The notes under the pieces are model-generated. The model saw nothing but the letters and a program-made list of their open reading frames with translations. It did not search any database and was not told the origin of the DNA. From Methyloceanibacter sp. wino2 (GTDB lineage: Bacteria; Pseudomonadota; Alphaproteobacteria; Rhizobiales; Methyloligellaceae), in the NCBI RefSeq assembly GCF_003071365.1, contig NZ_CP028960.1:1364001-1428000 (forward strand): a DNA stretch of 64,000 nt, read 5' to 3'. Shown here piece by piece: positions 1 to 64,000 of this stretch (position 1 is its first letter; every line of letters begins with the position of its first letter). Both the position numbers and the translations under genes were made by a program.

Positions 1-461
1 AGATCGAAAGGCCCCGTCGCGCGCGGCACGAAGCGGGCATCGATCCACTCGGTCACATACACATCGTGGTCCGGCAGGAGGTCCCGCACGGTTCCGCGCA
101 GAAGCGTCGCGAAGTGGCCCGCCATGGGCGCCACCAGCAGCACTTTCGGGTCCTTCTTCTGGACGGCATTCGGCAGTTCGCGCTGAAAATGCACCAGATT
201 GCAGAAAGGCTTGGAGAGGATCGTGACCGGCTTCACCGGCACCGTCATGCCGTGCGCCGTGACCGTATCGATCTCCCACTCGGGCTTGCGGTACCGGCGT
301 GTCGAACGTTCGAAGAGCTCGAGCGCAGCCGCAGCACCTCGCCCAACGACCGTGTGGGAGGCCGGGTTCAGCGGATTTCGCCACATCATCCGGTAGGCTT
401 CCGCCGCCGCCCGGGCCGGATGCAGCGCGGCCTGGTTTAGCTCATAGAGGTGGTACAGCAT
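1..461 (-). CDS. phaZ: Intracellular polyhydroxybutyrate depolymerase, N-terminal part (runs off the window)
   Basis: About 153 residues are visible, from MLYHLYELNQAALHPARA; the rest lies beyond base 1. The segment VLLVAPMAGHFATLLRGTV followed by VYVTEWIDARFVP is the characteristic N-terminal block of the intracellular PhaZ/DepA-type PHB depolymerases, which break down stored cytoplasmic polyhydroxybutyrate granules. The catalytic serine and the C-terminal PHB_depo_C region are not in the window, so activity cannot be judged. No signal peptide is seen, as expected for a cytoplasmic enzyme. It follows the SCO1 gene on the same strand after about 100 bases, which hold no obvious terminator, so read-through is possible. 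A second, unrelated and secreted PHB depolymerase lies at 11066. Confidence 0.88.
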   Translation of the reverse strand, partial: MLYHLYELNQAALHPARAAAEAYRMMWRNPLNPASHTVVGRGAAAALELFERSTRRYRKPEWEIDTVTAHGMTVPVKPVTILSKPFCNLVHFQRELPNAVQKKDPKVLLVAPMAGHFATLLRGTVRDLLPDHDVYVTEWIDARFVPRATGPFD

Positions 462-565
462 TTGAGTCTCCGACTCATTTCATCTTAATGCTGCATCGCA
501 AAATGGGATGGTGATATTGTGCTGCTGTACAATGACAGATGGCCGCAGGGCCGACTGTCGCGCGA

Positions 566-1174
566 TCACAAATAGCGGCGCAATGTTTCAGCCATTTTTT
601 CCGGGGACGTTCCGTACGGGAAATGCGTCACAAACTTGCCGTCCGGCCCCATGAGATAGAGGAGCGCCGAATGGTCGACGCTGTAGTTGTTGTCGCCCGC
701 ACCTTCTTCCTGGAACTTCTGATAGGTCACGCGGTACGCTTTCGCCGCTTCTGCGATCGCCTGCGGCGAACCTGTTAGACCGACAAAGTTCGGTCCGAAA
801 TTCTCAACATACGCGGTCACCAGTTCCGGCGTGTCGCGCTCCGGATCGACGGTGATGAAAATCGGGACGACCTTGTCCGCCTTGTCGCCAAGTTCGTCCA
901 GCGCGGCAGACATGACCTGCAACTCCGCGGGACAAATATCCGGGCAGTGTGTGAAGCCGAAAAACACAAGCATGTAGCGCCCGCGAAAATCCTCGTCCGT
1001 GACGGTCTTACCGTCCTTGCCGACGAGTTCGAACGGGCCGCCGATCAGTGCCTGCCCGCTCGTGATCACGCGGTTCTTGTTCGGGGATGCCTGATTGAGC
1101 ATGAGCGCGCCGACGCCGATCAGGGACCCAAGCAGAAAACTGCCGACAATCACGAGAAGCAAACGACGTTTCAT
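566..1174 (-). CDS. senC: SCO1/SenC family copper chaperone of cytochrome oxidase
   Basis: A 202-residue membrane-anchored periplasmic thioredoxin-fold protein that helps build the CuA centre of cytochrome oxidase. Residues about 5-26 form one hydrophobic anchor. The copper-binding CPDIC motif is at C77/C81, and the third ligand is the histidine of VDHSALLYL near residue 168. An in-frame ATG lies 39 bases further upstream, but it would overlap the permease gene and prepend a non-hydrophobic stretch; the ATG at 1174 puts the basic MKRR directly before the anchor. It lies five bases after the permease stop and so is probably cotranscribed with it. SenC next to regB/regA is the arrangement known from Rhodobacter, which supports a role in respiratory regulation. 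Confidence 0.92.
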   Translation of the reverse strand: MKRRLLLVIVGSFLLGSLIGVGALMLNQASPNKNRVITSGQALIGGPFELVGKDGKTVTDEDFRGRYMLVFFGFTHCPDICPAELQVMSAALDELGDKADKVVPIFITVDPERDTPELVTAYVENFGPNFVGLTGSPQAIAEAAKAYRVTYQKFQEEGAGDNNYSVDHSALLYLMGPDGKFVTHFPYGTSPEKMAETLRRYL

Positions 1175-1178
1175 TGTC

Positions 1179-2033
1179 TCACTCACCAAGCTGCAGCAAT
1201 GAGCCGTTGTCACGGGCGCGGCTCAACAACCAACGGAACACGCCGTACCCCACGGCGAGATAGAACACGTTCAATCCGAACGCCCACCACAGATCGCCGG
1301 GATCGAAACGGTGTTCCAACAGAATCGCGCGCATGCCTTCGAAGACATGGGTCGGCGGAAGCGCAAGCGCGACGTATTGGAGCCAGCCCGGGAGTGCGGA
1401 TAGCGGGTAGTACACACAAGTCAGCGGCAACAGCAAGAAGGCAAGCGACCAGGCCAGTTCCTCCGCGCCGAGGCCGTAGCGCAACATGACGCCCGCCGCG
1501 ATCAGTCCCAAGGACCAGCTCGTCAGGACAAGCATGGCGAAGAACACCACGAGCCACAGACCGAGGTTGAGCAGGTTGAACTCGAAGATGAGGAACGCGG
1601 CCAGCGCCACGGGGATCATACCGACCGAAAGCCGCATGACGCTCCAGATGCAAAGCGCCATGACGAGCTCATGCGGGCGCAAGGGGCTGATCAGCAAATT
1701 GCCCAGATTGCGCGACCACATCTCTTCGATGAACGTCGTGAAGAAGCCGAGATTGGACCGGAACAGAATGTCCCAGAGCAGCACCGCCCCGATCAGGACG
1801 CCGGCGCCCTTCGCATACGGATTGTTCGTGCTCGCCAGGAACTTCTGCAGGAAGCCCCAGGTCAGCATCTGCAGGAACGGCCAATAGATCAGCTCAACGA
1901 GCCGCACGCTCGAACTGCGCAAGAGATAGATGTAGCGCCGCAGCAGCGCGCCGATGCGGCGCACCGACGATCGCACGCCGGTCGGCGCAAGAAGGATGGG
2001 ACTGACAGTCTCGTCGAGCCGGTGCGCACTCAT
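1179..2033 (-). CDS. ABC-2 type transporter permease
   Basis: A 284-residue inner-membrane protein with about six hydrophobic segments, for example around VLIGAVLLWDILF, MIPVALAAFLIFEF and FFAMLVLTSWSLGLIAAG. This matches the ABC2_membrane family (DrrB/NodJ-like exporters). Its ATG overlaps the TGA of the ATPase gene as ATGA, so the two are translationally coupled and form one exporter. The substrate is not evident. The open frame continues upstream into the ATPase gene, but that extension is arginine-rich and meaningless. The association with SenC and RegB suggests the exporter is involved in cytochrome oxidase assembly or copper/haem handling; this is inference from context only. Confidence 0.88.
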   Translation of the reverse strand: MSAHRLDETVSPILLAPTGVRSSVRRIGALLRRYIYLLRSSSVRLVELIYWPFLQMLTWGFLQKFLASTNNPYAKGAGVLIGAVLLWDILFRSNLGFFTTFIEEMWSRNLGNLLISPLRPHELVMALCIWSVMRLSVGMIPVALAAFLIFEFNLLNLGLWLVVFFAMLVLTSWSLGLIAAGVMLRYGLGAEELAWSLAFLLLPLTCVYYPLSALPGWLQYVALALPPTHVFEGMRAILLEHRFDPGDLWWAFGLNVFYLAVGYGVFRWLLSRARDNGSLLQLGE

Positions 2034-2842
2034 GAGGCTTCTCTTTGCACACGATCCGGCACGTCGGACGCGCTGCGTCCGCGCACGACGTCCAGGAACA
2101 CGTCTTCGAGCGTTTCGCGGCCGTAGGCGGCGATGAGGGCCGCGGGCGTTTCGTCTTCGACGATGCGGCCGGCGTGCAGAAGAATGACGCGATCCGCCAG
2201 CCGTTCGACCTCGGCCATGTTGTGCGAGGCGATGAGCAGCGTGGCGCCCCGGGCCGATGCGTAGCCCTTGATCGTTTGACGCACCCAATCGGCCGTGTCC
2301 GGATCGAGCGATGCGGTGGGCTCGTCCAGGAGCAGAAGGTCCGGCGCGTTCAGCAGCGCCTTGGCAAGTCCCACGCGTGTCTTCTGTCCCGCCGAGAGTT
2401 TGCCCGTCGGCCGTTCCAGAAGCGCGTCGATCTGCAATTGCGCGGCGACGCTGGCAATACGTTCGCGCGCGTTGGCGATCCCGTAAAGACCGGCATAGAC
2501 CATGAGATTCTGACGCACCGTGAGCCGCTGCGGCAGGTCTACGTAGGGACTTTGGAAATTCATGCGCTGCGCGACCGCATAGCGGTTGCTCGTGATGTCG
2601 GCGCCGAAGACGTGCACCGTCCCCGCACTTGGCCGGATCAATCCGAGCAGCATGGCGATGGTCGTGGTCTTGCCGGCGCCGTTGCCGCCGAGCAGCGCGA
2701 CGGTCGATCCCGCTTCCAAGGTGAAGTCGAGATGATCGACGGCGGTCACGGATCCGAATCGTTTGGTGAGACCGCGCACGACAACAGGAGCCAGGTCGGC
2801 CGCAGCCGCTCCGCCTTCGTCCTGGTTGATGTCTCGCGCCAC
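2030..2842 (-). CDS. ABC transporter ATP-binding protein
   Basis: About 270 residues. It has Walker A GGNGAGKTTT, a signature variant KLSAGQKTRVGLAKALL, Walker B LLLLDEPTASLDPD and the switch histidine in LIASHNMAE. This is a DrrA/CcmA-like subfamily ATPase that pairs with the ABC-2 permease immediately downstream (ATGA overlap). I place the start at the GTG at 2842, preceded by AAGGA about ten bases upstream. No ATG lies in frame close to the domain start, and the much longer open frame running to 4192 is antisense to regB. The gene is divergent from regB across about 120 bases, which must hold both promoters. Function: energising export of an unidentified substrate. Confidence 0.88.
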   Translation of the reverse strand: MARDINQDEGGAAAADLAPVVVRGLTKRFGSVTAVDHLDFTLEAGSTVALLGGNGAGKTTTIAMLLGLIRPSAGTVHVFGADITSNRYAVAQRMNFQSPYVDLPQRLTVRQNLMVYAGLYGIANARERIASVAAQLQIDALLERPTGKLSAGQKTRVGLAKALLNAPDLLLLDEPTASLDPDTADWVRQTIKGYASARGATLLIASHNMAEVERLADRVILLHAGRIVEDETPAALIAAYGRETLEDVFLDVVRGRSASDVPDRVQREAS

Positions 2843-2959
2843 GTCGTCTCGATCCTTGCTGCCCCCGCGCTTTTCGGTCGCCTTGCGGTGTTGGGGCGCC
2901 TTGCGATACGGAACATCTTTGTCGGAATTATAGCTTCCGGCCCATGCTAGGGTTTCCTC

Positions 2960-4404
2960 ATGAGCCTCACAGAAACGCAGCAGGCGACAATCGATCCCGT
3001 GCAGCCGGAATGGTTGCGCGCAGGCGATTCCCGGCTGCGCCTCCATACGATCGTGCGCCTCCGCTGGCTTGCCGTGGTCGGGCAGAGCCTGACCATATTG
3101 GCGGTCCAATGGGGACTGGGCATGACCGTCCCGATCGGCTGGTGCTTCGCCGTGATCGCGCTGTCGGCATGGCTCAACGTGGCTTTGCGCATCCGTTTTC
3201 CGGAGAGCCAGCGCCTGACCGCCCGCTCGGCGTTTCTGATGCTTGGCTTCGACATTATCCAGCTCGCCGCGCTGCTCTATCTCACCGGCGGGCTGGAAAA
3301 CCCGTTTGCGTTTCTCCTGGTCGCGCCGGTCGCCGTGTCCGCCTCGGCCCTGCCGCTGCGCACGACCATTGCACTGGGCCTTCTCGCGATCGCTGCGGCG
3401 AGCGTCCTCGCATACGTCCACTACCCGCTGCCGTGGTGTCACCACGACAATGCGGGCTCCGAACTCTTTCATCACCCGATTGCTTGGTGCCATTCCCAAA
3501 CGATCGCGATCCCGCAGCTCTACGTGCTGGGAGTCTGGGCGGCGGTCGTGCTCGGGATCGTCTTCATCGGCTTCTATACGTGGCGAACGGCGCAAGAGAA
3601 CCGGCGCATGGCCGAGGCGCTGGCCGCGACGGAGATGGTGCTCGCACGCGAGCAGAGACTGTCCGCTCTCGACGGCATGGCCGCAGCCGCCGCTCATGGC
3701 CTCGGCACCCCGCTCGCCACGATCGCCGTCGCCACCAAGGAACTCCTGCACGCGGCCAAGGAAGGCGACCCGATCTACGACGATTTGCTTCTCGTCCGGC
3801 ATCAGGCCGAGCGCTGCCGCGACATCCTGAAGGAATTGAGCGCGCGCGCCGAGGAACTCGATACGATTCTCTCGCGGCTGCCTGTCAGCCACCTCATCGA
3901 TGAGGTGGTCGAACCCTATCGGCCGCTCGCCGTCCCGATCCACGTGACTGCAGGTCCGCAACCTAGCGTGTCCACGAGCAGCGATGCGGTGCGCGAGCCG
4001 GTGACCGATCGCAATCCCGGTGTCCTGTACGGCCTCGGTAATCTGATCGAGAATGCCCTCGACTTCGCCAAGGACGAGGTCAATGTCGACGCGAGCTGGT
4101 CGCGCGACGAAGTCCGGATCGTGGTTACCGACGACGGGGACGGGTTCCCCCCGATGTCCTCGAGCAACTCGGCGAGCCGTTCGTGACCACACGGCCCGCC
4201 GCGACTGTCGACCACGACGAGCCGGGTCATGCCGGCATGGGATTGGGCTTCTTCATTGCCAAGACGCTGCTCGAGCGGTCTGGTGCGCGCCTTGAACTCG
4301 CCAATCGGCCCGAGCCCGAAACAGGGGCCGTCGTAACGGTGATCTGGCCAAGGAAGGCGTTCGAAGAGCCCCAATGTTGCGATCAAGCGGAATTGGCGAT
4401 TTAG
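2960..4404 (+). CDS. regB: RegB/ActS redox sensor histidine kinase, frameshifted near the ATP-binding domain
   Basis: Membrane sensor kinase of the RegB/PrrB/ActS family. About six membrane segments fill roughly residues 35-215, including the GGLENPF loop linked to quinone sensing in this family. An H-box follows (AHGLGTPLATI), then a cysteine in QAERCRDIL that corresponds to the redox-active cysteine region. The open frame ends at 4186 with a nonsense tail after DDGDGFPP. The expected continuation (FVTTRP, then GHAGMGLGFFIAKTLLERSG) runs in the +1-base frame to 4404. Inserting one C into the six-C run at 4147-4152 restores the full protein of about 480 residues. The H-box also has Gly where the family usually has Glu. 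The cause is either a homopolymer sequence error or real decay. A GGGT-type ribosome site precedes the ATG at 2960. Confidence 0.85.
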
Positions 4405-4645
4405 GCTTCCGTGGCCCCCTTTGCCCATCGGCTGCCGTATTCTTCACCATAAGGGTAAAACACAGCCGTGAACGGCCCAGTTTTTCCGTTTTTCCGTTAG
4501 AATAGGCCGTGGCGGAAACTGCCAAGACTTGTCATGACTGGTTAAAGACCTTACCTGTCAGCCAAGCTATATAAGGCAAATTGTACTCGCGTCCGGGAGG
4601 ACACGCCCTTTGGTTGGGTTGTACGACCGCAAAGGGAGCAGACTT

Positions 4646-5221
4646 ATGGATATGCAGCCGGTACTACCGATGTCAGAGGATCTCAGCGGCCCCCTCCAGG
4701 ACAACACGCTACTGATTGTCGACGACGATCGGGCGTTCCTGCAGCGCTTGGCGCGCGCCATGGAAACCCGGGGCTTTGCCGTCGAGGCCGCAGGCTCGGT
4801 GGATGAAGGCTTGGCAATGCTTCGGCAGCGGCCCCCGGCCTTTGCCGTCGTGGACATGCGTCTCGATGACGGCAGCGGCATCGATGTCGTCGCGGCCTTG
4901 AAGGAAATCCGGCCCGATTCGCGGGCGGTGATCCTCACCGGCTACGGCAATATCGCGACGGCCGTTTCGGCGGTGAAGATCGGCGCCGTCGATTATCTCG
5001 CCAAACCCGCCGATGCCGACGACGTTTACAATGCGCTCGTTGCGGCACCCGACGACAAGGCGTTGCCGCCGGAAAATCCGATGTCGGCGGACCGTGTCCG
5101 GTGGGAGCACATTCAGCGCGTCTATGAGCTTTGCAATCGCAATGTCTCGGAGACGGCGCGCCGGCTCAACATGCATCGCCGTACGCTTCAGCGAATCTTG
5201 GCGAAGCGCGCCCCCAAATAG
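4646..5221 (+). CDS. regA: RegA/ActR response regulator
   Basis: A 191-residue two-domain regulator. The receiver domain carries the acidic pair in LLIVDDDRAF, the phospho-acceptor Asp of VVDMRLDDGSG, the Thr of ILTGYGNI and the Lys of YLAKPADADD. The C-terminal Fis-type helix-turn-helix ends in SETARRLNMHRRTLQRILAKR, nearly invariant in RegA/PrrA/ActR. It is the partner of RegB and controls respiration, carbon and nitrogen fixation and acid response in alphaproteobacteria. The ATG at 4646 is preceded by AGGGAG with eight bases of spacing; the TTG at 4610 is less likely. The 240 bases between regB and regA, which include an AT-rich stretch near 4480-4580, probably hold a separate promoter. 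Confidence 0.95.
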   Translation: MDMQPVLPMSEDLSGPLQDNTLLIVDDDRAFLQRLARAMETRGFAVEAAGSVDEGLAMLRQRPPAFAVVDMRLDDGSGIDVVAALKEIRPDSRAVILTGYGNIATAVSAVKIGAVDYLAKPADADDVYNALVAAPDDKALPPENPMSADRVRWEHIQRVYELCNRNVSETARRLNMHRRTLQRILAKRAPK

Positions 5222-5233
5222 CGACAGGGCGCG

Positions 5234-5719
5234 TTAGCTTCTCAAGCCACACCCCGGATCCAGCTGGTGCTGGAGCCGGAGCGCGGCGGCGCGCGCGAAA
5301 CACAACATCATCGCTTTGCGCCGCGCGGCATTGAGCCGGTCCTCTTTGGGCTCGCGGACAAGTTCCGCGCCGTAGCGATCGGCGAGAATCAGCCCGGCGT
5401 GTTCCGGAATCACCTCACTCGGGAAATCCGCAGACACCGCGAAGTAGAGCCTGTCGCAATAGTCGAGATATTCGTGCCACTTTCCGTCAGTGCGATAATC
5501 GGTAAGACAGGACTTGATCTCGACAATCGTGATGTCGCCCGAGGCGGAAAGCCCGACAACGTCCGCACGCCGGCCGTTCGAGAGCGGCAATTCCGTGATC
5601 ACCGAATGGCCATAGGCGCGCAACGTGCGGCAGACGCCGCGCTGTAGCGCGGCGGCGGCCTCCGACTGGCGCCCGTCGACCACGATCAACGGATCCTGTT
5701 CCACGTTGGGCACTGACAT
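5234..5719 (-). CDS. mmcB: MmcB family DNA repair protein (PD-(D/E)XK nuclease-like)
   Basis: About 161 residues. RRADVVGLSASGDITIVEIKSCLTDY is a PD-(D/E)XK core: the Asp of RADV, then E-x-K in VEIKS. Length and order match the small alphaproteobacterial MmcB proteins, which act in mitomycin C damage repair. The start is uncertain. The ATG at 5719 gives the family length, but its AGAAGG lies only two bases away. ATGs at 5743, 5761 and 5788 are also in frame and add up to 23 residues. It converges on regA, with 12 bases between their stops. No other repair gene is adjacent. Confidence 0.82.
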   Translation of the reverse strand: MSVPNVEQDPLIVVDGRQSEAAAALQRGVCRTLRAYGHSVITELPLSNGRRADVVGLSASGDITIVEIKSCLTDYRTDGKWHEYLDYCDRLYFAVSADFPSEVIPEHAGLILADRYGAELVREPKEDRLNAARRKAMMLCFARAAALRLQHQLDPGCGLRS

Positions 5720-5841
5720 TTCCTTCTGAAATTGCCCGATCATCGTCACGGAATTGTGCATGGTGACGTGTTTCGAGATATGGAACAAGCTGTTCGGCGT
5801 AGTGTTGCCCCTTAGGGTCCAAACGGTAACCGGGAGGAACC

Positions 5842-7131
5842 ATGAGCCTCACACAGACTATCCTCGCAGACTCACCCCAAGACACACCAACGCGATACGA
5901 CCGCCTCGGTCAGAGACTGATGGCGACGCGCGCCCTGTCGCACGAACTCGCCGCGCCGTTGAGCGACGAAGATCAAGTCGTTCAAGCCATGGACGACGCC
6001 AGTCCGACGAAATGGCACCTCGCCCACACGACCTGGTTCTTCGAGGCGTTTGTCCTGTCGCAATTTCTTCCCGGCTATACCCGCTTCGACGAACGTTTCG
6101 AATACTGCTTCAATTCCTATTACGAGAGCGTCGGCGCCCGCCATCCGCGCCCCTTTCGCGGCCTGCTGACGCGCCCCTCGGGCGATGAGGTCCGCGCCTA
6201 CCGCGCCTATGTGGACGAGGCACTCGACAGCTTGTTTGCCGGCGAGATTCCGGACGAGGCCGCCGCGCTCGTCGAACTCGGCATCAATCACGAACAACAG
6301 CATCAGGAATTGCTGCTCACGGACATTTTGAGCCTGTTCGCGTCCCAGCCGCTGAAACCGGCCTATCGCGACGCCGCGCCGGGCGAACCCGCCGGCACGC
6401 CCGATCCGCTGACATTCGTCGCGTTCGACGGCGGCGTGTTCGAGGTCGGTCATGACGGCAGCGGCTTCTCTTATGACAACGAGGGACCGCGCCACGAGCA
6501 ACTCATTCGTCCCTTCAAGCTCGCCAATCGCTGCGTCACCAATGCCGAATGGATCGCCTTCATCGAGGACGGCGGCTACGAGACGTCGGCGCTGTGGCTT
6601 GCGGACGGATGGAACCTCATCAACGCTGAGGGCTGGCGCGCGCCGCTCTATTTCGAGCGGGCTCAAGACGGGTACGGTCAGATGGGGCTCCGAGGCTTTC
6701 GCCCCGCGAACCCCGCCGCGCCGGTGACCCATGTCAGCTATTTCGAGGCGGATGCCTTCGCCCGGTGGGCCGGTTACCGGCTGCCGTCCGAGTTCGAATG
6801 GGAACATGCCTCGGCCGGTCTTGCCGAGAACGGACGAACGCTCGGGAGCGGCTTCTTGAGCCCGCAACCCGCAACAGACGACGCGGGACTGAATCAGATG
6901 TTCGGCGATGTGTGGGAATGGACGGCCAGCGCCTACCTGCCCTATCCGGGCTACAAACCGGCCCCGGGCGCCGTCGGCGAGTACAACGGCAAATTCATGT
7001 GCAATCAGTTCGTCCTCAAGGGCGGGTCGTGCGCGACGCCCGACGGCCATGTCCGCCGGACCTACCGGAACTTCTTCTATCCCCACCAGCGCTGGCAGTT
7101 CACGGGCCTGCGGCTCGCGGCGGACGCGTAA
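5842..7131 (+). CDS. egtB: Ergothioneine biosynthesis protein EgtB (sulfoxide synthase)
   Basis: A 429-residue iron-dependent sulfoxide synthase that joins hercynine to a cysteine-containing thiol, the central step in ergothioneine synthesis. The N-terminal DinB-like domain has WHLAHTTWFFE (H59, H62) and the iron motif H-x3-H-x-E in NHEQQHQELL near residue 150. From about residue 190 a formylglycine-generating-enzyme-fold domain follows, ending in GGSCATPDGHVRRTYRNFF. The ATG has a clear GGGAGG ribosome site. The stop TAA overlaps the egtD ATG (TAATG), so the two are coupled. The other pathway genes (egtA, egtC, egtE) are not in the window. The FGE fold should not be read as sulfatase activation. 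Confidence 0.93.
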   Translation: MSLTQTILADSPQDTPTRYDRLGQRLMATRALSHELAAPLSDEDQVVQAMDDASPTKWHLAHTTWFFEAFVLSQFLPGYTRFDERFEYCFNSYYESVGARHPRPFRGLLTRPSGDEVRAYRAYVDEALDSLFAGEIPDEAAALVELGINHEQQHQELLLTDILSLFASQPLKPAYRDAAPGEPAGTPDPLTFVAFDGGVFEVGHDGSGFSYDNEGPRHEQLIRPFKLANRCVTNAEWIAFIEDGGYETSALWLADGWNLINAEGWRAPLYFERAQDGYGQMGLRGFRPANPAAPVTHVSYFEADAFARWAGYRLPSEFEWEHASAGLAENGRTLGSGFLSPQPATDDAGLNQMFGDVWEWTASAYLPYPGYKPAPGAVGEYNGKFMCNQFVLKGGSCATPDGHVRRTYRNFFYPHQRWQFTGLRLAADA

Positions 7132-8126
7132 TGTCGAGCGCGTTCTCCCTGTCACAGGCGCGCGACGGCAACGTCGCAGAAGCCGACGAGCCGACGCGTG
7201 CCGTTCGCGACGCCGAGTTCGCTACAGCCGTCCTGGAAGGTCTTGCGCAAAAGCCCCGCCACATTCCCTCGCGCTTTCTCTACGACGAGGCAGGCTCTGC
7301 CCTGTTCGAGGAGATCACGAAGCTCGACGAATATTATCCGACCCGCACGGAGATCGCGTTGCTTCGGGCCTATGGCGACGAGATCGCCGAGTGCGTCGGT
7401 CCGGTCGAGACCTTGGTCGAGTTCGGCTCCGGGTCGAGCCGGAAAACGCGCCTCCTGATCGAGGCACTGGACGGCCTCGAGACATACGTGCCGATCGACG
7501 TTTCGGAGAGCTTCCTTGCGGAAGCCGCTGAAGGGTTGGAGGCCGACTTCGAGGATCTGACCGTCCGCCCCGTCGTCGGCGATTTCACCAAGCCCCGCGA
7601 CCTCCATGGCATCGAGGCCGATGAGCCGCTCGGGTTCTTCTCCGGCTCCACGATCGGCAACCTCACCCACGAGGAGGCCACGGACTTTCTCGAGAACGCC
7701 ACGCGGCTGCTGGGACCGGGAAGCACCTTCCTGATCGGCGTCGATCTTCAGAAGAACCTCGACATCCTGATTCCGGCCTATGACGACGCGCGCGGCGTAA
7801 CCGCATCGTTCAGCCTCAACCTGCTGGCGCGAATCAATCGGGAGCTCGACGGCGATTTTGATGCGGACCGGTTTGCTCACCGGGCGGTCTACAATCCGCG
7901 CCAAGGGCGCATCGAGATCTATCTCGAGAGCCTCGCGGATCAGACCGTTCACGTTTTGGGGCAGCGCTTCGACTTCACGAAAGGCGAGCGCATCCACACC
8001 GAGAACTCCCACAAATACTCGATCGAGGGCTTTCAGGATCTCGCCCGGCGCGGCGGCTGGGAGCCGGCAGAGGTCTGGACCGACGAAGCGGCGCTTTTCA
8101 GCCTGCACCTTCTGCGAGCGGCCTAG
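7131..8126 (+). CDS. egtD: L-histidine N-alpha-methyltransferase EgtD
   Basis: A 331-residue SAM-dependent methyltransferase that trimethylates histidine to hercynine, the first step of ergothioneine synthesis and the substrate for EgtB. The SAM site is LVEFGSGSSRKTRLLIEAL. Other family blocks are PSRFLYDEAGSALFEEI, DEYYPTRTE, FFSGSTIGNLTHEEA and the C-terminal FTKGERIHTENSHKY. The start is the ATG overlapping the egtB stop by one base. A longer open frame begins at 6765 inside egtB, but it is arginine-rich there and has no family similarity. Together with egtB this forms a minimal two-gene operon. Confidence 0.94.
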   Translation: MSSAFSLSQARDGNVAEADEPTRAVRDAEFATAVLEGLAQKPRHIPSRFLYDEAGSALFEEITKLDEYYPTRTEIALLRAYGDEIAECVGPVETLVEFGSGSSRKTRLLIEALDGLETYVPIDVSESFLAEAAEGLEADFEDLTVRPVVGDFTKPRDLHGIEADEPLGFFSGSTIGNLTHEEATDFLENATRLLGPGSTFLIGVDLQKNLDILIPAYDDARGVTASFSLNLLARINRELDGDFDADRFAHRAVYNPRQGRIEIYLESLADQTVHVLGQRFDFTKGERIHTENSHKYSIEGFQDLARRGGWEPAEVWTDEAALFSLHLLRAA

Positions 8127-8232
8127 AGCAGCCCGGACGCAGCTTCCCCCGCAGCGGCGCCCAAGGTCTTGCAACGGGTCAAGGCTCCGGGGCATGGTGC
8201 CGCCACAACGAGGAGCCAAGAAGGGGTAGCGC

Positions 8233-9483
8233 GTGTCTGATCTTCCAACCGGGAATGCGGCCATTGGCCAGTCAGGCGGCCCGACCGCCGTCATCAACCA
8301 GTCGCTCGTGGGCGTCGTCGAGGGCTTGCAGAAGGGCCTCGTTGCCTCCGGGACGGTGAAGCAGATCCTCGGCATGCGCCATGGCGTGCGCGGCATCGCC
8401 AAGGATGGCGGCGACCTCGTCGATCTCACCACGATGCCCGCCAAGACACTCGAGGCCGTCGCCCAGACGCCGTCCGCGGCGCTCGGCTCCACCCGCGACA
8501 AGCCCGACGAAGAATACTGCGCGCAGATTCTCCAAGGCTGCCGCCAGAACAACATTCGCTACTTCTTCTATATCGGCGGCAATGATTCCGCCGACACCTG
8601 CCGCATCGTGAGCGAGAAAGCGGCAGAGGCGGGCTACGAGATGCGCTGCTTCCACGTACCGAAGACCATCGACAACGACCTCAAAGAGAACGATCACACG
8701 CCGGGCTTTGCCTCCGCCGCGCGCTTCGTGACGCTCGCCCACATGGGCGATGCGCTGGACAATGCCAGCCTCGGCGGCATCAAGATCAATGTCGTCATGG
8801 GCCGGCAAGCGGGGTTTCTCACGGCTGCCGCGTCGCTCGCACGCGGATGCCGCGAAACCGACAAGGACGCCGCCAAGCGGCCTGCGCCCCATCTGATCTA
8901 CGTGCCGGAAGTGCCATTCGTGATGGATCACTTCCTCCACGACGTCGATCGGGTCTACTCGGCCTTGGGCCGCTGTCAGATCGCCGTGAGCGAAGGTATC
9001 CGGGACGCCGACGGCAACGAGATCGGGCCACAGCTCATGCGCTCGGGCGAAGTGGACGCCCACGGCAATGTGCAGCTTTCGGGCTCGGGCGCCCTCGGTG
9101 ACGGCCTCGCCGATGCGGTGAAGAAGGCACTGACCCCGGCGGGCGGTAAGGCGCCGCGCGTCCGCGCCGATACGTTCGGATATTTGCAGCGCTGCTGGCC
9201 GGTGACGTCATCCATCGATGCCATGGAGGCTCGTGGCGTCGGGCGGCACGCAGCCAAGCTCGCAGCCGACGGCGACGCTGGCGCCTCCATCACCATCATC
9301 CGGACCTCGAACGTGCCCGGCGACTACCGAAGCGAGTTCGGCCGGGCGGACTTGTCGGCGGTGGCGCGCCACGCGCGGCATATGCCGGAGGATTTCTCGG
9401 ACGACGGCAACAACATCAGCGCCGTGTTCTACGACTATTGCCACCCCTTGGTGGGCGAGCTGCCGACCTTCGGAAAACTCTGA
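8233..9483 (+). CDS. pfp: 6-phosphofructokinase, pyrophosphate-dependent type
   Basis: A 416-residue enzyme of the PFK-A family that phosphorylates fructose 6-phosphate. Motifs are AIGQSGGPTAVINQSL (nucleotide/PPi loop), YIGGNDSADTC, the catalytic PKTIDNDL and MGRQAGFLTAA. PPi-using enzymes have Lys in PKTIDND and an acidic or amide residue in the GGD/ND loop, where ATP enzymes have GGDG and PGTIDND, so the donor is probably pyrophosphate. This form is common in methylotrophs and allows reversible flux. The GTG start at 8233 follows AGGGG at seven bases of spacing. About 105 bases separate it from egtD. It converges on speE with 25 bases between stops. Confidence 0.88.
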   Translation: MSDLPTGNAAIGQSGGPTAVINQSLVGVVEGLQKGLVASGTVKQILGMRHGVRGIAKDGGDLVDLTTMPAKTLEAVAQTPSAALGSTRDKPDEEYCAQILQGCRQNNIRYFFYIGGNDSADTCRIVSEKAAEAGYEMRCFHVPKTIDNDLKENDHTPGFASAARFVTLAHMGDALDNASLGGIKINVVMGRQAGFLTAAASLARGCRETDKDAAKRPAPHLIYVPEVPFVMDHFLHDVDRVYSALGRCQIAVSEGIRDADGNEIGPQLMRSGEVDAHGNVQLSGSGALGDGLADAVKKALTPAGGKAPRVRADTFGYLQRCWPVTSSIDAMEARGVGRHAAKLAADGDAGASITIIRTSNVPGDYRSEFGRADLSAVARHARHMPEDFSDDGNNISAVFYDYCHPLVGELPTFGKL

Positions 9484-9508
9484 GCGGCGCCGCCAAGCTT
9501 CGAGCGAA

Positions 9509-10363
9509 CTAGGCTTCGACCAAGTCCAGAACGTAGTTCGGCAGCGCGAACGCGGCGACATGGACGCGCGGATTCCAGTACTTCGTCGGGAACGCGCCTG
9601 CCGCGGCGTAACGCCATTCGATCTCGCCAACCGTATACTGCCGCAGGTCGTCGTTGTCGCTCGCCCAGCCATAGGACATGGCATCGCCGAAATAGCTCGG
9701 TGTGGTCGCCATGTAAGCGAACGCGTCCTCGAACAACTCGCGGAAATAGCCGACGGACTGCTTGAGCTCGGACGCCTGCAGGAAGGGCAGCCCGTTCTGC
9801 GTGACGAGGACGCCGCCCGGCGCCAGCGCGCGCTTGCAGTCCGCATAGAACTCTTTCGTGAAGAGCACAGCCCCCGGCCCGATCGGATCGGTCGAGTCGA
9901 CGAGGATCACGTCGAAGCGCTCGTCCGTCTCGGCCACGAATTTGGTGCCGTCGGCAATGACGACACGTGTACGCTTATTGTCGAAGGCGCCGTTCGAGAT
10001 TTCCGGAAAGTGCTCGCGGCACAGGTCGATCACGCTGCGGTCGATCTCGCATAGCGTGGCGCGTTTCACGTCCGGATGCCGCAGCACCTCGCGCAGGACC
10101 CCGCCATCACCGCCGCCGATCACGAGCACGTTCTTCGCCTTGCCATGGGCGAAGAGCGGCACGTGCGCCATCATCTCGTGATAGACGAACTCATCCTTCG
10201 TGGAGACCTGGACGACGCCATCCAACATCATCACGCGGCCGAAATCTTTGTTCTCGAAGATTATCAGCTGCTGATGTTCGGTCTGGCTGTCGAACAGAAC
10301 CTTGTCCGCCTTCAGGCGGACGCGGAAGCCGCCATGGAGTGTCTCTTCGACCCAACGGTCCAT
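9509..10363 (-). CDS. speE: Spermidine synthase
   Basis: A 284-residue cytosolic aminopropyltransferase that makes spermidine from putrescine and decarboxylated SAM. Family blocks are the N-terminal WVEETLHGGFRVRLKADKVL, the cosubstrate loop VIGGGDGGVLREVLRH, ATLCEIDRSVIDLCREHFPE and the catalytic VDSTDPIGPGAVLFTKEFY. The ATG at 10363 lies 52 bases inside the upstream speD gene, with AGGG about ten bases before it, so the two are likely translationally coupled. Its partner SpeD supplies the aminopropyl donor. Confidence 0.95.
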   Translation of the reverse strand: MDRWVEETLHGGFRVRLKADKVLFDSQTEHQQLIIFENKDFGRVMMLDGVVQVSTKDEFVYHEMMAHVPLFAHGKAKNVLVIGGGDGGVLREVLRHPDVKRATLCEIDRSVIDLCREHFPEISNGAFDNKRTRVVIADGTKFVAETDERFDVILVDSTDPIGPGAVLFTKEFYADCKRALAPGGVLVTQNGLPFLQASELKQSVGYFRELFEDAFAYMATTPSYFGDAMSYGWASDNDDLRQYTVGEIEWRYAAAGAFPTKYWNPRVHVAAFALPNYVLDLVEA

Positions 10364-10851
10364 CGCTCAAGTTCCCTACCGCGAAGTTCGGTTTTCACGA
10401 CCACGTTGTCCGGAGAAAACGCGCGTTTCATGACCTCGATCGTCGCGTTCGGATCGGCGGCGCCGCACATGAACACGTCGAGCGCCGCATAGCCGTATTC
10501 GGGCCAGCTGTGGATCGAGATATGCGACTCGGCAAGAACCGCAACGCCGGACACACCGCCATTCGGCTCGAAGTGATGCAGATGGATGTGCAGGAGAGTG
10601 GCGTTCGCCTCCTCCACGCACTGCCTCAGCGTCGCTTCGATGTGCTCCAGGTCGTCGAGCCGTTCCGCCCCGAGAAGATCAATTATGAGATGCGTGCCCG
10701 CGTAGCGCACACCATCTCGCTCACAGAAAAAGTCCTTGCGCTCTTCAGCCATCTCGGCCTCGAGGCACAAGGTTTGCGTTTCTTCCGTTTGGGCGGTGCT
10801 TGAACCATGATCCAAGTCCATCCCCAATTGGAAGAGGGCGTCACTGGACAT
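10312..10851 (-). CDS. speD: S-adenosylmethionine decarboxylase proenzyme
   Basis: A 179-residue SpeH-type prokaryotic proenzyme that makes decarboxylated SAM for SpeE. The core starts at GTHLIIDLLGAERLDD and contains the self-cleavage site AESHISIHSWPE: cleavage between E108 and S109 would turn Ser109 into the pyruvoyl cofactor. HHFEPNGGVSG and GYAALDVFMCG are the other conserved blocks. The ATG at 10851 has a strong GGGGAGG site with five bases of spacing and gives about 50 residues before the core, somewhat longer than usual. The C-terminal 17 codons overlap the start of speE in another frame. Confidence 0.92.
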   Translation of the reverse strand: MSSDALFQLGMDLDHGSSTAQTEETQTLCLEAEMAEERKDFFCERDGVRYAGTHLIIDLLGAERLDDLEHIEATLRQCVEEANATLLHIHLHHFEPNGGVSGVAVLAESHISIHSWPEYGYAALDVFMCGAADPNATIEVMKRAFSPDNVVVKTELRGRELERWTVGSKRHSMAASASA

Positions 10852-11065
10852 GGCGTCCTCCCCAACCAGTAGATAGATCCAGTCGAATAAGGGGCAGTTC
10901 TTTGCACCGCGCGAGTCACCCTTGCAAGTGGTTTTTTGGTGGCAAAGGTCACATTGGGACCCCGTGACGCGTGGTATGAACTCACAGACGCGCTCTAACT
11001 TCGATTGTGACAGTCGGCGCCCTCCGCCGAGGCTGGCGCACCCTTCCCGAGGAGCCTGTGCGACG

Positions 11066-12169
11066 ATGACCTTCCTGGTGCGAAGCTGGGCCGCGACCCA
11101 ATCCGCCGCTCTCGGTTCGGTAATGTGCTGTGCGCTCCTCGCGCCCGGACAAGCCGCCGCCGAGGCGCTGCCAAAGCTCGGCGCTGAACTGTCGCAGACC
11201 TCCGTATCCGGCCTGTCGTCCGGCGCGTTCATGGCCGGGCAACTGGAGATCGCCCATTCCGAAGACATCGTCGGCGCCGGAATTGTCGCCGGCGGTCCGT
11301 TCGCCTGCGCCGAATCAGCAATCGCGCGGCTGTTCCCCTATTGGGCCACCGGGGTGACGCAGAACGCGATACAGGCGGCGCAAAGCTGCATGAAAACCAC
11401 CCTCGGCGAGCCGGACCCCGAGAAGCTGATCGCGCGCGCTCGCGAGCTGGCCGACGACGGCGAGATCGATCCGCTCTCGGCGCTCGCGACGCACAACATC
11501 TATCTCTATTCCGGCGACAAGGATTCCACGGTCAGCCGTCCCGTGGTCGAAGCCGCCAAGAAATTCTACGAACTCGCCGGCGTGCCGGAGGGCAACATTT
11601 CCTATGTGGAGGGCGACGGCGGCCACGCGTTCATCACCGAGGAAGGCGGCGCGGCTTGCGGCCTCTCGGAAACGCCTTTCGTCAGCGACTGCGACTACGA
11701 CCAGGCCCGCGCCATCCTCGGCTGGATCTACGGTCCGCTGACGCCCGCGGCCGGCAAAGCGGAAGGCGACTTCGTCGTGTTCGAACAGGCCGAGTTCACC
11801 GAGGCCGGCGAAGGGCTGGCCGATGAAGGCGTCGTCTATATTCCGCCTTCGTGCCGGGAGACTCCCGGCTGCCGGGTGCACGTGGCCTTGCACGGCTGCC
11901 AGCAATCGCGCACCCGAGTCGGGGGCACCTTCATCGAGGACACGGGCTACGCAGAGTTGGCCGACACCAACCGGCTGATTATCCTGTTCCCGCAGATCGC
12001 CTCCAGCGCCGTGAACCCGCAAGGGTGCTGGGACTGGTGGGGCTATACGGGTCTCGACTATCTTGGCAAGGACGCGCCGCAGATCAGCGCGCTCTGGAAG
12101 ATGGTGGAGCGTCTCGCGGAACCTCCAGCGGAGGAAACCCCGGTAGAGGCGTCGCCCGAACAGGAGTGA
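11066..12169 (+). CDS. Secreted PHB depolymerase-family esterase
   Basis: A 367-residue protein with a Sec signal peptide (hydrophobic stretch, cleavage near GQAAA at residues 29-33). GLSSGAFMAG is the lipase-box serine (about S52), placed near the N terminus as in the type 2 catalytic domain of extracellular short-chain PHA depolymerases. The Asp candidate is in YSGDKDSTVS and the His in GDGGHAFIT. HVALHGCQQS and NPQGCWDWWGY are further family blocks. It would hydrolyse external polyhydroxybutyrate or a related ester; no substrate-binding domain follows the catalytic domain. GAGGAG lies 11 bases before the ATG. The downstream GNAT gene starts only five bases after the stop. Confidence 0.85.
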   Translation: MTFLVRSWAATQSAALGSVMCCALLAPGQAAAEALPKLGAELSQTSVSGLSSGAFMAGQLEIAHSEDIVGAGIVAGGPFACAESAIARLFPYWATGVTQNAIQAAQSCMKTTLGEPDPEKLIARARELADDGEIDPLSALATHNIYLYSGDKDSTVSRPVVEAAKKFYELAGVPEGNISYVEGDGGHAFITEEGGAACGLSETPFVSDCDYDQARAILGWIYGPLTPAAGKAEGDFVVFEQAEFTEAGEGLADEGVVYIPPSCRETPGCRVHVALHGCQQSRTRVGGTFIEDTGYAELADTNRLIILFPQIASSAVNPQGCWDWWGYTGLDYLGKDAPQISALWKMVERLAEPPAEETPVEASPEQE

Positions 12170-12174
12170 CCGTC

Positions 12175-12624
12175 ATGGACCACAGCACGACCGTCCTGAT
12201 CTTCGAGGCGCCTGTCGGCTCCGGCCTGTACCGCGATGCCTTGCGTTTGCGCGAAGATATCCTGCGCCGGCCCTTGGGCCTCACAGTGAGTTCCGAGGAA
12301 CTGGCGGACGACAGCATGCGCCAGCACTTCTGCGCCGTGGATTGCGGCGCGGTGGTGGGCACGGTGTCCCTGCGGCCCCTGGACGAGACCACGCTGCATC
12401 TGAAACAAATGGCCGTTGTCGAGCCAAAACGGGCCGCGCGTATCGGCTCGCGACTGGTTGCCCACGTGGAGCGTTGGGGCACGTCCGCCGGTTTCCGGCT
12501 TATGGTCGCCCATGCACGGGTCGGCGCCGAGGGGTTCTACCTCAAGCACGGCTACGCGCAGGAGGGCGCGGCATTTTTTGAACAGACGATCCCGCATGTG
12601 CGGGTTACGAAACGACTCAGATAG
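12175..12624 (+). CDS. GNAT family N-acetyltransferase
   Basis: A 149-residue single-domain acetyltransferase. LHLKQMAVVEPKRAARIGSRL is the acetyl-CoA-binding region (motif A, with R-x-x-R-x-G-S/A in place of the classical Q/R-x-x-G-x-G/A), and AEGFYLKHGYAQEG is the usual C-terminal block. The substrate cannot be inferred. The CAGGAG ribosome site overlaps the end of the depolymerase gene. Thirteen bases downstream begins bcp, so the depolymerase, GNAT and bcp genes may be one transcript. Confidence 0.85.
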   Translation: MDHSTTVLIFEAPVGSGLYRDALRLREDILRRPLGLTVSSEELADDSMRQHFCAVDCGAVVGTVSLRPLDETTLHLKQMAVVEPKRAARIGSRLVAHVERWGTSAGFRLMVAHARVGAEGFYLKHGYAQEGAAFFEQTIPHVRVTKRLR

Positions 12625-12637
12625 GAGGCATTACGGT

Positions 12638-13102
12638 ATGAGCTTAGAGGTCGGCGACAAGGCGCCCAATTTCAAACTGCCGACGGACGGCGGCGGCACC
12701 ATCTCCCTGAAGGACCTCAAGGGTGAAACCGTCATCCTCTATTTTTACCCCAAGGACGACACGTCGGGCTGCACGGCGGAGGCATGCGCCTTTCGCGACG
12801 CGCTGCCGGACTTCTCCAAAGCGAAGGCGAAAGTCATCGGCATCTCCAAGGACCCGGTGAAGAAGCACGACAAGTTCAAGGAGAAGTACGAGCTGACCTT
12901 CCCGCTGGCCTCGGATGAGGATGGCGCGGTTTGCGCGGACTACGGCACCTGGGTCGAGAAGAGCATGTACGGCCGCAAATACATGGGCATCGACCGCTCG
13001 ACCTTCCTCATCGACGGCAAAGGCGTCATTCGCGCGATCTGGCGCAAGGTGAAAGTGCCGGGCCACGTGGACGAGGTGCTAAAGGCGGCACAAGACCTGT
13101 AG
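12638..13102 (+). CDS. bcp: Thioredoxin-dependent thiol peroxidase, Bcp/PrxQ type
   Basis: A 154-residue cytoplasmic peroxiredoxin that reduces peroxides. The peroxidatic Cys45 and resolving Cys50 are in DDTSGCTAEACAFRD, the C-x4-C spacing of atypical two-Cys PrxQ. GISKDPVKKHDKFKEKY and DRSTFLIDGKG complete the family pattern. AGGAGG stands ten bases before the ATG. Open reading upstream of this ATG lies within the GNAT gene in another frame and is not part of the protein. The serine hydrolase gene follows after 18 bases. Confidence 0.95.
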   Translation: MSLEVGDKAPNFKLPTDGGGTISLKDLKGETVILYFYPKDDTSGCTAEACAFRDALPDFSKAKAKVIGISKDPVKKHDKFKEKYELTFPLASDEDGAVCADYGTWVEKSMYGRKYMGIDRSTFLIDGKGVIRAIWRKVKVPGHVDEVLKAAQDL

Positions 13103-13120
13103 CGGGCGGAAGGGCGTCCC

Positions 13121-14590
13121 GTGTCAAAACCCGTCATGCGCTCCGGCAGGATCTGGCTGGCCGCGCTGGTCCTAGTGATCTCGGCGGTCGCGTTCTTCGC
13201 CGGGCCGCCGCTGTACCGCATCGCCCTGCTCGGCTCCGGCTACATGGCCCAGCAGCTCTGCGCAGGACTGTTTGTCTCCGGCCGCAGCTTCGACCACGTG
13301 ATGGCCGAGGATTTGTCGGGTCCGGGCTTTGGCCCATTGGCGCTGTTCACCCCTCACGTGGACGAAACCGCCAAGACCGTACGTGCGTCCGCGTTCGGCA
13401 TTGCCGGCCAGACGGCGGTCTACAGGCACGGGCTCGGCTGCACGCTCATCCGGCATCGATCGGCGGCCGCCTATGGCGCGGAGAACCCCGATCCGTTCAC
13501 GGCAGACCTGCCGGCGGCACCGGACGCGGAGTGGCCGCAAGGGTCGCGTGTCGCGGCCGGCGCTTGGGGAAGAGACTTCGAATGGCCCGATGGCGTGGAT
13601 GGGCAGGCTGCATCCCAGGCCGTCGATGCCGTGTTCGCGGACCCCGACCCGGAACGGCCGCGCGCTACGCGGGCGCTCGTGGTCGTGCACAAGGGCCGCA
13701 TCGTCGCCGAACGCTATGCCCCCGGTTTCGATGCGCATATGCCGCTCGTCGGGTGGTCCATGAGCAAGACGGGAACGAACGCGCTTATCGGTCTGCGGGT
13801 CAAAGATGGAGCGCTTGCTCTCGACGATACGCGCCTGATGCCCGAGTGGCTCGGGCGGGACGACATGCGCAGCGAGATCACGGTCAACACGCTGTTGCGC
13901 ATGACGTCTGGACTGGCCTTCCACGAGGACCCGGACGACAAGCTGAGCGACGTATCCCAGATGATGTTCGTGCAAGGCAACACGGCGGCGTTCGCGGCGT
14001 CCAAACCGCTTGCGTATGCACCCGGCACACACTGGTCGTACTCGACGGGCGCGGCGGCGATCCTGTCGGGCGTGCTGCGCGAGACGTTCGACGACGAGCG
14101 GGACTATCTGAGCTACCCCCGCGAACGCCTTTTCGGACCGCTCGGCATGCGCACGGCGCAACTCCCACCCGACCCGTCCGGTACGTTGATGGGCGGGGCG
14201 TTTCTCTACGCCTCGGCGCGCGACTGGGCGCGGCTCGGACTCCTGTATCTGCAGGACGGGAAGTGGGGCGGCGAGCAGATCCTCCCCAAGGGCTGGGTCG
14301 CCTATACGACGCGGCCGACGGCGCAATCGCCTGAGGACGAGTACGGGGCACAGGTCTGGCTGAAACTGGAGAAGTCCGAAAATCTCGGCGAGCCGCCCAT
14401 GCCGGCCGACTCGTTCTACATGCTCGGCCACAACGGTCAGGCCGTGGCCATGATCCCCTCCAAGGACCTGGTGGTCGTGCGGCTCGGGCAAACACTGAAC
14501 GGCGGCGATTGGGACACGGCACGCGACCTCGGTCCGCTCGTGAACGCCTTCCCCGACAAGACGCCGAGAGCCCGGTTTCTAGGCGAATAG
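13121..14590 (+). CDS. Serine hydrolase, beta-lactamase (class C/AmpC-like) family
   Basis: A 489-residue membrane-anchored or exported protein. One hydrophobic segment near the N terminus (LAALVLVISAVAFFAG) follows the basic start. The beta-lactamase fold has S-x-x-K in WSMSKTG (S213, K216), a Tyr motif in HWSYSTGAA and GHNGQ near the end in place of KTG. Such proteins include esterases and D-aminopeptidases, and the real substrate is unknown. The GTG start has GGAAGGG upstream. The last 73 bases, ending in DKTPRARFLGE, are duplicated at 16638-16710 beyond the asparagine-synthetase-like gene, so the original 3' neighbour was probably the nucleoside transporter gene. Confidence 0.85.
   Translation: MSKPVMRSGRIWLAALVLVISAVAFFAGPPLYRIALLGSGYMAQQLCAGLFVSGRSFDHVMAEDLSGPGFGPLALFTPHVDETAKTVRASAFGIAGQTAVYRHGLGCTLIRHRSAAAYGAENPDPFTADLPAAPDAEWPQGSRVAAGAWGRDFEWPDGVDGQAASQAVDAVFADPDPERPRATRALVVVHKGRIVAERYAPGFDAHMPLVGWSMSKTGTNALIGLRVKDGALALDDTRLMPEWLGRDDMRSEITVNTLLRMTSGLAFHEDPDDKLSDVSQMMFVQGNTAAFAASKPLAYAPGTHWSYSTGAAAILSGVLRETFDDERDYLSYPRERLFGPLGMRTAQLPPDPSGTLMGGAFLYASARDWARLGLLYLQDGKWGGEQILPKGWVAYTTRPTAQSPEDEYGAQVWLKLEKSENLGEPPMPADSFYMLGHNGQAVAMIPSKDLVVVRLGQTLNGGDWDTARDLGPLVNAFPDKTPRARFLGE
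14518..14590 (+). repeat. Direct repeat, left copy (3' end of the serine hydrolase gene)
   Basis: A 73-base segment matching 16638-16710 with four mismatches, all in the last third. It encodes the C terminus of the serine hydrolase (ARDLGPLVNAFPDKTP, then RARFLGE and the stop). The flanking sequences on both sides differ between the copies, so the match ends are sharp. It marks the left boundary of a 2.1-kb insertion. Confidence 0.9.
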
Positions 14591-16637
14591 CTCTGCTAGC
14601 GGCCTCTCCTGTCTCTCCGGACGGGCAAAGTGGAGCAGCAGGCAACCAAAAAGTGGCAATTCAGGCAGGAACTTATGGCACCTATTTGTAGTCGTATTCG
14701 CAAAATAACGCCTGTTACGGTGGCGCGCGATTCTGCAACCTTTGGGGGAGGTTGTGTTGCCGAGCTTTGCCGCCATAACAACAACAAGGCCGTTGAGCGA
14801 CACGGACATCATCAAATACCGAGATGCCACGCTGCGGGCGGCACTTTATCACCCGTCGACCGTTCGGACCTTCATTCACCAGTCACGTCGCTCTGTCGTC
14901 TTTGAACTGTGCGGACTTGAGTCTGCGGCCGTCTCGGAAGGACCCCATCGGAGTTTTGCGACCCTCAGCCTTTTCGAGGGGCGCGCGGTAGATGGGACCG
15001 AAGGCGAATTTCTCACCACCCAAGCTGTGATACGGCGCAACCCCGACCCGGCACGCATCCAAGGTGCCTTTTACTGGCTGCGTGTGAACCGGGCGGGAGA
15101 CGTCCTGGTTGATTACGATCCGCTGCTAGCGATCCCACTCTATTACGCCACGGCCACCGGCCTATCCGTGATCTCCGACCGCTCCTCCATTTGCGCCGCG
15201 ATCGTTGGCGATGAAGCGCCTGACCCCCTTACGGGAACGTGGGTATCGAGCCTCGGCTACGCTGTCGGCGAGCGGACCATGTTCGAGCGGGTACGGCGTG
15301 CATCGGTCAATTCCAAATTGCTGTCTCGTCATGGTGAGATCGTTGATGTTCCCTCTGGAGGTTCGCCATTCCACAGAAAGGGCTTTAGCAGCGGCAAGAA
15401 GAAGCTGCTCGCCTATCGCGAAGCTGTCGCCTCATTGTTGCAGGCGCACGTCAAGGAGCATGGGGCGATCCGCCTTGGCCTGACCGGTGGAAAAGACTCC
15501 AGGCTCGTGCTCTCCTTCCTTCTCGACGCTGGCCTGCACCACCAATCCGAGTTCTTCGTTCACGACTTCGCTGCCGATCGTGGCGGGGGAGCCGATGCGG
15601 TCGTCGCGCAACAGATCGCACGCATGTTCGGATTGAACCTTGAGGTGATCCCTCGCCCTTCGGCGGTCAGCGAGCCTCCTTCGGTCGATGCTTTGATCAA
15701 CCGACTAGAGGCGCATGCTTTCTCTGTCGACGGACTAACCAGTGGCTGGGATGCCATTCGCGTTTCACCACCATCGAGGTCTAGGGACGTGGACGTGAAG
15801 GGCCTCTACGGCGAGGTGCTCAAGCACTTCTATAAGAGACGAGCGCCCGAGCTTTCTGGCTACAGCATAGAAACGACCATTCCGACATTAGACCCGTTCG
15901 GCGCGTTCTTGGAGCACACCAAAGAGACGCTAAGCGCCGACTTGCTCCCCGTCTTGGCACGCCATGCGCCCAGACGATCCAACAGCCGTGATTTTGCAGA
16001 TGTCTTCTACTGCACTCAGCGCCTTCCAAACTGGGCAGGGGTCAACTATGGCGCAAAGCGTCACTCAAGCCTGGCATTTTCACCTCTCTACAATAGAGCG
16101 CTGCTGGCATTGCCATTCCGGGTTTCCTACAAGGAACGGCAAGCGCAGCGCTTTCATCACGATATCATCAGTCTGGTTTCGCCGGAGCTCGCGGACATAG
16201 CCTTCGCGAACGACAAATGGGCACCCCATCTTCGTAGGTCCCCCCCACCCGTCACGGATCCCCCTGGCATTCCGAAGCATGGTGGCTGGCAGTACACCCT
16301 TGCGAAGTGCCCCGAGATCACCAGCTACGTGACGGAGGTCATAGCCTCGTCTTCAGCCGCGTGGACTGCCATGATTGACCGTGCCCGGGTTATTCAAACG
16401 ATTAGAGATGGCTCCCTCACACCGAGGCAGATTTCCTCGATGCTGGGACTGGTCACGACGAGCCTGTTTGAGATGGGCGAGCTTACCGCTCCCAAGACGA
16501 GTTTCGTCGGGCACTTTTGCCCGGACTAGTCCCACTTTGCGCTGGAGCCACGTACCGACGCGACCGCGGTTTCGCCCGAGTTCCGCCCCCAGCCATAGAG
16601 GCAAATGCTTGTGTTGGCACTGTCGACTGTTTCGTGC
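14591..16637. mobile_element. Putative acquired segment bounded by 73-bp direct repeats
   Basis: About 2.05 kb lying between two direct copies of the serine hydrolase 3' end (repeat period 2120 bases). It carries a single gene (14757-16529). Its DNA is visibly less GC-rich than its neighbours and uses more A/T-ending codons. No transposase, integrase or terminal inverted repeat is visible. The arrangement looks like site-specific or homology-driven insertion at the 3' end of a gene, with the incoming DNA restoring that end. A tandem duplication with later replacement is an alternative. Confidence 0.55.
14757..16529 (+). CDS. Asparagine synthetase-like ATP-pyrophosphatase protein
   Basis: About 590 residues. 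The C-terminal half has the PP-loop LGLTGGKDSRLVLSFLL (TGGKDS near residue 243) of asparagine synthetase B-type amidotransferases, which adenylate a carboxylate. The N-terminal half still resembles the glutaminase domain (GAFYWLRVN, VDYDPLLAIPLYY, VISDRSSICAA) but lacks the N-terminal catalytic Cys, so glutamine hydrolysis is not expected. The product is unknown; relatives modify polysaccharides or peptides. There is no ATG near the start: I chose the TTG at 14757, five bases after GGGGAGG. A GTG at 14754 and a TTG at 14742 are alternatives. The gene stands alone inside the repeat-bounded segment, and its lower GC suggests horizontal transfer. Confidence 0.75.
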   Translation: MPSFAAITTTRPLSDTDIIKYRDATLRAALYHPSTVRTFIHQSRRSVVFELCGLESAAVSEGPHRSFATLSLFEGRAVDGTEGEFLTTQAVIRRNPDPARIQGAFYWLRVNRAGDVLVDYDPLLAIPLYYATATGLSVISDRSSICAAIVGDEAPDPLTGTWVSSLGYAVGERTMFERVRRASVNSKLLSRHGEIVDVPSGGSPFHRKGFSSGKKKLLAYREAVASLLQAHVKEHGAIRLGLTGGKDSRLVLSFLLDAGLHHQSEFFVHDFAADRGGGADAVVAQQIARMFGLNLEVIPRPSAVSEPPSVDALINRLEAHAFSVDGLTSGWDAIRVSPPSRSRDVDVKGLYGEVLKHFYKRRAPELSGYSIETTIPTLDPFGAFLEHTKETLSADLLPVLARHAPRRSNSRDFADVFYCTQRLPNWAGVNYGAKRHSSLAFSPLYNRALLALPFRVSYKERQAQRFHHDIISLVSPELADIAFANDKWAPHLRRSPPPVTDPPGIPKHGGWQYTLAKCPEITSYVTEVIASSSAAWTAMIDRARVIQTIRDGSLTPRQISSMLGLVTTSLFEMGELTAPKTSFVGHFCPD

Positions 16638-16710
16638 GGCACGCGACCTCGGTCCGCTCGTGAACGCCTTCCCCGACAAGACACCGAAAGTCAGGTTTCT
16701 AGGCGAATAG
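16638..16710 (+). repeat. Direct repeat, right copy
   Basis: A 73-base match to 14518-14590 with four mismatches; here it would encode DKTPKVRFLGE and the same stop. It also contains the last bases of the nucleoside transporter gene on the other strand: the transporter stop (TAG, 16699-16701 on minus) lies inside the repeat. In the ancestral layout the two convergent genes therefore overlapped by 12 bases, which identifies this junction as the original one. Confidence 0.9.
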
Positions 16711-17952
16711 CCCCGCCATCGCGCCCGTCATGAAGCAGGCGATCGTACCGGCGATCAGCGCCTTGGGGCCGAGAGCCACGATCTCCGCCCGCCGCTCCGG
16801 TACCATGGTGGCGAGGCCACCCAGCATGATGCCGAGACTGCCGAGATTGGCGAAGCCGCACAGCGCATAGGTCAGGATCACGTCGCTGCGCGGCGACAGC
16901 GCGCCTTCGGGCAGCTCCGCCATGGAGAGATAAGCGACCAGCTCGTTGAGCACGATCTTGGTGCCCATCAGTTCGCCGGCGAGCCCCGCCTCGTTCCAAG
17001 GAATGCCGATGAGCCACGCAACCGGGGCCAGCAGCCAGCCGAGCATGCGCTGGAGGCTCAATCGGAACCCGCCGATCTCGGGCAAGAGGCCCAGCGCCAT
17101 ATTCACGAGATGCACGAGAGCGATGGCCACGATCAGCAAAGCTGCGACGGCAACGACGAGCCGGAGGCCGTTGAGCGTCCCATTGACGATGGCCTCGGCC
17201 GCGCTGGTGGCGTCCTCGTCGGGACCGTGCTGCTCAACCGCATCGCCGGTGTAGTCGCCGGGCACCATCAGCGCCGCGATGGCGACGGCGGCCGGCGCGC
17301 TGATCACCGAAGCGGTCATGAGCGTTCCGGCGGCATCGGCCAGCACCGGCGACAGGACCGCCGCGTAGAGCACGAACATGTTGCCCGCGATCGTCGCCAT
17401 ACCGGCGGTCATCACCAGGAACAGACCGGCGCGGCTCATGTCGCGCAGATACGGGCGGATCAGCAACGGGGCTTCGATCATGCCGACAAAGACATTGGCG
17501 GAGGACGCGACGCCCACGGCGCCGCCGAGACCGATGGTGCGTTCGAGCAGCCACGCGAAGCCCTGGACGATCTTCGGCAAGATGCGCCAGTAGAACAGCA
17601 CGGCGCTCAGCGCGCTCACGATCAGGATGAGCGGCAGGCCTTGCGTGGCGAGGATGAAGACGTTCTGCGGCTCCGTCGCCTCGAACGGCGTGGGGCCGCC
17701 GCCGAGATAACCGAACACGAAGGACGTGCCGGCGAGCGTTGCTTGCCGCACCGCCTCGACGGCCTTGTTGAGCCAGGAAAGCGCGACCGTGACCGGCGGC
17801 ACGCGCAACAGCAGAAGCGCGAGAACGACCTGGAGCGCCATCGCGCTCGCTACCACCCTCGCGGACACGGCGCGCCTGTCCTCGCTGATAGCCCAAGCGA
17901 AGCCCAATAGGACGAGAAGTCCGAGCGCAGATTGAAGCACGCCCTGCCACAT
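16699..17952 (-). CDS. nupC: Concentrative nucleoside transporter (CNT/NupC family)
   Basis: A 417-residue inner-membrane nucleoside:cation symporter with about ten hydrophobic segments. Family blocks are GTSFVFGYLGG, the Gate domains around VMTAGMATIAGNMFVLYAAVL, and NEAGLAGELMGTKIVLNELVAYL (the N-E-x-x-A-Y/L pattern). YALCGFANLGSLGIMLGGL ends the transport core. The ATG at 17952 has GGGGGG about ten bases upstream; reading further upstream adds a charged stretch without similarity. It is convergent with the serine hydrolase and asparagine-synthetase-like genes, and its final codons lie in the right direct repeat. Confidence 0.92.
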   Translation of the reverse strand: MWQGVLQSALGLLVLLGFAWAISEDRRAVSARVVASAMALQVVLALLLLRVPPVTVALSWLNKAVEAVRQATLAGTSFVFGYLGGGPTPFEATEPQNVFILATQGLPLILIVSALSAVLFYWRILPKIVQGFAWLLERTIGLGGAVGVASSANVFVGMIEAPLLIRPYLRDMSRAGLFLVMTAGMATIAGNMFVLYAAVLSPVLADAAGTLMTASVISAPAAVAIAALMVPGDYTGDAVEQHGPDEDATSAAEAIVNGTLNGLRLVVAVAALLIVAIALVHLVNMALGLLPEIGGFRLSLQRMLGWLLAPVAWLIGIPWNEAGLAGELMGTKIVLNELVAYLSMAELPEGALSPRSDVILTYALCGFANLGSLGIMLGGLATMVPERRAEIVALGPKALIAGTIACFMTGAMAGLFA

Positions 17953-18079
17953 AGCGATTGATCCCCCCAACTCCGACGACACCCCGCGTACGCCTTTGCC
18001 GTCCGCACCGTCAAGCGCGGCGGTCAACGGGCGTTCTCCCGCCCGTTCGAGCTGGAGATCATTCTCCAAGGCGCACGTG

Positions 18080-19366
18080 TCAGCCGAAGACCTGTCCCGT
18101 TATGGTCTGGAACCAGTCCTGGGCGTAGCCGGCCTCGCTCCGCCGGAATTTCTCTGACGCATGAGTGGGGCTGACGCCGCCGGCGTTCTCGATGGCCTCG
18201 ATGGTGTCGTCGCCCTGCCTATAAACGCCGGCGACGGAGATGCCATAGTCGGGCGCCACGAGGCTGTAGCAGACATTGTCCAGTTTCGTGCGAATCGGCT
18301 CTTCGCCGTTCAGGAGACGGGCGACCTGCATCGCACACACCTTGCCTTGGGCGTTCGCGGAGAACGCGGATTTCGGCATGGCGCCGGCGATCGAAGCATC
18401 GCCGAGAACGTGGATTCCCGGCTGCAGGCGCGACTCGAACGTCACCGGATCGATCGGACACCAGCCTGTTGCGTCCGCAAGACCGGTGTCCTGGGCAATC
18501 CTAGGCGCCTGTTGGGGCGGGATGACATTGGCCACGTCCACGCGGAACTCCCGCGTCTCCGTCACCAGCACCATCTCCTTCGGCTTGACCGCGATGACGG
18601 GTCCGAAATCGAAGATCCCGTGCCATTCGACCCTGTCGCCGTAGAGTTGCTTCCAGGCGCGCCGAAACAGAAGGTCTTTCGAGAACGATTCCTTCGAATC
18701 CAGGATGAGTACCTTCGCGCGCGGCTTGCGCGCCTTCAAATAGTGCGCGATCAGGCTTGCACGCTCGTAGGGACCGGGGGGACACCGGAATGGATTGGTG
18801 GGGGGCGCGATCGCCACCACGCCGTCGTCGGGCATTTCCTCGATCTGCTTGCGCAGGAGCACGGTCTGCGGTCCCGCTTTCCAGGCATGGGGCATGATTT
18901 CCGCCGCCGCTTCGTCGTAGCCCGCGATCGCGTTCCAGATGAAGTCGATGCCCGGCGCCATGATCAGGCGATCGTAGGAGAAGACGAGCCCCCCGTCCGT
19001 CCGCACGGTCCTCGCGGCGGGGTCGACACGGGTCGCCTTGTCGAACACGACGCGCACGCCCGCAGCCTCGACGCCGTCATAGCCGAAGCGCAATATCGAG
19101 TACGGCTTCAAGCCGGCGATCACGGCATTGCTGAAGGGGCAGGAATAGTAAGCGCGCTTCGGCTCGATCAGCGTCACCTCAAGGCGCGGATCGGCGGCGC
19201 GCAAGAAACGGGCGACGGTTGCACCGCCATAGCCACCGCCGATGACCACCACCCGTGCGGATGTGCCCGCCGCCTTCAACCGCGCGGGCAGGCCGGCGGC
19301 AATCGCCGCGGTGGCAGCCGTCGCCAAGAACCGGCGGCGTGTCGGCGTGCTGGGGTCAGAGCTCAT
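18080..19366 (-). CDS. fccB: Flavocytochrome c sulfide dehydrogenase, flavoprotein subunit (FccB/SoxF)
   Basis: A 428-residue periplasmic FAD protein. A twin-arginine signal (TRRRFLATAATAAIAAGLPARL) is followed by the FAD-binding VVVIGGGYGGATVARFLR. The family blocks YYSCPFSNAVIAG and FRCPPGPYERASLIAHYL carry the two redox cysteines next to the flavin. The C terminus has the GIHVLGDASIAGAMPKSAFSANAQGK region and the FCSD flavin-binding end. It oxidises sulfide (or acts as SoxF) and passes electrons to the cytochrome subunit encoded just upstream (19410-19736, 43 bases apart). Confidence 0.93.
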   Translation of the reverse strand: MSSDPSTPTRRRFLATAATAAIAAGLPARLKAAGTSARVVVIGGGYGGATVARFLRAADPRLEVTLIEPKRAYYSCPFSNAVIAGLKPYSILRFGYDGVEAAGVRVVFDKATRVDPAARTVRTDGGLVFSYDRLIMAPGIDFIWNAIAGYDEAAAEIMPHAWKAGPQTVLLRKQIEEMPDDGVVAIAPPTNPFRCPPGPYERASLIAHYLKARKPRAKVLILDSKESFSKDLLFRRAWKQLYGDRVEWHGIFDFGPVIAVKPKEMVLVTETREFRVDVANVIPPQQAPRIAQDTGLADATGWCPIDPVTFESRLQPGIHVLGDASIAGAMPKSAFSANAQGKVCAMQVARLLNGEEPIRTKLDNVCYSLVAPDYGISVAGVYRQGDDTIEAIENAGGVSPTHASEKFRRSEAGYAQDWFQTITGQVFG

Positions 19367-19409
19367 GCGGTCGGGTGCCCATGCAAGGAAGTGAGACGGT
19401 CGTTCAGCA

Positions 19410-19736
19410 TCACTGCGCGGTCCCTTGTGCAGCGATGTAGTCCGACAAAAGCGCGATCTCCCCGTCGTCGTAGCCTTTGGCGAGCCGGCCCATCACCGTG
19501 CTTTCGCGCTGTCCTGATCGAAAAGAGAGAAGCAAATCGCGGATCTCGGCCGCCGGGCGCCCGTAGATCGATGGAAACCCCTCGTCGCTTGCGTTTTTGG
19601 CATGGCATCCCGAACAGCTCGCGGCCAGCAGGGCGGCCTCGGCGTCGACCGTCTGCGCCGGCGCCTGATCCTGGGCGGCGCACATCAAGGGGGCCGGCAA
19701 GAACACCAAGCCGATCGCCAAGAGAAACGATCTCAC
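19410..19736 (-). CDS. fccA: Monohaem c-type cytochrome subunit of sulfide dehydrogenase (FccA/SoxE-like)
   Basis: A 108-residue exported cytochrome c. The signal peptide ends near APLMCAAQ. A single haem site, CSGCH, is at C41-C44-H45. The probable Met ligand is in [19 protein letters not shown], near the C terminus. The small single-haem form matches the Chlorobium-type FccA rather than the dihaem subunit of purple sulfur bacteria. It is first in an operon with fccB. It lies about 120 bases downstream of the tRNA-Arg gene on the same strand. Confidence 0.88.
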
Positions 19737-19855
19737 AATGGCCCTCCTGATCGCGACGACCGTGGCGGCCTTCGGAGGAGTTGGAACGTGTCCCCATTGC
19801 GCGCTCAGGACCAGCGCTCGTTGCGGGCGTTCTAGCCCGCGGAGGACCCTGTTTG

Positions 19856-19932
<77 letters not shown>

Positions 19933-20087
19933 TATCGCGGAATCTGTGCGCGAACCTAACCAAACCGTGATCGCGAAGCAACGGCCCCTTAACCCCGCCT
20001 GAGGGGTATTGTAACCCGAGAATTGGGCAGGCCGCGCCCGCTCGCCATAGCGGGGGCCAGTACGCCAGGGAACGGAGGCAGGAGCGG

Positions 20088-21110
20088 GTGACGACCAGTT
20101 CGGACAGAATTGCCTGGGTCGACTACGCCAAGGGCATCTGCATCATCATGGTGGTGATGATGCATTCGACCCTCGGCGTCCAAGAGGCCACAGGCGAACC
20201 GAGCTGGATGGGCGCGCTCGTCGCCTTCGCCAAGCCCTTCCGCATGCCCGATTTTTTCTTGATTTCCGGCCTTTTTCTCGCCCGCGTGATCGACCGCCCC
20301 TGGCGCAAATACCTCGATACGAAGGTCGTCCACTTCGCCTATTTCTACGTCCTCTGGGTGACCATCCAGTTCGTCGTCAAGGCGCACCACTTCGCCGAAG
20401 ACGGTTTGGCCGGGGCCTTGGAAGCCTATGCCCTGGCCTACATCCAGCCCTTCAGCACGCTCTGGTTCATCTATCTGCTGCCCATCTTCTTCGTGGTCTC
20501 GAAGCTCACGCGTGGCATCTCGCCGCTCATTGTCTGGCCCCTGGCGGCGGCGCTGCAGATCGCCGGCGTGGACACGGGCAGCATCGTGATCGACGAATTC
20601 TGCGCCCGCTTCGTCTATTTCTACTCCGGCTACGTCTTCGCGGCCTTCTTCTTCCGCTTCGCGGATACGGTGCAGCAGCATCCGCGCGAGGCCGCTGCCC
20701 TGCTAGTCGGCTGGGCTGTTTTCGAGGCCCTGATGGTGTTCGGCGGCGTGTCCGAGCTCCCGGTCGTCAATCTGGGGCTGGGCTTCCTGGGAGCGCTCGC
20801 CGTGATCTCCTCCGGCGTGCTGCTGTGGCGGTTGGGCGTGGCCGACTTCGTGCGCTACGCAGGCGAGAACTCGATCGTCATCTATCTCGCCTTCTTCCTG
20901 CCCATGGCCGCGACTCGGATCCTCCTGCTGAGGTTCGCGCCCGGGCTCGACACGGGGCTGGTCTCGTTGATCGTAACCGCCATGGGGGTGGTCGTGCCCC
21001 TCATTTTTCACCGATTGGTCCGGAATACGGCCTTCAGCTTCCTGTTCAAACGCCCGGATTGGGCCAAATTGGACCCCACACCCGTGAGCCCGCCGGCCAA
21101 GGCCTCCTAA
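20088..21110 (+). CDS. Acyltransferase family 3 membrane protein
   Basis: A 340-residue polytopic inner-membrane protein of the Acyl_transf_3 family (OpgC/OatA/NolL-like). The first block, WVDYAKGICIIMVVMMHS, has the conserved Lys-Gly-x-x-I-x-x-V-x-x-H pattern with the essential His. RMPDFFLISGLFLAR is the second conserved loop, and about ten hydrophobic segments follow. Such enzymes acylate polysaccharides, lipids or peptidoglycan at the envelope; no neighbour tells which. The GTG start is preceded by GGAGG. The window shows no other envelope-glycan gene within 2 kb. Confidence 0.85.
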   Translation: MTTSSDRIAWVDYAKGICIIMVVMMHSTLGVQEATGEPSWMGALVAFAKPFRMPDFFLISGLFLARVIDRPWRKYLDTKVVHFAYFYVLWVTIQFVVKAHHFAEDGLAGALEAYALAYIQPFSTLWFIYLLPIFFVVSKLTRGISPLIVWPLAAALQIAGVDTGSIVIDEFCARFVYFYSGYVFAAFFFRFADTVQQHPREAAALLVGWAVFEALMVFGGVSELPVVNLGLGFLGALAVISSGVLLWRLGVADFVRYAGENSIVIYLAFFLPMAATRILLLRFAPGLDTGLVSLIVTAMGVVVPLIFHRLVRNTAFSFLFKRPDWAKLDPTPVSPPAKAS

Positions 21111-21219
21111 GAGGCCCGAAATCCCGGGTTCATGGCTTACTTGACGCGCTTGAGCATAGGCGTCACCTATGCGGCCTCAAGGCTAAGAGGCGGCTGGGCA
21201 GCCGAGGGTGAATAAGAGG

Positions 21220-22890
21220 ATGGCGGATAAAAAGAAGGTCATCGTTATCGGCGGCGGTTTTGGCGGCGTGTTCGCGGCCAAATCCTTGGAGAAGCTCGGA
21301 CGCGGCGAAGTCGACGTCGAGCTGATCAACAACAACAACTATTTCGTGTTTCAGCCCCTCCTGCCGGAGGTGGCGTCGTCGAACCTGAATTCCTCGGACG
21401 CGGTAGTGCCGCTACGGCAGCTCCTGAGCCGGGTGCAGGTGCGCCAGGCGCGCGTCATGGGCATTGATTTCGAGCGCAAGATCGTCATCGTCATCCAGGG
21501 CGCCCGAATGACGCCCGTGGAACTGCCCTACGACGAACTCGTCATCGCACTCGGCACCGGCGTGGACCTCGCCCGCATTCCGGGCATGTCGGACCACGCC
21601 TTGACGATGAAGGACCTGACGGACGCGCACATGCTGCGCACCCACGTGATCGGCTGCCTGGAGACTGCGGACGTCACCACCGACACGCTGGTCAAGGATC
21701 AGCTGCTGACTTTCGTCGTCGTGGGCGCGGGCTTTTCAGGCGTCGAGACGGCTGCCGAGACCAACGAGCTGATCAGCCGCGCGCTGCGCTACTACCACAA
21801 CATCACGCCCGAAGAGATCCGCATGTATCTCATCGAGTTCGCACCGCGCATCCTGCCCACCTTCCCGGCGGACCTTGCCGACTACGCCACGAAAAATCTC
21901 CGGGCGAACGGGGTGGAGGTACTGACCGGCGTGGGCACCAAGTCGGCCACCTCCACGGGCGTCGAACTGACCAACGGCCGGGTGATCAATTCCTCGACCA
22001 TCGTGGCCACGATCGGCAACGGGCCGCACCCGCTGGTGGACGCGCTCGGCCTCGACATGAAGTGGGGCCGCATCAAAACCGACAGGTTCATGCAGGTCCC
22101 CGGTCACGACCATGTCTGGGCGCTGGGCGACGCGGCGCTGATCCCGCTGAACGACGATCCGCAGGACGACCCGGCCGATTACGCGACACAGACCGCGCAG
22201 TTCGCGGTGCGCGAGGGCTATCAGCTCGCCGCCAATATCGTGGCGAAGCTCAAGAGCGAGCCGCTGAAGCCCTTTGCCTACACGTCCAAGGGCTCCCTCG
22301 CCTCGCTCGGCATGAGTAAGGCCGTGGCGGACGTCTACGGCGTCAAGATGCACGGCATTTTTGCCTGGCTGCTGTGGCGCGGATTCTATCTGTCGTTCCT
22401 GCCCGGCCTCGTGTCGAAATTCCGTGTCGGGCTGAACTGGATGATCAACGCCGTGATGCCGCCCAATATCGTGCAGCTGCGCATGCCGGCGCCGGCTACC
22501 CGCTACATCCATTACTGGGAGGGCGACAAGGTCTTCGAACCCGGCATGCTGATCGACGGCTTCTATACGGTGATCAAAGGCCGCTTCAAACTGACCATCG
22601 ACAATCCCGACACGGGCGAGCATTTCGAAAAGGAATTCGGGCCGGGCGACCATTTTGGCGAACGGGTCCTGCTCAAGTCGCATTTGCGCACCGGCCTTGT
22701 CGAGGCGCTCGAAGACGGTCTGCTGCTCTTCACCGCGCAGAAGGATTTCCGGCGTTTCGCGCGGGCCTTCCCGCCGCTCGAGAAGTACTTCCGGAGCTAT
22801 ATCGACGAGACCTTCGGCGGCCCGGACAAGGCCTTTGCGCCAGGCAATGTCATGGACGAGAAGGAAGACGAGCACCAGCCGCAGGCCTGA
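21220..22890 (+). CDS. ndh: Type II NADH dehydrogenase fused to a cyclic-nucleotide-binding domain
   Basis: About 556 residues. Positions 1-400 are a non-proton-pumping NADH:quinone oxidoreductase: FAD loop VIVIGGGFGGVFAAKSL, NAD loop VVVGAGFSGVETAAE, and VWALGDAALIP near residue 305. A membrane-associating region with GIFAWLLWRGFYLSFLPG follows. From about residue 425 a CAP_ED-type domain begins (FEPGMLIDGFYTVIKGRFKL), including a phosphate-binding-cassette-like FGERVLLKSHLRTG. Classical NDH-2 proteins (about 430 residues) lack this part, so electron entry into the quinone pool may respond to a cyclic nucleotide or another small ligand. The start is probably the ATG at 21220; a GTG at 21208 is also in frame. 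Confidence 0.88.
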   Translation: MADKKKVIVIGGGFGGVFAAKSLEKLGRGEVDVELINNNNYFVFQPLLPEVASSNLNSSDAVVPLRQLLSRVQVRQARVMGIDFERKIVIVIQGARMTPVELPYDELVIALGTGVDLARIPGMSDHALTMKDLTDAHMLRTHVIGCLETADVTTDTLVKDQLLTFVVVGAGFSGVETAAETNELISRALRYYHNITPEEIRMYLIEFAPRILPTFPADLADYATKNLRANGVEVLTGVGTKSATSTGVELTNGRVINSSTIVATIGNGPHPLVDALGLDMKWGRIKTDRFMQVPGHDHVWALGDAALIPLNDDPQDDPADYATQTAQFAVREGYQLAANIVAKLKSEPLKPFAYTSKGSLASLGMSKAVADVYGVKMHGIFAWLLWRGFYLSFLPGLVSKFRVGLNWMINAVMPPNIVQLRMPAPATRYIHYWEGDKVFEPGMLIDGFYTVIKGRFKLTIDNPDTGEHFEKEFGPGDHFGERVLLKSHLRTGLVEALEDGLLLFTAQKDFRRFARAFPPLEKYFRSYIDETFGGPDKAFAPGNVMDEKEDEHQPQA

Positions 22891-22981
22891 GGCCCCTATC
22901 GTCGTCTCGTGCAAGCTCCTTGTGGCCGTTTAGGCTTTCCCCCTCCCGCGCAGGGCCCGCAGTCCTTATAGTCGCCCGGTC

Positions 22982-25933
22982 ATGACCAAGAAGAGCACCG
23001 CCTCAACCGGCGCCAACAAACCTGCAGGGCCCGGCGACCACGTCTACCTGATCGACGCCTCGGGCTATATTTTCCGCGCCTACCATGCGCTGCCGCCCCT
23101 AACACGCCCTTCTGACGGTCTGCCCATCGGCGCCGTGCACGGGTTCTGCGCCATGCTGTGGAAGCTGTTGCGGGACGCGGACGAACTGGCGCCGCCGACG
23201 CATCTGGCGGCGATCTTCGACAAGTCCGAGCATACGTTCCGCAACGAGCTCTACGCGGGCTACAAGGCCAACCGGTCGGAGACGCCCGAGGATCTCGTGC
23301 CGCAGTTTCCGCTGGTGCGTGATGCAACGCGCGCGTTCAACGTCGCCTGCATCGAGAAGCTGGGCTACGAGGCCGATGATCTGATCGCGACCTACGCGCT
23401 GCAGGCCAAGGACGCCGGCGCCGACGTCACCATCGTTTCGTCCGACAAGGACCTGATGCAATTGGTGGGTCCCGGCGTGCGCATGTACGACACCATGAAG
23501 AACAAGGTGATCAACGAGGAGGGCGTGGTCGAGAAATTCGGCGTGCCGCCCGAGAAGGTCATCGAGGTGCAGGCGCTGATCGGCGATACGTCCGACAACG
23601 TGCCGGGGGTGCCGGGCATCGGCGTCAAGACGGCCGCCCTGCTGATCGGCGAGTACGGCGACCTCGATACGCTGCTGTCGCGCGCCGAGGAGATCAAACA
23701 AAAGAAGCGCCGTGAGAACCTGATCGAATTCGCGGACCAGGCGCGGCTGTCGCGCACGCTCGTGACGCTGGATACGCAGACGCCGCTGGACGTGCCGCTG
23801 GCCGAAACGGCCGTGCGTGCGCCCGAGCCCGAGGCGCTGCTCGGTTTCATGCGTGAGATGGAGTTCACCACGCTGACGAAACGCGTGGCCGAGGGACTTG
23901 GCGCGCCCGTTCCCGACGGCCTCGACAAACCGAAGAAGACTGCCCGCAAGAAGAAGGATGACTACGACCATCCCTTGCGGCAGAGCCCGCGCGGGGCTAC
24001 CGGACCCGCCCGCGATATCGCCGTCCAGGGGGGATCGCCCCGCGAGCTGGCCGCCGAGCGTCAGGACCGGATCGAAGACATCCCCTTCGACCGCAGCGCC
24101 TACGAGACCGTGACGGACACCGCCCGGCTGTCTGAACTCGTGGAGGGCGCGCGCGAGCAAGCCTTCGTGGCGCTGTCGGTGAAACGCGACCGCGCCGATC
24201 CCATGGCATCCGACATTGCCGGTATCGCGCTGTCGCTAGGGCCCGGCCAGGCGGCTTACATTCCCATGGCCCATCGCGCCGGTGACGGGCTCGATCTCGG
24301 CGGTGGTCCGGAGATTGCGCAGATTGCCCCCGCCGAGGCGCTGAAACTGCTGAAGCCGCTGCTCGAAGACGAGGCCGTGCTGAAGATCATCGCCGACGCC
24401 AAGCCCGCCATGGTGGTGCTGGCCCGCTACGGGATTGCTCTGGACAGCGTCGACGACCCCACACTGATCTCTTACGCGCTGGATGCCGGGCGGTCGGATC
24501 ACACCCTGGCGAAGCGCACGGCGGCCCTGTTCGGACACACCTGCTTCACCGAGAAGGAGGTGGTGGGCACCGGCAAGTCTGCGATTCCCTTCGACCAGGT
24601 CGACGTGGCGCGGGCCACGGAAGCGGCGGGCGAAGAAGCCGACGCGGCCATGCGGATGTGGATGGTGCTGAAGCCCCGCATGCCTTCGGAAGGCGTCACG
24701 GCCGTTTACGAGACACTCGAGCGGCCGCTGGAGCCGGTTCTGGCCGAGATGGAACGCGCCGGCATCAAGGTTGACCGGGCCATGCTGGCACGGCTCTCCG
24801 GCTCGTTCGCGCAGACCATCGCGCGGCTCGAAGACGAGATCCGGGAACTGGCTGGCGAAGACTTCAATATCGGCTCGCCAAAACAGCTCGGCGAGATCCT
24901 ATTCGACAAGATGAGCCTGCCGGGCGGGCGCAAGACCAAGACAGGCGCCTGGAGCACGGACGCCGCCGCGCTCGACGAACTCGCGGCCGCAGGCCACGAC
25001 CTGCCGCAGAAGATTCTCGAATGGCGGCAGCTCGCGAAGCTGAAAAGTACGTATACGGACGCTTTGCCCGCCTATATCAACCCGGACACGGGACGCGTGC
25101 ATACGCGCTACGTTCTGGCGTCCACCACGACGGGGCGCCTCGCCTCCCAAGAGCCGAACCTGCAGAACATTCCCGTGCGCACCAAGGAAGGCCGCGAGAT
25201 CCGCAAGGCCTTCGTGGCCGAACCCGGCAAGACACTGATCAGCGCGGACTACAGCCAGATCGAACTGCGCGTGCTGGCCCACATGGCCGACACGCCGACC
25301 TTGCGCCAAGCCTTCGCGGACGGCCTCGACATTCACGCCATGACGGCGTCGGAGATGTTCGGCGTGCCCATCGAGGGCATGGACCCGGGCGTCCGGCGGC
25401 GCGCCAAGGCCATCAATTTCGGCATCATCTACGGCATCTCGGCGGTGGGGCTCGGCGCGCAGCTCGGCATCCCGCGCGGGGAGGCGGCCGCCTATATCAA
25501 GACCTATTTCGAGCGCTTTCCCGGCATCAAGGACTACATGGAGCAGATGAAGGCCGAAGCGAAGCATTCCGGCTACGTCTCTACCCTCTTCGGGCGCAAA
25601 GTCCACTACCCGGAGATCAACACGAAGAATCCGAGCTTGCGCGGAAACTATGAGCGCGCTGCCATCAACGCGCCGATCCAAGGTTCGGCGGCGGACATCA
25701 TCCGCCGCGCCATGATCCGCATGCCGGAGGCCTTGCGCGATGCAGGGCTGGAAGCCCGCATGCTCTTACAGGTTCACGATGAGCTGATCTTCGAAGCGCC
25801 TTCGAGCGAAGCGGAGAAGACCATGAAGGTCGCGCGCGCGATCATGGAAGCCGCACCGGCCCCCGCGCTCGAGCTCAAGGTGCCGCTCAAGGTCGACGCC
25901 CGCGCCGCCGACAACTGGGAAGCTGCGCACTAG
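22982..25933 (+). CDS. polA: DNA polymerase I with a degenerate 3'-5' exonuclease domain
   Basis: 983 residues. The N-terminal 5' nuclease has YLIDASGYIFRAYHALPP, YEADDLIATYA, IVSSDKDLMQLV and GDTSDNVPGVPGIGVKTA. The polymerase domain has DYSQIELRVLAHMAD, RRRAKAINFGIIYGIS and QVHDELIFEAP, all intact. The middle proofreading domain is recognisable but has lost key metal ligands. The D-x-E of the first motif reads VALSVK, and the Asp expected in KYD is replaced (IIADAKPAMVVLARYGI). It should fill gaps and remove primers but probably not proofread, as in Taq polymerase. It has its own upstream region of 90 bases; the SulP gene follows after 54 bases. Confidence 0.95.
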   Translation: MTKKSTASTGANKPAGPGDHVYLIDASGYIFRAYHALPPLTRPSDGLPIGAVHGFCAMLWKLLRDADELAPPTHLAAIFDKSEHTFRNELYAGYKANRSETPEDLVPQFPLVRDATRAFNVACIEKLGYEADDLIATYALQAKDAGADVTIVSSDKDLMQLVGPGVRMYDTMKNKVINEEGVVEKFGVPPEKVIEVQALIGDTSDNVPGVPGIGVKTAALLIGEYGDLDTLLSRAEEIKQKKRRENLIEFADQARLSRTLVTLDTQTPLDVPLAETAVRAPEPEALLGFMREMEFTTLTKRVAEGLGAPVPDGLDKPKKTARKKKDDYDHPLRQSPRGATGPARDIAVQGGSPRELAAERQDRIEDIPFDRSAYETVTDTARLSELVEGAREQAFVALSVKRDRADPMASDIAGIALSLGPGQAAYIPMAHRAGDGLDLGGGPEIAQIAPAEALKLLKPLLEDEAVLKIIADAKPAMVVLARYGIALDSVDDPTLISYALDAGRSDHTLAKRTAALFGHTCFTEKEVVGTGKSAIPFDQVDVARATEAAGEEADAAMRMWMVLKPRMPSEGVTAVYETLERPLEPVLAEMERAGIKVDRAMLARLSGSFAQTIARLEDEIRELAGEDFNIGSPKQLGEILFDKMSLPGGRKTKTGAWSTDAAALDELAAAGHDLPQKILEWRQLAKLKSTYTDALPAYINPDTGRVHTRYVLASTTTGRLASQEPNLQNIPVRTKEGREIRKAFVAEPGKTLISADYSQIELRVLAHMADTPTLRQAFADGLDIHAMTASEMFGVPIEGMDPGVRRRAKAINFGIIYGISAVGLGAQLGIPRGEAAAYIKTYFERFPGIKDYMEQMKAEAKHSGYVSTLFGRKVHYPEINTKNPSLRGNYERAAINAPIQGSAADIIRRAMIRMPEALRDAGLEARMLLQVHDELIFEAPSSEAEKTMKVARAIMEAAPAPALELKVPLKVDARAADNWEAAH

Positions 25934-25987
25934 GGCCGGGGCAATTCGCGCATTGACGGCGGGTGGGCCGGTGCGCGACACGGGCCC

Positions 25988-27250
25988 ATGAAGCCCAAGC
26001 TGATCACCACCCTTCAAAGCTATACGCGCGCGGACTTCCTCAGCGACACGGTTGCGGGGCTGACGGTCGCCCTGGTCGCGATCCCGCTCAGCATCGCCAT
26101 CGCCATCGCCTCGGGCGCGGACCCAGCGAAAGGCATCGTCACGGTGATCGTGGCCGGGTTCCTGGTCTCGCTGCTCGGCGGCAGCAAAGTCCAGATCGGC
26201 GGGCCGACCGGCGCCTTCATCGTGGTGGTCTACGGCGTCATCGCCGAGCACGGCTATGACGGTCTGGTGCTGGCGACGCTGATGGCGGGGATCATCCTGC
26301 TGATCGCCGGCGCGCTCCGGGCCGGGAGCCTGATCCAATACATTCCCGAAGCGGTCATCAACGGCTTCACCATCGGTATCGCGGTGATCATCGCCACGAG
26401 CCAGCTGAAGGACTTTTTCGGCATCCAGGTGGAGTCGCTGCCGGCCGACTTCCGCGGCCAGGTCGCGGCGCTTTGGGCCGCGCGCGATACCGCCAGCCTC
26501 ACCGCGCTTGTGATCGGCGTCGTCACGCTGGTCTCGATCGTGCTGCTCCGCCGGGTGGCGCCGCGCCTGCCCTGCACGATCATCGTGGTGGCCATCGTCT
26601 CGGCCGTGATCGCGATTTTCGCGCTTCCCGCCGATACCATCGTGTCCCGCTACGGGCCCCTGCCGCAGACCCTGCCGATGCCGGCGCTGCCCGTACTGTC
26701 GTTCGAGCGCGTGGTGGAGCTGCTGCCGAGCGCCCTCGTCATCGCCTTCCTGGCGGCGGTGGAATCGCTGCTGTCGGCCATGGTCGCGGACCGCATGATC
26801 GGCAGCCGGCACCGGCCGAATGCGGAGGTCATTGCCCAGGGCGCAGCCAATGTGGGCTCGGCGCTGTTCGGCGGCCTACCGGCGACGGGCGCCATCGCCC
26901 GGACCGCGAAAAACGTGCGGGCCGGCGCCAAGACGCCGGTCGCGGGACTGATCCATGCGCTGGCGGTGCTGGTGATCATGTTGGTCGCGGCGCCCCTTGC
27001 TGGACATCTCGCGCTGCCGGCGCTCGCCGCGCTCCTCATCCTCACCGCCTGGTACATGAGCGAGCCGCACAAATGGCGCGGCTACATGGCGGAGCGGCTG
27101 GCGGACCGAGTCCTGCTGGTGCTGACGCTCGTGCTGACGGTTTTGACCAATCTCACTATTGCCATTGCAGTCGGGGTCGCCTTGGGGCTGGCTATTCGGC
27201 TGCGGCGCCGCAACGTGCCGCCCTCGGACTGGCAGACGCCGGAGCGCTAA
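25988..27250 (+). CDS. SulP family anion transporter lacking a STAS domain
   Basis: A 420-residue inner-membrane protein with about 11-12 hydrophobic segments. SulP blocks are FLSDTVAGLTVALVAIPLSIAIAI at the N terminus, GGSKVQIGGPTGAFIVVVYG, FTIGIAVIIATSQLKDFFGI, and ESLLSAMVADRMIGSRHRPN followed by GLPATGAIARTAKNVRAGAK. The protein stops shortly after the last membrane segment, whereas typical SulP transporters of about 500-600 residues end in a cytoplasmic STAS domain. The ion is unknown; sulfate, bicarbonate and others are known in the family. No clear ribosome site is seen before the ATG. Confidence 0.88.
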   Translation: MKPKLITTLQSYTRADFLSDTVAGLTVALVAIPLSIAIAIASGADPAKGIVTVIVAGFLVSLLGGSKVQIGGPTGAFIVVVYGVIAEHGYDGLVLATLMAGIILLIAGALRAGSLIQYIPEAVINGFTIGIAVIIATSQLKDFFGIQVESLPADFRGQVAALWAARDTASLTALVIGVVTLVSIVLLRRVAPRLPCTIIVVAIVSAVIAIFALPADTIVSRYGPLPQTLPMPALPVLSFERVVELLPSALVIAFLAAVESLLSAMVADRMIGSRHRPNAEVIAQGAANVGSALFGGLPATGAIARTAKNVRAGAKTPVAGLIHALAVLVIMLVAAPLAGHLALPALAALLILTAWYMSEPHKWRGYMAERLADRVLLVLTLVLTVLTNLTIAIAVGVALGLAIRLRRRNVPPSDWQTPER

Positions 27251-27327
27251 CCGCGAGTTGCGTGCGCAGGCACCGGCCGACATGACCTCGCACGCATCAT
27301 TCGCTATTGGTTGGACGATTGGTTCCC

Positions 27328-28539
27328 ATGATGCTTAGCGCCCTCATACTCCTGACGACGGCCGCCTGCGCGGGGCTGATGGCGTGGCCGAAGCTCGCCA
27401 ACAACCGGCTGTGGCGCGCCACGCTGACGCCGCTGGCCTCGATCATCGGGTCGGGCTTCCTGGTGCTCGGCCCTATCCTCGACGACCGCTTCGGCGCCTA
27501 CGGGCTTCTCGCCATGGCCGCGCTGTGTGCAATGGCGGCCATGTTCGGCTCGGCCATCCGCTTCAACATCGCCGCCTACGCCAAGGACGGATGGATCGCC
27601 GGGTCGCCGATCGAGCGGCTGGAGTCGATCTCTTCCTGGGTGCTGGCCTTCGCCTACATCATCTCGGTCGCCTATTACCTGAACCTGTTCGGCGCCTTTG
27701 GTGTCAGCCTTGCTGATGTGGATCAGGACTTTTCGGCGAAGCTGCTGACCACCGTCATGTTCGCGTTCATTCTCGTCATCGGCTGGACGCGGGGCTTCTC
27801 CGCGCTCGAACGGCTCGAGCAAATCTCCGTCGGGCTGAAGCTTGCGGTCATCGGAGGCTTGCTCGTCGGCCTTGCGAGCTATTTCGGCGCCAAGGCATCC
27901 GCAGGTGCGCTCGTCCTGAACACGCCGCAGGTCACGGGGTGGAACGCAGTGGCGATGCTGTTCGGCCTGATCGTCACCGTGCAGGGCTTCGAGACCTCGC
28001 GCTATCTCGGCGACACCTATTCCGCCAAGACGCGCATCGCCTCGATGCGGCTCGCCCAGATTATCTCGACCGCGATCTATCTCGTCTATATCGGCCTCGT
28101 CACGTTCGTGTTCGCGCGCGAGGACCTGCATTTCTCGGAGACCGCGGTGGTCGACATGATGGGCATGGTCGCCCCGATCCTCACCGTGCTGCTGGTGGTC
28201 GCGGCGCTAAGCGCGCAGTTCAGCGCCGCGGTGGCCGACACGAGCGGATCGGGCGGGCTGTTCGAGGAGCTGACGCACGGCAAGGTCTCAAGCCGGGTCG
28301 GCTATCTCCTGCTCATCGTCGTCGGCATTGCGCTCACCTGGACCGCGGACGTGTTCGAGATCATCGCCTACGCCTCGCGCGCCTTCGCAGCTTACTACGC
28401 CATCCAGGCCGGCATCGCGGCGCACTTCGCCCACCGCAACAAGCCGTTCGGGCCTCTGTGCATCTCCTATGCGGCGCTGATGGTGCTCGGGCTCGCGATC
28501 ACGCTGTACGGCACGCCGGTCGAAGGCGGCGCCGAATGA
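27328..28539 (+). CDS. Polytopic membrane protein of unknown function (APC-transporter-like)
   Basis: About 403 residues with around eleven hydrophobic segments. LASIIGSGFLVLGPIL near the start, the long soluble loop after it, and GFETSRYLGDTYSAKTRIASM resemble the unwound helix and cytoplasmic loops of APC-superfamily permeases. I do not recognise a characterised family. Two adjacent ATGs (27328, 27331) are possible starts; the open frame extends to a TTG at 27307. There is no strong ribosome site. The stop is three bases from the convergent glutamine amidotransferase stop. Substrate unknown. Confidence 0.7.
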   Translation: MMLSALILLTTAACAGLMAWPKLANNRLWRATLTPLASIIGSGFLVLGPILDDRFGAYGLLAMAALCAMAAMFGSAIRFNIAAYAKDGWIAGSPIERLESISSWVLAFAYIISVAYYLNLFGAFGVSLADVDQDFSAKLLTTVMFAFILVIGWTRGFSALERLEQISVGLKLAVIGGLLVGLASYFGAKASAGALVLNTPQVTGWNAVAMLFGLIVTVQGFETSRYLGDTYSAKTRIASMRLAQIISTAIYLVYIGLVTFVFAREDLHFSETAVVDMMGMVAPILTVLLVVAALSAQFSAAVADTSGSGGLFEELTHGKVSSRVGYLLLIVVGIALTWTADVFEIIAYASRAFAAYYAIQAGIAAHFAHRNKPFGPLCISYAALMVLGLAITLYGTPVEGGAE

Positions 28540-28542
28540 CGG

Positions 28543-29211
28543 CTAGCTGCGCGGCAAGCGATCGAGCCAATCGTTGAACAGTTTGTGGCTGGCTTCGTTG
28601 GTGGCCGGGGCATAGCGGGCCGTGGTGGCGCGCATCTCGCCCAAGTCCACATTGGAGTTGGCCAGTTCCAGCGTGTGGCCGATCAACCAGCGCTCCATGT
28701 CTTCCTTAGGCAGTTCCACATGGAACTGGAGCGCAAGCACGTTGGGGCCATACGCGAAGGCTTGGTTGGGCGTGATCGTGGTGGAGGCAAGCCGCGTGGC
28801 GCCGGACGGCAGATCGAACGTGTCTCCGTGCCAGTTCAGAATGTGCAGGCCTTCCAGCACGCCGAGCGGCGAGGCCTTGCCTTCCTCGGTCAAGGTGAGC
28901 TGGTCCCAGCCGAGCTCCTTCTCCGCGCCGGGATAGACGCGCGCCGCGAGCACCGCCGCCAGGGCCTGCGCGCCGAGGCAGATGCCCACCACGGGCGTGC
29001 CCTTTTTGACCACGGCCTCGATCAGCTTCAGCTCGTCCGTCAGGAACGGATAGCGCTCGAACTCGTAGACGCTGATGGGCCCGCCGAGGATGAGCACGAG
29101 ATCGGCGTCGAGTGCCGGGCTGAGATCGTCGCGCCCCGCTTGAAGATAGGTGAGACCGATGCCGCGCTCGGCGAGCACGGGGCCGAGCGTGCCGGCATCC
29201 TCGAAAGCCAC
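28543..29211 (-). CDS. Class I glutamine amidotransferase-like protein, start codon region frameshifted
   Basis: A 222-residue GATase1-fold protein. The nucleophile elbow is GTPVVGICLGAQALAAVL (Cys in GICLGAQ), the oxyanion region is LILGGPISVYE, and the catalytic His/Glu pair is in ALQFHVELPKEDME. It is related to stand-alone GMP-synthase-like amidotransferases; the acceptor substrate is unknown. The open frame must start at the GTG at 29211, which omits the first beta strand. Upstream, the codons AVAIYH are in frame with it, and an ATG at 29239 sits nine bases after GGGAGG, but six A bases follow (29231-29236) where five would keep the frame. So one extra A, real or an error, separates the start codon from the body. 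Confidence 0.8.
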   Translation of the reverse strand: MAFEDAGTLGPVLAERGIGLTYLQAGRDDLSPALDADLVLILGGPISVYEFERYPFLTDELKLIEAVVKKGTPVVGICLGAQALAAVLAARVYPGAEKELGWDQLTLTEEGKASPLGVLEGLHILNWHGDTFDLPSGATRLASTTITPNQAFAYGPNVLALQFHVELPKEDMERWLIGHTLELANSNVDLGEMRATTARYAPATNEASHKLFNDWLDRLPRS

Positions 29212-29343
29212 GTGATAGATGGCGACGGCGTTTTTTCATGCGGGTCTTCCTCCCTGCGTAGGTTTCAGCAGGATCGCACCGGTACCGACAGTCCTATTGC
29301 CTGTGTGCGACGCCGGGTTGTTCGTTTGCGACATGACGTGACG

Positions 29344-30867
29344 CTACGCGACCTTCGCGACGCCCTGACGGCGTGGATCGCCAGCCCCTTGCGCGCCCTT
29401 CTTCTCGTGCCAGCGCGCCACATGCACGCCGCCGAAGAACAAGTTCCGCTCGGGCCAGGCCTTGACGGTCTCGCTGAGCGCACGCAATGCCGCCTCTTCC
29501 TCTTCCGTGAAGCCCGGCTCGAAACTCACCGTGCCGCAGCGCTCAACATGCAGACGCGGCGCGTTCACGGCGTCCTCTACCTCTAAGCGGTGCGCCAGGA
29601 TGTTGACCGCCACCTGCAGGATCGCGGTGCGGATACGGTTGGACCCGCCCGTGCCGAGCGCGGTGACCGTTCCGTCGGCTTCCAGAATGATCGTCGGCGC
29701 CATCATGGAGGACATGCGGACGCCTTCGCGAAAATCACCAGGCTCGCCGCCCACCACGTCTTCCTCGCCGAGCATGTTGTTCAGCATGAAGCCGTGGTCG
29801 CCGACGATGAAGCCGTTGCCCTCGCCGTTCGAGAGGCTGACGGCGGCCGCATTACCCTCCGCGTCGATCACACTGATATGGGTCGTGCCGCGATAGGCTT
29901 GCGGCGCGGCCACGCTCGCAGCGATGTCGCCTGCGAGAGCACCGGCCGCCAGCTTCGCGGCGAGCTGATTGCCATGGGCGCCGCGCACCTCGTTGGTTGC
30001 GATCATGGCCGCACCCAGCGCGCGCGCGTCGATATCCTGCCCCAGCGCCGTATGGGCCTCGAGATAGGACAGGCCATAGGCGATCAGTGCGCCGCCTGCG
30101 CTCGGCGGCGGGTTGAGCGCGACGGCAGCGCCGCCGAAGCGCCACAGGAGCGGATCGCGCACGCACACCTCGTAGCGCTTGAGGTCGTCCATGGTGAGGT
30201 GCCCGCCGAGGTCCCGGGATTGGGCGGCGATGGCCTGGCCGATATCGCCGTCAACGAAAAGGCGTGCGCCGTCTTCGGCGAGCCAGGCGAGCGTTTCGCC
30301 GAGTCCTTCGTTGCGGAACGTATCCCCGCCTTTGAGGAGCGTGCCGCCGGGGGCGAAGATCGCCCGCGCCGACGCACTTTCCTGCAGGATCGGTGCGACG
30401 ACCGTGAACAGATAGGCCTGGAAGTCCGAGAGCGGAAACCCTTGGTTTGCCGCGCGGACGGCCGGCTCCACCAGCCGCTTCATGGGCAGGCGCCCATAGG
30501 CCTCATGCATCGCGAAAAGACCTTGCGCGATGCCGGGCGTTGCGCTGGCTCCGAGCCCGATATGGAACTCCTGGGTAGCAGGTCCGAAATTCGCGTTGAT
30601 CGGAAAAAAGGAGACGTCGTTCGCGGCGCGGCGCTTGAGCGGTGTCTCCACGAAGAAGTCGAACAGCTTCGCCGCCCGCTGGCCCGCCGCCCGCGCCATC
30701 AGAAAGCCGCCGCCGCCCGGAGAGGCGAACACCGCTTCGGCCACGAAGCTCATGCACACACCGGCAATGGCCGCATCGAAGGCGTTGCCGCCGTCGGCAA
30801 GGATTTCGGCGGCAGCCTCGGCAGTCAGGCTATGGCCTGCCGCGACGACGGATTGGGGTTTCTTCAT
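29344..30867 (-). CDS. ggt: Gamma-glutamyltransferase family protein
   Basis: A 507-residue Ntn hydrolase. GTTHISVIDAEGNAAAVSLS carries the Thr that becomes the N-terminal nucleophile after autoprocessing, and GFMLNNMLGEED and SSMMAPTIILEADGT are typical of the small subunit. The N-terminal half (large subunit) has ASPGGGGFLMARAAG and NPPPSAGGALIAYGL. It cleaves gamma-glutamyl amides such as glutathione. No signal peptide is visible from the ATG at 30867, which is unusual because most bacterial GGTs are periplasmic; an in-frame ATG at 30927 adds a short, weakly hydrophobic segment instead. It is separated from the GATase by about 130 bases. Confidence 0.88.
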   Translation of the reverse strand: MKKPQSVVAAGHSLTAEAAAEILADGGNAFDAAIAGVCMSFVAEAVFASPGGGGFLMARAAGQRAAKLFDFFVETPLKRRAANDVSFFPINANFGPATQEFHIGLGASATPGIAQGLFAMHEAYGRLPMKRLVEPAVRAANQGFPLSDFQAYLFTVVAPILQESASARAIFAPGGTLLKGGDTFRNEGLGETLAWLAEDGARLFVDGDIGQAIAAQSRDLGGHLTMDDLKRYEVCVRDPLLWRFGGAAVALNPPPSAGGALIAYGLSYLEAHTALGQDIDARALGAAMIATNEVRGAHGNQLAAKLAAGALAGDIAASVAAPQAYRGTTHISVIDAEGNAAAVSLSNGEGNGFIVGDHGFMLNNMLGEEDVVGGEPGDFREGVRMSSMMAPTIILEADGTVTALGTGGSNRIRTAILQVAVNILAHRLEVEDAVNAPRLHVERCGTVSFEPGFTEEEEAALRALSETVKAWPERNLFFGGVHVARWHEKKGAQGAGDPRRQGVAKVA

Positions 30868-30930
30868 CCGGGAGTGCGTAAGGGGGGTTGCCGCCGGGAG
30901 CAAGGGCGAGATGCACGAAACCGGCACTCA

Positions 30931-30964
30931 AAACGGCGCATGGCCGGGACGAACCCGGCCATGC
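30931..30964 (-). terminator. Rho-independent-type terminator after pckG
   Basis: A perfect 11-bp stem, GCATGGCCGGG paired with CCCGGCCATGC, with a five-base loop (30938-30964). On the minus strand it is followed by GCCGTTTTG, a short T run. It lies about 30 bases after the PEP carboxykinase stop and before ggt on the same strand, so ggt is probably transcribed separately. Confidence 0.7.
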
Positions 30965-30992
30965 TTCCGTGTCTTGGTGCTTTGGAGACGCG

Positions 30993-32798
30993 CTAGCCCA
31001 AGCGCTGCTCCAGATCGGCGAGCTCTTCCTTCAAGCCGCCCGGCAGTTTGTCTCCGAAGGACTCGTAGTGCTCCTTGATCGAGGGGATCTCGGCCTTCCA
31101 GCCTTCAACGTCGACGCGGAGCAGCTCTTTCATGTCCGCGCTGTCGACATCGAGACCCTCGGTGTCGAGCCCGCCCTCGGCCGGGATCTTGCCGAGCGGC
31201 GTGTCCACGGCCTCGGCCTTGCCATCGCAGCGATCGAAGATCCACTTCAATACGCGCGAGTTCTCGGCGAAGCCCGGCCACAGGAACTTGCCGTCGGGGC
31301 TCTTGCGGAACCAGTTCACGTAGAAGATCTTCGGCATCTTATCGCCGCCCTTCTCGCCGACCTTCAGCCAGTGGGCGAAATATTCGCCCATGTGGTAGCC
31401 GCAGAAGGGCAGCATCGCCATGGGGTCGCGGCGCAGGTTGCCGAGTCCGCCCGTAGCGGCCGCGGTCTTTTCCGAGGCCATGATCGAGCCGAGGAAGGTG
31501 CCCTGGCGCCAGGAGGCCGCTTCCATGACGAGCGGCACGACGGAGGCACGGCGGCCGCCGAACAGGATCGCATCGATCGGCACACCTTTCGGGTCTTCCC
31601 ATTCGGGGGCGATGACCGGGCACTGGCCGGCAGGCGCGGTGAAGCGCGAGTTGGGATGCGCGGCCGGCCGTCCCGCGTCCGGCGTCCAGGAGCGGCGCAG
31701 CCAGTCCGTGGTATGGGCCGGCGGCTCCTTCGACATCTCCTCCCACCAAACGTCGCCGTCATCGGTGAGCGCGACATTGGAGTAGATGCAGTTCGCATCC
31801 AGCGTCCGCATGGCGTTGACGTTCGACTTGTCCGACGTGCCCGGCGCCACACCGAAGAACCCGGTCTCGGGATTGATCGCGTAGAGGCGTCCATCCTCGC
31901 CGAACTTCATCCAGCAGATGTCGTCACCGATGGTCTCGGCCTTCCAGCCGGGAATCGTCGGGTTCAGCATCGCCAGGTTGGTCTTGCCGCAAGCGCTGGG
32001 GAAGGCAGCGGCGATGTACTTCACCTCGCCTTCCGGATTGGTGAGCTTGAGGATCAGCATGTGCTCGGCGAGCCAGCCTTCGTCGCGCGCCTTCACCGAC
32101 GCGATGCGCAGGGCGTGGCATTTCTTGCCGAGCAGCGCATTGCCGCCGTAGCCGGACCCGTAGGACCAGATCTCCCGTGTCTCTGGAAAGTGCGAGATGT
32201 ACTTGGTTTCGCTGCAGGGCCACGGCACGTCGGCCTGGTTCGGCGCCGAAAGCGGCGCGCCTACCGTATGCATGCCGCGGACGAAATCATCGCTGTCGCC
32301 GAGCGCGCCCCAGACCGCATCTCCCACGCGTGTCATGATGTGCATGTTGGCGACGGCGTAGGCCGAGTCCGTGACCATGACGCCGATGCCCGCGATCGGG
32401 GAACCCACCGGACCCATGGAATAGGGCACCACATACATGGTGCGTCCCTGCATCGCGCCGTCATACAGCGCGGAAAGGGTCTCTTTCATCTTGGCCGGGT
32501 CGAACCAGTTGTTGGTGGGGCCGGCGTCTTCTTCTTTTTCGGAACAGATATAGGTCTGGTCTTCGACGCGGGCGACATCTTTAGGGTCGGAACGGACCAG
32601 GATGGAGTTCGGGCGCTTTTCCTGGTTCAGCCAGATCGCCGTGCCGCCATCGACCATCGCCTTCAGCAGCGCCTGGTATTCTTCCTTGGAGCCATCGCAC
32701 CAATGGACTGCTTCCGGCTTGAATAGCTTTTCCGCCTCGGCCACGAACTCCAGCACTTTCGGATTCGTGGTCGGGGCCACTTTTGACTGAACATTCAT
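30993..32798 (-). CDS. pckG: Phosphoenolpyruvate carboxykinase, GTP-dependent type
   Basis: A 601-residue cytosolic enzyme converting oxaloacetate and GTP to PEP, CO2 and GDP, the entry step of gluconeogenesis. GTP-class features are the kinase P-loop [15 protein letters not shown] with its reactive Cys, [33 protein letters not shown] and [11 protein letters not shown]. The length of about 600 also fits this class; the ATP-dependent rhizobial PckA is unrelated in these motifs and about 540 residues long. It lies in the place where rhizobia carry ATP-type pckA, near chvI-chvG. AGGGACGG precedes the ATG. The upstream 110 bases are AT-rich and must hold its promoter. Confidence 0.95.
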
Positions 32799-32909
32799 GC
32801 GTTTCCGTCCCTATTATTTGATGTTGTCTGTTGTTCTAGTCGATGGAGCTTTCTCCAATATGCTTCGTTCTTGGAAAACGCCTATCGGCAAATAGGCCAA
32901 TGGCAATTG

Positions 32910-33710
32910 TCAGGCAGAGCCTAGCGTGGCCCTGGCCTCATCCACAAGTCGTACGAGTTCCTTTCGCGCGTCCTGCGGGGTGTGAATCCGGCCCTTGAAA
33001 TCGATCCGCAGGGCCTCGGTGCCGCGCACAAGATCGCATCCCAGCGGATCGAGACCGCTCATCAGCCAAGGTGGCTGGGCCGGATTTGGTGGAGCCGCCG
33101 GATCGGGCGCCACACCGCCGAAGACTTGCGCATAGAGGGCGACGGCGTCGGCATGATCCTCGTTCATGTGCGCGACGATCCCTTCCTCTGCCTCCAGGAG
33201 GCTCTCCGCGCCTGCAACCGGGACCAACAGGTCCTCCGGCGACAAGTCGACGATGCGGCCGAAGCCGCCGATGAAATGGGCGCCCTCGATTTCCAGCCTC
33301 CAGAACGAAAAATCGGGAAAATCCGCGTAAAACGCGGCCTGAGCCTGCCGGGCTAGGAACCGCCGGCGAGCGGCCGGATCGTCCGTCCGTTCGGCACGCC
33401 CGCTGAGCGTCAGGCGTGCGCCTTGCAGCGGATCGCCGCCGCCGGGGCTGCCCAAACCGGTCCCGTCCAGGAGGATCGCCGCGCGCGGATCGGCCACCAG
33501 GTTGCGCGTATGCCGGGCCAGCGTCGAAATGAGGAAGATGGGCGACCCGTCCGCCTCCGTCGCCAGGGTGATGAGCGAGACATAGGGCGCCCCGGAAGTG
33601 GCCTCCAGGGTCGCCAAAGAGCCCTTGGTCGATAGTCGCACGAGGCTGCGCGCTTCGGCCGCGATCCCTGCCATGTCGGGTAATTCTGGAGAGTTATTTA
33701 CTTGCGCCAT
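32910..33710 (-). CDS. HugZ/pyridoxamine-phosphate-oxidase-like FMN-binding protein with DUF2470
   Basis: 266 residues. The N-terminal split-barrel domain has [20 protein letters not shown] and [10 protein letters not shown], and the C-terminal DUF2470 part has [20 protein letters not shown]. This is the HugZ-like (haem-utilisation) arrangement. Members bind FMN or haem; the function here is unproven. The ATG at 33710 gives the natural family start; a second ATG 14 codons upstream would extend into the divergent chvI leader. It is followed by pckG after 110 bases on the same strand. Confidence 0.83.
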
Positions 33711-33851
33711 AACGGTTTTTGTTGCATCCCGGTATTGATGGGTCGGGCGCAAGGCGCCCCAAGCTTTGCCCCGATGCTGCCATGGTTTTCACGCAGCGCT
33801 AGGAGCATAACACCCAGTCAATCGCGCAACGCGCGCAAAAAGGCCCCCCCT

Positions 33852-34547
33852 ATGCCAACTATTGCCCTTGTCGACGACGACAGAAACATTCTCACCTCCT
33901 TGCGCATGGTGCTCGAGGCGGAAGGGTATAAGACCCAGACATACAACGACGGCGCCAGCGCGCTGGACGGTCTGTTCGACAGTCCGCCCGATCTCGCCAT
34001 CCTCGATATCAAGATGCCGCGCATGGACGGCATGGAGCTCCTGCGGCGTCTTCGTCAGCGCACGGAGATGCCCGTGATCTTCCTCACCTCGAAAGATGAG
34101 GAGATCGACGAGCTGTTCGGCCTCAAGATGGGTGCGGACGATTACATCCGGAAACCCTTCCCGCAGCGTCTCCTGATCGAGCGCGTCAAGGCGGTGCTGC
34201 GGCGCGCCCAGCCCCGCGACACGGCCCAAGTGGCGGACGACAAATCCAAGGTCCTGGAGCGCGGAAAGCTGAAAATGGATTCCGAACGCCACACCTGCGT
34301 GTGGGACGGGTTGCCGGTGACTCTCACCGTGACCGAGTTCCTGATCTTGCAGGCGCTGGCGCAGCGCCCGGGCGTGGTAAAAAGCCGGGACGCGCTGATG
34401 GATGCGGCCTATGATGATCAAGTCTATGTCGACGACCGCACAATCGACAGCCACATCAAGCGGTTGCGGAAGAAGTTCAAGGCCGTCGACCAAAGCTTCG
34501 ATGTGATCGAGACGCTCTATGGTGTGGGCTATCGCTTCAAAGAATAA
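33852..34547 (+). CDS. chvI: Response regulator ChvI
   Basis: A 231-residue OmpR/PhoB-type regulator. The receiver has [16 protein letters not shown], the acceptor Asp in [13 protein letters not shown], and [18 protein letters not shown] with Lys in YIRKPF. The winged helix ends in [18 protein letters not shown] and [14 protein letters not shown]. Sequence and position (directly before chvG) identify it as ChvI, which controls acid and envelope responses and exopolysaccharide in Hyphomicrobiales. The ATG at 33852 is preceded by AAAAAGG. The open frame upstream to 33702 overlaps the divergent promoter and is not counted. Confidence 0.96.
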
Positions 34548-34559
34548 CAGGCGGCGCCA

Positions 34560-36374
34560 ATGACCGCCGAGGCCGAAAGGTCCTGGCAGCAGGACTCGGG
34601 AACGTTGCGCGCCCGCGCCATGCGCGTGGGCCGTGCCGGTCTCTATTGGGTCCGCCGCGCCACGCGCTGGCTCGGGCAGCACCGTCCGTTCCGTCACGGC
34701 TTCTCGAGCCTCACCCGCCGGATCGTCGTGCTGAATCTCATCGGCCTTGCGATCCTCGTCTCGGGCATTCTGTATCTGAACGACCTGCGCGCCGCTCTGA
34801 TCGGTGCCGAGGTCCAGAGCCTTCAGACCCAAGGCGAGATCATCGCCCGGGCCATCGCCGCATCCGCGGGTGTCGATGCCGGTGAGTCCGATGTCGACCC
34901 GGAGACGATCCTGGAACGGGAAATGGGCGATGCCGCCTTCTCCGAGAGCGGCACCCTTCCCAACGCACTCGGTTTCACGATCGATCCCGAGCGCGCCGCG
35001 CCGATCCTGCGCCCGCTGGTGAAACCCACGGGCAGCCGCGCGCGCATCTACGACCGCGACGGCGCGCTGATCCTCGATTCCGACACGTTCTATTCGCGCG
35101 GCGAGGTGCTGCGCTACGACCTGCCGCCGCCGGAAACGAGCGAGCCCGACGCGCTGACAACGTTCTGGAACGCGGTGGCCAATCAGTTCCAGCCGCTGGA
35201 CCTGCCGGTCTATACGGAGATCGGAACCGTGAACGGGAAAGCCTACCCGGAGGTCGAGGCCGCGCTTACGGGCACGTCCGTTCCCATCGTCCGCAAGAAC
35301 GAAAAGGGTGAGATTGTCGTCTCCGTCGCCGTTCCCGTCGAACGCATGCGGTCGGTGCTCGGTGTGCTTTTGTTTTCGACCCGGGGCGGCGATATCGACA
35401 AAGTCGTTGCCGCGGAACGCTGGCGTATCTTCCGCGTCGCGCTGTTCGCCGCGGCCGTGACGGTCGTCCTGTCTCTCATTCTTGCGAACACGATCGCCGG
35501 TCCCATGCAGCGCCTGGCGGTCGCGGCCGAGCGCGTGCGGCACAGCGTCAAGGCGCGCGCGGAGATCCCGGACTTCACGGACCGTTCCGACGAGATCGGA
35601 CATCTATCCGGTGCGCTCAGAGACATGACGGCAGCGCTCTACAACCGGATCGACGCGATCGAGAGTTTCGCCGCCGACGTCGCGCACGAACTGAAAAATC
35701 CTCTCACGTCGCTGCGCAGCGCGACCGAGACGTTGCCCGTGGTGAGGGATCAGGAATCGCGCACGCGCTTGATGGAAATCATCCAGCACGACGTGAAGCG
35801 GCTCGACCGTTTGATCAGTGACATCTCCGATGCCTCGCGTCTCGATGCGGAACTGGCCCGTGAGGATGCGGGGCCTGTCGACATGGACGACCTTCTGCGT
35901 GCAACCGTGTCGCTCTACAACGACATCCACCTCGACGAGTTGCCCGAAGTTTCGTTGGAGATCGAGCATGCGCCCGGGACCTACCCCTATCGCGTCTTCG
36001 GTCACGACAGCCGGCTGCATCAGGTGATGGTGAACCTGATCGAGAACGCGATCTCCTTCTCGCCGCCGCGAGGCCGCGTGACCATCACGGCGCGGCGGCG
36101 TGGGACCAATATCGAAATCCTGATCGAAGACGAGGGCCCGGGAATCCCGCCGGAGAATCTGGAGCGCATTTTCGAGCGCTTCTACACGGACCGGCCCCAC
36201 GAGACGTTCGGCCAAAATTCCGGCCTCGGTCTCAACATCTCGCGCCAGATCATCGCGGCCCATGGCGGACGGCTCTACGCGGAGAACCGGCCGGCGCCGG
36301 GCGGCGACGCCGGAACGGCGGGCGTAAAGCGCAGCGGCGGTGCGCGCTTCGTCATCCGCCTTGCAGCTACGTAG
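34560..36374 (+). CDS. chvG: Sensor histidine kinase ChvG
   Basis: 604 residues. Cytoplasmic N terminus, then membrane segment one (IVVLNLIGLAILVSGILYL), a periplasmic sensor of about 220 residues, and segment two (IFRVALFAAAVTVVLSLILA). HAMP, the H-box FAADVAHELKNPLTSL and the ATPase N-box MVNLIENAISF follow, then DEGPGIPPENLERIFERFY and GLGLNISRQI. It phosphorylates ChvI; in rhizobia the pair is restrained by periplasmic ExoR, which is not in this window. It starts 12 bases after chvI, and hprK follows 16 bases downstream. Confidence 0.96.
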   Translation: MTAEAERSWQQDSGTLRARAMRVGRAGLYWVRRATRWLGQHRPFRHGFSSLTRRIVVLNLIGLAILVSGILYLNDLRAALIGAEVQSLQTQGEIIARAIAASAGVDAGESDVDPETILEREMGDAAFSESGTLPNALGFTIDPERAAPILRPLVKPTGSRARIYDRDGALILDSDTFYSRGEVLRYDLPPPETSEPDALTTFWNAVANQFQPLDLPVYTEIGTVNGKAYPEVEAALTGTSVPIVRKNEKGEIVVSVAVPVERMRSVLGVLLFSTRGGDIDKVVAAERWRIFRVALFAAAVTVVLSLILANTIAGPMQRLAVAAERVRHSVKARAEIPDFTDRSDEIGHLSGALRDMTAALYNRIDAIESFAADVAHELKNPLTSLRSATETLPVVRDQESRTRLMEIIQHDVKRLDRLISDISDASRLDAELAREDAGPVDMDDLLRATVSLYNDIHLDELPEVSLEIEHAPGTYPYRVFGHDSRLHQVMVNLIENAISFSPPRGRVTITARRRGTNIEILIEDEGPGIPPENLERIFERFYTDRPHETFGQNSGLGLNISRQIIAAHGGRLYAENRPAPGGDAGTAGVKRSGGARFVIRLAAT

Positions 36375-36390
36375 ATTTTTCAGAGAAGCG

Positions 36391-36888
36391 ATGACGCGCG
36401 ATCCTGTCCGCGACGATGATCGAGAGACCGTTCACGGCACCTGCGTCGCACTGGGGACGGATGCCGTCTTGCTGCGCGGTGACTCGGGAACCGGCAAGTC
36501 CGACCTCGCCTTACGCTTTCTGGCCCTGCCGGTCAGCGAAGCGGGACAGCCGGCGCTCGTTGCCGACGATCAAGTTTGTTTGACGGCCACGGCCGACGGC
36601 CTGGTGGCGAGCCCCCCGGCAACTCTCGCGGGGCTCATTGAAGTGCGCGGGCTCGGAATTCAGACCGTCTCTTTTGCAGGTTCGGCGCGGCTGGTTGTCG
36701 TGTGTGATCTCGTGGCCGCACAGGATGTTCCCCGCATGCCCCCGGACCCGTGGGACCGGACCGTGCTGGCGGGAAGCGAGCTTCCTGTGCTCAAATTGGC
36801 GCCATTCGAGGCATCCGCGCCGTTGAAACTTAGGCTGGCGATCGTCGCCGCCACGGCGCACTTGCGCGGCGTGAACATTCGGGTTTAG
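36391..36888 (+). CDS. hprK: HPr kinase/phosphorylase, short alphaproteobacterial form
   Basis: A 165-residue protein. Walker A is RGDSGTGKSDLALR, and LVADDQVCLTATADG plus LIEVRGLGIQTV correspond to the catalytic loop and signature of HprK. Firmicute HprK has about 310 residues with an extra N-terminal domain; the alphaproteobacterial form has only the catalytic domain, as here. It phosphorylates or dephosphorylates the conserved Ser of HPr (S62 in the downstream gene) and links PTS state to ChvG/ChvI. The ATG at 36391 follows AGAGAAG. Confidence 0.93.
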   Translation: MTRDPVRDDDRETVHGTCVALGTDAVLLRGDSGTGKSDLALRFLALPVSEAGQPALVADDQVCLTATADGLVASPPATLAGLIEVRGLGIQTVSFAGSARLVVVCDLVAAQDVPRMPPDPWDRTVLAGSELPVLKLAPFEASAPLKLRLAIVAATAHLRGVNIRV

Positions 36889-36974
36889 GAAGGCGCGGAT
36901 CAGACTTGCACAGTCCCCGTCCGCCTGAAGACAATAGTGGCCCATAGCGGGGCGGCATTCATCCCAGAGGTAAC

Positions 36975-37376
36975 ATGATCGGCGTCGTCATCGTGACCCA
37001 CGGTAATCTGGCTTGCGAGTTCCGGGCAGCACTAGAGCATGTCGTCGGTCCTCAGGAGCAAGTCGAAACGATTTCGATCGGACCGGACGACGACCTCGAT
37101 GCGCGGCGCGCGGACATGCTTGCGGCGCTCGCCAAGGTCGATTCCGGTGACGGCGTTGTCGTCCTCACCGACATGTTCGGAGGCTCGCCGTCGAACCTTG
37201 CGATCTCGGCCATGGAGAAACCCGACGTCGAGGTGGTGGCCGGCGTCAACCTGCCGATGCTCGTAAAGCTGGCGAGCGTGCGCGGCGAATGCGGCCTCGA
37301 GGAAGCGATCACCCAGGCGCAGGAGGCCGGCCGCAAATATATCAGTGTCGCCAGCCAGATCCTCGCGGCGCACTAG
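36975..37376 (+). CDS. manX: PTS EIIA component, mannose-type (EIIA-Man/ManX-like)
   Basis: A 133-residue cytoplasmic phosphocarrier. The phosphorylated His is H9 in VVIVTHGNLA. VVVLTDMFGGSPSNLA is the second conserved block of the mannose-type EIIA fold. No cognate IIB, IIC or IID gene is present, so it is a regulatory rather than a sugar-import protein. Its TAG is immediately followed by the HPr ATG. In S. meliloti the corresponding EIIA takes part in PTS-mediated catabolite control. Confidence 0.93.
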   Translation: MIGVVIVTHGNLACEFRAALEHVVGPQEQVETISIGPDDDLDARRADMLAALAKVDSGDGVVVLTDMFGGSPSNLAISAMEKPDVEVVAGVNLPMLVKLASVRGECGLEEAITQAQEAGRKYISVASQILAAH

Positions 37377-37694
37377 ATGGGCAGCACGAAGGCCCGTATC
37401 GAACTCTCGGACCCCGCCAACGGGGCCTACGCGGCCAACGTCCTCATCCCGAACAAGAAGGGGCTCCACGCCCGCGCCTCGGCGCAGTTCGTGCGCACCG
37501 CCGGTGACTACAAGGCGAATGTCCAGGTCAGCCGGGACGGGCAGACGGTCGGCGGCACCTCGATCATGGGGCTCATGATGCTCGCGGCGGGGCAAGGCGA
37601 TTTCATCCATATCGAGGCGAGCGGCGAGAGCGCGAAGGCGGCCATCCAGGCCCTCGTGGCCCTGGTCGAGGACGGCTTCGGCGAAGAAGACTAG
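37377..37694 (+). CDS. ptsH: HPr family phosphocarrier protein
   Basis: 105 residues, about 16 longer at the N terminus than E. coli HPr. His31 in NKKGLHARASAQFV is the PEP-dependent phosphorylation site, and Ser62 in GGTSIMGLMMLAAGQG matches the HprK target Ser46. It passes phosphate from enzyme I (not in the window) to EIIA-Man and is a target of HprK two genes upstream. The ATG directly follows the EIIA stop, without a gap. Confidence 0.95.
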   Translation: MGSTKARIELSDPANGAYAANVLIPNKKGLHARASAQFVRTAGDYKANVQVSRDGQTVGGTSIMGLMMLAAGQGDFIHIEASGESAKAAIQALVALVEDGFGEED

Positions 37695-37727
37695 CGGCCT
37701 TCTTAGATGGAGCCGCCAAGCATCTTG

Positions 37728-38303
37728 CTATTCCGCGCGCTTCTTGCCGGTCACCATCGACCGGGCGAGATTCTCATGATGCGCAAAGCTCGCGAACAAG
37801 ACGGCTGAGATGTGAACGAGGATGAGCGCGAGCGTGACGTTCGCGAGCACCTCGTGCACTTCTTCGAACTGCTCGGCGGTCTGCTTGGTGACCATCCCGG
37901 CAAGCGGACCTGCGTTCTCGTCGCCGCCATACACGATCAGGCCGGCGATGCCGGTGAGGGCAAGCATCACGATGAGCGCCACGATCATGTAGCCGCCCGC
38001 CGGGCTGTGCCCGAGGTAGCGCTTGCCGTGCATCCGGAGCAGGTCTCGCCCATAGGCGAACGCCGTCGACGGCGCATACAGAAAGTCGGTGAAGCGCGCG
38101 TGCTTTGAGCCGACAAAGCCCCAGATCACGCGGGCAATCAGCATCGCGGCGATCACGTACCCAGCCCAGACATGGACGATGTGGGGATCCTCGACCAGGT
38201 AGGCGACGACGAAAGCAAGCACTACGGTCCAATGGAAAAAGCGGACGAAAGGATCCCAAACCACCACTTCCGTCCCGGAAGAAGCCTCGATCTCGTTCCC
38301 CAT
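37728..38303 (-). CDS. Cytochrome b561-family membrane protein (Ni/Fe-hydrogenase type b subunit)
   Basis: 191 residues with four main membrane segments. Haem-ligand histidine candidates are in VRFFHWTVVLAFVVAYL, IVHVWAGYVIAAML, EEVHEVLANVTLALILVHISAVLF and the last segment's HH. This is the pattern of transmembrane cytochrome b561 proteins that shuttle electrons between soluble cytochromes and quinone. The ATG at 38303 has GAGGA nine bases upstream. It converges on ptsH, and its 5' side faces the ahcY promoter region. The redox partner is unknown. Confidence 0.87.
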   Translation of the reverse strand: MGNEIEASSGTEVVVWDPFVRFFHWTVVLAFVVAYLVEDPHIVHVWAGYVIAAMLIARVIWGFVGSKHARFTDFLYAPSTAFAYGRDLLRMHGKRYLGHSPAGGYMIVALIVMLALTGIAGLIVYGGDENAGPLAGMVTKQTAEQFEEVHEVLANVTLALILVHISAVLFASFAHHENLARSMVTGKKRAE

Positions 38304-38430
38304 GATCTCATTCCTCAATAGATCCGCCGGCAATTTGCCATCCAGCGGGGACAACAAAAATGACGCAGATTAAAGGGACCTGAAACGTCGGCACGGCAAA
38401 TTTGCCGCCCGGAAACCGCGCACCCCCGTC

Positions 38431-38474
38431 TTGACTCCCCCACCCGCCTATAACATATAAGGACTTCTTTATAT
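38431..38474 (+). promoter_or_regulatory. ahcY promoter with SahR-like palindromic operator
   Basis: TTGACT at 38431-38436 could be a -35 box, with CATATA 17 bases later. That -10 region is covered by a 20-base palindrome, ATATAAGGA-CT-TCTTTATAT (38455-38474), whose arms differ at one base. ATATAAAGA-type palindromes are the kind of site bound by ArsR-family regulators of SAM/SAH metabolism (SahR). Overlap with the -10 box suggests repression; this is inference. Downstream, a GTTGCG-AGA-CGCAAC hairpin (38489-38503) and two copies of AGGCAGGACG lie before the ATG. Confidence 0.6.
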
Positions 38475-38528
38475 CTTTATGCAGCCACGTTGCGAGACGC
38501 AACAGGCAGGACGCAAAGGCAGGACGGC

Positions 38529-39917
38529 ATGAACTACCACGTCAAGGATATCGGGCTCGCCGATTGGGGCCGTAAGGAAATCGCCATCGCAGAGACCGAG
38601 ATGCCGGGACTGATGGCCGTGCGCGAGGAATATGGCAGCGAGCAGCCGCTCAAAGGCGCCCGCATCGCGGGCTGCCTGCATATGACCATTCAGACGGCGG
38701 TTCTCATCGAGTCGCTTCAGGCGCTCGGCGCCGAGGTCCGCTGGGCCTCGTGCAACATCTTCTCGACCCAGGACCATGCCGCCGCGGCCATCGCCTCGAC
38801 CGGCACGCCGGTGTTCGCCGTGAAGGGCGAAACGCTGGAAGAGTATTGGGACTACGTGGACCGCATCCTCGAATGGCCGGGTGGTGAGACCGCGAACCTC
38901 ATTCTCGACGACGGCGGCGACGCCACGATGATGGTGATCCTCGGCGCCCAGGCCGAAACCGACCCCTCCGTGCTCGACAATCCGGGGAACGAGGAAGAAG
39001 AAGCCTTCTTCGCCACGATCAAGAAGCGCCTTGCGCGCGATCCGGGCTTCTATTCCAAGGTGCGCGGCAATCTCAAAGGCGTCTCCGAAGAAACGACGAC
39101 CGGCGTCCACCGCCTCTACGAGATGCAGAAGAAGGGCACGCTCCCCTTCCCCGCCATCAACGTGAACGACAGCGTCACCAAGTCGAAGTTCGACAACCTC
39201 TATGGCTGCCGCGAGAGCCTGCCTGACGGCATCAAGCGTGCCACGGACGTGATGCTGGCCGGCAAATATGCCGTGGTCGCCGGCTATGGCGACGTGGGCA
39301 AGGGCTGCGCCGAGAGCCTGAAGAGCCAGGGCGCCCGCGTGGCCATCACCGAGATCGATCCGATCTGCGCGCTTCAGGCGGCCATGGAAGGCTACGAAGT
39401 CACCACAATGGAAGCCGCCGCGCCCCGCGGCGACATCTTCGTCACCACGACCGGCAACAAGGACGTCATCACCGTCGACCACATGCGCGAGATGCACGAC
39501 CGGGCCATCGTCTGCAATATCGGTCATTTCGACTCGGAGATTCAGGTGGCCGCGCTGAAGAACTTCAAGTGGCACAATGTGAAGCCGCAAGTCGACGAGG
39601 TGGAGTTCCCGGACGGCAAGCGCATCATCCTGTTGGCCGAGGGACGGCTCGTGAATCTCGGCTGCGCCACGGGCCATCCGAGCTTCGTGATGAGCGCCTC
39701 GTTCACCAACCAGGTGCTGGCCCAGATCGAGCTGTGGCAGTACTCGGACAAGTACGAGAACAAGGTCTACGTGCTGCCGAAGCATCTCGACGAGAAGGTC
39801 GCGCAGCTTCATCTCGCCAAGCTCGGCGCGCAGCTGACGAAGCTCAACGACGAGCAGGCAGCCTATATCGGCGTGAGCGTCGACGGCCCGTACAAGCCGG
39901 AGCATTACCGCTACTAG
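38529..39917 (+). CDS. ahcY: Adenosylhomocysteinase (S-adenosylhomocysteine hydrolase)
   Basis: A 462-residue NAD-dependent cytosolic enzyme that splits SAH to homocysteine and adenosine, keeping methylation reactions running. Family blocks are [38 protein letters not shown], the Lys-Asp region [19 protein letters not shown] and the NAD loop [16 protein letters not shown], and the C terminus is [10 protein letters not shown]. The ATG at 38529 is preceded by GGCAGGACGGC. A strong terminator follows. In related genomes ahcY sits next to the kinase gene that here starts only at 54927. Confidence 0.97.
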
Positions 39918-39935
39918 CAGCTTCGCTGCTTCCAA

Positions 39936-39969
39936 GAAAAAAGGCGCTCCTGCGGGAGCGCCTTTTTTT
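39936..39969. terminator. Bidirectional Rho-independent terminator between ahcY and the sulfatase gene
   Basis: AGGCGCTCC and GGAGCGCCT form a nine-base stem around TGCG, followed by seven T on the plus strand and preceded by six A, giving a T run on the minus strand as well. It therefore ends both ahcY and the convergent sulfatase transcript. A smaller AGCAGC-TTC-GCTGCT hairpin (39916-39930) overlaps the ahcY stop. Confidence 0.92.
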
Positions 39970-39996
39970 GCGGGCGGGTGAGTCTGCTGGGCTGCC

Positions 39997-42534
39997 CTAG
40001 TTCGCGTCGGCAGCTGACTTCTGCGCCGCCTCTAGTTTCTTCACGTCTTCCGCCGTCAGCTCGGGCTGGTCCAGCGAGATGGTCAGCTTGTCGAGCTTGG
40101 CGGTGAGCGCAAACGGAACCTGGTAGTCGGCGTCGTCCACCGGTGTGCCCGTGTCGGCTCCGATGTCGAACGTCTCGTCCCATTGCAGGATCAGCGGCAC
40201 CGTGCGTTCCACACGGTGTTCGGCGACCACTTTGCCGTCGACCGTCAGCGTGCCGGTTCCGCCCTTGCCGATACCGCTCATGTTGTCGAACGCCAGCGTA
40301 CCCAGACCGAGCCCGTCATACTTGAAGTCGAACGAGATCGTGTGTTTGCCGGGGCTCAGCGCCTCCGAGGCCTCCCAGCGCGGGCGTTCCAGATCGAGCA
40401 GGTTCCACAGGAAGACCGGCTTACCCTTCAGCAGGTAGAAGCCGTAGCCGCCGAAGCGCCCGCCATTGGTATGGATCATGCCTTCGGCGCCGCCTTGCGG
40501 CACATCCACCTCGGCCGTGACGGTGTATGAGGTGTTCAGCAGGCTCGGTGCATCGCCGTGCGGAATGCCGGTGACCGTCTCGCCCGAATAGGTGAACTCC
40601 TTCCGTCCGGCGGTCACGTTGGGACGCGGCGCCACGAGACGTGTCGCGACCGAGGCATCGAGCGGCAACGCATTGTACTTCTGCAGTTCCGCCCACAGCC
40701 GCTCCTTCATATCCCGCAGCTTCTCGGGATACTTGTCCGCGACGTTGTCGTTCTGCGTCCAGTCCTCCGCGACGTGGTAGAGCTGCCACTCATAGGCGTT
40801 GGCCGGGTCGTCGATGGTCGGGCCGAGCAGAACCCAGGGCGGCCTCGTGGGAACCGTGCTCAGCATCCATCCGTCGTGGTAGAGGCCGCGCACGCCCATC
40901 ATCTCGAAATACTGCGTCTTGTGACGCGAGGGCGCCTTCGCATTCGCCTTGTCGAAGGTGTAGGCGAGGCTCACACCGTCCATCGGCTTCTGCGCAACAC
41001 CGTCAACCATGCGCGGCGCCGGAATGCCCGTGACCTCGAGCAGCGTCGGCACGATGTCGATCACGTGGCCGAACTGTTCGCGGACGCCGCCGAGATCGGT
41101 GATGTGCCCCGGCCACGAGACGGCCATGCCCTGGCGCGTGCCGCCGAAGAAGGCAGGGATCTGCTTGGTCCACTTGAAAGGCGTATCGAAGGCCCAGGTC
41201 CAGGCGACCGCCATGTGGGGATAGGTCTCGTCCGTGCCCCAGGCGTCATACCACTTCATCTGCTTGTCGACCGGAAGCTCGATGCCGTTGAACTGCATCA
41301 CCTCGCTCGGCGTGCCGTTGGGAGAGCCTTCGGCGCTCGAGCCGTTGTCGCCGCTGATATAGATGATCAGCGTGTCGTCGAGCTTGCCGAGATCATCGAC
41401 AGCTTGGATGACGCGTCCGATCTCATGATCGGTGTAGGCGAGATAGGCTGCATAGACGTTCGCCTGGCGGATATAGAGCTTCTTGTCCTCGTCGGAGAGC
41501 GTGTCCCATTTGCGCAGGAGCTTCTCGGGCCAGGGCGTCAGCTTCGCATCTTGCGGGATCACGCCGAGCCTTTTCTGATTGGCGAAGATCGTCTCGCGCA
41601 GCTTGTTCCAACCGCCGTCGAACAGATGCATGTCGGTGATCTTCTCGATCCACTCCGGCGTCGGATGGTGCGGGGCGTGCGTACCGCCCGGCACATAGTG
41701 CAACAGGAACGGCATGGACGGATCGATGTCGTTGAGCTGGTTCAGCCAGTGAATGGCGTCGTCCGCCATGGCCGTGGTCAGGTTCCACTTCGGATTGCCC
41801 ACATAAGGGTAGATGGCCGTCGTGTTGCGGAACAGGTTCGGCTGCCACTGGCTCGTGTCGCCGCCGACAAAGCCGTAGAAGTACTCAAAGCCCATGCCCG
41901 TGGGCCATTGATCGAACGGGCCCGCTTGGCTCGCCACCCAGTCGGGCGTGTTGTGGTCCTTGCCGAACCACGACGTCCGGTAGCCGTTCTCGAGAAGGAT
42001 GCGCCCGATGGTGGCGTTCTCCGGACCGATGAGGCTGTTGTACCCGGGAAAGCCCGTCGACTGCTCCGTGATGACGCCGAACCCGACCGCATGATGGTTG
42101 CGTCCCGTGATCAGCGCCGCGCGCGTCGGCGAACACAGCGACGTGGAATGGAAGTTCGTATAGCGCAAGCCCGCATTCGCGATCCGGTCGAGCGCCGGCG
42201 TCGGAATCACACCGCCGAACGTGCTCGGTGCCGCGAAGCCCACGTCGTCGGTCATGATGAGCAGGATATTGGGGGCACCCTTGGGCGGCACCACGCGGGC
42301 CGGCCAATAGGGCTTGGACTGCGAGGCGTTGAGATTGATCTCGCCGCCGAACGGCGCAGGCGGGCTCGGCAGGTAGTTCCCGTCGATCGTCGATTTGTAG
42401 CCTGGCGAACCCGGTCCGGCGGCGTTCTCGGCAGCGTGCGCGATGTCTCCTGTCAGCGGCGGGAGCATGCCAAGGGCCACGATCCCTGCGCACACGCAGG
42501 CGGCGGCCGCCTTGCGCCCAAACGGTATCATCAT
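39997..42534 (-). CDS. Exported type I arylsulfatase
   Basis: An 845-residue alkaline-phosphatase-fold sulfatase with a Sec signal (AAAACVCAGIVALGMLPPL, then AHAAENA). NILLIMTDDVGF holds the two Asp metal ligands. CSPTRAALITGR (C134) is the C-x-P-x-R signature, in which Cys is converted to formylglycine. WFGKDHNTPDW and YISGDNGSSAEG are further active-site blocks. From about residue 640 a C-terminal beta-rich domain follows, as in large bacterial arylsulfatases. It would release sulfate from sulfate esters in the periplasm; no separate formylglycine-generating enzyme gene is seen nearby. GGAAGG precedes the ATG at 42534. Confidence 0.9.
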   Translation of the reverse strand: MMIPFGRKAAAACVCAGIVALGMLPPLTGDIAHAAENAAGPGSPGYKSTIDGNYLPSPPAPFGGEINLNASQSKPYWPARVVPPKGAPNILLIMTDDVGFAAPSTFGGVIPTPALDRIANAGLRYTNFHSTSLCSPTRAALITGRNHHAVGFGVITEQSTGFPGYNSLIGPENATIGRILLENGYRTSWFGKDHNTPDWVASQAGPFDQWPTGMGFEYFYGFVGGDTSQWQPNLFRNTTAIYPYVGNPKWNLTTAMADDAIHWLNQLNDIDPSMPFLLHYVPGGTHAPHHPTPEWIEKITDMHLFDGGWNKLRETIFANQKRLGVIPQDAKLTPWPEKLLRKWDTLSDEDKKLYIRQANVYAAYLAYTDHEIGRVIQAVDDLGKLDDTLIIYISGDNGSSAEGSPNGTPSEVMQFNGIELPVDKQMKWYDAWGTDETYPHMAVAWTWAFDTPFKWTKQIPAFFGGTRQGMAVSWPGHITDLGGVREQFGHVIDIVPTLLEVTGIPAPRMVDGVAQKPMDGVSLAYTFDKANAKAPSRHKTQYFEMMGVRGLYHDGWMLSTVPTRPPWVLLGPTIDDPANAYEWQLYHVAEDWTQNDNVADKYPEKLRDMKERLWAELQKYNALPLDASVATRLVAPRPNVTAGRKEFTYSGETVTGIPHGDAPSLLNTSYTVTAEVDVPQGGAEGMIHTNGGRFGGYGFYLLKGKPVFLWNLLDLERPRWEASEALSPGKHTISFDFKYDGLGLGTLAFDNMSGIGKGGTGTLTVDGKVVAEHRVERTVPLILQWDETFDIGADTGTPVDDADYQVPFALTAKLDKLTISLDQPELTAEDVKKLEAAQKSAADAN

Positions 42535-42652
42535 GTCTTCCTTCCGAATTTGCCTAGGGCTCTGCCGATGCACCCTATCCGCAACTTCCCGGCGAAACTT
42601 GCCATTCGGTGCCGTCTTCGGGGATAGAGTCCGTCCTGCGGAGTGAGGACCG

Positions 42653-42919
42653 ATGCGTTTTGAACATTGGCCCGCGGGGCTTTATGCGATTGCTTGTGTG
42701 CTCGCGCTGGCGGCGATCCCGCTGAGCGCCGCCGGGTGGCTGCGCCCCGATCCCTTGGCGGCCGTTCCGGCTCTGCTGCTCGGTATGCCCTGGAGCCACC
42801 TGCTGCTTTGGCTGGGTGACACCCAATCGGTGACGGTGAACTTGGCTCTTGTCGCGCTGGGCATGGCCGTCAACGTCGTCCTGTTTTGGGCCTTGGGCAC
42901 GTGGATCGGCGGATGGTAG
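42653..42919 (+). CDS. Small hypothetical membrane protein
   Basis: 88 residues with three hydrophobic segments (YAIACVLALAAIPLSAAGWL, VPALLLGMPWSHLLLWL, LALVALGMAVNVVLFWALG). A GAGGAC ribosome site stands five bases before the ATG. The overlapping frame on the other strand is proline/arginine/serine-rich and less convincing. It is divergent from the sulfatase gene. Function unknown. Confidence 0.65.
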   Translation: MRFEHWPAGLYAIACVLALAAIPLSAAGWLRPDPLAAVPALLLGMPWSHLLLWLGDTQSVTVNLALVALGMAVNVVLFWALGTWIGGW

Positions 42920-43021
42920 CGCGCTCGCAGGAAATCGTGAGTCCGGCACAAGGTGGGGTTCAACAGGACCCAAGACCACGACTTGCGCTATAGTGGCCCC
43001 TCATCGTTGGGGGGCGATGCC

Positions 43022-43747
43022 ATGCGCACAGTCTTGACTGCCATTGCGTTCGTGATTGCACTTAGCGGACAAGCCCGCGCGGGCGGCATGCTCGTCGCGC
43101 ACACGGAGTCGCCAACCCTTACGAACTGGACGGGCTGCTACGGCGGCGGCCATCTCGGCGGGGCCTGGGGCACGAGCGACAAATGGATCCCGCGCACGCC
43201 GGGCGGTGCCTTCGAAGGCGTGTCGCTGGGCGGCCACGACACGGACGGTTTCATCGGCGGCGTGCAGGCGGGCTGCGACGTTCAGCTGTCGAACGGCATC
43301 GTGCTCGGCATCGGCGGCGACTATGGCTGGACGGACGCGGACGGCACGCACCCGTCCGCCCGCGAGACCGGCGTGTTCTATCATAGCGAAACCGAAGGGC
43401 TCGGCGCGCTCACCGGCCGGCTCGGCTATGGTTTCGGCGACGTGCTGCTCTACGTGGAAGGCGGCGTGGCCTGGGAGCGCGTCTCATATGCCGCCTCGAC
43501 CACGCAGATCGGCACCGCCTACCGCGCCACGGACACGCGCGACGGTTGGACCCTCGGCGGCGGCGGCGAATACGCCATCACCGAACACGTCTCAGCCTTC
43601 GTCGAATACGCCCACTACGATTTCGGCACCGACCGCATCACGCTCGACCCGCAATACAGCTTCCTGCCGACGGCTTTCGTGGACATCGACGACACCGCCA
43701 ACGTCGTCCGTGCGGGTCTGAATTTGCGGTTTGGGGGTTGGTGGTAG
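43022..43747 (+). CDS. Outer membrane beta-barrel protein, Omp25/Omp31-like
   Basis: A 241-residue exported protein: signal peptide MRTVLTAIAFVIALSGQARA. Alternating hydrophobic strands follow, with WTGCYGGGHLGGAWG at the start, as in the eight-stranded Omp25/31 (porin-like) family of Hyphomicrobiales. LGALTGRLGYGFGDVLLYVEGGVAW and FVEYAHYDFG are typical inner-strand repeats. It ends in LNLRFGGWW; a C-terminal aromatic residue is usual for barrel insertion. There is no enzymatic motif. Confidence 0.87.
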   Translation: MRTVLTAIAFVIALSGQARAGGMLVAHTESPTLTNWTGCYGGGHLGGAWGTSDKWIPRTPGGAFEGVSLGGHDTDGFIGGVQAGCDVQLSNGIVLGIGGDYGWTDADGTHPSARETGVFYHSETEGLGALTGRLGYGFGDVLLYVEGGVAWERVSYAASTTQIGTAYRATDTRDGWTLGGGGEYAITEHVSAFVEYAHYDFGTDRITLDPQYSFLPTAFVDIDDTANVVRAGLNLRFGGWW

Positions 43748-44168
43748 GGACTAAACGCTCCGCCGTCATCCAAGAACCTAAGATCCGCTCAGCCGCGGCC
43801 CGGAAGGCGCATGATAAATCGTCGTGTTGCGGCTGAACGGGCGGCCAGCGAGCCCTGCCTGAAAGACCCGTTGGCGACCCCCTCCCACACCCTCCCCGTG
43901 AGCACCGACGAGGACCATCAGCACGCTAACAGCACACTGAGCACTATGAGTACCGCGCTGGAGGAAACAAGTCATTGAACTTACATGTGGTTTTCATTTT
44001 AGTATCTACCTAAGTCATTGAATTATAACAATTTATTATCCATAGTCCGATGCGTGGCTGAATTCGGGCTGCGGTCCGTGTCCATAGCGGAAGCTGCGTC
44101 TCGGAAACGTCCACAGGGGCCGAGGGTCCAAACCTCGGCCCGCCCTTAGACCCTATCGAGGAACGAAC
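43748..44168. other. Gene-poor spacer with an AT-rich tract before the TIR cassette
   Basis: 421 bases without a supportable gene. 43970-44045 is strongly AT-rich compared with the surroundings and carries two copies of AAGTCATTGAA (43969-43979 and 44012-44022). It probably contains the promoter of the downstream two-gene operon, though I cannot assign -35/-10 boxes with confidence. The last 50 bases hold a strong hairpin (44117-44141). Confidence 0.6.
44117..44141 (+). promoter_or_regulatory. Leader hairpin of the TIR operon
   Basis: GGGCCGAGG and CCTCGGCCC pair perfectly over nine bases around a seven-base loop, 27 bases before the ATG of the first gene. No T run follows, so it is not a standard terminator. 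It may protect the mRNA, act as an attenuator or bind a regulator. Confidence 0.5.
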
Positions 44169-44729
44169 ATGGTTAGTGTCAAAGCGGCAACCGCCATCGC
44201 GAAGAAGCAACTGGCATTGCGGGATCAACTCTGGCCACAGGCGGAATCAGTCATTTGGAATCGCAAGGCCAACAAAGGCTTCGCGACGATTCCAAAAACG
44301 ATGCCCATGATCCTCAGGATCATGGACGAGTTGGGTAACGGCACACGTCTCTCGGAGACGTACATGACCCTATGGTGCTCAACTTGGGACAATTCATTCG
44401 CATCACTCGCAAAGCAAAGGGACTTAGCCGTCGCCGCTGGATTCAGTGGCAGTCGCGCGGAGTACACTTGGCGCACACGTGCGAAGAAGCTGGCGGACCT
44501 GCTTTTCATCGACATCAAGGGGGGCAAGTCGGGACCCATGAGCCTCGCCCTGATCCACAACCCCCATCTGGTAATCCGCTGGCACTACGAACAACGCACG
44601 CCTGGACTCCTAGAGGATAGTTACAATGCACTCGTCGAATGGGCTCTAGACCTAGGCGCAAAAGATATGACCGAGAGCCCTTCAAAGGCTATGGATACGT
44701 TCCGCAAGGTCGCAGGAGGAGACGCATGA
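44169..44729 (+). CDS. Unknown protein, first gene of the TIR cassette
   Basis: 186 residues, soluble, basic at the N terminus (VKAATAIAKKQLALRDQL). I recognise no family. The middle has a helix-turn-helix-like stretch (RAEYTWRTRAKKLADLLFIDIKGG), a strand and then IHNPHLVIRWHYEQR, which could be a winged helix; this is a weak structural guess. The ATG follows a GAGGAACG ribosome site. Its TGA overlaps the ATG of the TIR gene (ATGA), with GGAGGAG inside its end, so the two proteins are made together. Codon usage is less GC-rich than in the neighbours, consistent with horizontal transfer. It may be a sensor, regulator or DNA-binding partner of the TIR effector. Confidence 0.75.
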   Translation: MVSVKAATAIAKKQLALRDQLWPQAESVIWNRKANKGFATIPKTMPMILRIMDELGNGTRLSETYMTLWCSTWDNSFASLAKQRDLAVAAGFSGSRAEYTWRTRAKKLADLLFIDIKGGKSGPMSLALIHNPHLVIRWHYEQRTPGLLEDSYNALVEWALDLGAKDMTESPSKAMDTFRKVAGGDA

Positions 44730-45433
44730 AGGTCTCCGAGCGCTTGGCTCTTGTCGATAAAATCGGTAGGGAACTACAAACGCGCTTCACGTTCGGCGAG
44801 CGCGATGACTACTTAACGGCGTGGGGCATCGCACGCCCAGAGAATGTGGGCGTAAACAGCAAGTGGGTGTATTCGCGTGCGGCGCTCGCTCCCCAGCCAC
44901 TCTCGAAGGTCATCGAGATTGCAGGCGACCTGGGGATCGACGCTGCAGGAACGGAGTCCAACGCTCCCGCAAACTGGCGAGACACAAAGCTATTCCGCCT
45001 GTTCATCAGCCACATATCCCAGGAGAAGGTCAAAGCCACTCGGCTTAAGGAGTGCCTAGCCACATACGGGATCAGTGGTTTCGTGGCACACGATGACATT
45101 CATCCGACCCTGGAATGGCAGGATGAGATCACGCGAGCGCTGTTTCATATGGATGCGTTCATAGCAATGCACACAAGGGGGTTCTCTGCCAGCACTTGGA
45201 CCCAACAAGAAGTCGGATTCGCCGTTGCGCGAGGAGTCAAGATTGTCTCGCTTAGAATGGGCGAAGACCCCACAGGGTTCATCGGCCGTCGACAGGCGCT
45301 TCCACGCTTGCAAAAGAGGGCAGAGGACATCGCAAAGGAGGTTCACGAGCTTCTCTCCGAGGACCCTCGCACCAAAGACCGTCTAGCGTCCGCCAAGACT
45401 TCCGCGATCGATGATGACGAGATACCTTTCTGA
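44726..45433 (+). CDS. TIR-domain protein, candidate NAD-cleaving defence effector
   Basis: 235 residues. Residues about 88-200 form a TIR domain: LFRLFISHISQEKVKATRL, a BB-loop region GFVAHDDIHPTLEWQDEI, then SASTWTQQEVGFAVARG. E162 in WTQQE aligns with the catalytic Glu of NADase TIRs (WVHKE in SARM1). Residues 1-75 form a small, probably helical N-terminal domain (ELQTRFTFGERDDYLTAWGI) that I cannot name; it resembles the adapter-type domains joined to defence effectors. The tail ends in DDDEIPF. Bacterial TIR proteins usually deplete NAD or make cyclic-ADP-ribose signals during phage infection; that role here is inference. It is translationally coupled to the gene upstream. Confidence 0.83.
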   Translation: MKVSERLALVDKIGRELQTRFTFGERDDYLTAWGIARPENVGVNSKWVYSRAALAPQPLSKVIEIAGDLGIDAAGTESNAPANWRDTKLFRLFISHISQEKVKATRLKECLATYGISGFVAHDDIHPTLEWQDEITRALFHMDAFIAMHTRGFSASTWTQQEVGFAVARGVKIVSLRMGEDPTGFIGRRQALPRLQKRAEDIAKEVHELLSEDPRTKDRLASAKTSAIDDDEIPF

Positions 45434-46058
45434 GGTCACTGGTAAGTTGGAGCGTGGTAACTCTCGGATTGACCTCTTGGGGTCTTAGTTCCAGATGACG
45501 CTTATCCCCCTCCCCCGAAACCTGCCGTACACTCCGTCCCATCCCTCGTTCGATGAGGACGCGAGCTGCAGACCGTCTGCTCTCGGGGCGGGGGACGCGG
45601 CGCCTGAGGAAGGTGCGGTAAAGATGGGCCGGATGAGAGAAGGCCCGGAACCCCGCATCATGCGTAACGGAACGGCCTCAGGGGCCCCTTACCTCCCGCC
45701 TTGGGCGGTGTCATCCAAGGTCCGGCTATGCGGGCTTGCTCTCTTGGGGCTTTGCCAAGAGGGCTCATACCGAACAGTACGAGATAAGCGGAGATGGGGG
45801 CTGTAATATCGCCGCGGCGTCGAGGGTCGCTTCGCGACACGTGATGCGAATTCGATACGCCATGCGGGGCGCCGGAAGGCTGCCCACCACAAAAATACGG
45901 ACGGCGGCCGACCAGCGCCCCGCACGTCCCTTCGGGACGAAGTCCCCGCTTCGCGGGTTTGAGTTTTGAGACGTAGGGAGACGAGTTCGTCGTCCGGGCG
46001 CACCCACGCGCCGGGGTGCTTTGGCGTGCGTCCTTCAGATGCGTGCGCGTCGAAAGCC
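45434..46058. other. Non-coding spacer with small hairpins and a dispersed repeat
   Basis: 625 bases. Open frames here lack plausible composition. It contains a 22-base motif shared with 49719-49740, a CGTCCC-TTC-GGGACG hairpin (45925-45939) and a CCCGC-TTC-GCGGG hairpin (45945-45957) followed by TTTGAGTTTTG, which could end TIR-operon transcription. Two imperfect inverted repeats surround CTTGGGCGG and CTCTTGGGG between 45700 and 45765. No gene is called. Confidence 0.6.
45555..45576 (+). repeat. 22-base dispersed repeat, copy 1
   Basis: GAGGACGCGAGCTGCAGACC followed by GT, differing at one base from 49719-49740. It lies in non-coding DNA downstream of the TIR operon. With copy 2 it flanks the alcohol dehydrogenase to epimerase-like block in direct orientation. 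Confidence 0.6.
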
Positions 46059-47093
46059 TTAAGGCCGGACCATCACCTTCAGCGCCTCGCGGTCGTTCAT
46101 GGCGCGATAGCCGTCGGGAACGCCGTCGAGATCCACGGTCCGGTCGAACACGCGCCCCGGCTCGATGCGGCCTTCCATGATGTCCGGCAGCAGCTCGTCG
46201 ATATAGGCGCGCACGGGCGCAGGCCCGCCGGCGACGCTGACGTTCTGATAGAAGGTCTCCTGCGCGGCCGGGATCGTATCGTAATGCGGGACACCGACGC
46301 GGCCGATGCCGCCGCCGGGACGGACGATGGCGGTGGATGTGCCGATGGCCTGCTCCGTACCGACACATTCGAGCACGGCGTTCACGCCGAAACCACCGGT
46401 CAGGGCGCGGACGCGCTCGTATGCCTCCTCACCCCGTTCGCTCACCACGTCGGTTGCGCCGAGCTCCTTGGCGAGCGCGATGCGATCTTCATGGCGGCCC
46501 ATGATGATGATCTGCTCGGCCCCGAGCCGCTTGGCCGCGATGACGCCGCAAAGGCCCACGGCCCCGTCGCCGATGACGGCCACGCTGTCGCCCGGCGATA
46601 CGCCCGCGGTCAGCGCCGCGTGATGGCCCGTGCCCATCACATCGGCAAGCGTGAGCAGCGAGGGCATCAGCGCATCGTCTTCGCCGACCGGCAACGGGTA
46701 GAGCGTGCCGTCCGCATACGGAATACACAGCGCCTCGGCCTGCGCGCCGCCGATCTCGGTGCCCTGGCCGAAAAAGCCGCCGTGCACGCAGGACGTCTGC
46801 AGCCCATCGCCGCAGAACATGCAAGTGCCGTCGGAATAGGCGAACGGCATGACGACGACCTGGCCGGGCTTCACGGTGCGAACATCGCTGCCCACCGCTT
46901 CGACGACGCCGATGGCCTCATGGCCCATCTGCTGGCCGCTCACATTCGGTCCATCGTTGTAGGGCCAGAGGTCGCTGCCGCAGATGCAGGCGCGGGCCAC
47001 GCGAATGACGGCGTCGGTGGGGTTGTGGAGAGCGGCGTCGGGGACGTCCGCGATCTGGACATCGTGTGCCTTGTACATGACGGTTGCGCGCAT
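46059..47093 (-). CDS. Zinc-dependent alcohol dehydrogenase family protein
   Basis: 344 residues, medium-chain dehydrogenase/reductase. The catalytic zinc site is Cys38 with His in GQQMGHEAIGVVEAVG (ACICGSDLWPY block). TCMFCGDGLQTSC gives a shortened set of structural-zinc cysteines. The NAD(P) loop is VAVIGDGAVGLCGVIAAKRLG. The substrate is unknown. Upstream on the same strand lie a cupin and a tautomerase gene, and the three may act on one small aldehyde, hydroxynitrile or aromatic compound. The ATG at 47093 is preceded by AAAGG; the longer open frame upstream is proline-rich and not convincing. Confidence 0.9.
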   Translation of the reverse strand: MRATVMYKAHDVQIADVPDAALHNPTDAVIRVARACICGSDLWPYNDGPNVSGQQMGHEAIGVVEAVGSDVRTVKPGQVVVMPFAYSDGTCMFCGDGLQTSCVHGGFFGQGTEIGGAQAEALCIPYADGTLYPLPVGEDDALMPSLLTLADVMGTGHHAALTAGVSPGDSVAVIGDGAVGLCGVIAAKRLGAEQIIIMGRHEDRIALAKELGATDVVSERGEEAYERVRALTGGFGVNAVLECVGTEQAIGTSTAIVRPGGGIGRVGVPHYDTIPAAQETFYQNVSVAGGPAPVRAYIDELLPDIMEGRIEPGRVFDRTVDLDGVPDGYRAMNDREALKVMVRP

Positions 47094-47206
47094 GGTTGTA
47101 AGCCTTTCAGGTTCGGGGGCGTGGGGCGGGGTGCGAGCCGCAGGGGCGGCGCTCCAGCGAAGCCTACGGAAAAACGAAGGCCCTTCCATGGTCAATTGGG
47201 ACCATC

Positions 47207-47449
47207 TTACGACCGGTTCGGCCGCGGTCCGTAGCCGGGCTCCTTGGTCAGCGTGTCCCATTTGTTCAGGATGTCGGGCTCGAAAACCTGCTCCGTCCAA
47301 TCGTCGGAAGGCACCTCTTCGAAACCGACGGAGACGGACTGGGGACCGCTGCCCAGAATGCCCGTCACCTCGCGGACGATCGCCTCGGTGAGCTGCGCCT
47401 TCTGTTCCTCGCTCTTACCGGGCCAAAGCTTCACGACGATATGGGGCAT
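47207..47449 (-). CDS. 4-oxalocrotonate tautomerase family protein
   Basis: 80 residues. After Met removal, Pro-1 (MPHIVVKLWPGKSEEQK) is the catalytic base of the tautomerase superfamily. The rest (LTEAIVREVTGILG, then VSVGFEEVPSDDW) fits the beta-alpha-beta fold. It isomerises enol/keto groups of small acids; the substrate is unknown. The ATG directly follows the TAG of the cupin gene, so they are coupled. Confidence 0.9.
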   Translation of the reverse strand: MPHIVVKLWPGKSEEQKAQLTEAIVREVTGILGSGPQSVSVGFEEVPSDDWTEQVFEPDILNKWDTLTKEPGYGPRPNRS

Positions 47450-47854
47450 CTATTTCGTCCCTCCCAGATAGTCCGCGTCCGCGACCTTCTCCATCCAGGT
47501 GACGTTGTTGCCATCGAGGGCTTCCTGGATCGCGATATGGGTCATGCCGGTGGTCGCGGTCGCGCCATGCCAGTGTTTCTCGCCCGGCGGAAACCAGATC
47601 ACGTCGCCGGGGTGGATGTCGACGCGCGGGCCGCCTTGTGTTTGCACCCAGCCGGCACCGGCGGTCACGATCAAGGTCTGCCCGAGCGGATGGGTATGCC
47701 ATGCGGTGCGCGCGCCGGGCGCGAACGTCACCACCGCGCCAGTGACCCGGGCCGGGTCCTCCCGCTGAAAGGCTGAGTCGATCCGGGCGTCGCCGGTGAA
47801 CCAATCGGCCGGGCCCTGAACCGAAGGCTGCGTGCCGATGCGAACGATGTCCAT
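47450..47854 (-). CDS. Cupin-domain protein resembling manganese-dependent hydroxynitrile lyases
   Basis: 134-residue single cupin. The metal ligands are in [13 protein letters not shown] (two His, Gln) and GEKHWHG (His). The sequence around [20 protein letters not shown] and [18 protein letters not shown] closely resembles the cupin hydroxynitrile lyases of soil bacteria (GtHNL type), though many relatives have no known activity. It is followed immediately by the tautomerase gene, then the alcohol dehydrogenase gene 113 bases further on. Confidence 0.85.
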
Positions 47855-47923
47855 TGTCGTATGTCCTTCCTGCGCGGCGGCGTTCGGCGCTCGCGTCGCG
47901 CGTCACTCAGACCAATTCTCTTA

Positions 47924-48976
47924 TCAGTCTCCGCGTCTAAGCAATCGCTTCAATCGACGCAGCGGCGACGTTATGCGCCAGGAGTTGCTCTCGCGAAGGG
48001 CCTCAACCTCTCTGCGAAGTCGCGCTGCAACTTTCTTCAGCTCAACCTTGTCGGCTTCCAACGCGCGCTTCTCCCTCTCCAATCCTGACAGACGCCTTGC
48101 CGTTCCCTCGGCGCTCTTTGACGCGGCTGCCAGGCGGGGAGCAAGCTCAGTCGTCGCCCTCCAGGCCAGTCCGTCGACAGCGCGGCAAGTGGCCTGGCGT
48201 ATGGCAGACACCCACTCATCACCACCCGCGACCATCGCGTCAAAGAACGCTTGCTGTTCGGTGTGACCGGGAGGGATGCGAACAGACCCGACGATTGCTT
48301 GGTCCGGGGAGTCGTACGCAGGAGCACGCTTCCGGCGCCAATCCGCCACGAAATGGAGACACGTCGGCTTCGGACACTGAGCGAAATTTTCTCGCCCGCC
48401 CCCTTCCAATATCCGACGCCAGAAATGCCAGTCCGCAGATCTCGGAACGTCTTCTGGCCAGTATCCGTACTTTTCAAAACAATCCCGCCGATGAACGACG
48501 CAGCTCGCTGGAACCGTGTTGCGATGATTGAGAAAGACGTCAAGTTCGCGATCATTCTCGAGGTTCATGGGATAGGCAGCAATGTTGCCGTTGAGATCGA
48601 CCCAGAGCGGCCGGCTGTAGGCCCACTCCTTGCGCGTGCTCTCAAGTGTCGCTGCAAGAATCTCAAGATGATCAGGGAACAGAATGTCGTCATGCGCCAT
48701 GAAGGCGATGTAGTCCCCGCGCGCCTGTTTCAACGCGATGTTTCGGTTGGCATAGCCGTAGTAGGGCGCCTTCGGAAGATCGAACCATTGGAGACGCGGG
48801 TCGTCGAAGGCAGCGACAACTTCGGCGGTTTTGTCGGTACAGCCGTCTCCGACGATCAGGACCTCGAAATCTTGCTCGCTTTGGCGAAGCACAGACTGAA
48901 TGGCATAGCCAATAACATCGGCCCGGTTGTGCGTCGGCAACAGAACGCTAAAACGCGGTGTCACGTCACCATCCAC
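47924..48976 (-). CDS. Family 2 glycosyltransferase with C-terminal coiled coil
   Basis: 350 residues. The GT-A domain begins FSVLLPTHNRADVIGYAIQS and has VLIVGDGCTDKT and the DXD-like MAHDDILFPDHL. TVPASCVVHRRDCFEKYGYW and PRSADWHFWRRIL are typical acceptor-side blocks. From about residue 285, ASKSAEGTARRLSGLEREKR onward forms a charged coiled coil, ending in the ITSPLRRLKRLLRR motif common in cell-surface glycan transferases. It likely adds a sugar to a surface polysaccharide. The ATG overlaps the epimerase-like gene's 3' end by 11 bases. Confidence 0.88.
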   Translation of the reverse strand: MDGDVTPRFSVLLPTHNRADVIGYAIQSVLRQSEQDFEVLIVGDGCTDKTAEVVAAFDDPRLQWFDLPKAPYYGYANRNIALKQARGDYIAFMAHDDILFPDHLEILAATLESTRKEWAYSRPLWVDLNGNIAAYPMNLENDRELDVFLNHRNTVPASCVVHRRDCFEKYGYWPEDVPRSADWHFWRRILEGGGRENFAQCPKPTCLHFVADWRRKRAPAYDSPDQAIVGSVRIPPGHTEQQAFFDAMVAGGDEWVSAIRQATCRAVDGLAWRATTELAPRLAAASKSAEGTARRLSGLEREKRALEADKVELKKVAARLRREVEALRESNSWRITSPLRRLKRLLRRGD

Positions 48977-49529
48977 GCGCGTCCCTGAACGTATACGGGA
49001 TCAGGGGGCTGTCTAAGGGCAAGCGGTACTTGTCGGGGTCTTCGTGGTTGTAGGGCTGCGTCGGAAAGTTCACGACGACGCAGTCATGCGTTCCGATATT
49101 GTGGTCGGCGTGCCAAACATGGGTTGGCACGTTGACGAGTCCTCGTCGCTTCTCCGACAGCGTGATCTTTTGCACCTGTCCGAGCGTCGGCGAATCCGGC
49201 CGCACGTCATAGAAGATGAGGTCCATCTCGCCTTGCAGGAGGAAGTACCGGTCTTCATGGTGCTTATGCAGGTTCCAGCCTTTCGCGTATCCTGGCTTGA
49301 TCGTGAAGCTATAGGCGAAGACCAAGGGGTCCGGGTGCCAGTTCCAGCGCGGGTCAAACATTTCAACGACGCTCCCGCGCGCATCGATATGCGTCGGCAC
49401 GTCACGAAAATTCACCCCATGAACGCGCTTGCCTAAGCTGGCGCCTTGGGGCGTGACCATCTGGGAGTCCTTGACGGCATGCCGGAGTGTTTCCTCGAGA
49501 GCACTTATCTCGCCGTGATCCTTGCTCAC
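48966..49529 (-). CDS. dTDP-4-dehydrorhamnose 3,5-epimerase-like (RmlC-family cupin) protein
   Basis: About 187 residues. FRDVPTHIDARGSVVEMFDPRW and FAYSFTIKPGYAKGWNLHKHHEDRY are RmlC-like, with the His pair and the Asp/Arg region of sugar-nucleotide epimerases. VPTHVWHADHNIG adds a further conserved block. It probably remodels a sugar used by the glycosyltransferase that follows. Start uncertain: a GTG at 49529 with GGGAG 11 bases upstream is my choice; a TTG at 49553 is also open. No other nucleotide-sugar genes are nearby, so the rest of the pathway must be elsewhere. Confidence 0.8.
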   Translation of the reverse strand: MSKDHGEISALEETLRHAVKDSQMVTPQGASLGKRVHGVNFRDVPTHIDARGSVVEMFDPRWNWHPDPLVFAYSFTIKPGYAKGWNLHKHHEDRYFLLQGEMDLIFYDVRPDSPTLGQVQKITLSEKRRGLVNVPTHVWHADHNIGTHDCVVVNFPTQPYNHEDPDKYRLPLDSPLIPYTFRDARGW

Positions 49530-49846
49530 TTGTTGGCTCGCTCCCTTTGACAATAGATTTCTCGACGATCGCCACTAGGGAGAGTTTCACCTTTTTGGCA
49601 GTAGAGTCGAGGGGATCGAAATTGCGGGCCCCACAGTCAGAATAATCGGTGTGCAGACGCACAGAGTGCCGCCTTTGGTGACAAGCCCAGTAGTGTGATG
49701 CCACCACGCTTCGCCCAGGAGGACGCGGGCTGCAGACCGTTCGCGGCGCTAGGTCCAGGCTCTGAATTCCGGCGAAAACGCCAAGGCTCACTTTTTTGTC
49801 TGCTACTCTCGGCCCTGCGTGGAAACCCATTTTGGGGGAGCTGCTC
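49530..49846. other. Non-coding spacer
   Basis: About 315 bases of lower-GC DNA between divergent genes. The second copy of the 22-base repeat is at 49719-49740. An open frame on the minus strand (49402-49917) overlaps the epimerase-like gene and has no sensible composition. A TTTTTTG run near 49793 precedes the small open frame at 49847. I see no RNA gene. Confidence 0.55.
49719..49740 (+). repeat. 22-base dispersed repeat, copy 2
   Basis: GAGGACGCGGGCTGCAGACC followed by GT, one mismatch from 45555-45576, same orientation, 4164 bases away. Confidence 0.6.
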
Positions 49847-49945
49847 GTGAAGGGCTCGGACCTGAAAGTTTCAGACTTGAGAGGCTTAGACTTGGAGTTG
49901 ACATGTGAGCCGGGCATTGTCGCGATCGAGGGCGTTTGGACATGA
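49847..49945 (+). CDS. Possible 32-residue leader peptide coupled to the next gene
   Basis: The GTG start is preceded by GGGGGAG with seven bases of spacing. The peptide has an alternating Asp-Leu pattern (KGSDLKVSDLRGLDLEL) and ends GVWT. Its TGA overlaps the ATG of the next gene as ATGA, the coupling arrangement used several times in this window. No family is recognised. It could be a genuine small protein, a translational leader or chance. Confidence 0.35.
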   Translation: MKGSDLKVSDLRGLDLELTCEPGIVAIEGVWT

Positions 49946-50343
49946 CCGGATTTGGAACCCTAGGCGCGACGCTAGTCCTTGCTTGCGTCGGCTATTATTT
50001 GCCGCATGGTGCGGGAGAAAAGGTCTTTGCGGAGCTAACCGCAGCCGTCCACCACAACTTCGATATTAGCCGGGACGATATCTTTTTTTCGCCGGTGCGC
50101 GGCATAGAGGAGGATGTAGCGGAAGAAAGCGACAGTCTCGCGCCGCCCCTGCCGCAAGCGTACATCACGACGCGGGGCAAGACGTGGCAGATACGAAGCG
50201 TTGAAGGCGAACGCGACCTCGGTTTTATCGAGGAGCGCCCGGTGCCCGACAGGCTGCCACCCGATTACACACGCTTTATCAAATTGCGGGGCTCCTACGG
50301 GCTGTTCCAAGGCTCTTGCAAAGAAGGTCAAAACAGCAGGTGA
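49942..50343 (+). CDS. Hypothetical exported protein
   Basis: 133 residues. The N terminus has one hydrophobic segment (GTLGATLVLACVGYYLP) that could be a signal or anchor. The rest is soluble and acidic in the middle (EEDVAEESDSLAPPLP), then ITTRGKTWQIRSVEGERDLG. Nothing is recognised. GAGGGC lies nine bases before the ATG. The overlap with the short open frame upstream suggests coupled translation. A cytochrome gene follows after 130 bases. Confidence 0.55.
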   Translation: MTGFGTLGATLVLACVGYYLPHGAGEKVFAELTAAVHHNFDISRDDIFFSPVRGIEEDVAEESDSLAPPLPQAYITTRGKTWQIRSVEGERDLGFIEERPVPDRLPPDYTRFIKLRGSYGLFQGSCKEGQNSR

Positions 50344-50473
50344 TAGCCTAAGGGCATTTTCTTGGGCTCTGGGCCAGGGGCATGGGATGCGAAATGGCGG
50401 GAAGTCGCCGGACCGGTGGCTGCGGGTAGCTGCTATGGTCCGCCTGGCGTCCGACGAGCTCATGGAGGATCGA

Positions 50474-50815
50474 ATGAAACTCGCGCTATTGAGTTCTGCA
50501 ATCTTGCTCTTGGTCTCCACCAGCCTCAGTGCGGAGCCGCTCGACACGGGCGATCCCCAAGAGGGATTCGTGTACGCCAAAGAAGTCTGCGCCAATTGTC
50601 ATGCGATTCTTTCCGACCAGAGCTCTCCAGTTCGAGAGGCTCCGACCTTCGATGAAATCGCCGATCGGTCTGGCGGCTCCGCAAAGGCAGTCATTCAGAG
50701 AATCAAGGCCGAACATCCCATGATGCCGAACATTCCGATTGGTCCTGAGGAATTGAACGACCTGGCGGCCTACATCGTGGACTTGGACGCGCCAGCGGCG
50801 CCTGGCCATCCTTAG
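50474..50815 (+). CDS. Small periplasmic c-type cytochrome
   Basis: 113 residues. Signal peptide MKLALLSSAILLLVSTSLSA. Haem site CANCH at C39-C42-H43. The axial Met is probably one of those in HPMMPNIPIGPEEL, followed by the closing helix LNDLAAYIVDLD. GGAGG stands five bases before the ATG at 50474; an ATG four codons earlier is possible. The redox partner is unknown: no oxidase or dehydrogenase gene adjoins it. Confidence 0.9.
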   Translation: MKLALLSSAILLLVSTSLSAEPLDTGDPQEGFVYAKEVCANCHAILSDQSSPVREAPTFDEIADRSGGSAKAVIQRIKAEHPMMPNIPIGPEELNDLAAYIVDLDAPAAPGHP

Positions 50816-50958
50816 CGTCCAAGCGGGCGTTCGCATTCGAACGAGAGAAGCGACACCGCGCGTGCAGGCATTTGTCCCTTATTCTCGACACACTCTCGTG
50901 GCCGTCCTACACACTCAACCCTTACACAATCATCCGAACATTCGAGGAGAGCACGCGC

Positions 50959-51273
50959 ATGATCAAGGTCAGCGTTTTTTACCCCAATGAAGCCGGGGCA
51001 CGTTTCGACCACGAGTATTACGCCCAGAAGCACATGCCGATGGTGGCGGAGAAGATGGGCGACGCCTGCCTGCGCTACACGGTCGACAAAGGTATCGCGG
51101 GCGGCGCGCCTGACAGCGATGCGCCCTTTGTGGGCATGTGTCACATCTACTGCGACTCGGTCGAGAGCTTCCAGGGCGCCTTCGGCCCGCACGCCGATGA
51201 GATCATGGGGGACATTCCGAACTACACCGATCTCGCGCCCATTATCCAGATCAGCGACGTCGTCGTCGACTGA
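50959..51273 (+). CDS. EthD family protein
   Basis: 104 residues, ferredoxin-like alpha-beta barrel. MIKVSVFYPNEAGARFDHEYYAQKH with HMPMVAEKMGDA, then SVESFQGAFGPHADEIMGDI, is the standard EthD pattern. Family members accompany ether degradation or polyketide cyclisation, but most are of unknown function. GAGGAG precedes the ATG. No ethABC genes are present. Confidence 0.88.
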   Translation: MIKVSVFYPNEAGARFDHEYYAQKHMPMVAEKMGDACLRYTVDKGIAGGAPDSDAPFVGMCHIYCDSVESFQGAFGPHADEIMGDIPNYTDLAPIIQISDVVVD

Positions 51274-51539
51274 TCAAGCTCTCCGAGCCTCCGATGCTCA
51301 CGCCGCCCGACGGCGCCTCGTGAGCATCGCCACCCCTCTTTTCTACTAAGTCTTTATAGCTGGGCTCGTCCGTGCAGGGCGACGATGGAGAGACATCTCC
51401 CCGACTTTCCGGTGCTGGTCAGGGAGCCGCCGCGTGTGACATGCTTGCGGCGAGGGTCGCCGCGTCCATTGCCGAAAGTGAACGGGTGCGGCCGGACCGC
51501 AACCGTGAGACGCGCTTTTTGGAAGGGGCGCCCGCCGCT

Positions 51540-52925
51540 ATGAAGGCCGCAGTCCCATGTAGGTTGCCGAGTGCCGCGTGGATCGGCCTGCGGCTGGTGG
51601 CGGTTGGGATTTCCCTCGGGTTGGGGACATTGCCGCTGCAGGCGCAGGAGGTCTACGAGGGCGCTTCCGCGCCGGTCGAAGATAGGGGCACGGGCCCCGT
51701 GCCCGAAGGCGCTGCCGAATCGCAAATCCAAATCGACGACCCGCTTGCCGGCAATCCGGACGCCGGCGATCCCGAAATCGACGACCCGTATGACGTGGTC
51801 GATGAGGGCTGGGAGCCTCTCAGAATAGGCCCGGTGCGCATCGGCGGCGCGTTCCGCGTCAACTACATCTACAAGGACTGGGACGACGCCTATGACTGGC
51901 CGGGGGAACTGGCCTTCGACACCGCGCGGATCAATCTCGATCTGGACGAGGAGGCGAGCCCGATCATCGGCTCCTTCGAATACCGCTACTACCAGGACAA
52001 GTTCGCGGACGGCCACGACTACTCGATGATCCATCACGCGTGGATCGGACGGAAGTTCGGTGAGCGGCGCGAAGTGCAGGCCGGCGTAACCAAGGTCCCG
52101 TTCGGCATCCTGCCTTACGCCTCGCACAACTGGTTCTTCCAGCTGCCCTATTATCTCGGGCTCGAAGACGATTACGATCTCGGTATCAAATACATCGCCG
52201 ACGATTCGCCCTGGAACATCCAGGTCGCGTACTTCCCGAAGGACGAGGGGAACTATTTCGGCGATAGCGGCGACAGCGCGCGCTACTCCTACGATCTCGT
52301 GCGGGAAGGCACGAACAGCAATGCCGAGCGCAACCAGTTCAACGGACGGCTGGCCTACACGATTGATCACAGGGAGGGATACGCCACGGAGATCGGCGTG
52401 TCGCTCATGGCCGGGGAAGTCGACAACAGCAATCCTCTTGGTGGGGACGGCAGCCGCTATGCGGTCGCGGCCCATCTCGTCGGCAATTACGACCGCTGGA
52501 ACGTGATGCTCCAGGCGCTCCACTATGATTACGACGTGGACAACGATCCGATCCGCGATGCGAGTCCGGATGGGAGCTTCGTCGTCTTCGGCGCCTACGA
52601 CGCGGAGTACTACGTGGCGTCGGTCGCATCCGTGTATACGGCGGGGATCGCCTACACGCTTCCTGTCGACTGGCCGCGCGTGAAGTCGCTCACGTTCTAC
52701 AACGACTTCAGCCTGATGGCGAAGCAGGAGAGCGGCTTCAAGAACAGCCTGCAGAACGTGGTGGGCTGCGCCGTGGATGCCGATCCGCTCTACATCTATA
52801 TCGACCTCGCCATGGGCAAGAACCAGCCCTGGCTCGGCGGTGACTGGACCACCGCGCTGGCCGACGGCGGGCTGGACAACGATTGGCACGCCCGCTTCAA
52901 CATTAATGTCGGGCTCTATTTCTGA
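51540..52925 (+). CDS. Porin (OprP/OprO-like phosphate-selective porin family)
   Basis: 461 residues. Signal peptide from MKAAVPCRLP to about LPLQAQ. A linker of about 60 acidic residues follows (many Asp and Pro). The 16-strand-type barrel starts near IGGAFRVNYIYKDWDD. LAFDTARINLDLDEEASPIIGSFEYRYY, HHAWIGRKFG and KVPFGILPYASHNWFFQLPYYLG are typical of OprP/OprO and related porins. It ends INVGLYF with a terminal Phe for barrel assembly. Upstream open reading to 51372 lacks a signal. Specificity is unknown. Confidence 0.85.
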   Translation: MKAAVPCRLPSAAWIGLRLVAVGISLGLGTLPLQAQEVYEGASAPVEDRGTGPVPEGAAESQIQIDDPLAGNPDAGDPEIDDPYDVVDEGWEPLRIGPVRIGGAFRVNYIYKDWDDAYDWPGELAFDTARINLDLDEEASPIIGSFEYRYYQDKFADGHDYSMIHHAWIGRKFGERREVQAGVTKVPFGILPYASHNWFFQLPYYLGLEDDYDLGIKYIADDSPWNIQVAYFPKDEGNYFGDSGDSARYSYDLVREGTNSNAERNQFNGRLAYTIDHREGYATEIGVSLMAGEVDNSNPLGGDGSRYAVAAHLVGNYDRWNVMLQALHYDYDVDNDPIRDASPDGSFVVFGAYDAEYYVASVASVYTAGIAYTLPVDWPRVKSLTFYNDFSLMAKQESGFKNSLQNVVGCAVDADPLYIYIDLAMGKNQPWLGGDWTTALADGGLDNDWHARFNINVGLYF

Positions 52926-53007
52926 GCCACGCGGCCGCTCGATGGCCTCGCAACGGCGATGCGAATCAGCGCACACTCGAGCCTTCGAACATGCGGAGGG
53001 GCGGCGC

Positions 53008-54699
53008 ATGGTTTCGCGCTTCAGGACACACGGGTTGCTTGCCACGCTGACGGCTGTCTCGATGGCGGTTTGCACGCCAGCCGTGGCCGGGGACGCGCCC
53101 GCCAACGGAAGCGTCCCCGATGGGTTCTACGACTGGCGCGGCTTCTACGCCGGCGCGCATCTCGGCGGCGGGCTCGGCCTCGCCGATATGGGCGATCCGT
53201 ACGGCCGTTCGATCTTCGGCAACACGGTGCGCACCCCGGGGCCCATCGCCGGCGGACAGGCCGGCTACAATTGGCAGCACGATGCGGCGGTGTTCGGGAT
53301 CGAGGCCGATGCAAGCTGGGCCGATCTCGGCGGCACAAACACCTGCTACGCCTATAGCGGCTATTTCATCAGCTCAAATTGCCGGGCCGGGATCGATGCG
53401 CTCGGCACGCTGACCGGGCGCTTGGGCTACGTCCTCCCCTCGGACGGCAAGACGCTGCTGTACGGCAAGGCCGGCCTTGCCTGGGCGACCGGCGACCTCC
53501 AAGCCATACCCAATGGCGGCCTCCAAGTGCCCGGCACGGCGGAGAGCGGCACGGAGTGGGGCTGGACAGTCGGCGGGGGCGTGGAGCGCGCTTTGTCGCC
53601 GCGCTGGACGGTGAAGGCGGAGTACGGCTTCCTCTCCTTCGATCAAGGCTTCGTAGCCCCTAGCAGCCGCGTTCAACCGAGGCCGCCCCAGCCCGGCTTC
53701 GAAGCGGCCCCGTCTGCACGAACGGACCTTTCCCAGAACGTCCACCTGATCAAGCTTGGCGTGAACTACCGGTTGGGACCTGCGGCGGAGATGGCGGCGG
53801 GGGCTTCCGGCGACAGTGCCAGCACGCAGGGCACACTTGCGCGAGACACCATGGCGCCCGGCTACGCGCTGACCACGGGTGCCCGCTACGTCTATGGTTG
53901 GGGCCAGTTCCATAAGGATCTCGGTATCCCGAACCAGGGCCTCGGCTCGCTCGCCTCCCGGCTCACTTACGAGAATACCGACACGCACGGGGGCGAGGCC
54001 TTCGCGCGGCTCGACACGCCGTTCGGGCTGGTGGTGAAGGGACTTGTCGGCGGCGGCAGCAGCAGCGGCGCGCTGAACGACGAAGACTGGGATCTCGAAT
54101 TCGGTCCCAACGAAGTGCCCTATTCGAACACGCTGTCGGGCGTCGACAACGACATCCGTTACGGCATCGTCGATGTCGGTTACGCACTGTGGCGCGGCCC
54201 GACCCATTCGATCACGCCCTTCGTCGGCTATGCCCGCTTCGAACAGGACATGACCGGGCTCGGCTGCCGCCAGATCGCCAACCGCTATTCGGACTGCAAC
54301 CCCGCCTTCGCCCGCTCTGTGCGCGGCATCACGGAGGACGACACGTGGCAGGCGCTGCGGCTCGGCGCAGCAGCCGAAGCGCAAATTGCGCCGCGCATGA
54401 GCCTTACGGCCGATGCCGCTTATCTTCCTTACGTGGCCTTCGACGGCACCGACGATCACATCCTGCGCAATCTCGTATCGCCGGAGGACGGCGATGGCAT
54501 CGGCGTGCAACTCGAAGCGACATTGTCCTATGCGCTCACGGACGCCTTCAGCATCGGTGTCGGCGGGCGCTATTGGGCGATGTGGACGACACAGGGCACG
54601 GTGAACTTCGGCGGCACCGGCACCATCATTCCCATGCGCTACGCGGCCGAGCAGGCGCAGCTCCTCGTCCAGGGCTCTTATCGATTCGGTGGCCCTTAA
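53008..54699 (+). CDS. Large outer-membrane protein with two successive beta-barrel domains
   Basis: 563 residues. Signal peptide ending near TPAVAG. Residues about 40-270 form an Omp25/31-type barrel: DWRGFYAGAHLGGGLGLADM, AGYNWQHDAAVFGIEADASWADL, then HLIKLGVNYRLG closing the barrel. A Ser/Ala/Gly-rich linker follows, then a second, larger barrel-like region (GARYVYGWGQFHKDLG, SRLTYENTDTHGGEAFARLD, then ITPFVGYARFEQDM) that resembles omptin-type barrels. It ends LLVQGSYRFGGP. GGAGGGG precedes the ATG at 53008. Whether omptin catalytic residues are present cannot be decided by eye. Confidence 0.78.
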   Translation: MVSRFRTHGLLATLTAVSMAVCTPAVAGDAPANGSVPDGFYDWRGFYAGAHLGGGLGLADMGDPYGRSIFGNTVRTPGPIAGGQAGYNWQHDAAVFGIEADASWADLGGTNTCYAYSGYFISSNCRAGIDALGTLTGRLGYVLPSDGKTLLYGKAGLAWATGDLQAIPNGGLQVPGTAESGTEWGWTVGGGVERALSPRWTVKAEYGFLSFDQGFVAPSSRVQPRPPQPGFEAAPSARTDLSQNVHLIKLGVNYRLGPAAEMAAGASGDSASTQGTLARDTMAPGYALTTGARYVYGWGQFHKDLGIPNQGLGSLASRLTYENTDTHGGEAFARLDTPFGLVVKGLVGGGSSSGALNDEDWDLEFGPNEVPYSNTLSGVDNDIRYGIVDVGYALWRGPTHSITPFVGYARFEQDMTGLGCRQIANRYSDCNPAFARSVRGITEDDTWQALRLGAAAEAQIAPRMSLTADAAYLPYVAFDGTDDHILRNLVSPEDGDGIGVQLEATLSYALTDAFSIGVGGRYWAMWTTQGTVNFGGTGTIIPMRYAAEQAQLLVQGSYRFGGP

Positions 54700-54926
54700 A
54701 GGCCGTTCCTTGGGCCTTCAGCCTGTGGGCAAGGTGGCGCGAAGCAGGTAGTCTCAAAGTGATTCGTCCTTGCGGCTGGCGTCCGCCAGCTCGGTTTCGC
54801 GTCCAAAATGCGGCACGTTTCAGACGCGTTCAGTTTTAGTACCGCAAGGGCACCATCATACGCAGCGCAGTTGGCGCGGCCGGCGGATGTTCGGCAGCCC
54901 ATCTGTGGCGTGGAGCGAGGGGGACC

Positions 54927-57167
54927 ATGCGGACCAGCACAGGGGAGGCGACGCCTGCATCAAGGTGGCCTACGGCGCTGTCCCGCGTTCTCGCCTATTC
55001 CGTCCCGGCGTGGCTGCTCTGCAGCACTGGCGCGGTCGCGGCGGACGGCAGCTTTCTCGAACCCGGGATATTGCTGAAGCTCGGCATCGATCTCGGCATC
55101 ATCGCCTTTTCGGTCGGCATGGTCATCGCGTGCCTGCGCGCCATCAAACGGGCGCGGCTGCGCGAGGCGACCGCCGCCGAGGAAGCCGAGCGGCTGGCTC
55201 TGAGCGAGAACACGCTGGAGACGGTGCTCGCCGCCGAGCCGCAGGCATTACTGACTCTCGGCGAAACGGCGACGCCGGAGCTGTTGGTGTCCAACCTGCC
55301 CGGCAGCTTCGGCGTACCACGCGACGCATCGCTGCTGCTCGCCTTCGAGCAATGGCTCGACGGCGACTCGGCGGCCGATCTCGAATCCGCGATGAAGGAA
55401 CTCGCCGCGCACGGCGAACCGTTCAATCTGATGCTCCGCACCAAACGCGGACGCTATGTAGAAGCGGACGGACGGACTGCCGGGCACACCCTGGTTCTGA
55501 AGGTCCGCGATATCGCGGGGCAGCGTCTCGAACTGGCCGAGCTTTCGGCGAAGCACAAGGAGCTCGAGGAGCAGGTCGCCGCGCTGCGCTTGCTGCTGGA
55601 CGAGGCCAAGCAGAACGAGCGCGACAACGCTGAGGCGCGCGCGCTGCTCGACACTCATTTCCGCAGCTTCGACCGCTTGGCGACGGCGTTTGCCGTGTTC
55701 GACTCCACGCAGAGGCTCGCGCATTACAACCAAGCCTATGTCGATCTCTGGCAACTCGATGCCGACTGGCTCGAAACGCGGCCGCGCGACGGCGAGATCC
55801 TCGATCGCCTGCGCCAGGCCCGACGGCTCGAAGAACGCGCCGAGTACCGTGTCTGGAAGCAGGACTGGCTCTCGACTTACGGCAGCGGCAACCAGACCGA
55901 AGACCGCTGGCATCTGCCTGACGGCCGTATGCTGCACGTGATCGCAGACGCGAACAGCGATGGCGGCGTGACATATCTGTACGAGAACGTCACCGAGCAC
56001 ATCGCCTTGGAGAGCCGGTACAACGCTCTGACCCAAGTACAGCGCGAGACTCTCGATACGCTGCGCGAAGGCGTTGCCGTGTTCGGCTCCGATGGGCGCC
56101 TGCGTCTCTACAACAGCGCATTCGCCGCCATCTGGTGCCTGACGCCGAAGCTCCTCGACGCCGAACCGCATGTGGACGAAGTCACGGCATGGTGCAGCCT
56201 GCTCTACAACGAACCGGACGAGTGGGACCGGACCCGGGCAATCGTCACTTCCATCGTCGCCGAGCGGCGCCCCTATGACAGCCAATTCGACCGGCCGGAC
56301 GGCACGGTGCTGTCCTTCGCCGCGTTGCCCCTGCCGGACGGCGGCACGCTTCTGACCTATTCGGACATCACCGATTCAAAACGCGCCGAACGCGCGCTGA
56401 TCGAGAAGAACGAAGCGCTCGAAACGACCGACCGTCTGAAGAGCGATTTCGTTTCGCACGTGTCCTATGAATTGCGGACGCCGCTGAACAGCATGCTTGG
56501 CTTCGCGCAGATGCTCGCCGAGCCCGCCTTCGGTCCCTTGACCGACAAGCAGCGCGAATATGTCGACGACATCCTCTCCTCGGGCACCACACTACGCGCC
56601 ATCGTGGACGACATTCTGGATTTGGCCACGATCGACGCCGGGTCGTTGCGGCTTCAACTCGCTCCGGTGCGCGTGTCGGCCATCATCGACGCGGCAAGGC
56701 ATGGCGTCGAAGAACGCTTGAAACAGAACGAAGTCCAGCTGGAAATCGAGATCGAGGATGGGGTCGACGAGGTCGTCGCGGATGCTAGCCGTGTCACCCA
56801 GATCCTCTATAATCTGCTCTCGAACGCTATCGGCTTCTCCGAGCCGAACTCCGTCGCGCGGCTGACCTGCCGCCGCGACGGCCCGATGCTGGCCTTCTCC
56901 GTTGAGGATGAAGGTCCGGGTATACCAGAGGACTTCCAGGAAACCGTGTTCGATCGTTTCGAAAGCCGTACGCAGGGCTCCCGCCACCGCGGCGCAGGGC
57001 TAGGACTGTCCATCGTCAAGAGCCTGACCGAACTCCACGGGGGCACGGTCTCGCTCGAAAGCGCGCCTGACCGGGGCACCCGGCTCACCGTGCTGCTTCC
57101 GCTCACGCAGGACCTGGAAACGCCCGAAATGGAAGCGGGTCCCATGCGGGCTACACACGCCGGATGA
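54927..57167 (+). CDS. divL: PAS-domain sensor kinase of the DivL type (Tyr in the H-box)
   Basis: 746 residues. An N-terminal hydrophobic stretch (VLAYSVPAWLLCS) and a membrane segment (IDLGIIAFSVGMVIACL) anchor it. A coiled coil at about 200-240 is followed by PAS-type domains (SFDRLATAFAVFDSTQRLAHYN; LREGVAVFGSDGRLRLYNSAF), then HisKA and HATPase_c. The H-box reads HVSYELRTPLN: Tyr514 stands where kinases have His, the hallmark of the cell-cycle regulator DivL. The ATPase boxes (LLSNAIGFS, DEGPGIP, GAGLGLSIVKSL) are intact. In Hyphomicrobiales this gene lies beside ahcY and before tsaE; here about 15 kb separates it from ahcY. Its TGA overlaps the next ATG. Confidence 0.85.
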   Translation: MRTSTGEATPASRWPTALSRVLAYSVPAWLLCSTGAVAADGSFLEPGILLKLGIDLGIIAFSVGMVIACLRAIKRARLREATAAEEAERLALSENTLETVLAAEPQALLTLGETATPELLVSNLPGSFGVPRDASLLLAFEQWLDGDSAADLESAMKELAAHGEPFNLMLRTKRGRYVEADGRTAGHTLVLKVRDIAGQRLELAELSAKHKELEEQVAALRLLLDEAKQNERDNAEARALLDTHFRSFDRLATAFAVFDSTQRLAHYNQAYVDLWQLDADWLETRPRDGEILDRLRQARRLEERAEYRVWKQDWLSTYGSGNQTEDRWHLPDGRMLHVIADANSDGGVTYLYENVTEHIALESRYNALTQVQRETLDTLREGVAVFGSDGRLRLYNSAFAAIWCLTPKLLDAEPHVDEVTAWCSLLYNEPDEWDRTRAIVTSIVAERRPYDSQFDRPDGTVLSFAALPLPDGGTLLTYSDITDSKRAERALIEKNEALETTDRLKSDFVSHVSYELRTPLNSMLGFAQMLAEPAFGPLTDKQREYVDDILSSGTTLRAIVDDILDLATIDAGSLRLQLAPVRVSAIIDAARHGVEERLKQNEVQLEIEIEDGVDEVVADASRVTQILYNLLSNAIGFSEPNSVARLTCRRDGPMLAFSVEDEGPGIPEDFQETVFDRFESRTQGSRHRGAGLGLSIVKSLTELHGGTVSLESAPDRGTRLTVLLPLTQDLETPEMEAGPMRATHAG

Positions 57168-58690
57168 CCGAAGTCTGGCGGCTTGACGGCGTCGATCTGG
57201 ACCGTCTCGACCGCCTTGCAAGCCGGATCGCGCTGACCCTCAAGACTGGCGACGTGGTGACGCTGTCGGGGCCTCTCGGCGCCGGCAAGACGACGTTGGC
57301 GCGGACGTTGGTCGGTCATTTCGACCGGGGCAGCGAGGTGCCGAGCCCAACATTCGCGCTAATCCAGCGCTACGAGACACCCCGCTTGGCCCTGAGCCAT
57401 TGCGACTTCTATCGGCTCGACGACGGCGAGCTGGAAGAGCTCGGCCTCGACGATGCGCTTGTCGACGGCGCCCTGCTGATCGAGTGGCCGGAGCGGGCCC
57501 AAGGCTGGCTGCCGCAGGACCGGCTTGAGATCGTTTTCGAGGAGACGGGCGCGCCCGAGACCCGCACGCTGGTACTGACCGGCCATGGCGATTGGGCCGG
57601 AAGACTGCACCGTCTCCAAGCCATGGCGGGCTTTCTGGAAGGAACCGCCTTCGCCGAAGCCGATGCGCTCTACCTGCAAGGGGATGCGTCCGCACGCGGC
57701 TATGCCCGGCTCGTGCTGCCGGACAGGAGGGCGGTGCTGATGAATTCGCCGCGGCAACCCGACGGCCCACCGATCCGCGACGGCAAGCCCTACAGTGCTC
57801 TCGTGCACCTGGCCGAGGACGTGAAGCCCTTCGTCGCCGTGGCTGAAGCCTTGCGGGCGCGCGGTTTTTCGGCCCCGGAGATCCAGGCCTTCGATCTCGA
57901 TAGGGGATTCATCGTGCTGGAGGATTTCGGTGACGCAGTCTTCAAGACGGCCATGGAGCGCGGGATGAGCCAGGCCGAGCTGTGGCACAAGGCCGTCGAC
58001 GTGCTGCTCGCGCTCAGCGAGACGCCGCCCGAGGACGCCCTCCCTGTGCCCGGCAGCAGCCCCTACGCCCTGCCCCGGTTCGACGCCGAGGCCATGTTGA
58101 TCGAGGCCTCGCTCATCGTGGAATGGCTTTGGCCGGCCGCGCAGGGTCGCGCATTGCCCGAAGACGTGAGGGCCGAGTTCGAATCCCTCTGGCGGCCGCA
58201 TCTCGAAGCTGCCGCGGAAGCCGATCCCGGATGGGTCCTCAGGGACTTCCATTCACCCAATCTGATGTATTTGCCCGACCGCGCCGGCGTCCGGGATATC
58301 GGCCTTCTGGACTTCCAGGATGCGCTCCGCGGCCCCCTTGCCTACGACCTCGTCTCCTTGCTGCAAGACGCGAGGCTCGATGTCCCCGAAGCGCTTGAAC
58401 GGGCCCAACTCGACCGGTACTGTGCCGCCCGAACGGCGCGGGGTGGGACTTTCTCAAGCGATGATTTTCGAACGCTCTACGCCACGCTTGGCGCCCAGCG
58501 GAATTCCAAGATTCTCGGCATCTTTGCCCGCTTGGCGAAGCGCGACGGAAAGCGCGCCTATTTGGCTCATATGCCGCGGGTCGCGCGTTACCTGGAACGG
58601 GACCTCGCTCACCCGGCGCTCGCAGATTTGCGCGACTTCTACGCGCGGGCCTTCCCGGCCGCGGAGGACCTTCCGCCGAAGTCGCTCTAG
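57164..58690 (+). CDS. tsaE: Bifunctional TsaE / AmgK-type sugar kinase fusion
   Basis: 508 residues. Residues 1-150 are TsaE, the ATPase of the tRNA threonylcarbamoyladenosine (t6A) complex: Walker A SGPLGAGKTTLARTLV, then EVPSPTFALIQRY and the HCDFYRLDD block. Residues about 165-508 are an APH-fold phosphotransferase of the AmgK type: VLRDFHSPNLMYLPD and IGLLDFQDALRGPLAYDLVS are the Brenner and DFG-like motifs. With MurU next door it should phosphorylate N-acetylmuramate for peptidoglycan recycling. It is not an antibiotic-resistance gene. The ATG overlaps the divL stop by four bases. Confidence 0.93.
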   Translation: MTEVWRLDGVDLDRLDRLASRIALTLKTGDVVTLSGPLGAGKTTLARTLVGHFDRGSEVPSPTFALIQRYETPRLALSHCDFYRLDDGELEELGLDDALVDGALLIEWPERAQGWLPQDRLEIVFEETGAPETRTLVLTGHGDWAGRLHRLQAMAGFLEGTAFAEADALYLQGDASARGYARLVLPDRRAVLMNSPRQPDGPPIRDGKPYSALVHLAEDVKPFVAVAEALRARGFSAPEIQAFDLDRGFIVLEDFGDAVFKTAMERGMSQAELWHKAVDVLLALSETPPEDALPVPGSSPYALPRFDAEAMLIEASLIVEWLWPAAQGRALPEDVRAEFESLWRPHLEAAAEADPGWVLRDFHSPNLMYLPDRAGVRDIGLLDFQDALRGPLAYDLVSLLQDARLDVPEALERAQLDRYCAARTARGGTFSSDDFRTLYATLGAQRNSKILGIFARLAKRDGKRAYLAHMPRVARYLERDLAHPALADLRDFYARAFPAAEDLPPKSL

Positions 58691-58702
58691 AAGGATACCA
58701 CG

Positions 58703-59428
58703 ATGACTCCTGTACGCAGTGCGATGGTGCTCGCCGCCGGGTTTGGTGAGCGCATGCGTCCCCTCACCGACAAGATGCCGAAACCTCTCGTGCCGCTGAT
58801 GGGCCGGTCCTTGATCGATCATGTCCTCGACCGGCTCGATGCCGCGGGCGTCGAGACGGCGGTGGTGAACGTGCATTATCTGCCCGACCAGATCGAAGCG
58901 CACATGGCGGCACGCGCCGATCGAGGCCCGAAAACAATCATCTCGGACGAACGGGAGCAGCTGCTCGACACGGGCGGCGGCGCGACCAAGGCGCTGCCCC
59001 TGCTGGGTGAGGGCCCGTTCTTCATCCACAATTCGGATTCGGTTTGGAGCGAGGGCGTGACGCCCGCGCTGTCCCATATGCAGCGCCACTGGAATCCGGC
59101 GCTGATGGATTGCCTCCTGCTGCTCGCCCCGTTGTCGACCAGCATCGGCTATGGCGGCCGCGGCGACTTCGATATGGAGCCGGACGGACGCATCTCCCGG
59201 CGCGGCGAACGCCAAGTCGTGCCCTTCGCTTTCGCCGGTGTGTCCCTGTGCACCGCGGCGCTTTTCGAAGACGCTCCCGAAGGCCCCTTCTCGCTGAACC
59301 TGCTCTGGGACCGCGCTCTCGAGAGAGAACGCGTCTATGGCGTGCGCCTGGACGGCCGCTGGATGCACGTGGGCACGCCCGAAGCGATCACGGAGGCAGA
59401 GGCCTCTTTCGAGCACGAAGGCGCATGA
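58703..59428 (+). CDS. murU: N-acetylmuramate alpha-1-phosphate uridylyltransferase
   Basis: 241-residue nucleotidyltransferase. AMVLAAGFGERMRPLTDKMP is the NTP loop with KPLVPLMGRSLIDH, and FFIHNSDSVW holds the metal/substrate region. It is the partner of AmgK upstream (12 bases away) in making UDP-MurNAc by a salvage route that bypasses MurA and so gives intrinsic fosfomycin tolerance in other bacteria. The final part, DGRWMHVGTPEAITEAEA, is the usual C-terminal end. Confidence 0.92.
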   Translation: MTPVRSAMVLAAGFGERMRPLTDKMPKPLVPLMGRSLIDHVLDRLDAAGVETAVVNVHYLPDQIEAHMAARADRGPKTIISDEREQLLDTGGGATKALPLLGEGPFFIHNSDSVWSEGVTPALSHMQRHWNPALMDCLLLLAPLSTSIGYGGRGDFDMEPDGRISRRGERQVVPFAFAGVSLCTAALFEDAPEGPFSLNLLWDRALERERVYGVRLDGRWMHVGTPEAITEAEASFEHEGA

Positions 59429-59437
59429 GACTGACGC

Positions 59438-62400
59438 GTGTCTGAGCCCCGCGCACAGCCCCGCCTCTACACAATCCCGCCTTCGGCGCCTTTCCTCACG
59501 ACCCTGGCAAGGGCGATCCTCGCCGGCGATTTGCCGGAGCCAGGCGGCGCCAAGCCCAGCCTGCTCGACCTGCCGAACACCACGATCTACCTGCCTACGC
59601 GGCGGGCGGCGCGCACCTTGCGCGAAGCCTTTTTGCAAGAGTCCGGCGGCGAAGCCCTGCTGCTGCCAAGAATCCTGGCGCTCGGCCATGCGGACGAAGA
59701 CGAAGCACTGATCCTCGACGCGGAGCGCTTCGCAGAGGCCGATGCCACGTTGGGCATCCCGGCAATCGAGCCGACCGCGCGCCTGATCGCCCTGACGCGC
59801 ATGATCCTCGCCTGGTCGCACAGACCTGCGGCGGAGCCGTCCGGCTCTGAGGTCCCGATGCCCATGACGCCGGCGCAGGCTACGAGCCTTGCGGGAGACC
59901 TTGCGGCGCTGATGGACAGCGCGGAGTCCGAGGAAGTCGACCTTGCCGCACTCGATACGCTGGTGCCCGAGGAACTGGCGGCCCATTGGGCCGAGACCGT
60001 GGACTTTCTCACTATCGTCACCGAGCAGTGGCCCGCGTACCTAAAGGAAATCGGTCTCGTCTCACCGGTGGGGCGGCGCAACCTTCTCATGGCGCAGGAG
60101 ACCGCGCGGCTCGCAGCGGGTTCGCCCTATCCCGTAATCGCGGCGGGGTCGACCGGCACGGTGCCTGCGACGGCGCGGCTTCTGCAAACGATCGCTCATC
60201 TGCCGAACGGGGCGGTTGTCCTGCCCGGTCTTGATCTCCTCCTTGAAGGCGAGAGCTGGGAGACACTCCACCGCCATCCGGAGCACCCGCAAGCGGGCAT
60301 GGCCGAGCTCCTGACGAAGCTTGGCGCCACACGCGAGGAGGTTGCTCTCGTGCCCGACAGCGACCCTGGGCCCGCTGCGGAGGCGCGCTTGCGTCTCGCC
60401 AGCGAAACCTTGCGTCCCGCCGAGACCACGGAGCGCTGGCCCGAGGCGTTCGACGGCGGAGGCGAGGGACCGGAGTCCGATCTTGCGGAGGCGCTCGAAG
60501 GCTTAAGTCTCGTCGCGGCCCCCACCGCCCATGACGAAGCCGAAGTCATCGCGCTCATCCTGCGGGAGTGCATCGAGGAGCCCGGCAAGACCGCGGCCCT
60601 GGTCACTCCGGACCGGGAGCTCGCGCGGCGGGTGGCGGCACGCTTAAGGGACTACGATCTCGCCATCGACGACTCCGCCGGAACGCCCGTCAGGCGCACG
60701 TTGCCGGGGGCGTTCCTCGACCTGGTGCTCGCCGCCGTCGAGAGCGACTTCGCGCCGCCCGACCTGATGGCGCTGCTCAAGCACCCGTTGACGCGCCTGT
60801 CGAGGCCCGCAGGCGAGATCCGCCATATGGGGCGTGCTTTGGAGCGGGCGGTGTTTCGAGAGAACTATCTCGGCCGGGGGCTGGTAGATGCGGCCAAGGC
60901 CCTCGAGAATCTCGACCACAGAGTACCGGTCACGAAACCCGAAGCCGCGGCGGCCTCGACGCTCGTCGAAGCGCTTCAGGCGGCTTTCGCGCCCCTCACG
61001 GACCTGTTCGAGGGAAGCGCACCGCATGACGCGGCGAGCCTGGTGCGGGCGCATACGGCCGCTGCTGAAGCCCTGGCGCGGGACGAGACCGGCGCCTTAC
61101 CGCTCTGGGTCGGCGACGCGGGCGAGGCCCTTACGGTACTCCTATCACGGCTGATCGAGGACGGCGGCTGCTTTGAGATGCGCGCGCGCGAATACCCGGC
61201 CGTTTACCGCACCCTGCTCGCAGGCCACGCCGTGCGCCCGACACGGCCCGCCCATCCCCGGCTGTTCATCTGGGGCCAAATGGAAGCACGGCTGCAGCAG
61301 CCCGATCTCATGATTCTGGGCGGGCTCAACGAAGGCACTTGGCCCAAGCCCCAAGACTCGGACCCCTGGCTCAACCGGCCTATGCGCGGAAGGCTGGGCC
61401 TGTCGTCGCCGGAGCGCCGCATCGGGCTTGCCGCCCACGATTTCGCGCAAGCACTGGGCGCCAAGTCCGTGGTCCTGAGCCGGGCTCTCAAGGTCGAAGG
61501 CGTGCCGACCGTCCCGTCGCGCTGGCTGCAGCGGCTGCAAGCCCTGGTCGACGCCGCAAAGCTGAGCGAGGCTCTCTCGCCTAGTCAGAATTGGATCGCC
61601 TGGGCCCGGGACCGGGATGCGATCACTGATCCGTTCAAGCCTGCCGAGCGGCCCCGTCCCTGCCCGCCCGTGGCGGCGCGGCCACGCAGCCTGAGCGTCA
61701 CCCAGATCGAGCGCTGGATCGCGAACCCGTACGAGATTTACGCGCGGCACATCCTGAAACTTGTTCCGCTGTCGCCGCTCGGCGCCGAACCGGACAACGC
61801 CATGCGCGGCTCCGCCTTTCACGCGATCCTGCGAAAGTTCACGGACGCCCACCCCAGCGCACTGCCGGACGACATCGAGGCCGCGCTGAACGAGATCGGC
61901 GATGCGGCGTTCGCGACGCTCGGCGATGATCCGAGCCTGCACGCTTTCTGGCGCCCGAGCTTCCGCCGTTTTGCCGCGTGGTTCGCCGCCACCGAACCGG
62001 CACGCCGCGCCAATATCCTGCAGTCCTTCGCCGAGGTGACCGGCGTGCTGGAACTGCCCTCCGGCTTTCGCCTGACGGCGCGTGCAGACCGCATCGATGC
62101 GGCGGACGACGGGACGCTCGTGATCTACGACTACAAGACCGGGCCGCCGCCGAGCCAAAGCCACGTCAAGGATCTCTATCGGCCGCAATTGCCGTTGGAA
62201 GCCGCCATTGCCAAAGACGGCGGCTTCGAAGGACTGGGAGCCCGCGCGGTGACGGGGCTCGAATATATCCGCGCCTCGGGACGAGGCGAGGGAGGCGAGC
62301 AGCAAGCGGCGAGCAAGGAAAGCCCAGAGGTCCTGGCCAAGCTCGCGCTCGAACAGCTCGAAGCGCTGGTCGCCTATTTCGACGATCCCAAGACGCCCTA

Positions 62401-62509
62401 CGAGGTGAAACGGCGCGCTAACGCCGGCTTCACGGACGCCTACAGGTTCGACGACTACGAGCAACTCGCCCGCGTGCCCGAATGGCTGACCGAGGGAGAC
62501 GGGTCATGA
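59438..62509 (+). CDS. addB: Double-strand break repair protein AddB
   Basis: 1023 residues, the nuclease-bearing helicase-like subunit of AddAB, which resects double-strand breaks for recombination. The N terminus FLTTLARAILAGDLP with IYLPTRRAARTLREAFL is typical of alphaproteobacterial AddB. LMILGGLNEGTWP and RPMRGRLGLSSPERRIGL lie in the second half. The C-terminal PD-(D/E)XK nuclease has SVTQIERWIANPYEIYARH, GTLVIYDYKTG and LYRPQLPLEAAI. The GTG start at 59438 is nine bases after murU. Its TGA overlaps the addA ATG. Confidence 0.94.
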   Translation: MSEPRAQPRLYTIPPSAPFLTTLARAILAGDLPEPGGAKPSLLDLPNTTIYLPTRRAARTLREAFLQESGGEALLLPRILALGHADEDEALILDAERFAEADATLGIPAIEPTARLIALTRMILAWSHRPAAEPSGSEVPMPMTPAQATSLAGDLAALMDSAESEEVDLAALDTLVPEELAAHWAETVDFLTIVTEQWPAYLKEIGLVSPVGRRNLLMAQETARLAAGSPYPVIAAGSTGTVPATARLLQTIAHLPNGAVVLPGLDLLLEGESWETLHRHPEHPQAGMAELLTKLGATREEVALVPDSDPGPAAEARLRLASETLRPAETTERWPEAFDGGGEGPESDLAEALEGLSLVAAPTAHDEAEVIALILRECIEEPGKTAALVTPDRELARRVAARLRDYDLAIDDSAGTPVRRTLPGAFLDLVLAAVESDFAPPDLMALLKHPLTRLSRPAGEIRHMGRALERAVFRENYLGRGLVDAAKALENLDHRVPVTKPEAAAASTLVEALQAAFAPLTDLFEGSAPHDAASLVRAHTAAAEALARDETGALPLWVGDAGEALTVLLSRLIEDGGCFEMRAREYPAVYRTLLAGHAVRPTRPAHPRLFIWGQMEARLQQPDLMILGGLNEGTWPKPQDSDPWLNRPMRGRLGLSSPERRIGLAAHDFAQALGAKSVVLSRALKVEGVPTVPSRWLQRLQALVDAAKLSEALSPSQNWIAWARDRDAITDPFKPAERPRPCPPVAARPRSLSVTQIERWIANPYEIYARHILKLVPLSPLGAEPDNAMRGSAFHAILRKFTDAHPSALPDDIEAALNEIGDAAFATLGDDPSLHAFWRPSFRRFAAWFAATEPARRANILQSFAEVTGVLELPSGFRLTARADRIDAADDGTLVIYDYKTGPPPSQSHVKDLYRPQLPLEAAIAKDGGFEGLGARAVTGLEYIRASGRGEGGEQQAASKESPEVLAKLALEQLEALVAYFDDPKTPYEVKRRANAGFTDAYRFDDYEQLARVPEWLTEGDGS

Positions 62510-64000
62510 ATGAACCGTCCGAGCTCGTTCACACCGCCGATGCCAACCAGGCACGCGCGTCGGAACCCGAGGCCTCCGTCTGGGTGTCCGCCAACGCAGG
62601 GACCGGCAAGACGGCCGTGCTCGTGCAGCGCTTCTTGCGGCTGTTGCTGGCTGGGGCGTCGCCCGAAAGTATCTTGTGTCTCACCTACACGAAGACGGCC
62701 GCAGCGGAGATGCAGAACCGTCTCCTCAAGACCCTGTCGGGCTGGGCGTTGATGCCGGAGGAGAAGCTGCGCGAGACGCTCGGGAAACTTCTCCGCAAGC
62801 CCTTCGACGAGGAGGACATGCGGACCGCGCGGCGGCTCTTCGCGCGCGTGCTCGAAGCACGTGGCGGATTGAAGATCCATACCATCCACGGCTTCTGCGA
62901 GCGGCTGCTGCAACGCTTCCCCTTGGAAGCGACGGTGACACCGAACTTCACCGTGCTCGACGAGACGACCGCCAAACAGACGCGCAACGAGGCCTTCGAC
63001 ACAGTTGCGATGAAGGCTACGTCGAATCCCGGCAGCCCGCTGGGGCACGCCCTCACCAAGGTCGTCGCCCTGACGAGCGAGGACCAGTTCCGCGATGTCG
63101 TGGGCGAGATCCTTGCGAAGCGCGCGGAGTTGCATCGGATCGTGCGGCGGCACATGGAAACAGCCCCCGCGGCCGACTGGCCAGCCGCGGAAGCCGAAGC
63201 GCTCAAGGCCCTCTTCGACGTCGCTGGGAAAGAAGCGGCCCTGCTCGTCACCGAACAAGCCAACGTGCTCTCGGACGAACAGCTCGACACCACACTTGTA
63301 GCGCTCGCCGCGTTCGGCAAGGCCAAGACCGACAAGAGTACGGAAGACACCTTGCGGCACGCGCGACATGCGACGGGAGCGGCCCGTGCCGCCTTGTTCA
63401 ACGCGCTGTTCCTGACTCAGAAGGGCACGCCACGCGCGCGGCTCGTGACGAACGCCGTCGCCGACAACGTGCCTCAGATTGTGGACATGCTCGACGCGGC
63501 CAAGATGACGTTCGCAGATCTCGAAACGGATCTCGCACACTTGCGCGTGGTGGAAGCGACGGGCGCGGTCCTGACCTTTGCTGACGCCGTGCAGACAGAA
63601 TACGACGCGGCCAAGCGGCGTGAGGCCGCCCTCGACTACGACGACTTGATCGTCAAGACGCTCGATCTTCTGTCGCGCAGCAACGCGGCTGCCTGGGTGC
63701 TCTACAAAATCGACGGCGGCATCGATCACATCCTCGTCGACGAAGCCCAGGACACGAATCCGGAACAATGGTCCATCGTCGAGGCGCTGGCGGCGGAGTT
63801 CTTCGCCGGCGCGAGCGCGCGGCCGCAACCGCGCACGCTGTTCGCCGTGGGCGACGAGAAGCAATCGATCTACAGCTTTCAGGGTGCCAACCCCGTGCGC
63901 TTCGGCGAAACCGGACGCCTGTTCAGCAGAGCGGCGCGCGAAGCGCAGATGACTTGGCATGACGTGCCGCTCAATGTGTCGTTCCGCTCGACCGTCCCGG
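62506..64000 (+). CDS. addA: Double-strand break repair helicase AddA, N-terminal part (runs off the window)
   Basis: About 498 residues visible. The UvrD/Rep-type helicase motifs are: I, VSANAGTGKTAVLVQRFL; Ia, ILCLTYTKTAAAEMQNRL; HTIHGFCERLL; II, HILVDEAQDTNPEQW; III, FAVGDEKQSIYSFQGA. YDDLIVKTLDLL precedes motif II. The C-terminal helicase half and nuclease domain lie beyond base 64000. It starts within the addB stop (ATGA), so the two subunits are coupled. Confidence 0.96.
   Translation, partial: MNEPSELVHTADANQARASEPEASVWVSANAGTGKTAVLVQRFLRLLLAGASPESILCLTYTKTAAAEMQNRLLKTLSGWALMPEEKLRETLGKLLRKPFDEEDMRTARRLFARVLEARGGLKIHTIHGFCERLLQRFPLEATVTPNFTVLDETTAKQTRNEAFDTVAMKATSNPGSPLGHALTKVVALTSEDQFRDVVGEILAKRAELHRIVRRHMETAPAADWPAAEAEALKALFDVAGKEAALLVTEQANVLSDEQLDTTLVALAAFGKAKTDKSTEDTLRHARHATGAARAALFNALFLTQKGTPRARLVTNAVADNVPQIVDMLDAAKMTFADLETDLAHLRVVEATGAVLTFADAVQTEYDAAKRREAALDYDDLIVKTLDLLSRSNAAAWVLYKIDGGIDHILVDEAQDTNPEQWSIVEALAAEFFAGASARPQPRTLFAVGDEKQSIYSFQGANPVRFGETGRLFSRAAREAQMTWHDVPLNVSFRSTVP

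What the first reader, a model, noticed from the sequence alone, without database searches (positions are those of the whole stretch)
44169..45433. Two-gene TIR cassette with an unrecognised partner: candidate defence system
A small unknown protein (186 aa) and a TIR-domain protein (235 aa) are translationally coupled (ATGA overlap) and lie in less GC-rich DNA, inside a block that separates ahcY from its usual neighbour. The TIR part keeps the Glu position of NAD-cleaving TIRs (WTQQE, E162). The partner is not a Thoeris ThsA, SIR2, Argonaute or CBASS protein that I recognise, and the N-terminal domain of the TIR protein is also unnamed. Seen: domain, coupling, composition. Known: bacterial TIRs act in phage defence through NAD. 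Inferred: this pair is a defence module with a sensor or regulator partner.
Basis: partly seen in the sequence, partly recalled or inferred. Interest (0 to 1): 0.82.

Follow-up and report, generated by a model that had tools for sequence, protein, structure and literature searches.

The report
TIR toxin with SSB-like tail, portable partner
A bacterial gene pair joins a portable DNA-binding protein, which elsewhere sits in front of various toxin and phage-defence genes, to a TIR-type enzyme whose last residues copy the tail of the cell's own single-stranded-DNA-binding protein, suggesting how such enzymes may be aimed or triggered.

Summary
In detail: two coupled genes (ATGA overlap) in low-GC DNA, the second a TIR protein with Glu162. 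The interpretation needs changing. The 186-aa partner (p1) is a predicted winged-helix protein of a mobile-element family without a match in the libraries searched. It is not a TIR partner: none of 15 loci with TIR relatives has it. Instead it precedes interchangeable effectors. Of 60 p1 clusters, 15 have a toxin- or defence-type gene within 100 nt (YafQ in six; TIR, PIN_3, PBECR2, AbiJ, Ppl-like, HEC-09, and weaker cases), 13 an unknown gene, 32 none that I labelled. At nine YafQ loci the antitoxin is divergent and the toxin coupled to p1. Many p1 leaders carry a 9-bp repeat array, and 14 of 47 carry hairpins with loop GUCCANA. The TIR protein ends DDDEIPF; host SSB ends ELDDEIPF. Eleven of 15 distinct TIR proteins (window included) end in an SSB-tip-like tail, two weakly. 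Best reading: an element-borne regulator driving a TIR NADase that docks on SSB-tail-binding proteins and aborts phage infection. Anatomy and tail conservation are shown; NADase activity, docking, trigger, array binding and defence are inferred.

The parts
43900..43957 (+). array of six GAGCAC-type repeats, 9-11 bp apart (candidate p1 binding sites)
   Evidence: Chain of 6 in the window against at most 2 in 200 dinucleotide shuffles; chain of 3 or more in 28 of 47 p1 leaders, 4 or more in 19, 2 in 13, 1 or none in 6. The motif was chosen after seeing the leaders. Binding by p1 is inferred.
43968..43978 (+). first box, CAAGTCATTGA
   Evidence: Search for TAAGTCATTGA with up to 1 mismatch finds only two places in 64 kb; 0.26 expected, 2 or more in 3 of 100 shuffles.
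44011..44021 (+). second box, TAAGTCATTGA, possible -35 part of the p1 promoter
   Evidence: similar boxes upstream of many p1 homologues. Promoter function is inferred.
44075..44091 (+). weak leader hairpin, loop GTCCATA, 5-pair stem
44117..44141 (+). leader hairpin, 9-pair stem, loop GTCCAAA, just upstream of the p1 start region
   Evidence: 21 hairpins with loop NTCCANA and stems of 6 or more pairs in 14 of 47 p1 leaders, none in the opposite sense; 0.05 expected in mononucleotide shuffles; stem pairs vary.
44169..44729 (+). p1: 186-aa predicted winged-helix DNA-binding protein of a mobile-element family
   Evidence: AlphaFold2 pLDDT 89; best Foldseek neighbours are winged-helix regulators and phage replication-type proteins, none at E <= 0.001; 164 of 72,556 plasmid records match at E <= 1e-5.
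44726..45433 (+). TIR protein, 235 aa: N-terminal helical part (about 1-70), TIR domain (93-192, Glu162), short linker, SSB-tip-like tail
   Evidence: PF13676; fold match to BtpA, AbTir and SARM1.
45410..45430 (+). C-terminal DDDEIPF, SSB C-terminal-tip mimic
   Evidence: Host SSB ends ELDDEIPF; 11 of 15 distinct TIR proteins, window included, end in an SSB-tip-like tail, two of them weakly.

Best explanation
The locus is a mobile cassette of two independent modules. Module 1 is p1, a winged-helix DNA-binding protein that carries its own leader (9-bp repeat array, promoter-like box and, in part of the family, GUCCANA-loop hairpins). Its 3' end is a docking place for interchangeable toxins and single-gene defence effectors, read by translational coupling. 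p1 probably binds the array and holds its own operon, and so the effector, at low or conditional expression. Module 2 is the effector of this copy: a TIR NADase of a family that keeps an SSB C-terminal-tip mimic behind a variable linker. The tail probably docks the TIR protein on proteins with an SSB-tail pocket at replication or recombination sites. When a phage changes those proteins, or brings its own, the TIR domains assemble, consume NAD+ and abort the infection. Shown: anatomy, effector exchange behind p1, tail conservation, identity of the last six residues (DDEIPF) with host SSB. Inferred: array binding by p1, NADase activity, docking, trigger, defence.
For: Within 100 nt behind p1: YafQ in 6 of 60 clusters, and TIR, PIN_3, PBECR2, AbiJ, a Ppl-like AAA protein, HEC-09/NYN, DUF3800, a 1334-aa protein with a sub-threshold AAA match and a frame-broken DUF4917 in one each. 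None of the genes recognised there was of another kind. The RelB/DinJ-type antitoxin is divergent upstream at 8 of 8 YafQ loci tested plus one annotated, and not found at 8 of 8 non-YafQ loci tested. A PIN_3 locus has the same layout with a divergent HTH_17 protein. Array. Hairpins. p1 fold. TIR fold and Glu162. SSB-like tail in 11 of 15 distinct TIR proteins although they are 235 to 341 aa long and the stretch before the tail differs. Host SSB tail. Among 166 ATG-started ORFs of 80 aa or more in the window only this one has such a tail.
Against: No activity or binding was measured. 32 of 60 p1 clusters have no gene that I labelled within 100 nt, so p1 must also serve the element without an effector. 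Hairpins with 6 or more pairs are absent from 33 of 47 leaders, including the YafQ and enterobacterial ones. The array chain is 1 or 0 in 6 of 47 leaders and 2 in 13, where shuffles often reach it. Four of 15 TIR proteins lack the tail and two of the eleven are weak (YHELPF, SEAIPF). Up to five further plasmid TIR hits were not fetched. SSB-like tails also occur on other genes in the fetched loci, so the tail is not peculiar to TIR proteins. p1 and TIR are together only here in the data seen.
Confidence: 0.45

Rival explanations
1. p1 is a plasmid-maintenance or transfer protein in the manner of StbA of R388 (a small DNA-binding protein acting on 9-bp direct repeats near its own promoter). The effector genes behind it are passengers using its promoter, and the TIR protein acts alone.
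For: p1 is found in 164 plasmid records, often without a labelled effector (32 of 60 clusters, with the corrections named in the report), and near mobQ genes in L021, L113, L118 and L119. 9-bp repeats at the promoter are also the mark of StbA (PMC3098194, passages).
Against: No match of the p1 profile to any PDB chain at E <= 1 and no strong fold match. The repeated placing in front of toxins and known defence genes, with the antitoxin left on the other side of the array, needs more than passenger status. Chromosomal copies exist, as in the window.
Confidence: 0.3
2. A dedicated two-component TIR defence system in which p1 senses phage and switches on the TIR partner.
For: Translational coupling and a TIR fold with Glu162.
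Against: No p1 in 15 loci with TIR relatives; p1 stands before unrelated effectors.
Confidence: 0.1
3. p1 is an antitoxin that neutralises the protein encoded behind it.
For: A coupled small gene upstream of toxins; that winged-helix proteins can be antitoxins is general knowledge.
Against: The nine YafQ loci keep a separate divergent antitoxin gene, and one p1 family could hardly fit YafQ, PIN_3, PBECR2, TIR and AbiJ alike.
Confidence: 0.05
4. The acidic IPF tail serves a purpose unrelated to SSB partners, for example protein turnover, or reflects common origin only.
For: Four relatives lack it and two have a weak form.
Against: The tail is kept while the stretch before it changes in length and sequence, and its last six residues equal those of host SSB.
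Confidence: 0.1

Closest known systems
BrxR/CapW WYL-domain regulators of defence systems
   Same: One regulator family found with many unrelated defence systems; about half (48%) of BrxR homologues are (abstract and section headings of PMC9122601).
   Different: p1 has no WYL match; its candidate site is an array of 9-bp direct repeats, while BrxR binds inverted repeats (section heading); p1 is translationally coupled to single effectors and part of the family has hairpins in the leader.
StbA of plasmid R388
   Same: Small DNA-binding plasmid protein with sets of 9-bp direct repeats at its promoter (passages of PMC3098194).
   Different: StbA repeats are TTGCATCAT spaced by two bases; p1 repeats are GAGCAC-like; no PDB match of p1; p1 can carry effector genes.
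Thoeris ThsB/ThcB TIR proteins
   Same: Same TIR superfamily; best curated model ThcB4 (47 bits), best PADLOC model ThsB (30.6 bits).
   Different: Far below the ThcB4 cut-off of 220 bits; the coupled gene is p1; SSB-like tail.
Retron-Eco8
   Same: The SSB axis as an infection signal: phage SSB triggers it (passages of PMC12887533).
   Different: There SSB itself is the trigger of a retron-nuclease complex; here a TIR effector carries an SSB-tip copy.
DinJ-YafQ type II toxin-antitoxin modules
   Same: YafQ and a RelB/DinJ-type antitoxin gene are present at nine p1 loci.
   Different: The antitoxin gene is divergent, across the p1 leader, and the toxin gene is coupled to p1 instead.

Membership tests
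TIR domain proteins (PF13676) | profile match above curated cut-off | tested here: met
   44.8 bits against 28
TIR domain proteins (PF13676) | TIR fold and conserved catalytic Glu position | tested here: met
   Foldseek: BtpA 2.0e-5, AbTir 5.7e-4; E162 invariant in 7 rows; whole model pLDDT only 73
TIR domain proteins (PF13676) | NAD+ cleavage | not testable with these tools
   needs an assay
Thoeris | curated ThcB4 model cut-off | tested here: not met
   47 bits against 220
Thoeris | cognate effector gene beside the TIR gene | tested here: inconclusive
   the coupled gene p1 matches no Thoeris model; other neighbours were only seen as ORFs and not searched one by one
SSB-tailed TIR family (proposed here) | TIR plus acidic C-terminal tip ending (I/L/T)-P-F | tested here: met
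   window and 10 of 14 other distinct relatives, two of them weakly
single-stranded DNA-binding proteins (PF00436) | SSB domain | tested here: not met
   no SSB match in the TIR protein at E <= 5; only the tip is shared with the host SSB
BrxR/CapW regulators | WYL domain | tested here: not met
   no WYL match to p1 at E <= 5, nor among the families listed for 33 p1 proteins at E <= 1
StbA | 9-bp direct repeats upstream of its gene | tested here: met
   repeats 9-11 bp apart; their sequence differs from the stbDR motif
StbA | sequence or structural homology | tested here: inconclusive
   no PDB match to the p1 profile at E <= 1; no StbA among the 50 Foldseek rows shown of 528; not compared directly
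plasmid replication initiators | sole initiator of the replicon | tested here: not met
   ColE1 RNAI in L017, L018, L029, L030, 4 of 10 loci scanned; RepM annotated in L119; RepA annotated in L015. Not excluded in plasmids without another known rep.
type II antitoxins | neutralises the coupled toxin | not testable with these tools
   an antitoxin gene is present separately at the nine YafQ loci

The most novel reading that the evidence does not exclude
The TIR protein is a bait-type sensor: its SSB-tip copy attracts phage proteins that seize host SSB tails (annealing recombinases, replication mediators), and their binding assembles the NADase. p1 is the core of a capture cassette that takes toxins away from their antitoxin's operon control and puts these and single-gene defences under one element-borne, array- and hairpin-controlled switch.
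Probability: 0.2. Interest if true: 0.87.

Novelty: new variant of a known kind. Interest (0 to 1): 0.7.

Why it matters
How bacterial TIR enzymes are aimed at an infection is known for few systems. A conserved SSB-tip copy gives a concrete, testable answer for a TIR family found on plasmids, chromosomes and viral-collection contigs. Separately, an uncharacterised mobile-element regulator family that swaps toxins and defence effectors behind one leader would be a handle for finding further effectors: 13 of 60 p1 clusters have an unknown gene in that position (with L021 and L028 added).

Tried and rejected
p1 as needed replication initiator: considered because of iteron-like repeats and replication-type fold neighbours; rejected for the ColE1, RepM and RepA plasmids seen. 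Hairpins as general genome repeats: GGTCCAAACC occurs four times in the own genome and only the copy upstream of p1 lies in such a hairpin. Known RNA family: no Rfam match near the leader approaches its gathering score. The hairpin loop resembles the recalled anticodon loop of tRNA-Trp; this is a recalled likeness, not tested, and its first and sixth positions fit poorly. Partner by sequence in the PDB: none at E <= 1. Scans of viral contigs with the single TIR or p1 protein confirmed no relative. The pdb_via structure library was not available. Literature: among the papers listed I saw none that describes an SSB tail on a TIR protein; the library holds open-licence papers only, lists were capped, and most were seen as titles and abstract starts. 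PMC13381803 (Hna) was listed as rich in the word SSB; a search in it for tail terms gave no passage and it was not read further. 'Type III Thoeris' gave no paper.

The odds did not change.

Full report
Observation. Two + strand genes, 44169-44729 (186 aa, called p1 here) and 44726-45433 (235 aa), overlap by ATGA in the stretch of lowest GC of the window (0.56). The second matches TIR_2 at residues 93-192 (E 2.2e-11); p1 matches nothing in Pfam, PADLOC, NCBIfam or PHROGs. The pair is an insertion-type difference: in same-genus genome G004 the outer-membrane protein gene on the left and the alcohol-dehydrogenase gene on the right are on one contig about 2.8 kb apart, with other DNA between them. 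Homology ends at about window 43734 and resumes at about 46044. A p1 profile found no p1 in G004; TIR was not sought there separately beyond the DNA comparison. The ahcY remark was not tested.

p1 family. tblastn finds p1 in 164 of 72,556 plasmid records at E <= 1e-5 and convincingly in one phage record, Burkholderia phage Musica (the other seven records had E 0.9). A p1 region of one small E. coli plasmid is held to 80% or more by 10 of 5,426 E. coli genomes; 22 have any match, some of only 6% of the query; all 26 places are on plasmids. In species-level genomes p1 is rare: 3 of 385 of the class with a strong match and four more with weak ones, 5 of 398 of the phylum and 5 of 307 of the order, each including the window's own genome. 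AlphaFold2 gives a confident model (pLDDT 89). The order of helices and strands is that of a winged helix. The closest PDB and viral structures are mostly winged-helix regulators and replication-type proteins, but none reaches E 0.001.

What follows p1. 87 loci with p1 form 60 clusters at 90% identity. Fifteen clusters have a toxin- or defence-type gene within 100 nt: YafQ in six, and in one cluster each TIR (window), PIN_3 (L110, -4), PBECR2 (L116, +4), AbiJ (L020, +20), an AAA protein matching Ppl of PADLOC with a sub-threshold PHP match (L085, +68), an NYN protein matching HEC-09 (L032, +2), DUF3800 (L083, +12), a 1334-aa protein with only a sub-threshold AAA match (L091, -4) and a frame-broken DUF4917 (L003). 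Of the nine YafQ loci one (L014) was run through Pfam (110 bits); the other eight were recognised by their evident likeness to it in the printed proteins. Thirteen clusters have an unknown gene there: eleven as labelled, plus L028 (annotated gene at +92) and L021 (possible start at +8). In 32 clusters I labelled none; short unannotated ORFs were not counted, so some genes may be hidden in high-GC loci. None of the genes recognised within 100 nt was of another kind. At the nine YafQ loci the antitoxin gene lies divergently on the other side of the p1 leader (8 of 8 tested by tblastn, E 3e-17 or better; L014 annotated); 8 of 8 non-YafQ loci tested have none (one of these, L083, has only 409 nt upstream, and L093 gave one chance-level hit elsewhere). 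The PIN_3 locus repeats this layout with a divergent helix-turn-helix protein. p1 is therefore unlikely to be the antitoxin of these toxins.

Leader of p1. In the window six GAGCAC-type units lie 9-11 bp apart at 43900-43957, against at most two in 200 dinucleotide shuffles; a chain of four or more is present in 19 of 47 leaders, three or more in 28, two in 13, and one or none in 6 (the motif was chosen by eye and only 400 nt were looked at). A TAAGTCATTGA-type box is present twice (2 or more also in 3 of 100 shuffles) and recurs in many leaders. Hairpins with stems of six or more pairs and loop NTCCANA number 21 in 14 of 47 leaders, all in the p1 sense, against 0.05 in mononucleotide shuffles. 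Without presetting the loop, GTCCAAA is by far the commonest 7-nt loop on stems of seven or more pairs (14, then 4 GTCCACA), and the stem pairs vary. The leaders are related, so these counts are not independent. The YafQ and enterobacterial leaders examined lack the hairpins.

The TIR protein. The model (pLDDT 73, weaker than that of p1) matches TIR domains including BtpA, AbTir and SARM1. The protein ends DDDEIPF. The one SSB found in the host genome ends ELDDEIPF, so the last six residues are the same. Fifteen distinct TIR proteins, window included, were read to the end: window, L023 (and its near copy L024), L101, L123-L129 and L131 end in an SSB-tip-like tail (11); L025, L026, L132 and L133 do not. 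Two of the eleven are weak (L125 YHELPF, L128 SEAIPF). Five further plasmid hits were not fetched. In the seven-row alignment the proteins are 235 to 341 aa long and the stretch before the tail differs. In the window no other ATG-started ORF of 80 aa or more, of 166, has such a tail; in all fetched loci, which are redundant, 19 of 2,182 do, among them TIR copies, the host SSB and six other genes. No p1 was found in 15 loci with TIR relatives (flanks of about 1.5 to 4 kb).

Mechanism. The SSB acidic tip recruits at least 17 partner proteins in E. coli (abstract starts of PMC7145534 and PMC10018359). A TIR protein with the same tip should compete for, or be carried to, such partners. Some bacterial TIR proteins act in phage defence as NADases (SpbK, PMC12847820, abstract start). 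Phage SSB is a trigger of Retron-Eco8 (PMC12887533, passages), so the SSB axis is a plausible place to read infection. I therefore read the TIR protein as an abortive-infection effector docked by its tail, and p1 as an autoregulated element-borne DNA-binding protein that sets its expression. NADase activity, docking, the trigger, array binding by p1 and protection are inferred, not shown.

Comparison. p1 resembles BrxR/CapW in being one regulator found with many defence systems (PMC9122601, abstract and headings) and StbA in its repeats (PMC3098194, passages), but it meets the defining tests of neither as far as they were made. The TIR protein is a TIR family member but not a Thoeris protein by the curated cut-off. 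The combination is a new variant of known kinds. What keeps the score from going higher is the large share of p1 copies without a labelled effector and the lack of any activity test.

Noticed in passing
window 45501-45980: Dispersed repeat directly downstream of the TIR gene: further copies in the own genome (89% at 181831, 70% at 558107) and in many of the same-genus genomes searched; no Rfam match near a gathering score.
   Followed up: partly
L009:2397-3131, L020:1276-2139, L100:4789-5550, L044:6941-8002, L032:2700-3575, L025:6014-6541: Other genes in the fetched loci also end in SSB-tip-like tails (four DLDDDIPF, one DIVDDIPF, one LIDDLIPF); five of them lie near p1. L009, L020 and L100 look by eye like one unknown family. 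SSB-tail copying may be wider among such elements.
   Followed up: partly
window 43734-46044: Variable site between an outer-membrane protein gene and an alcohol-dehydrogenase gene; genome G004 has other DNA there.
   Followed up: partly
L003:906-1413: In a same-genus genome p1 is followed by a DUF4917 gene in two frames, apparently broken.
   Followed up: partly
window 44117-44141: The loop GUCCAAA of the leader hairpins resembles the recalled anticodon loop of tRNA-Trp; meaning unknown.
   Followed up: no
L051:1791-2555: In a large group of viral-collection contigs p1 is followed by a conserved 254-aa protein without a Pfam match above its cut-off.
   Followed up: no
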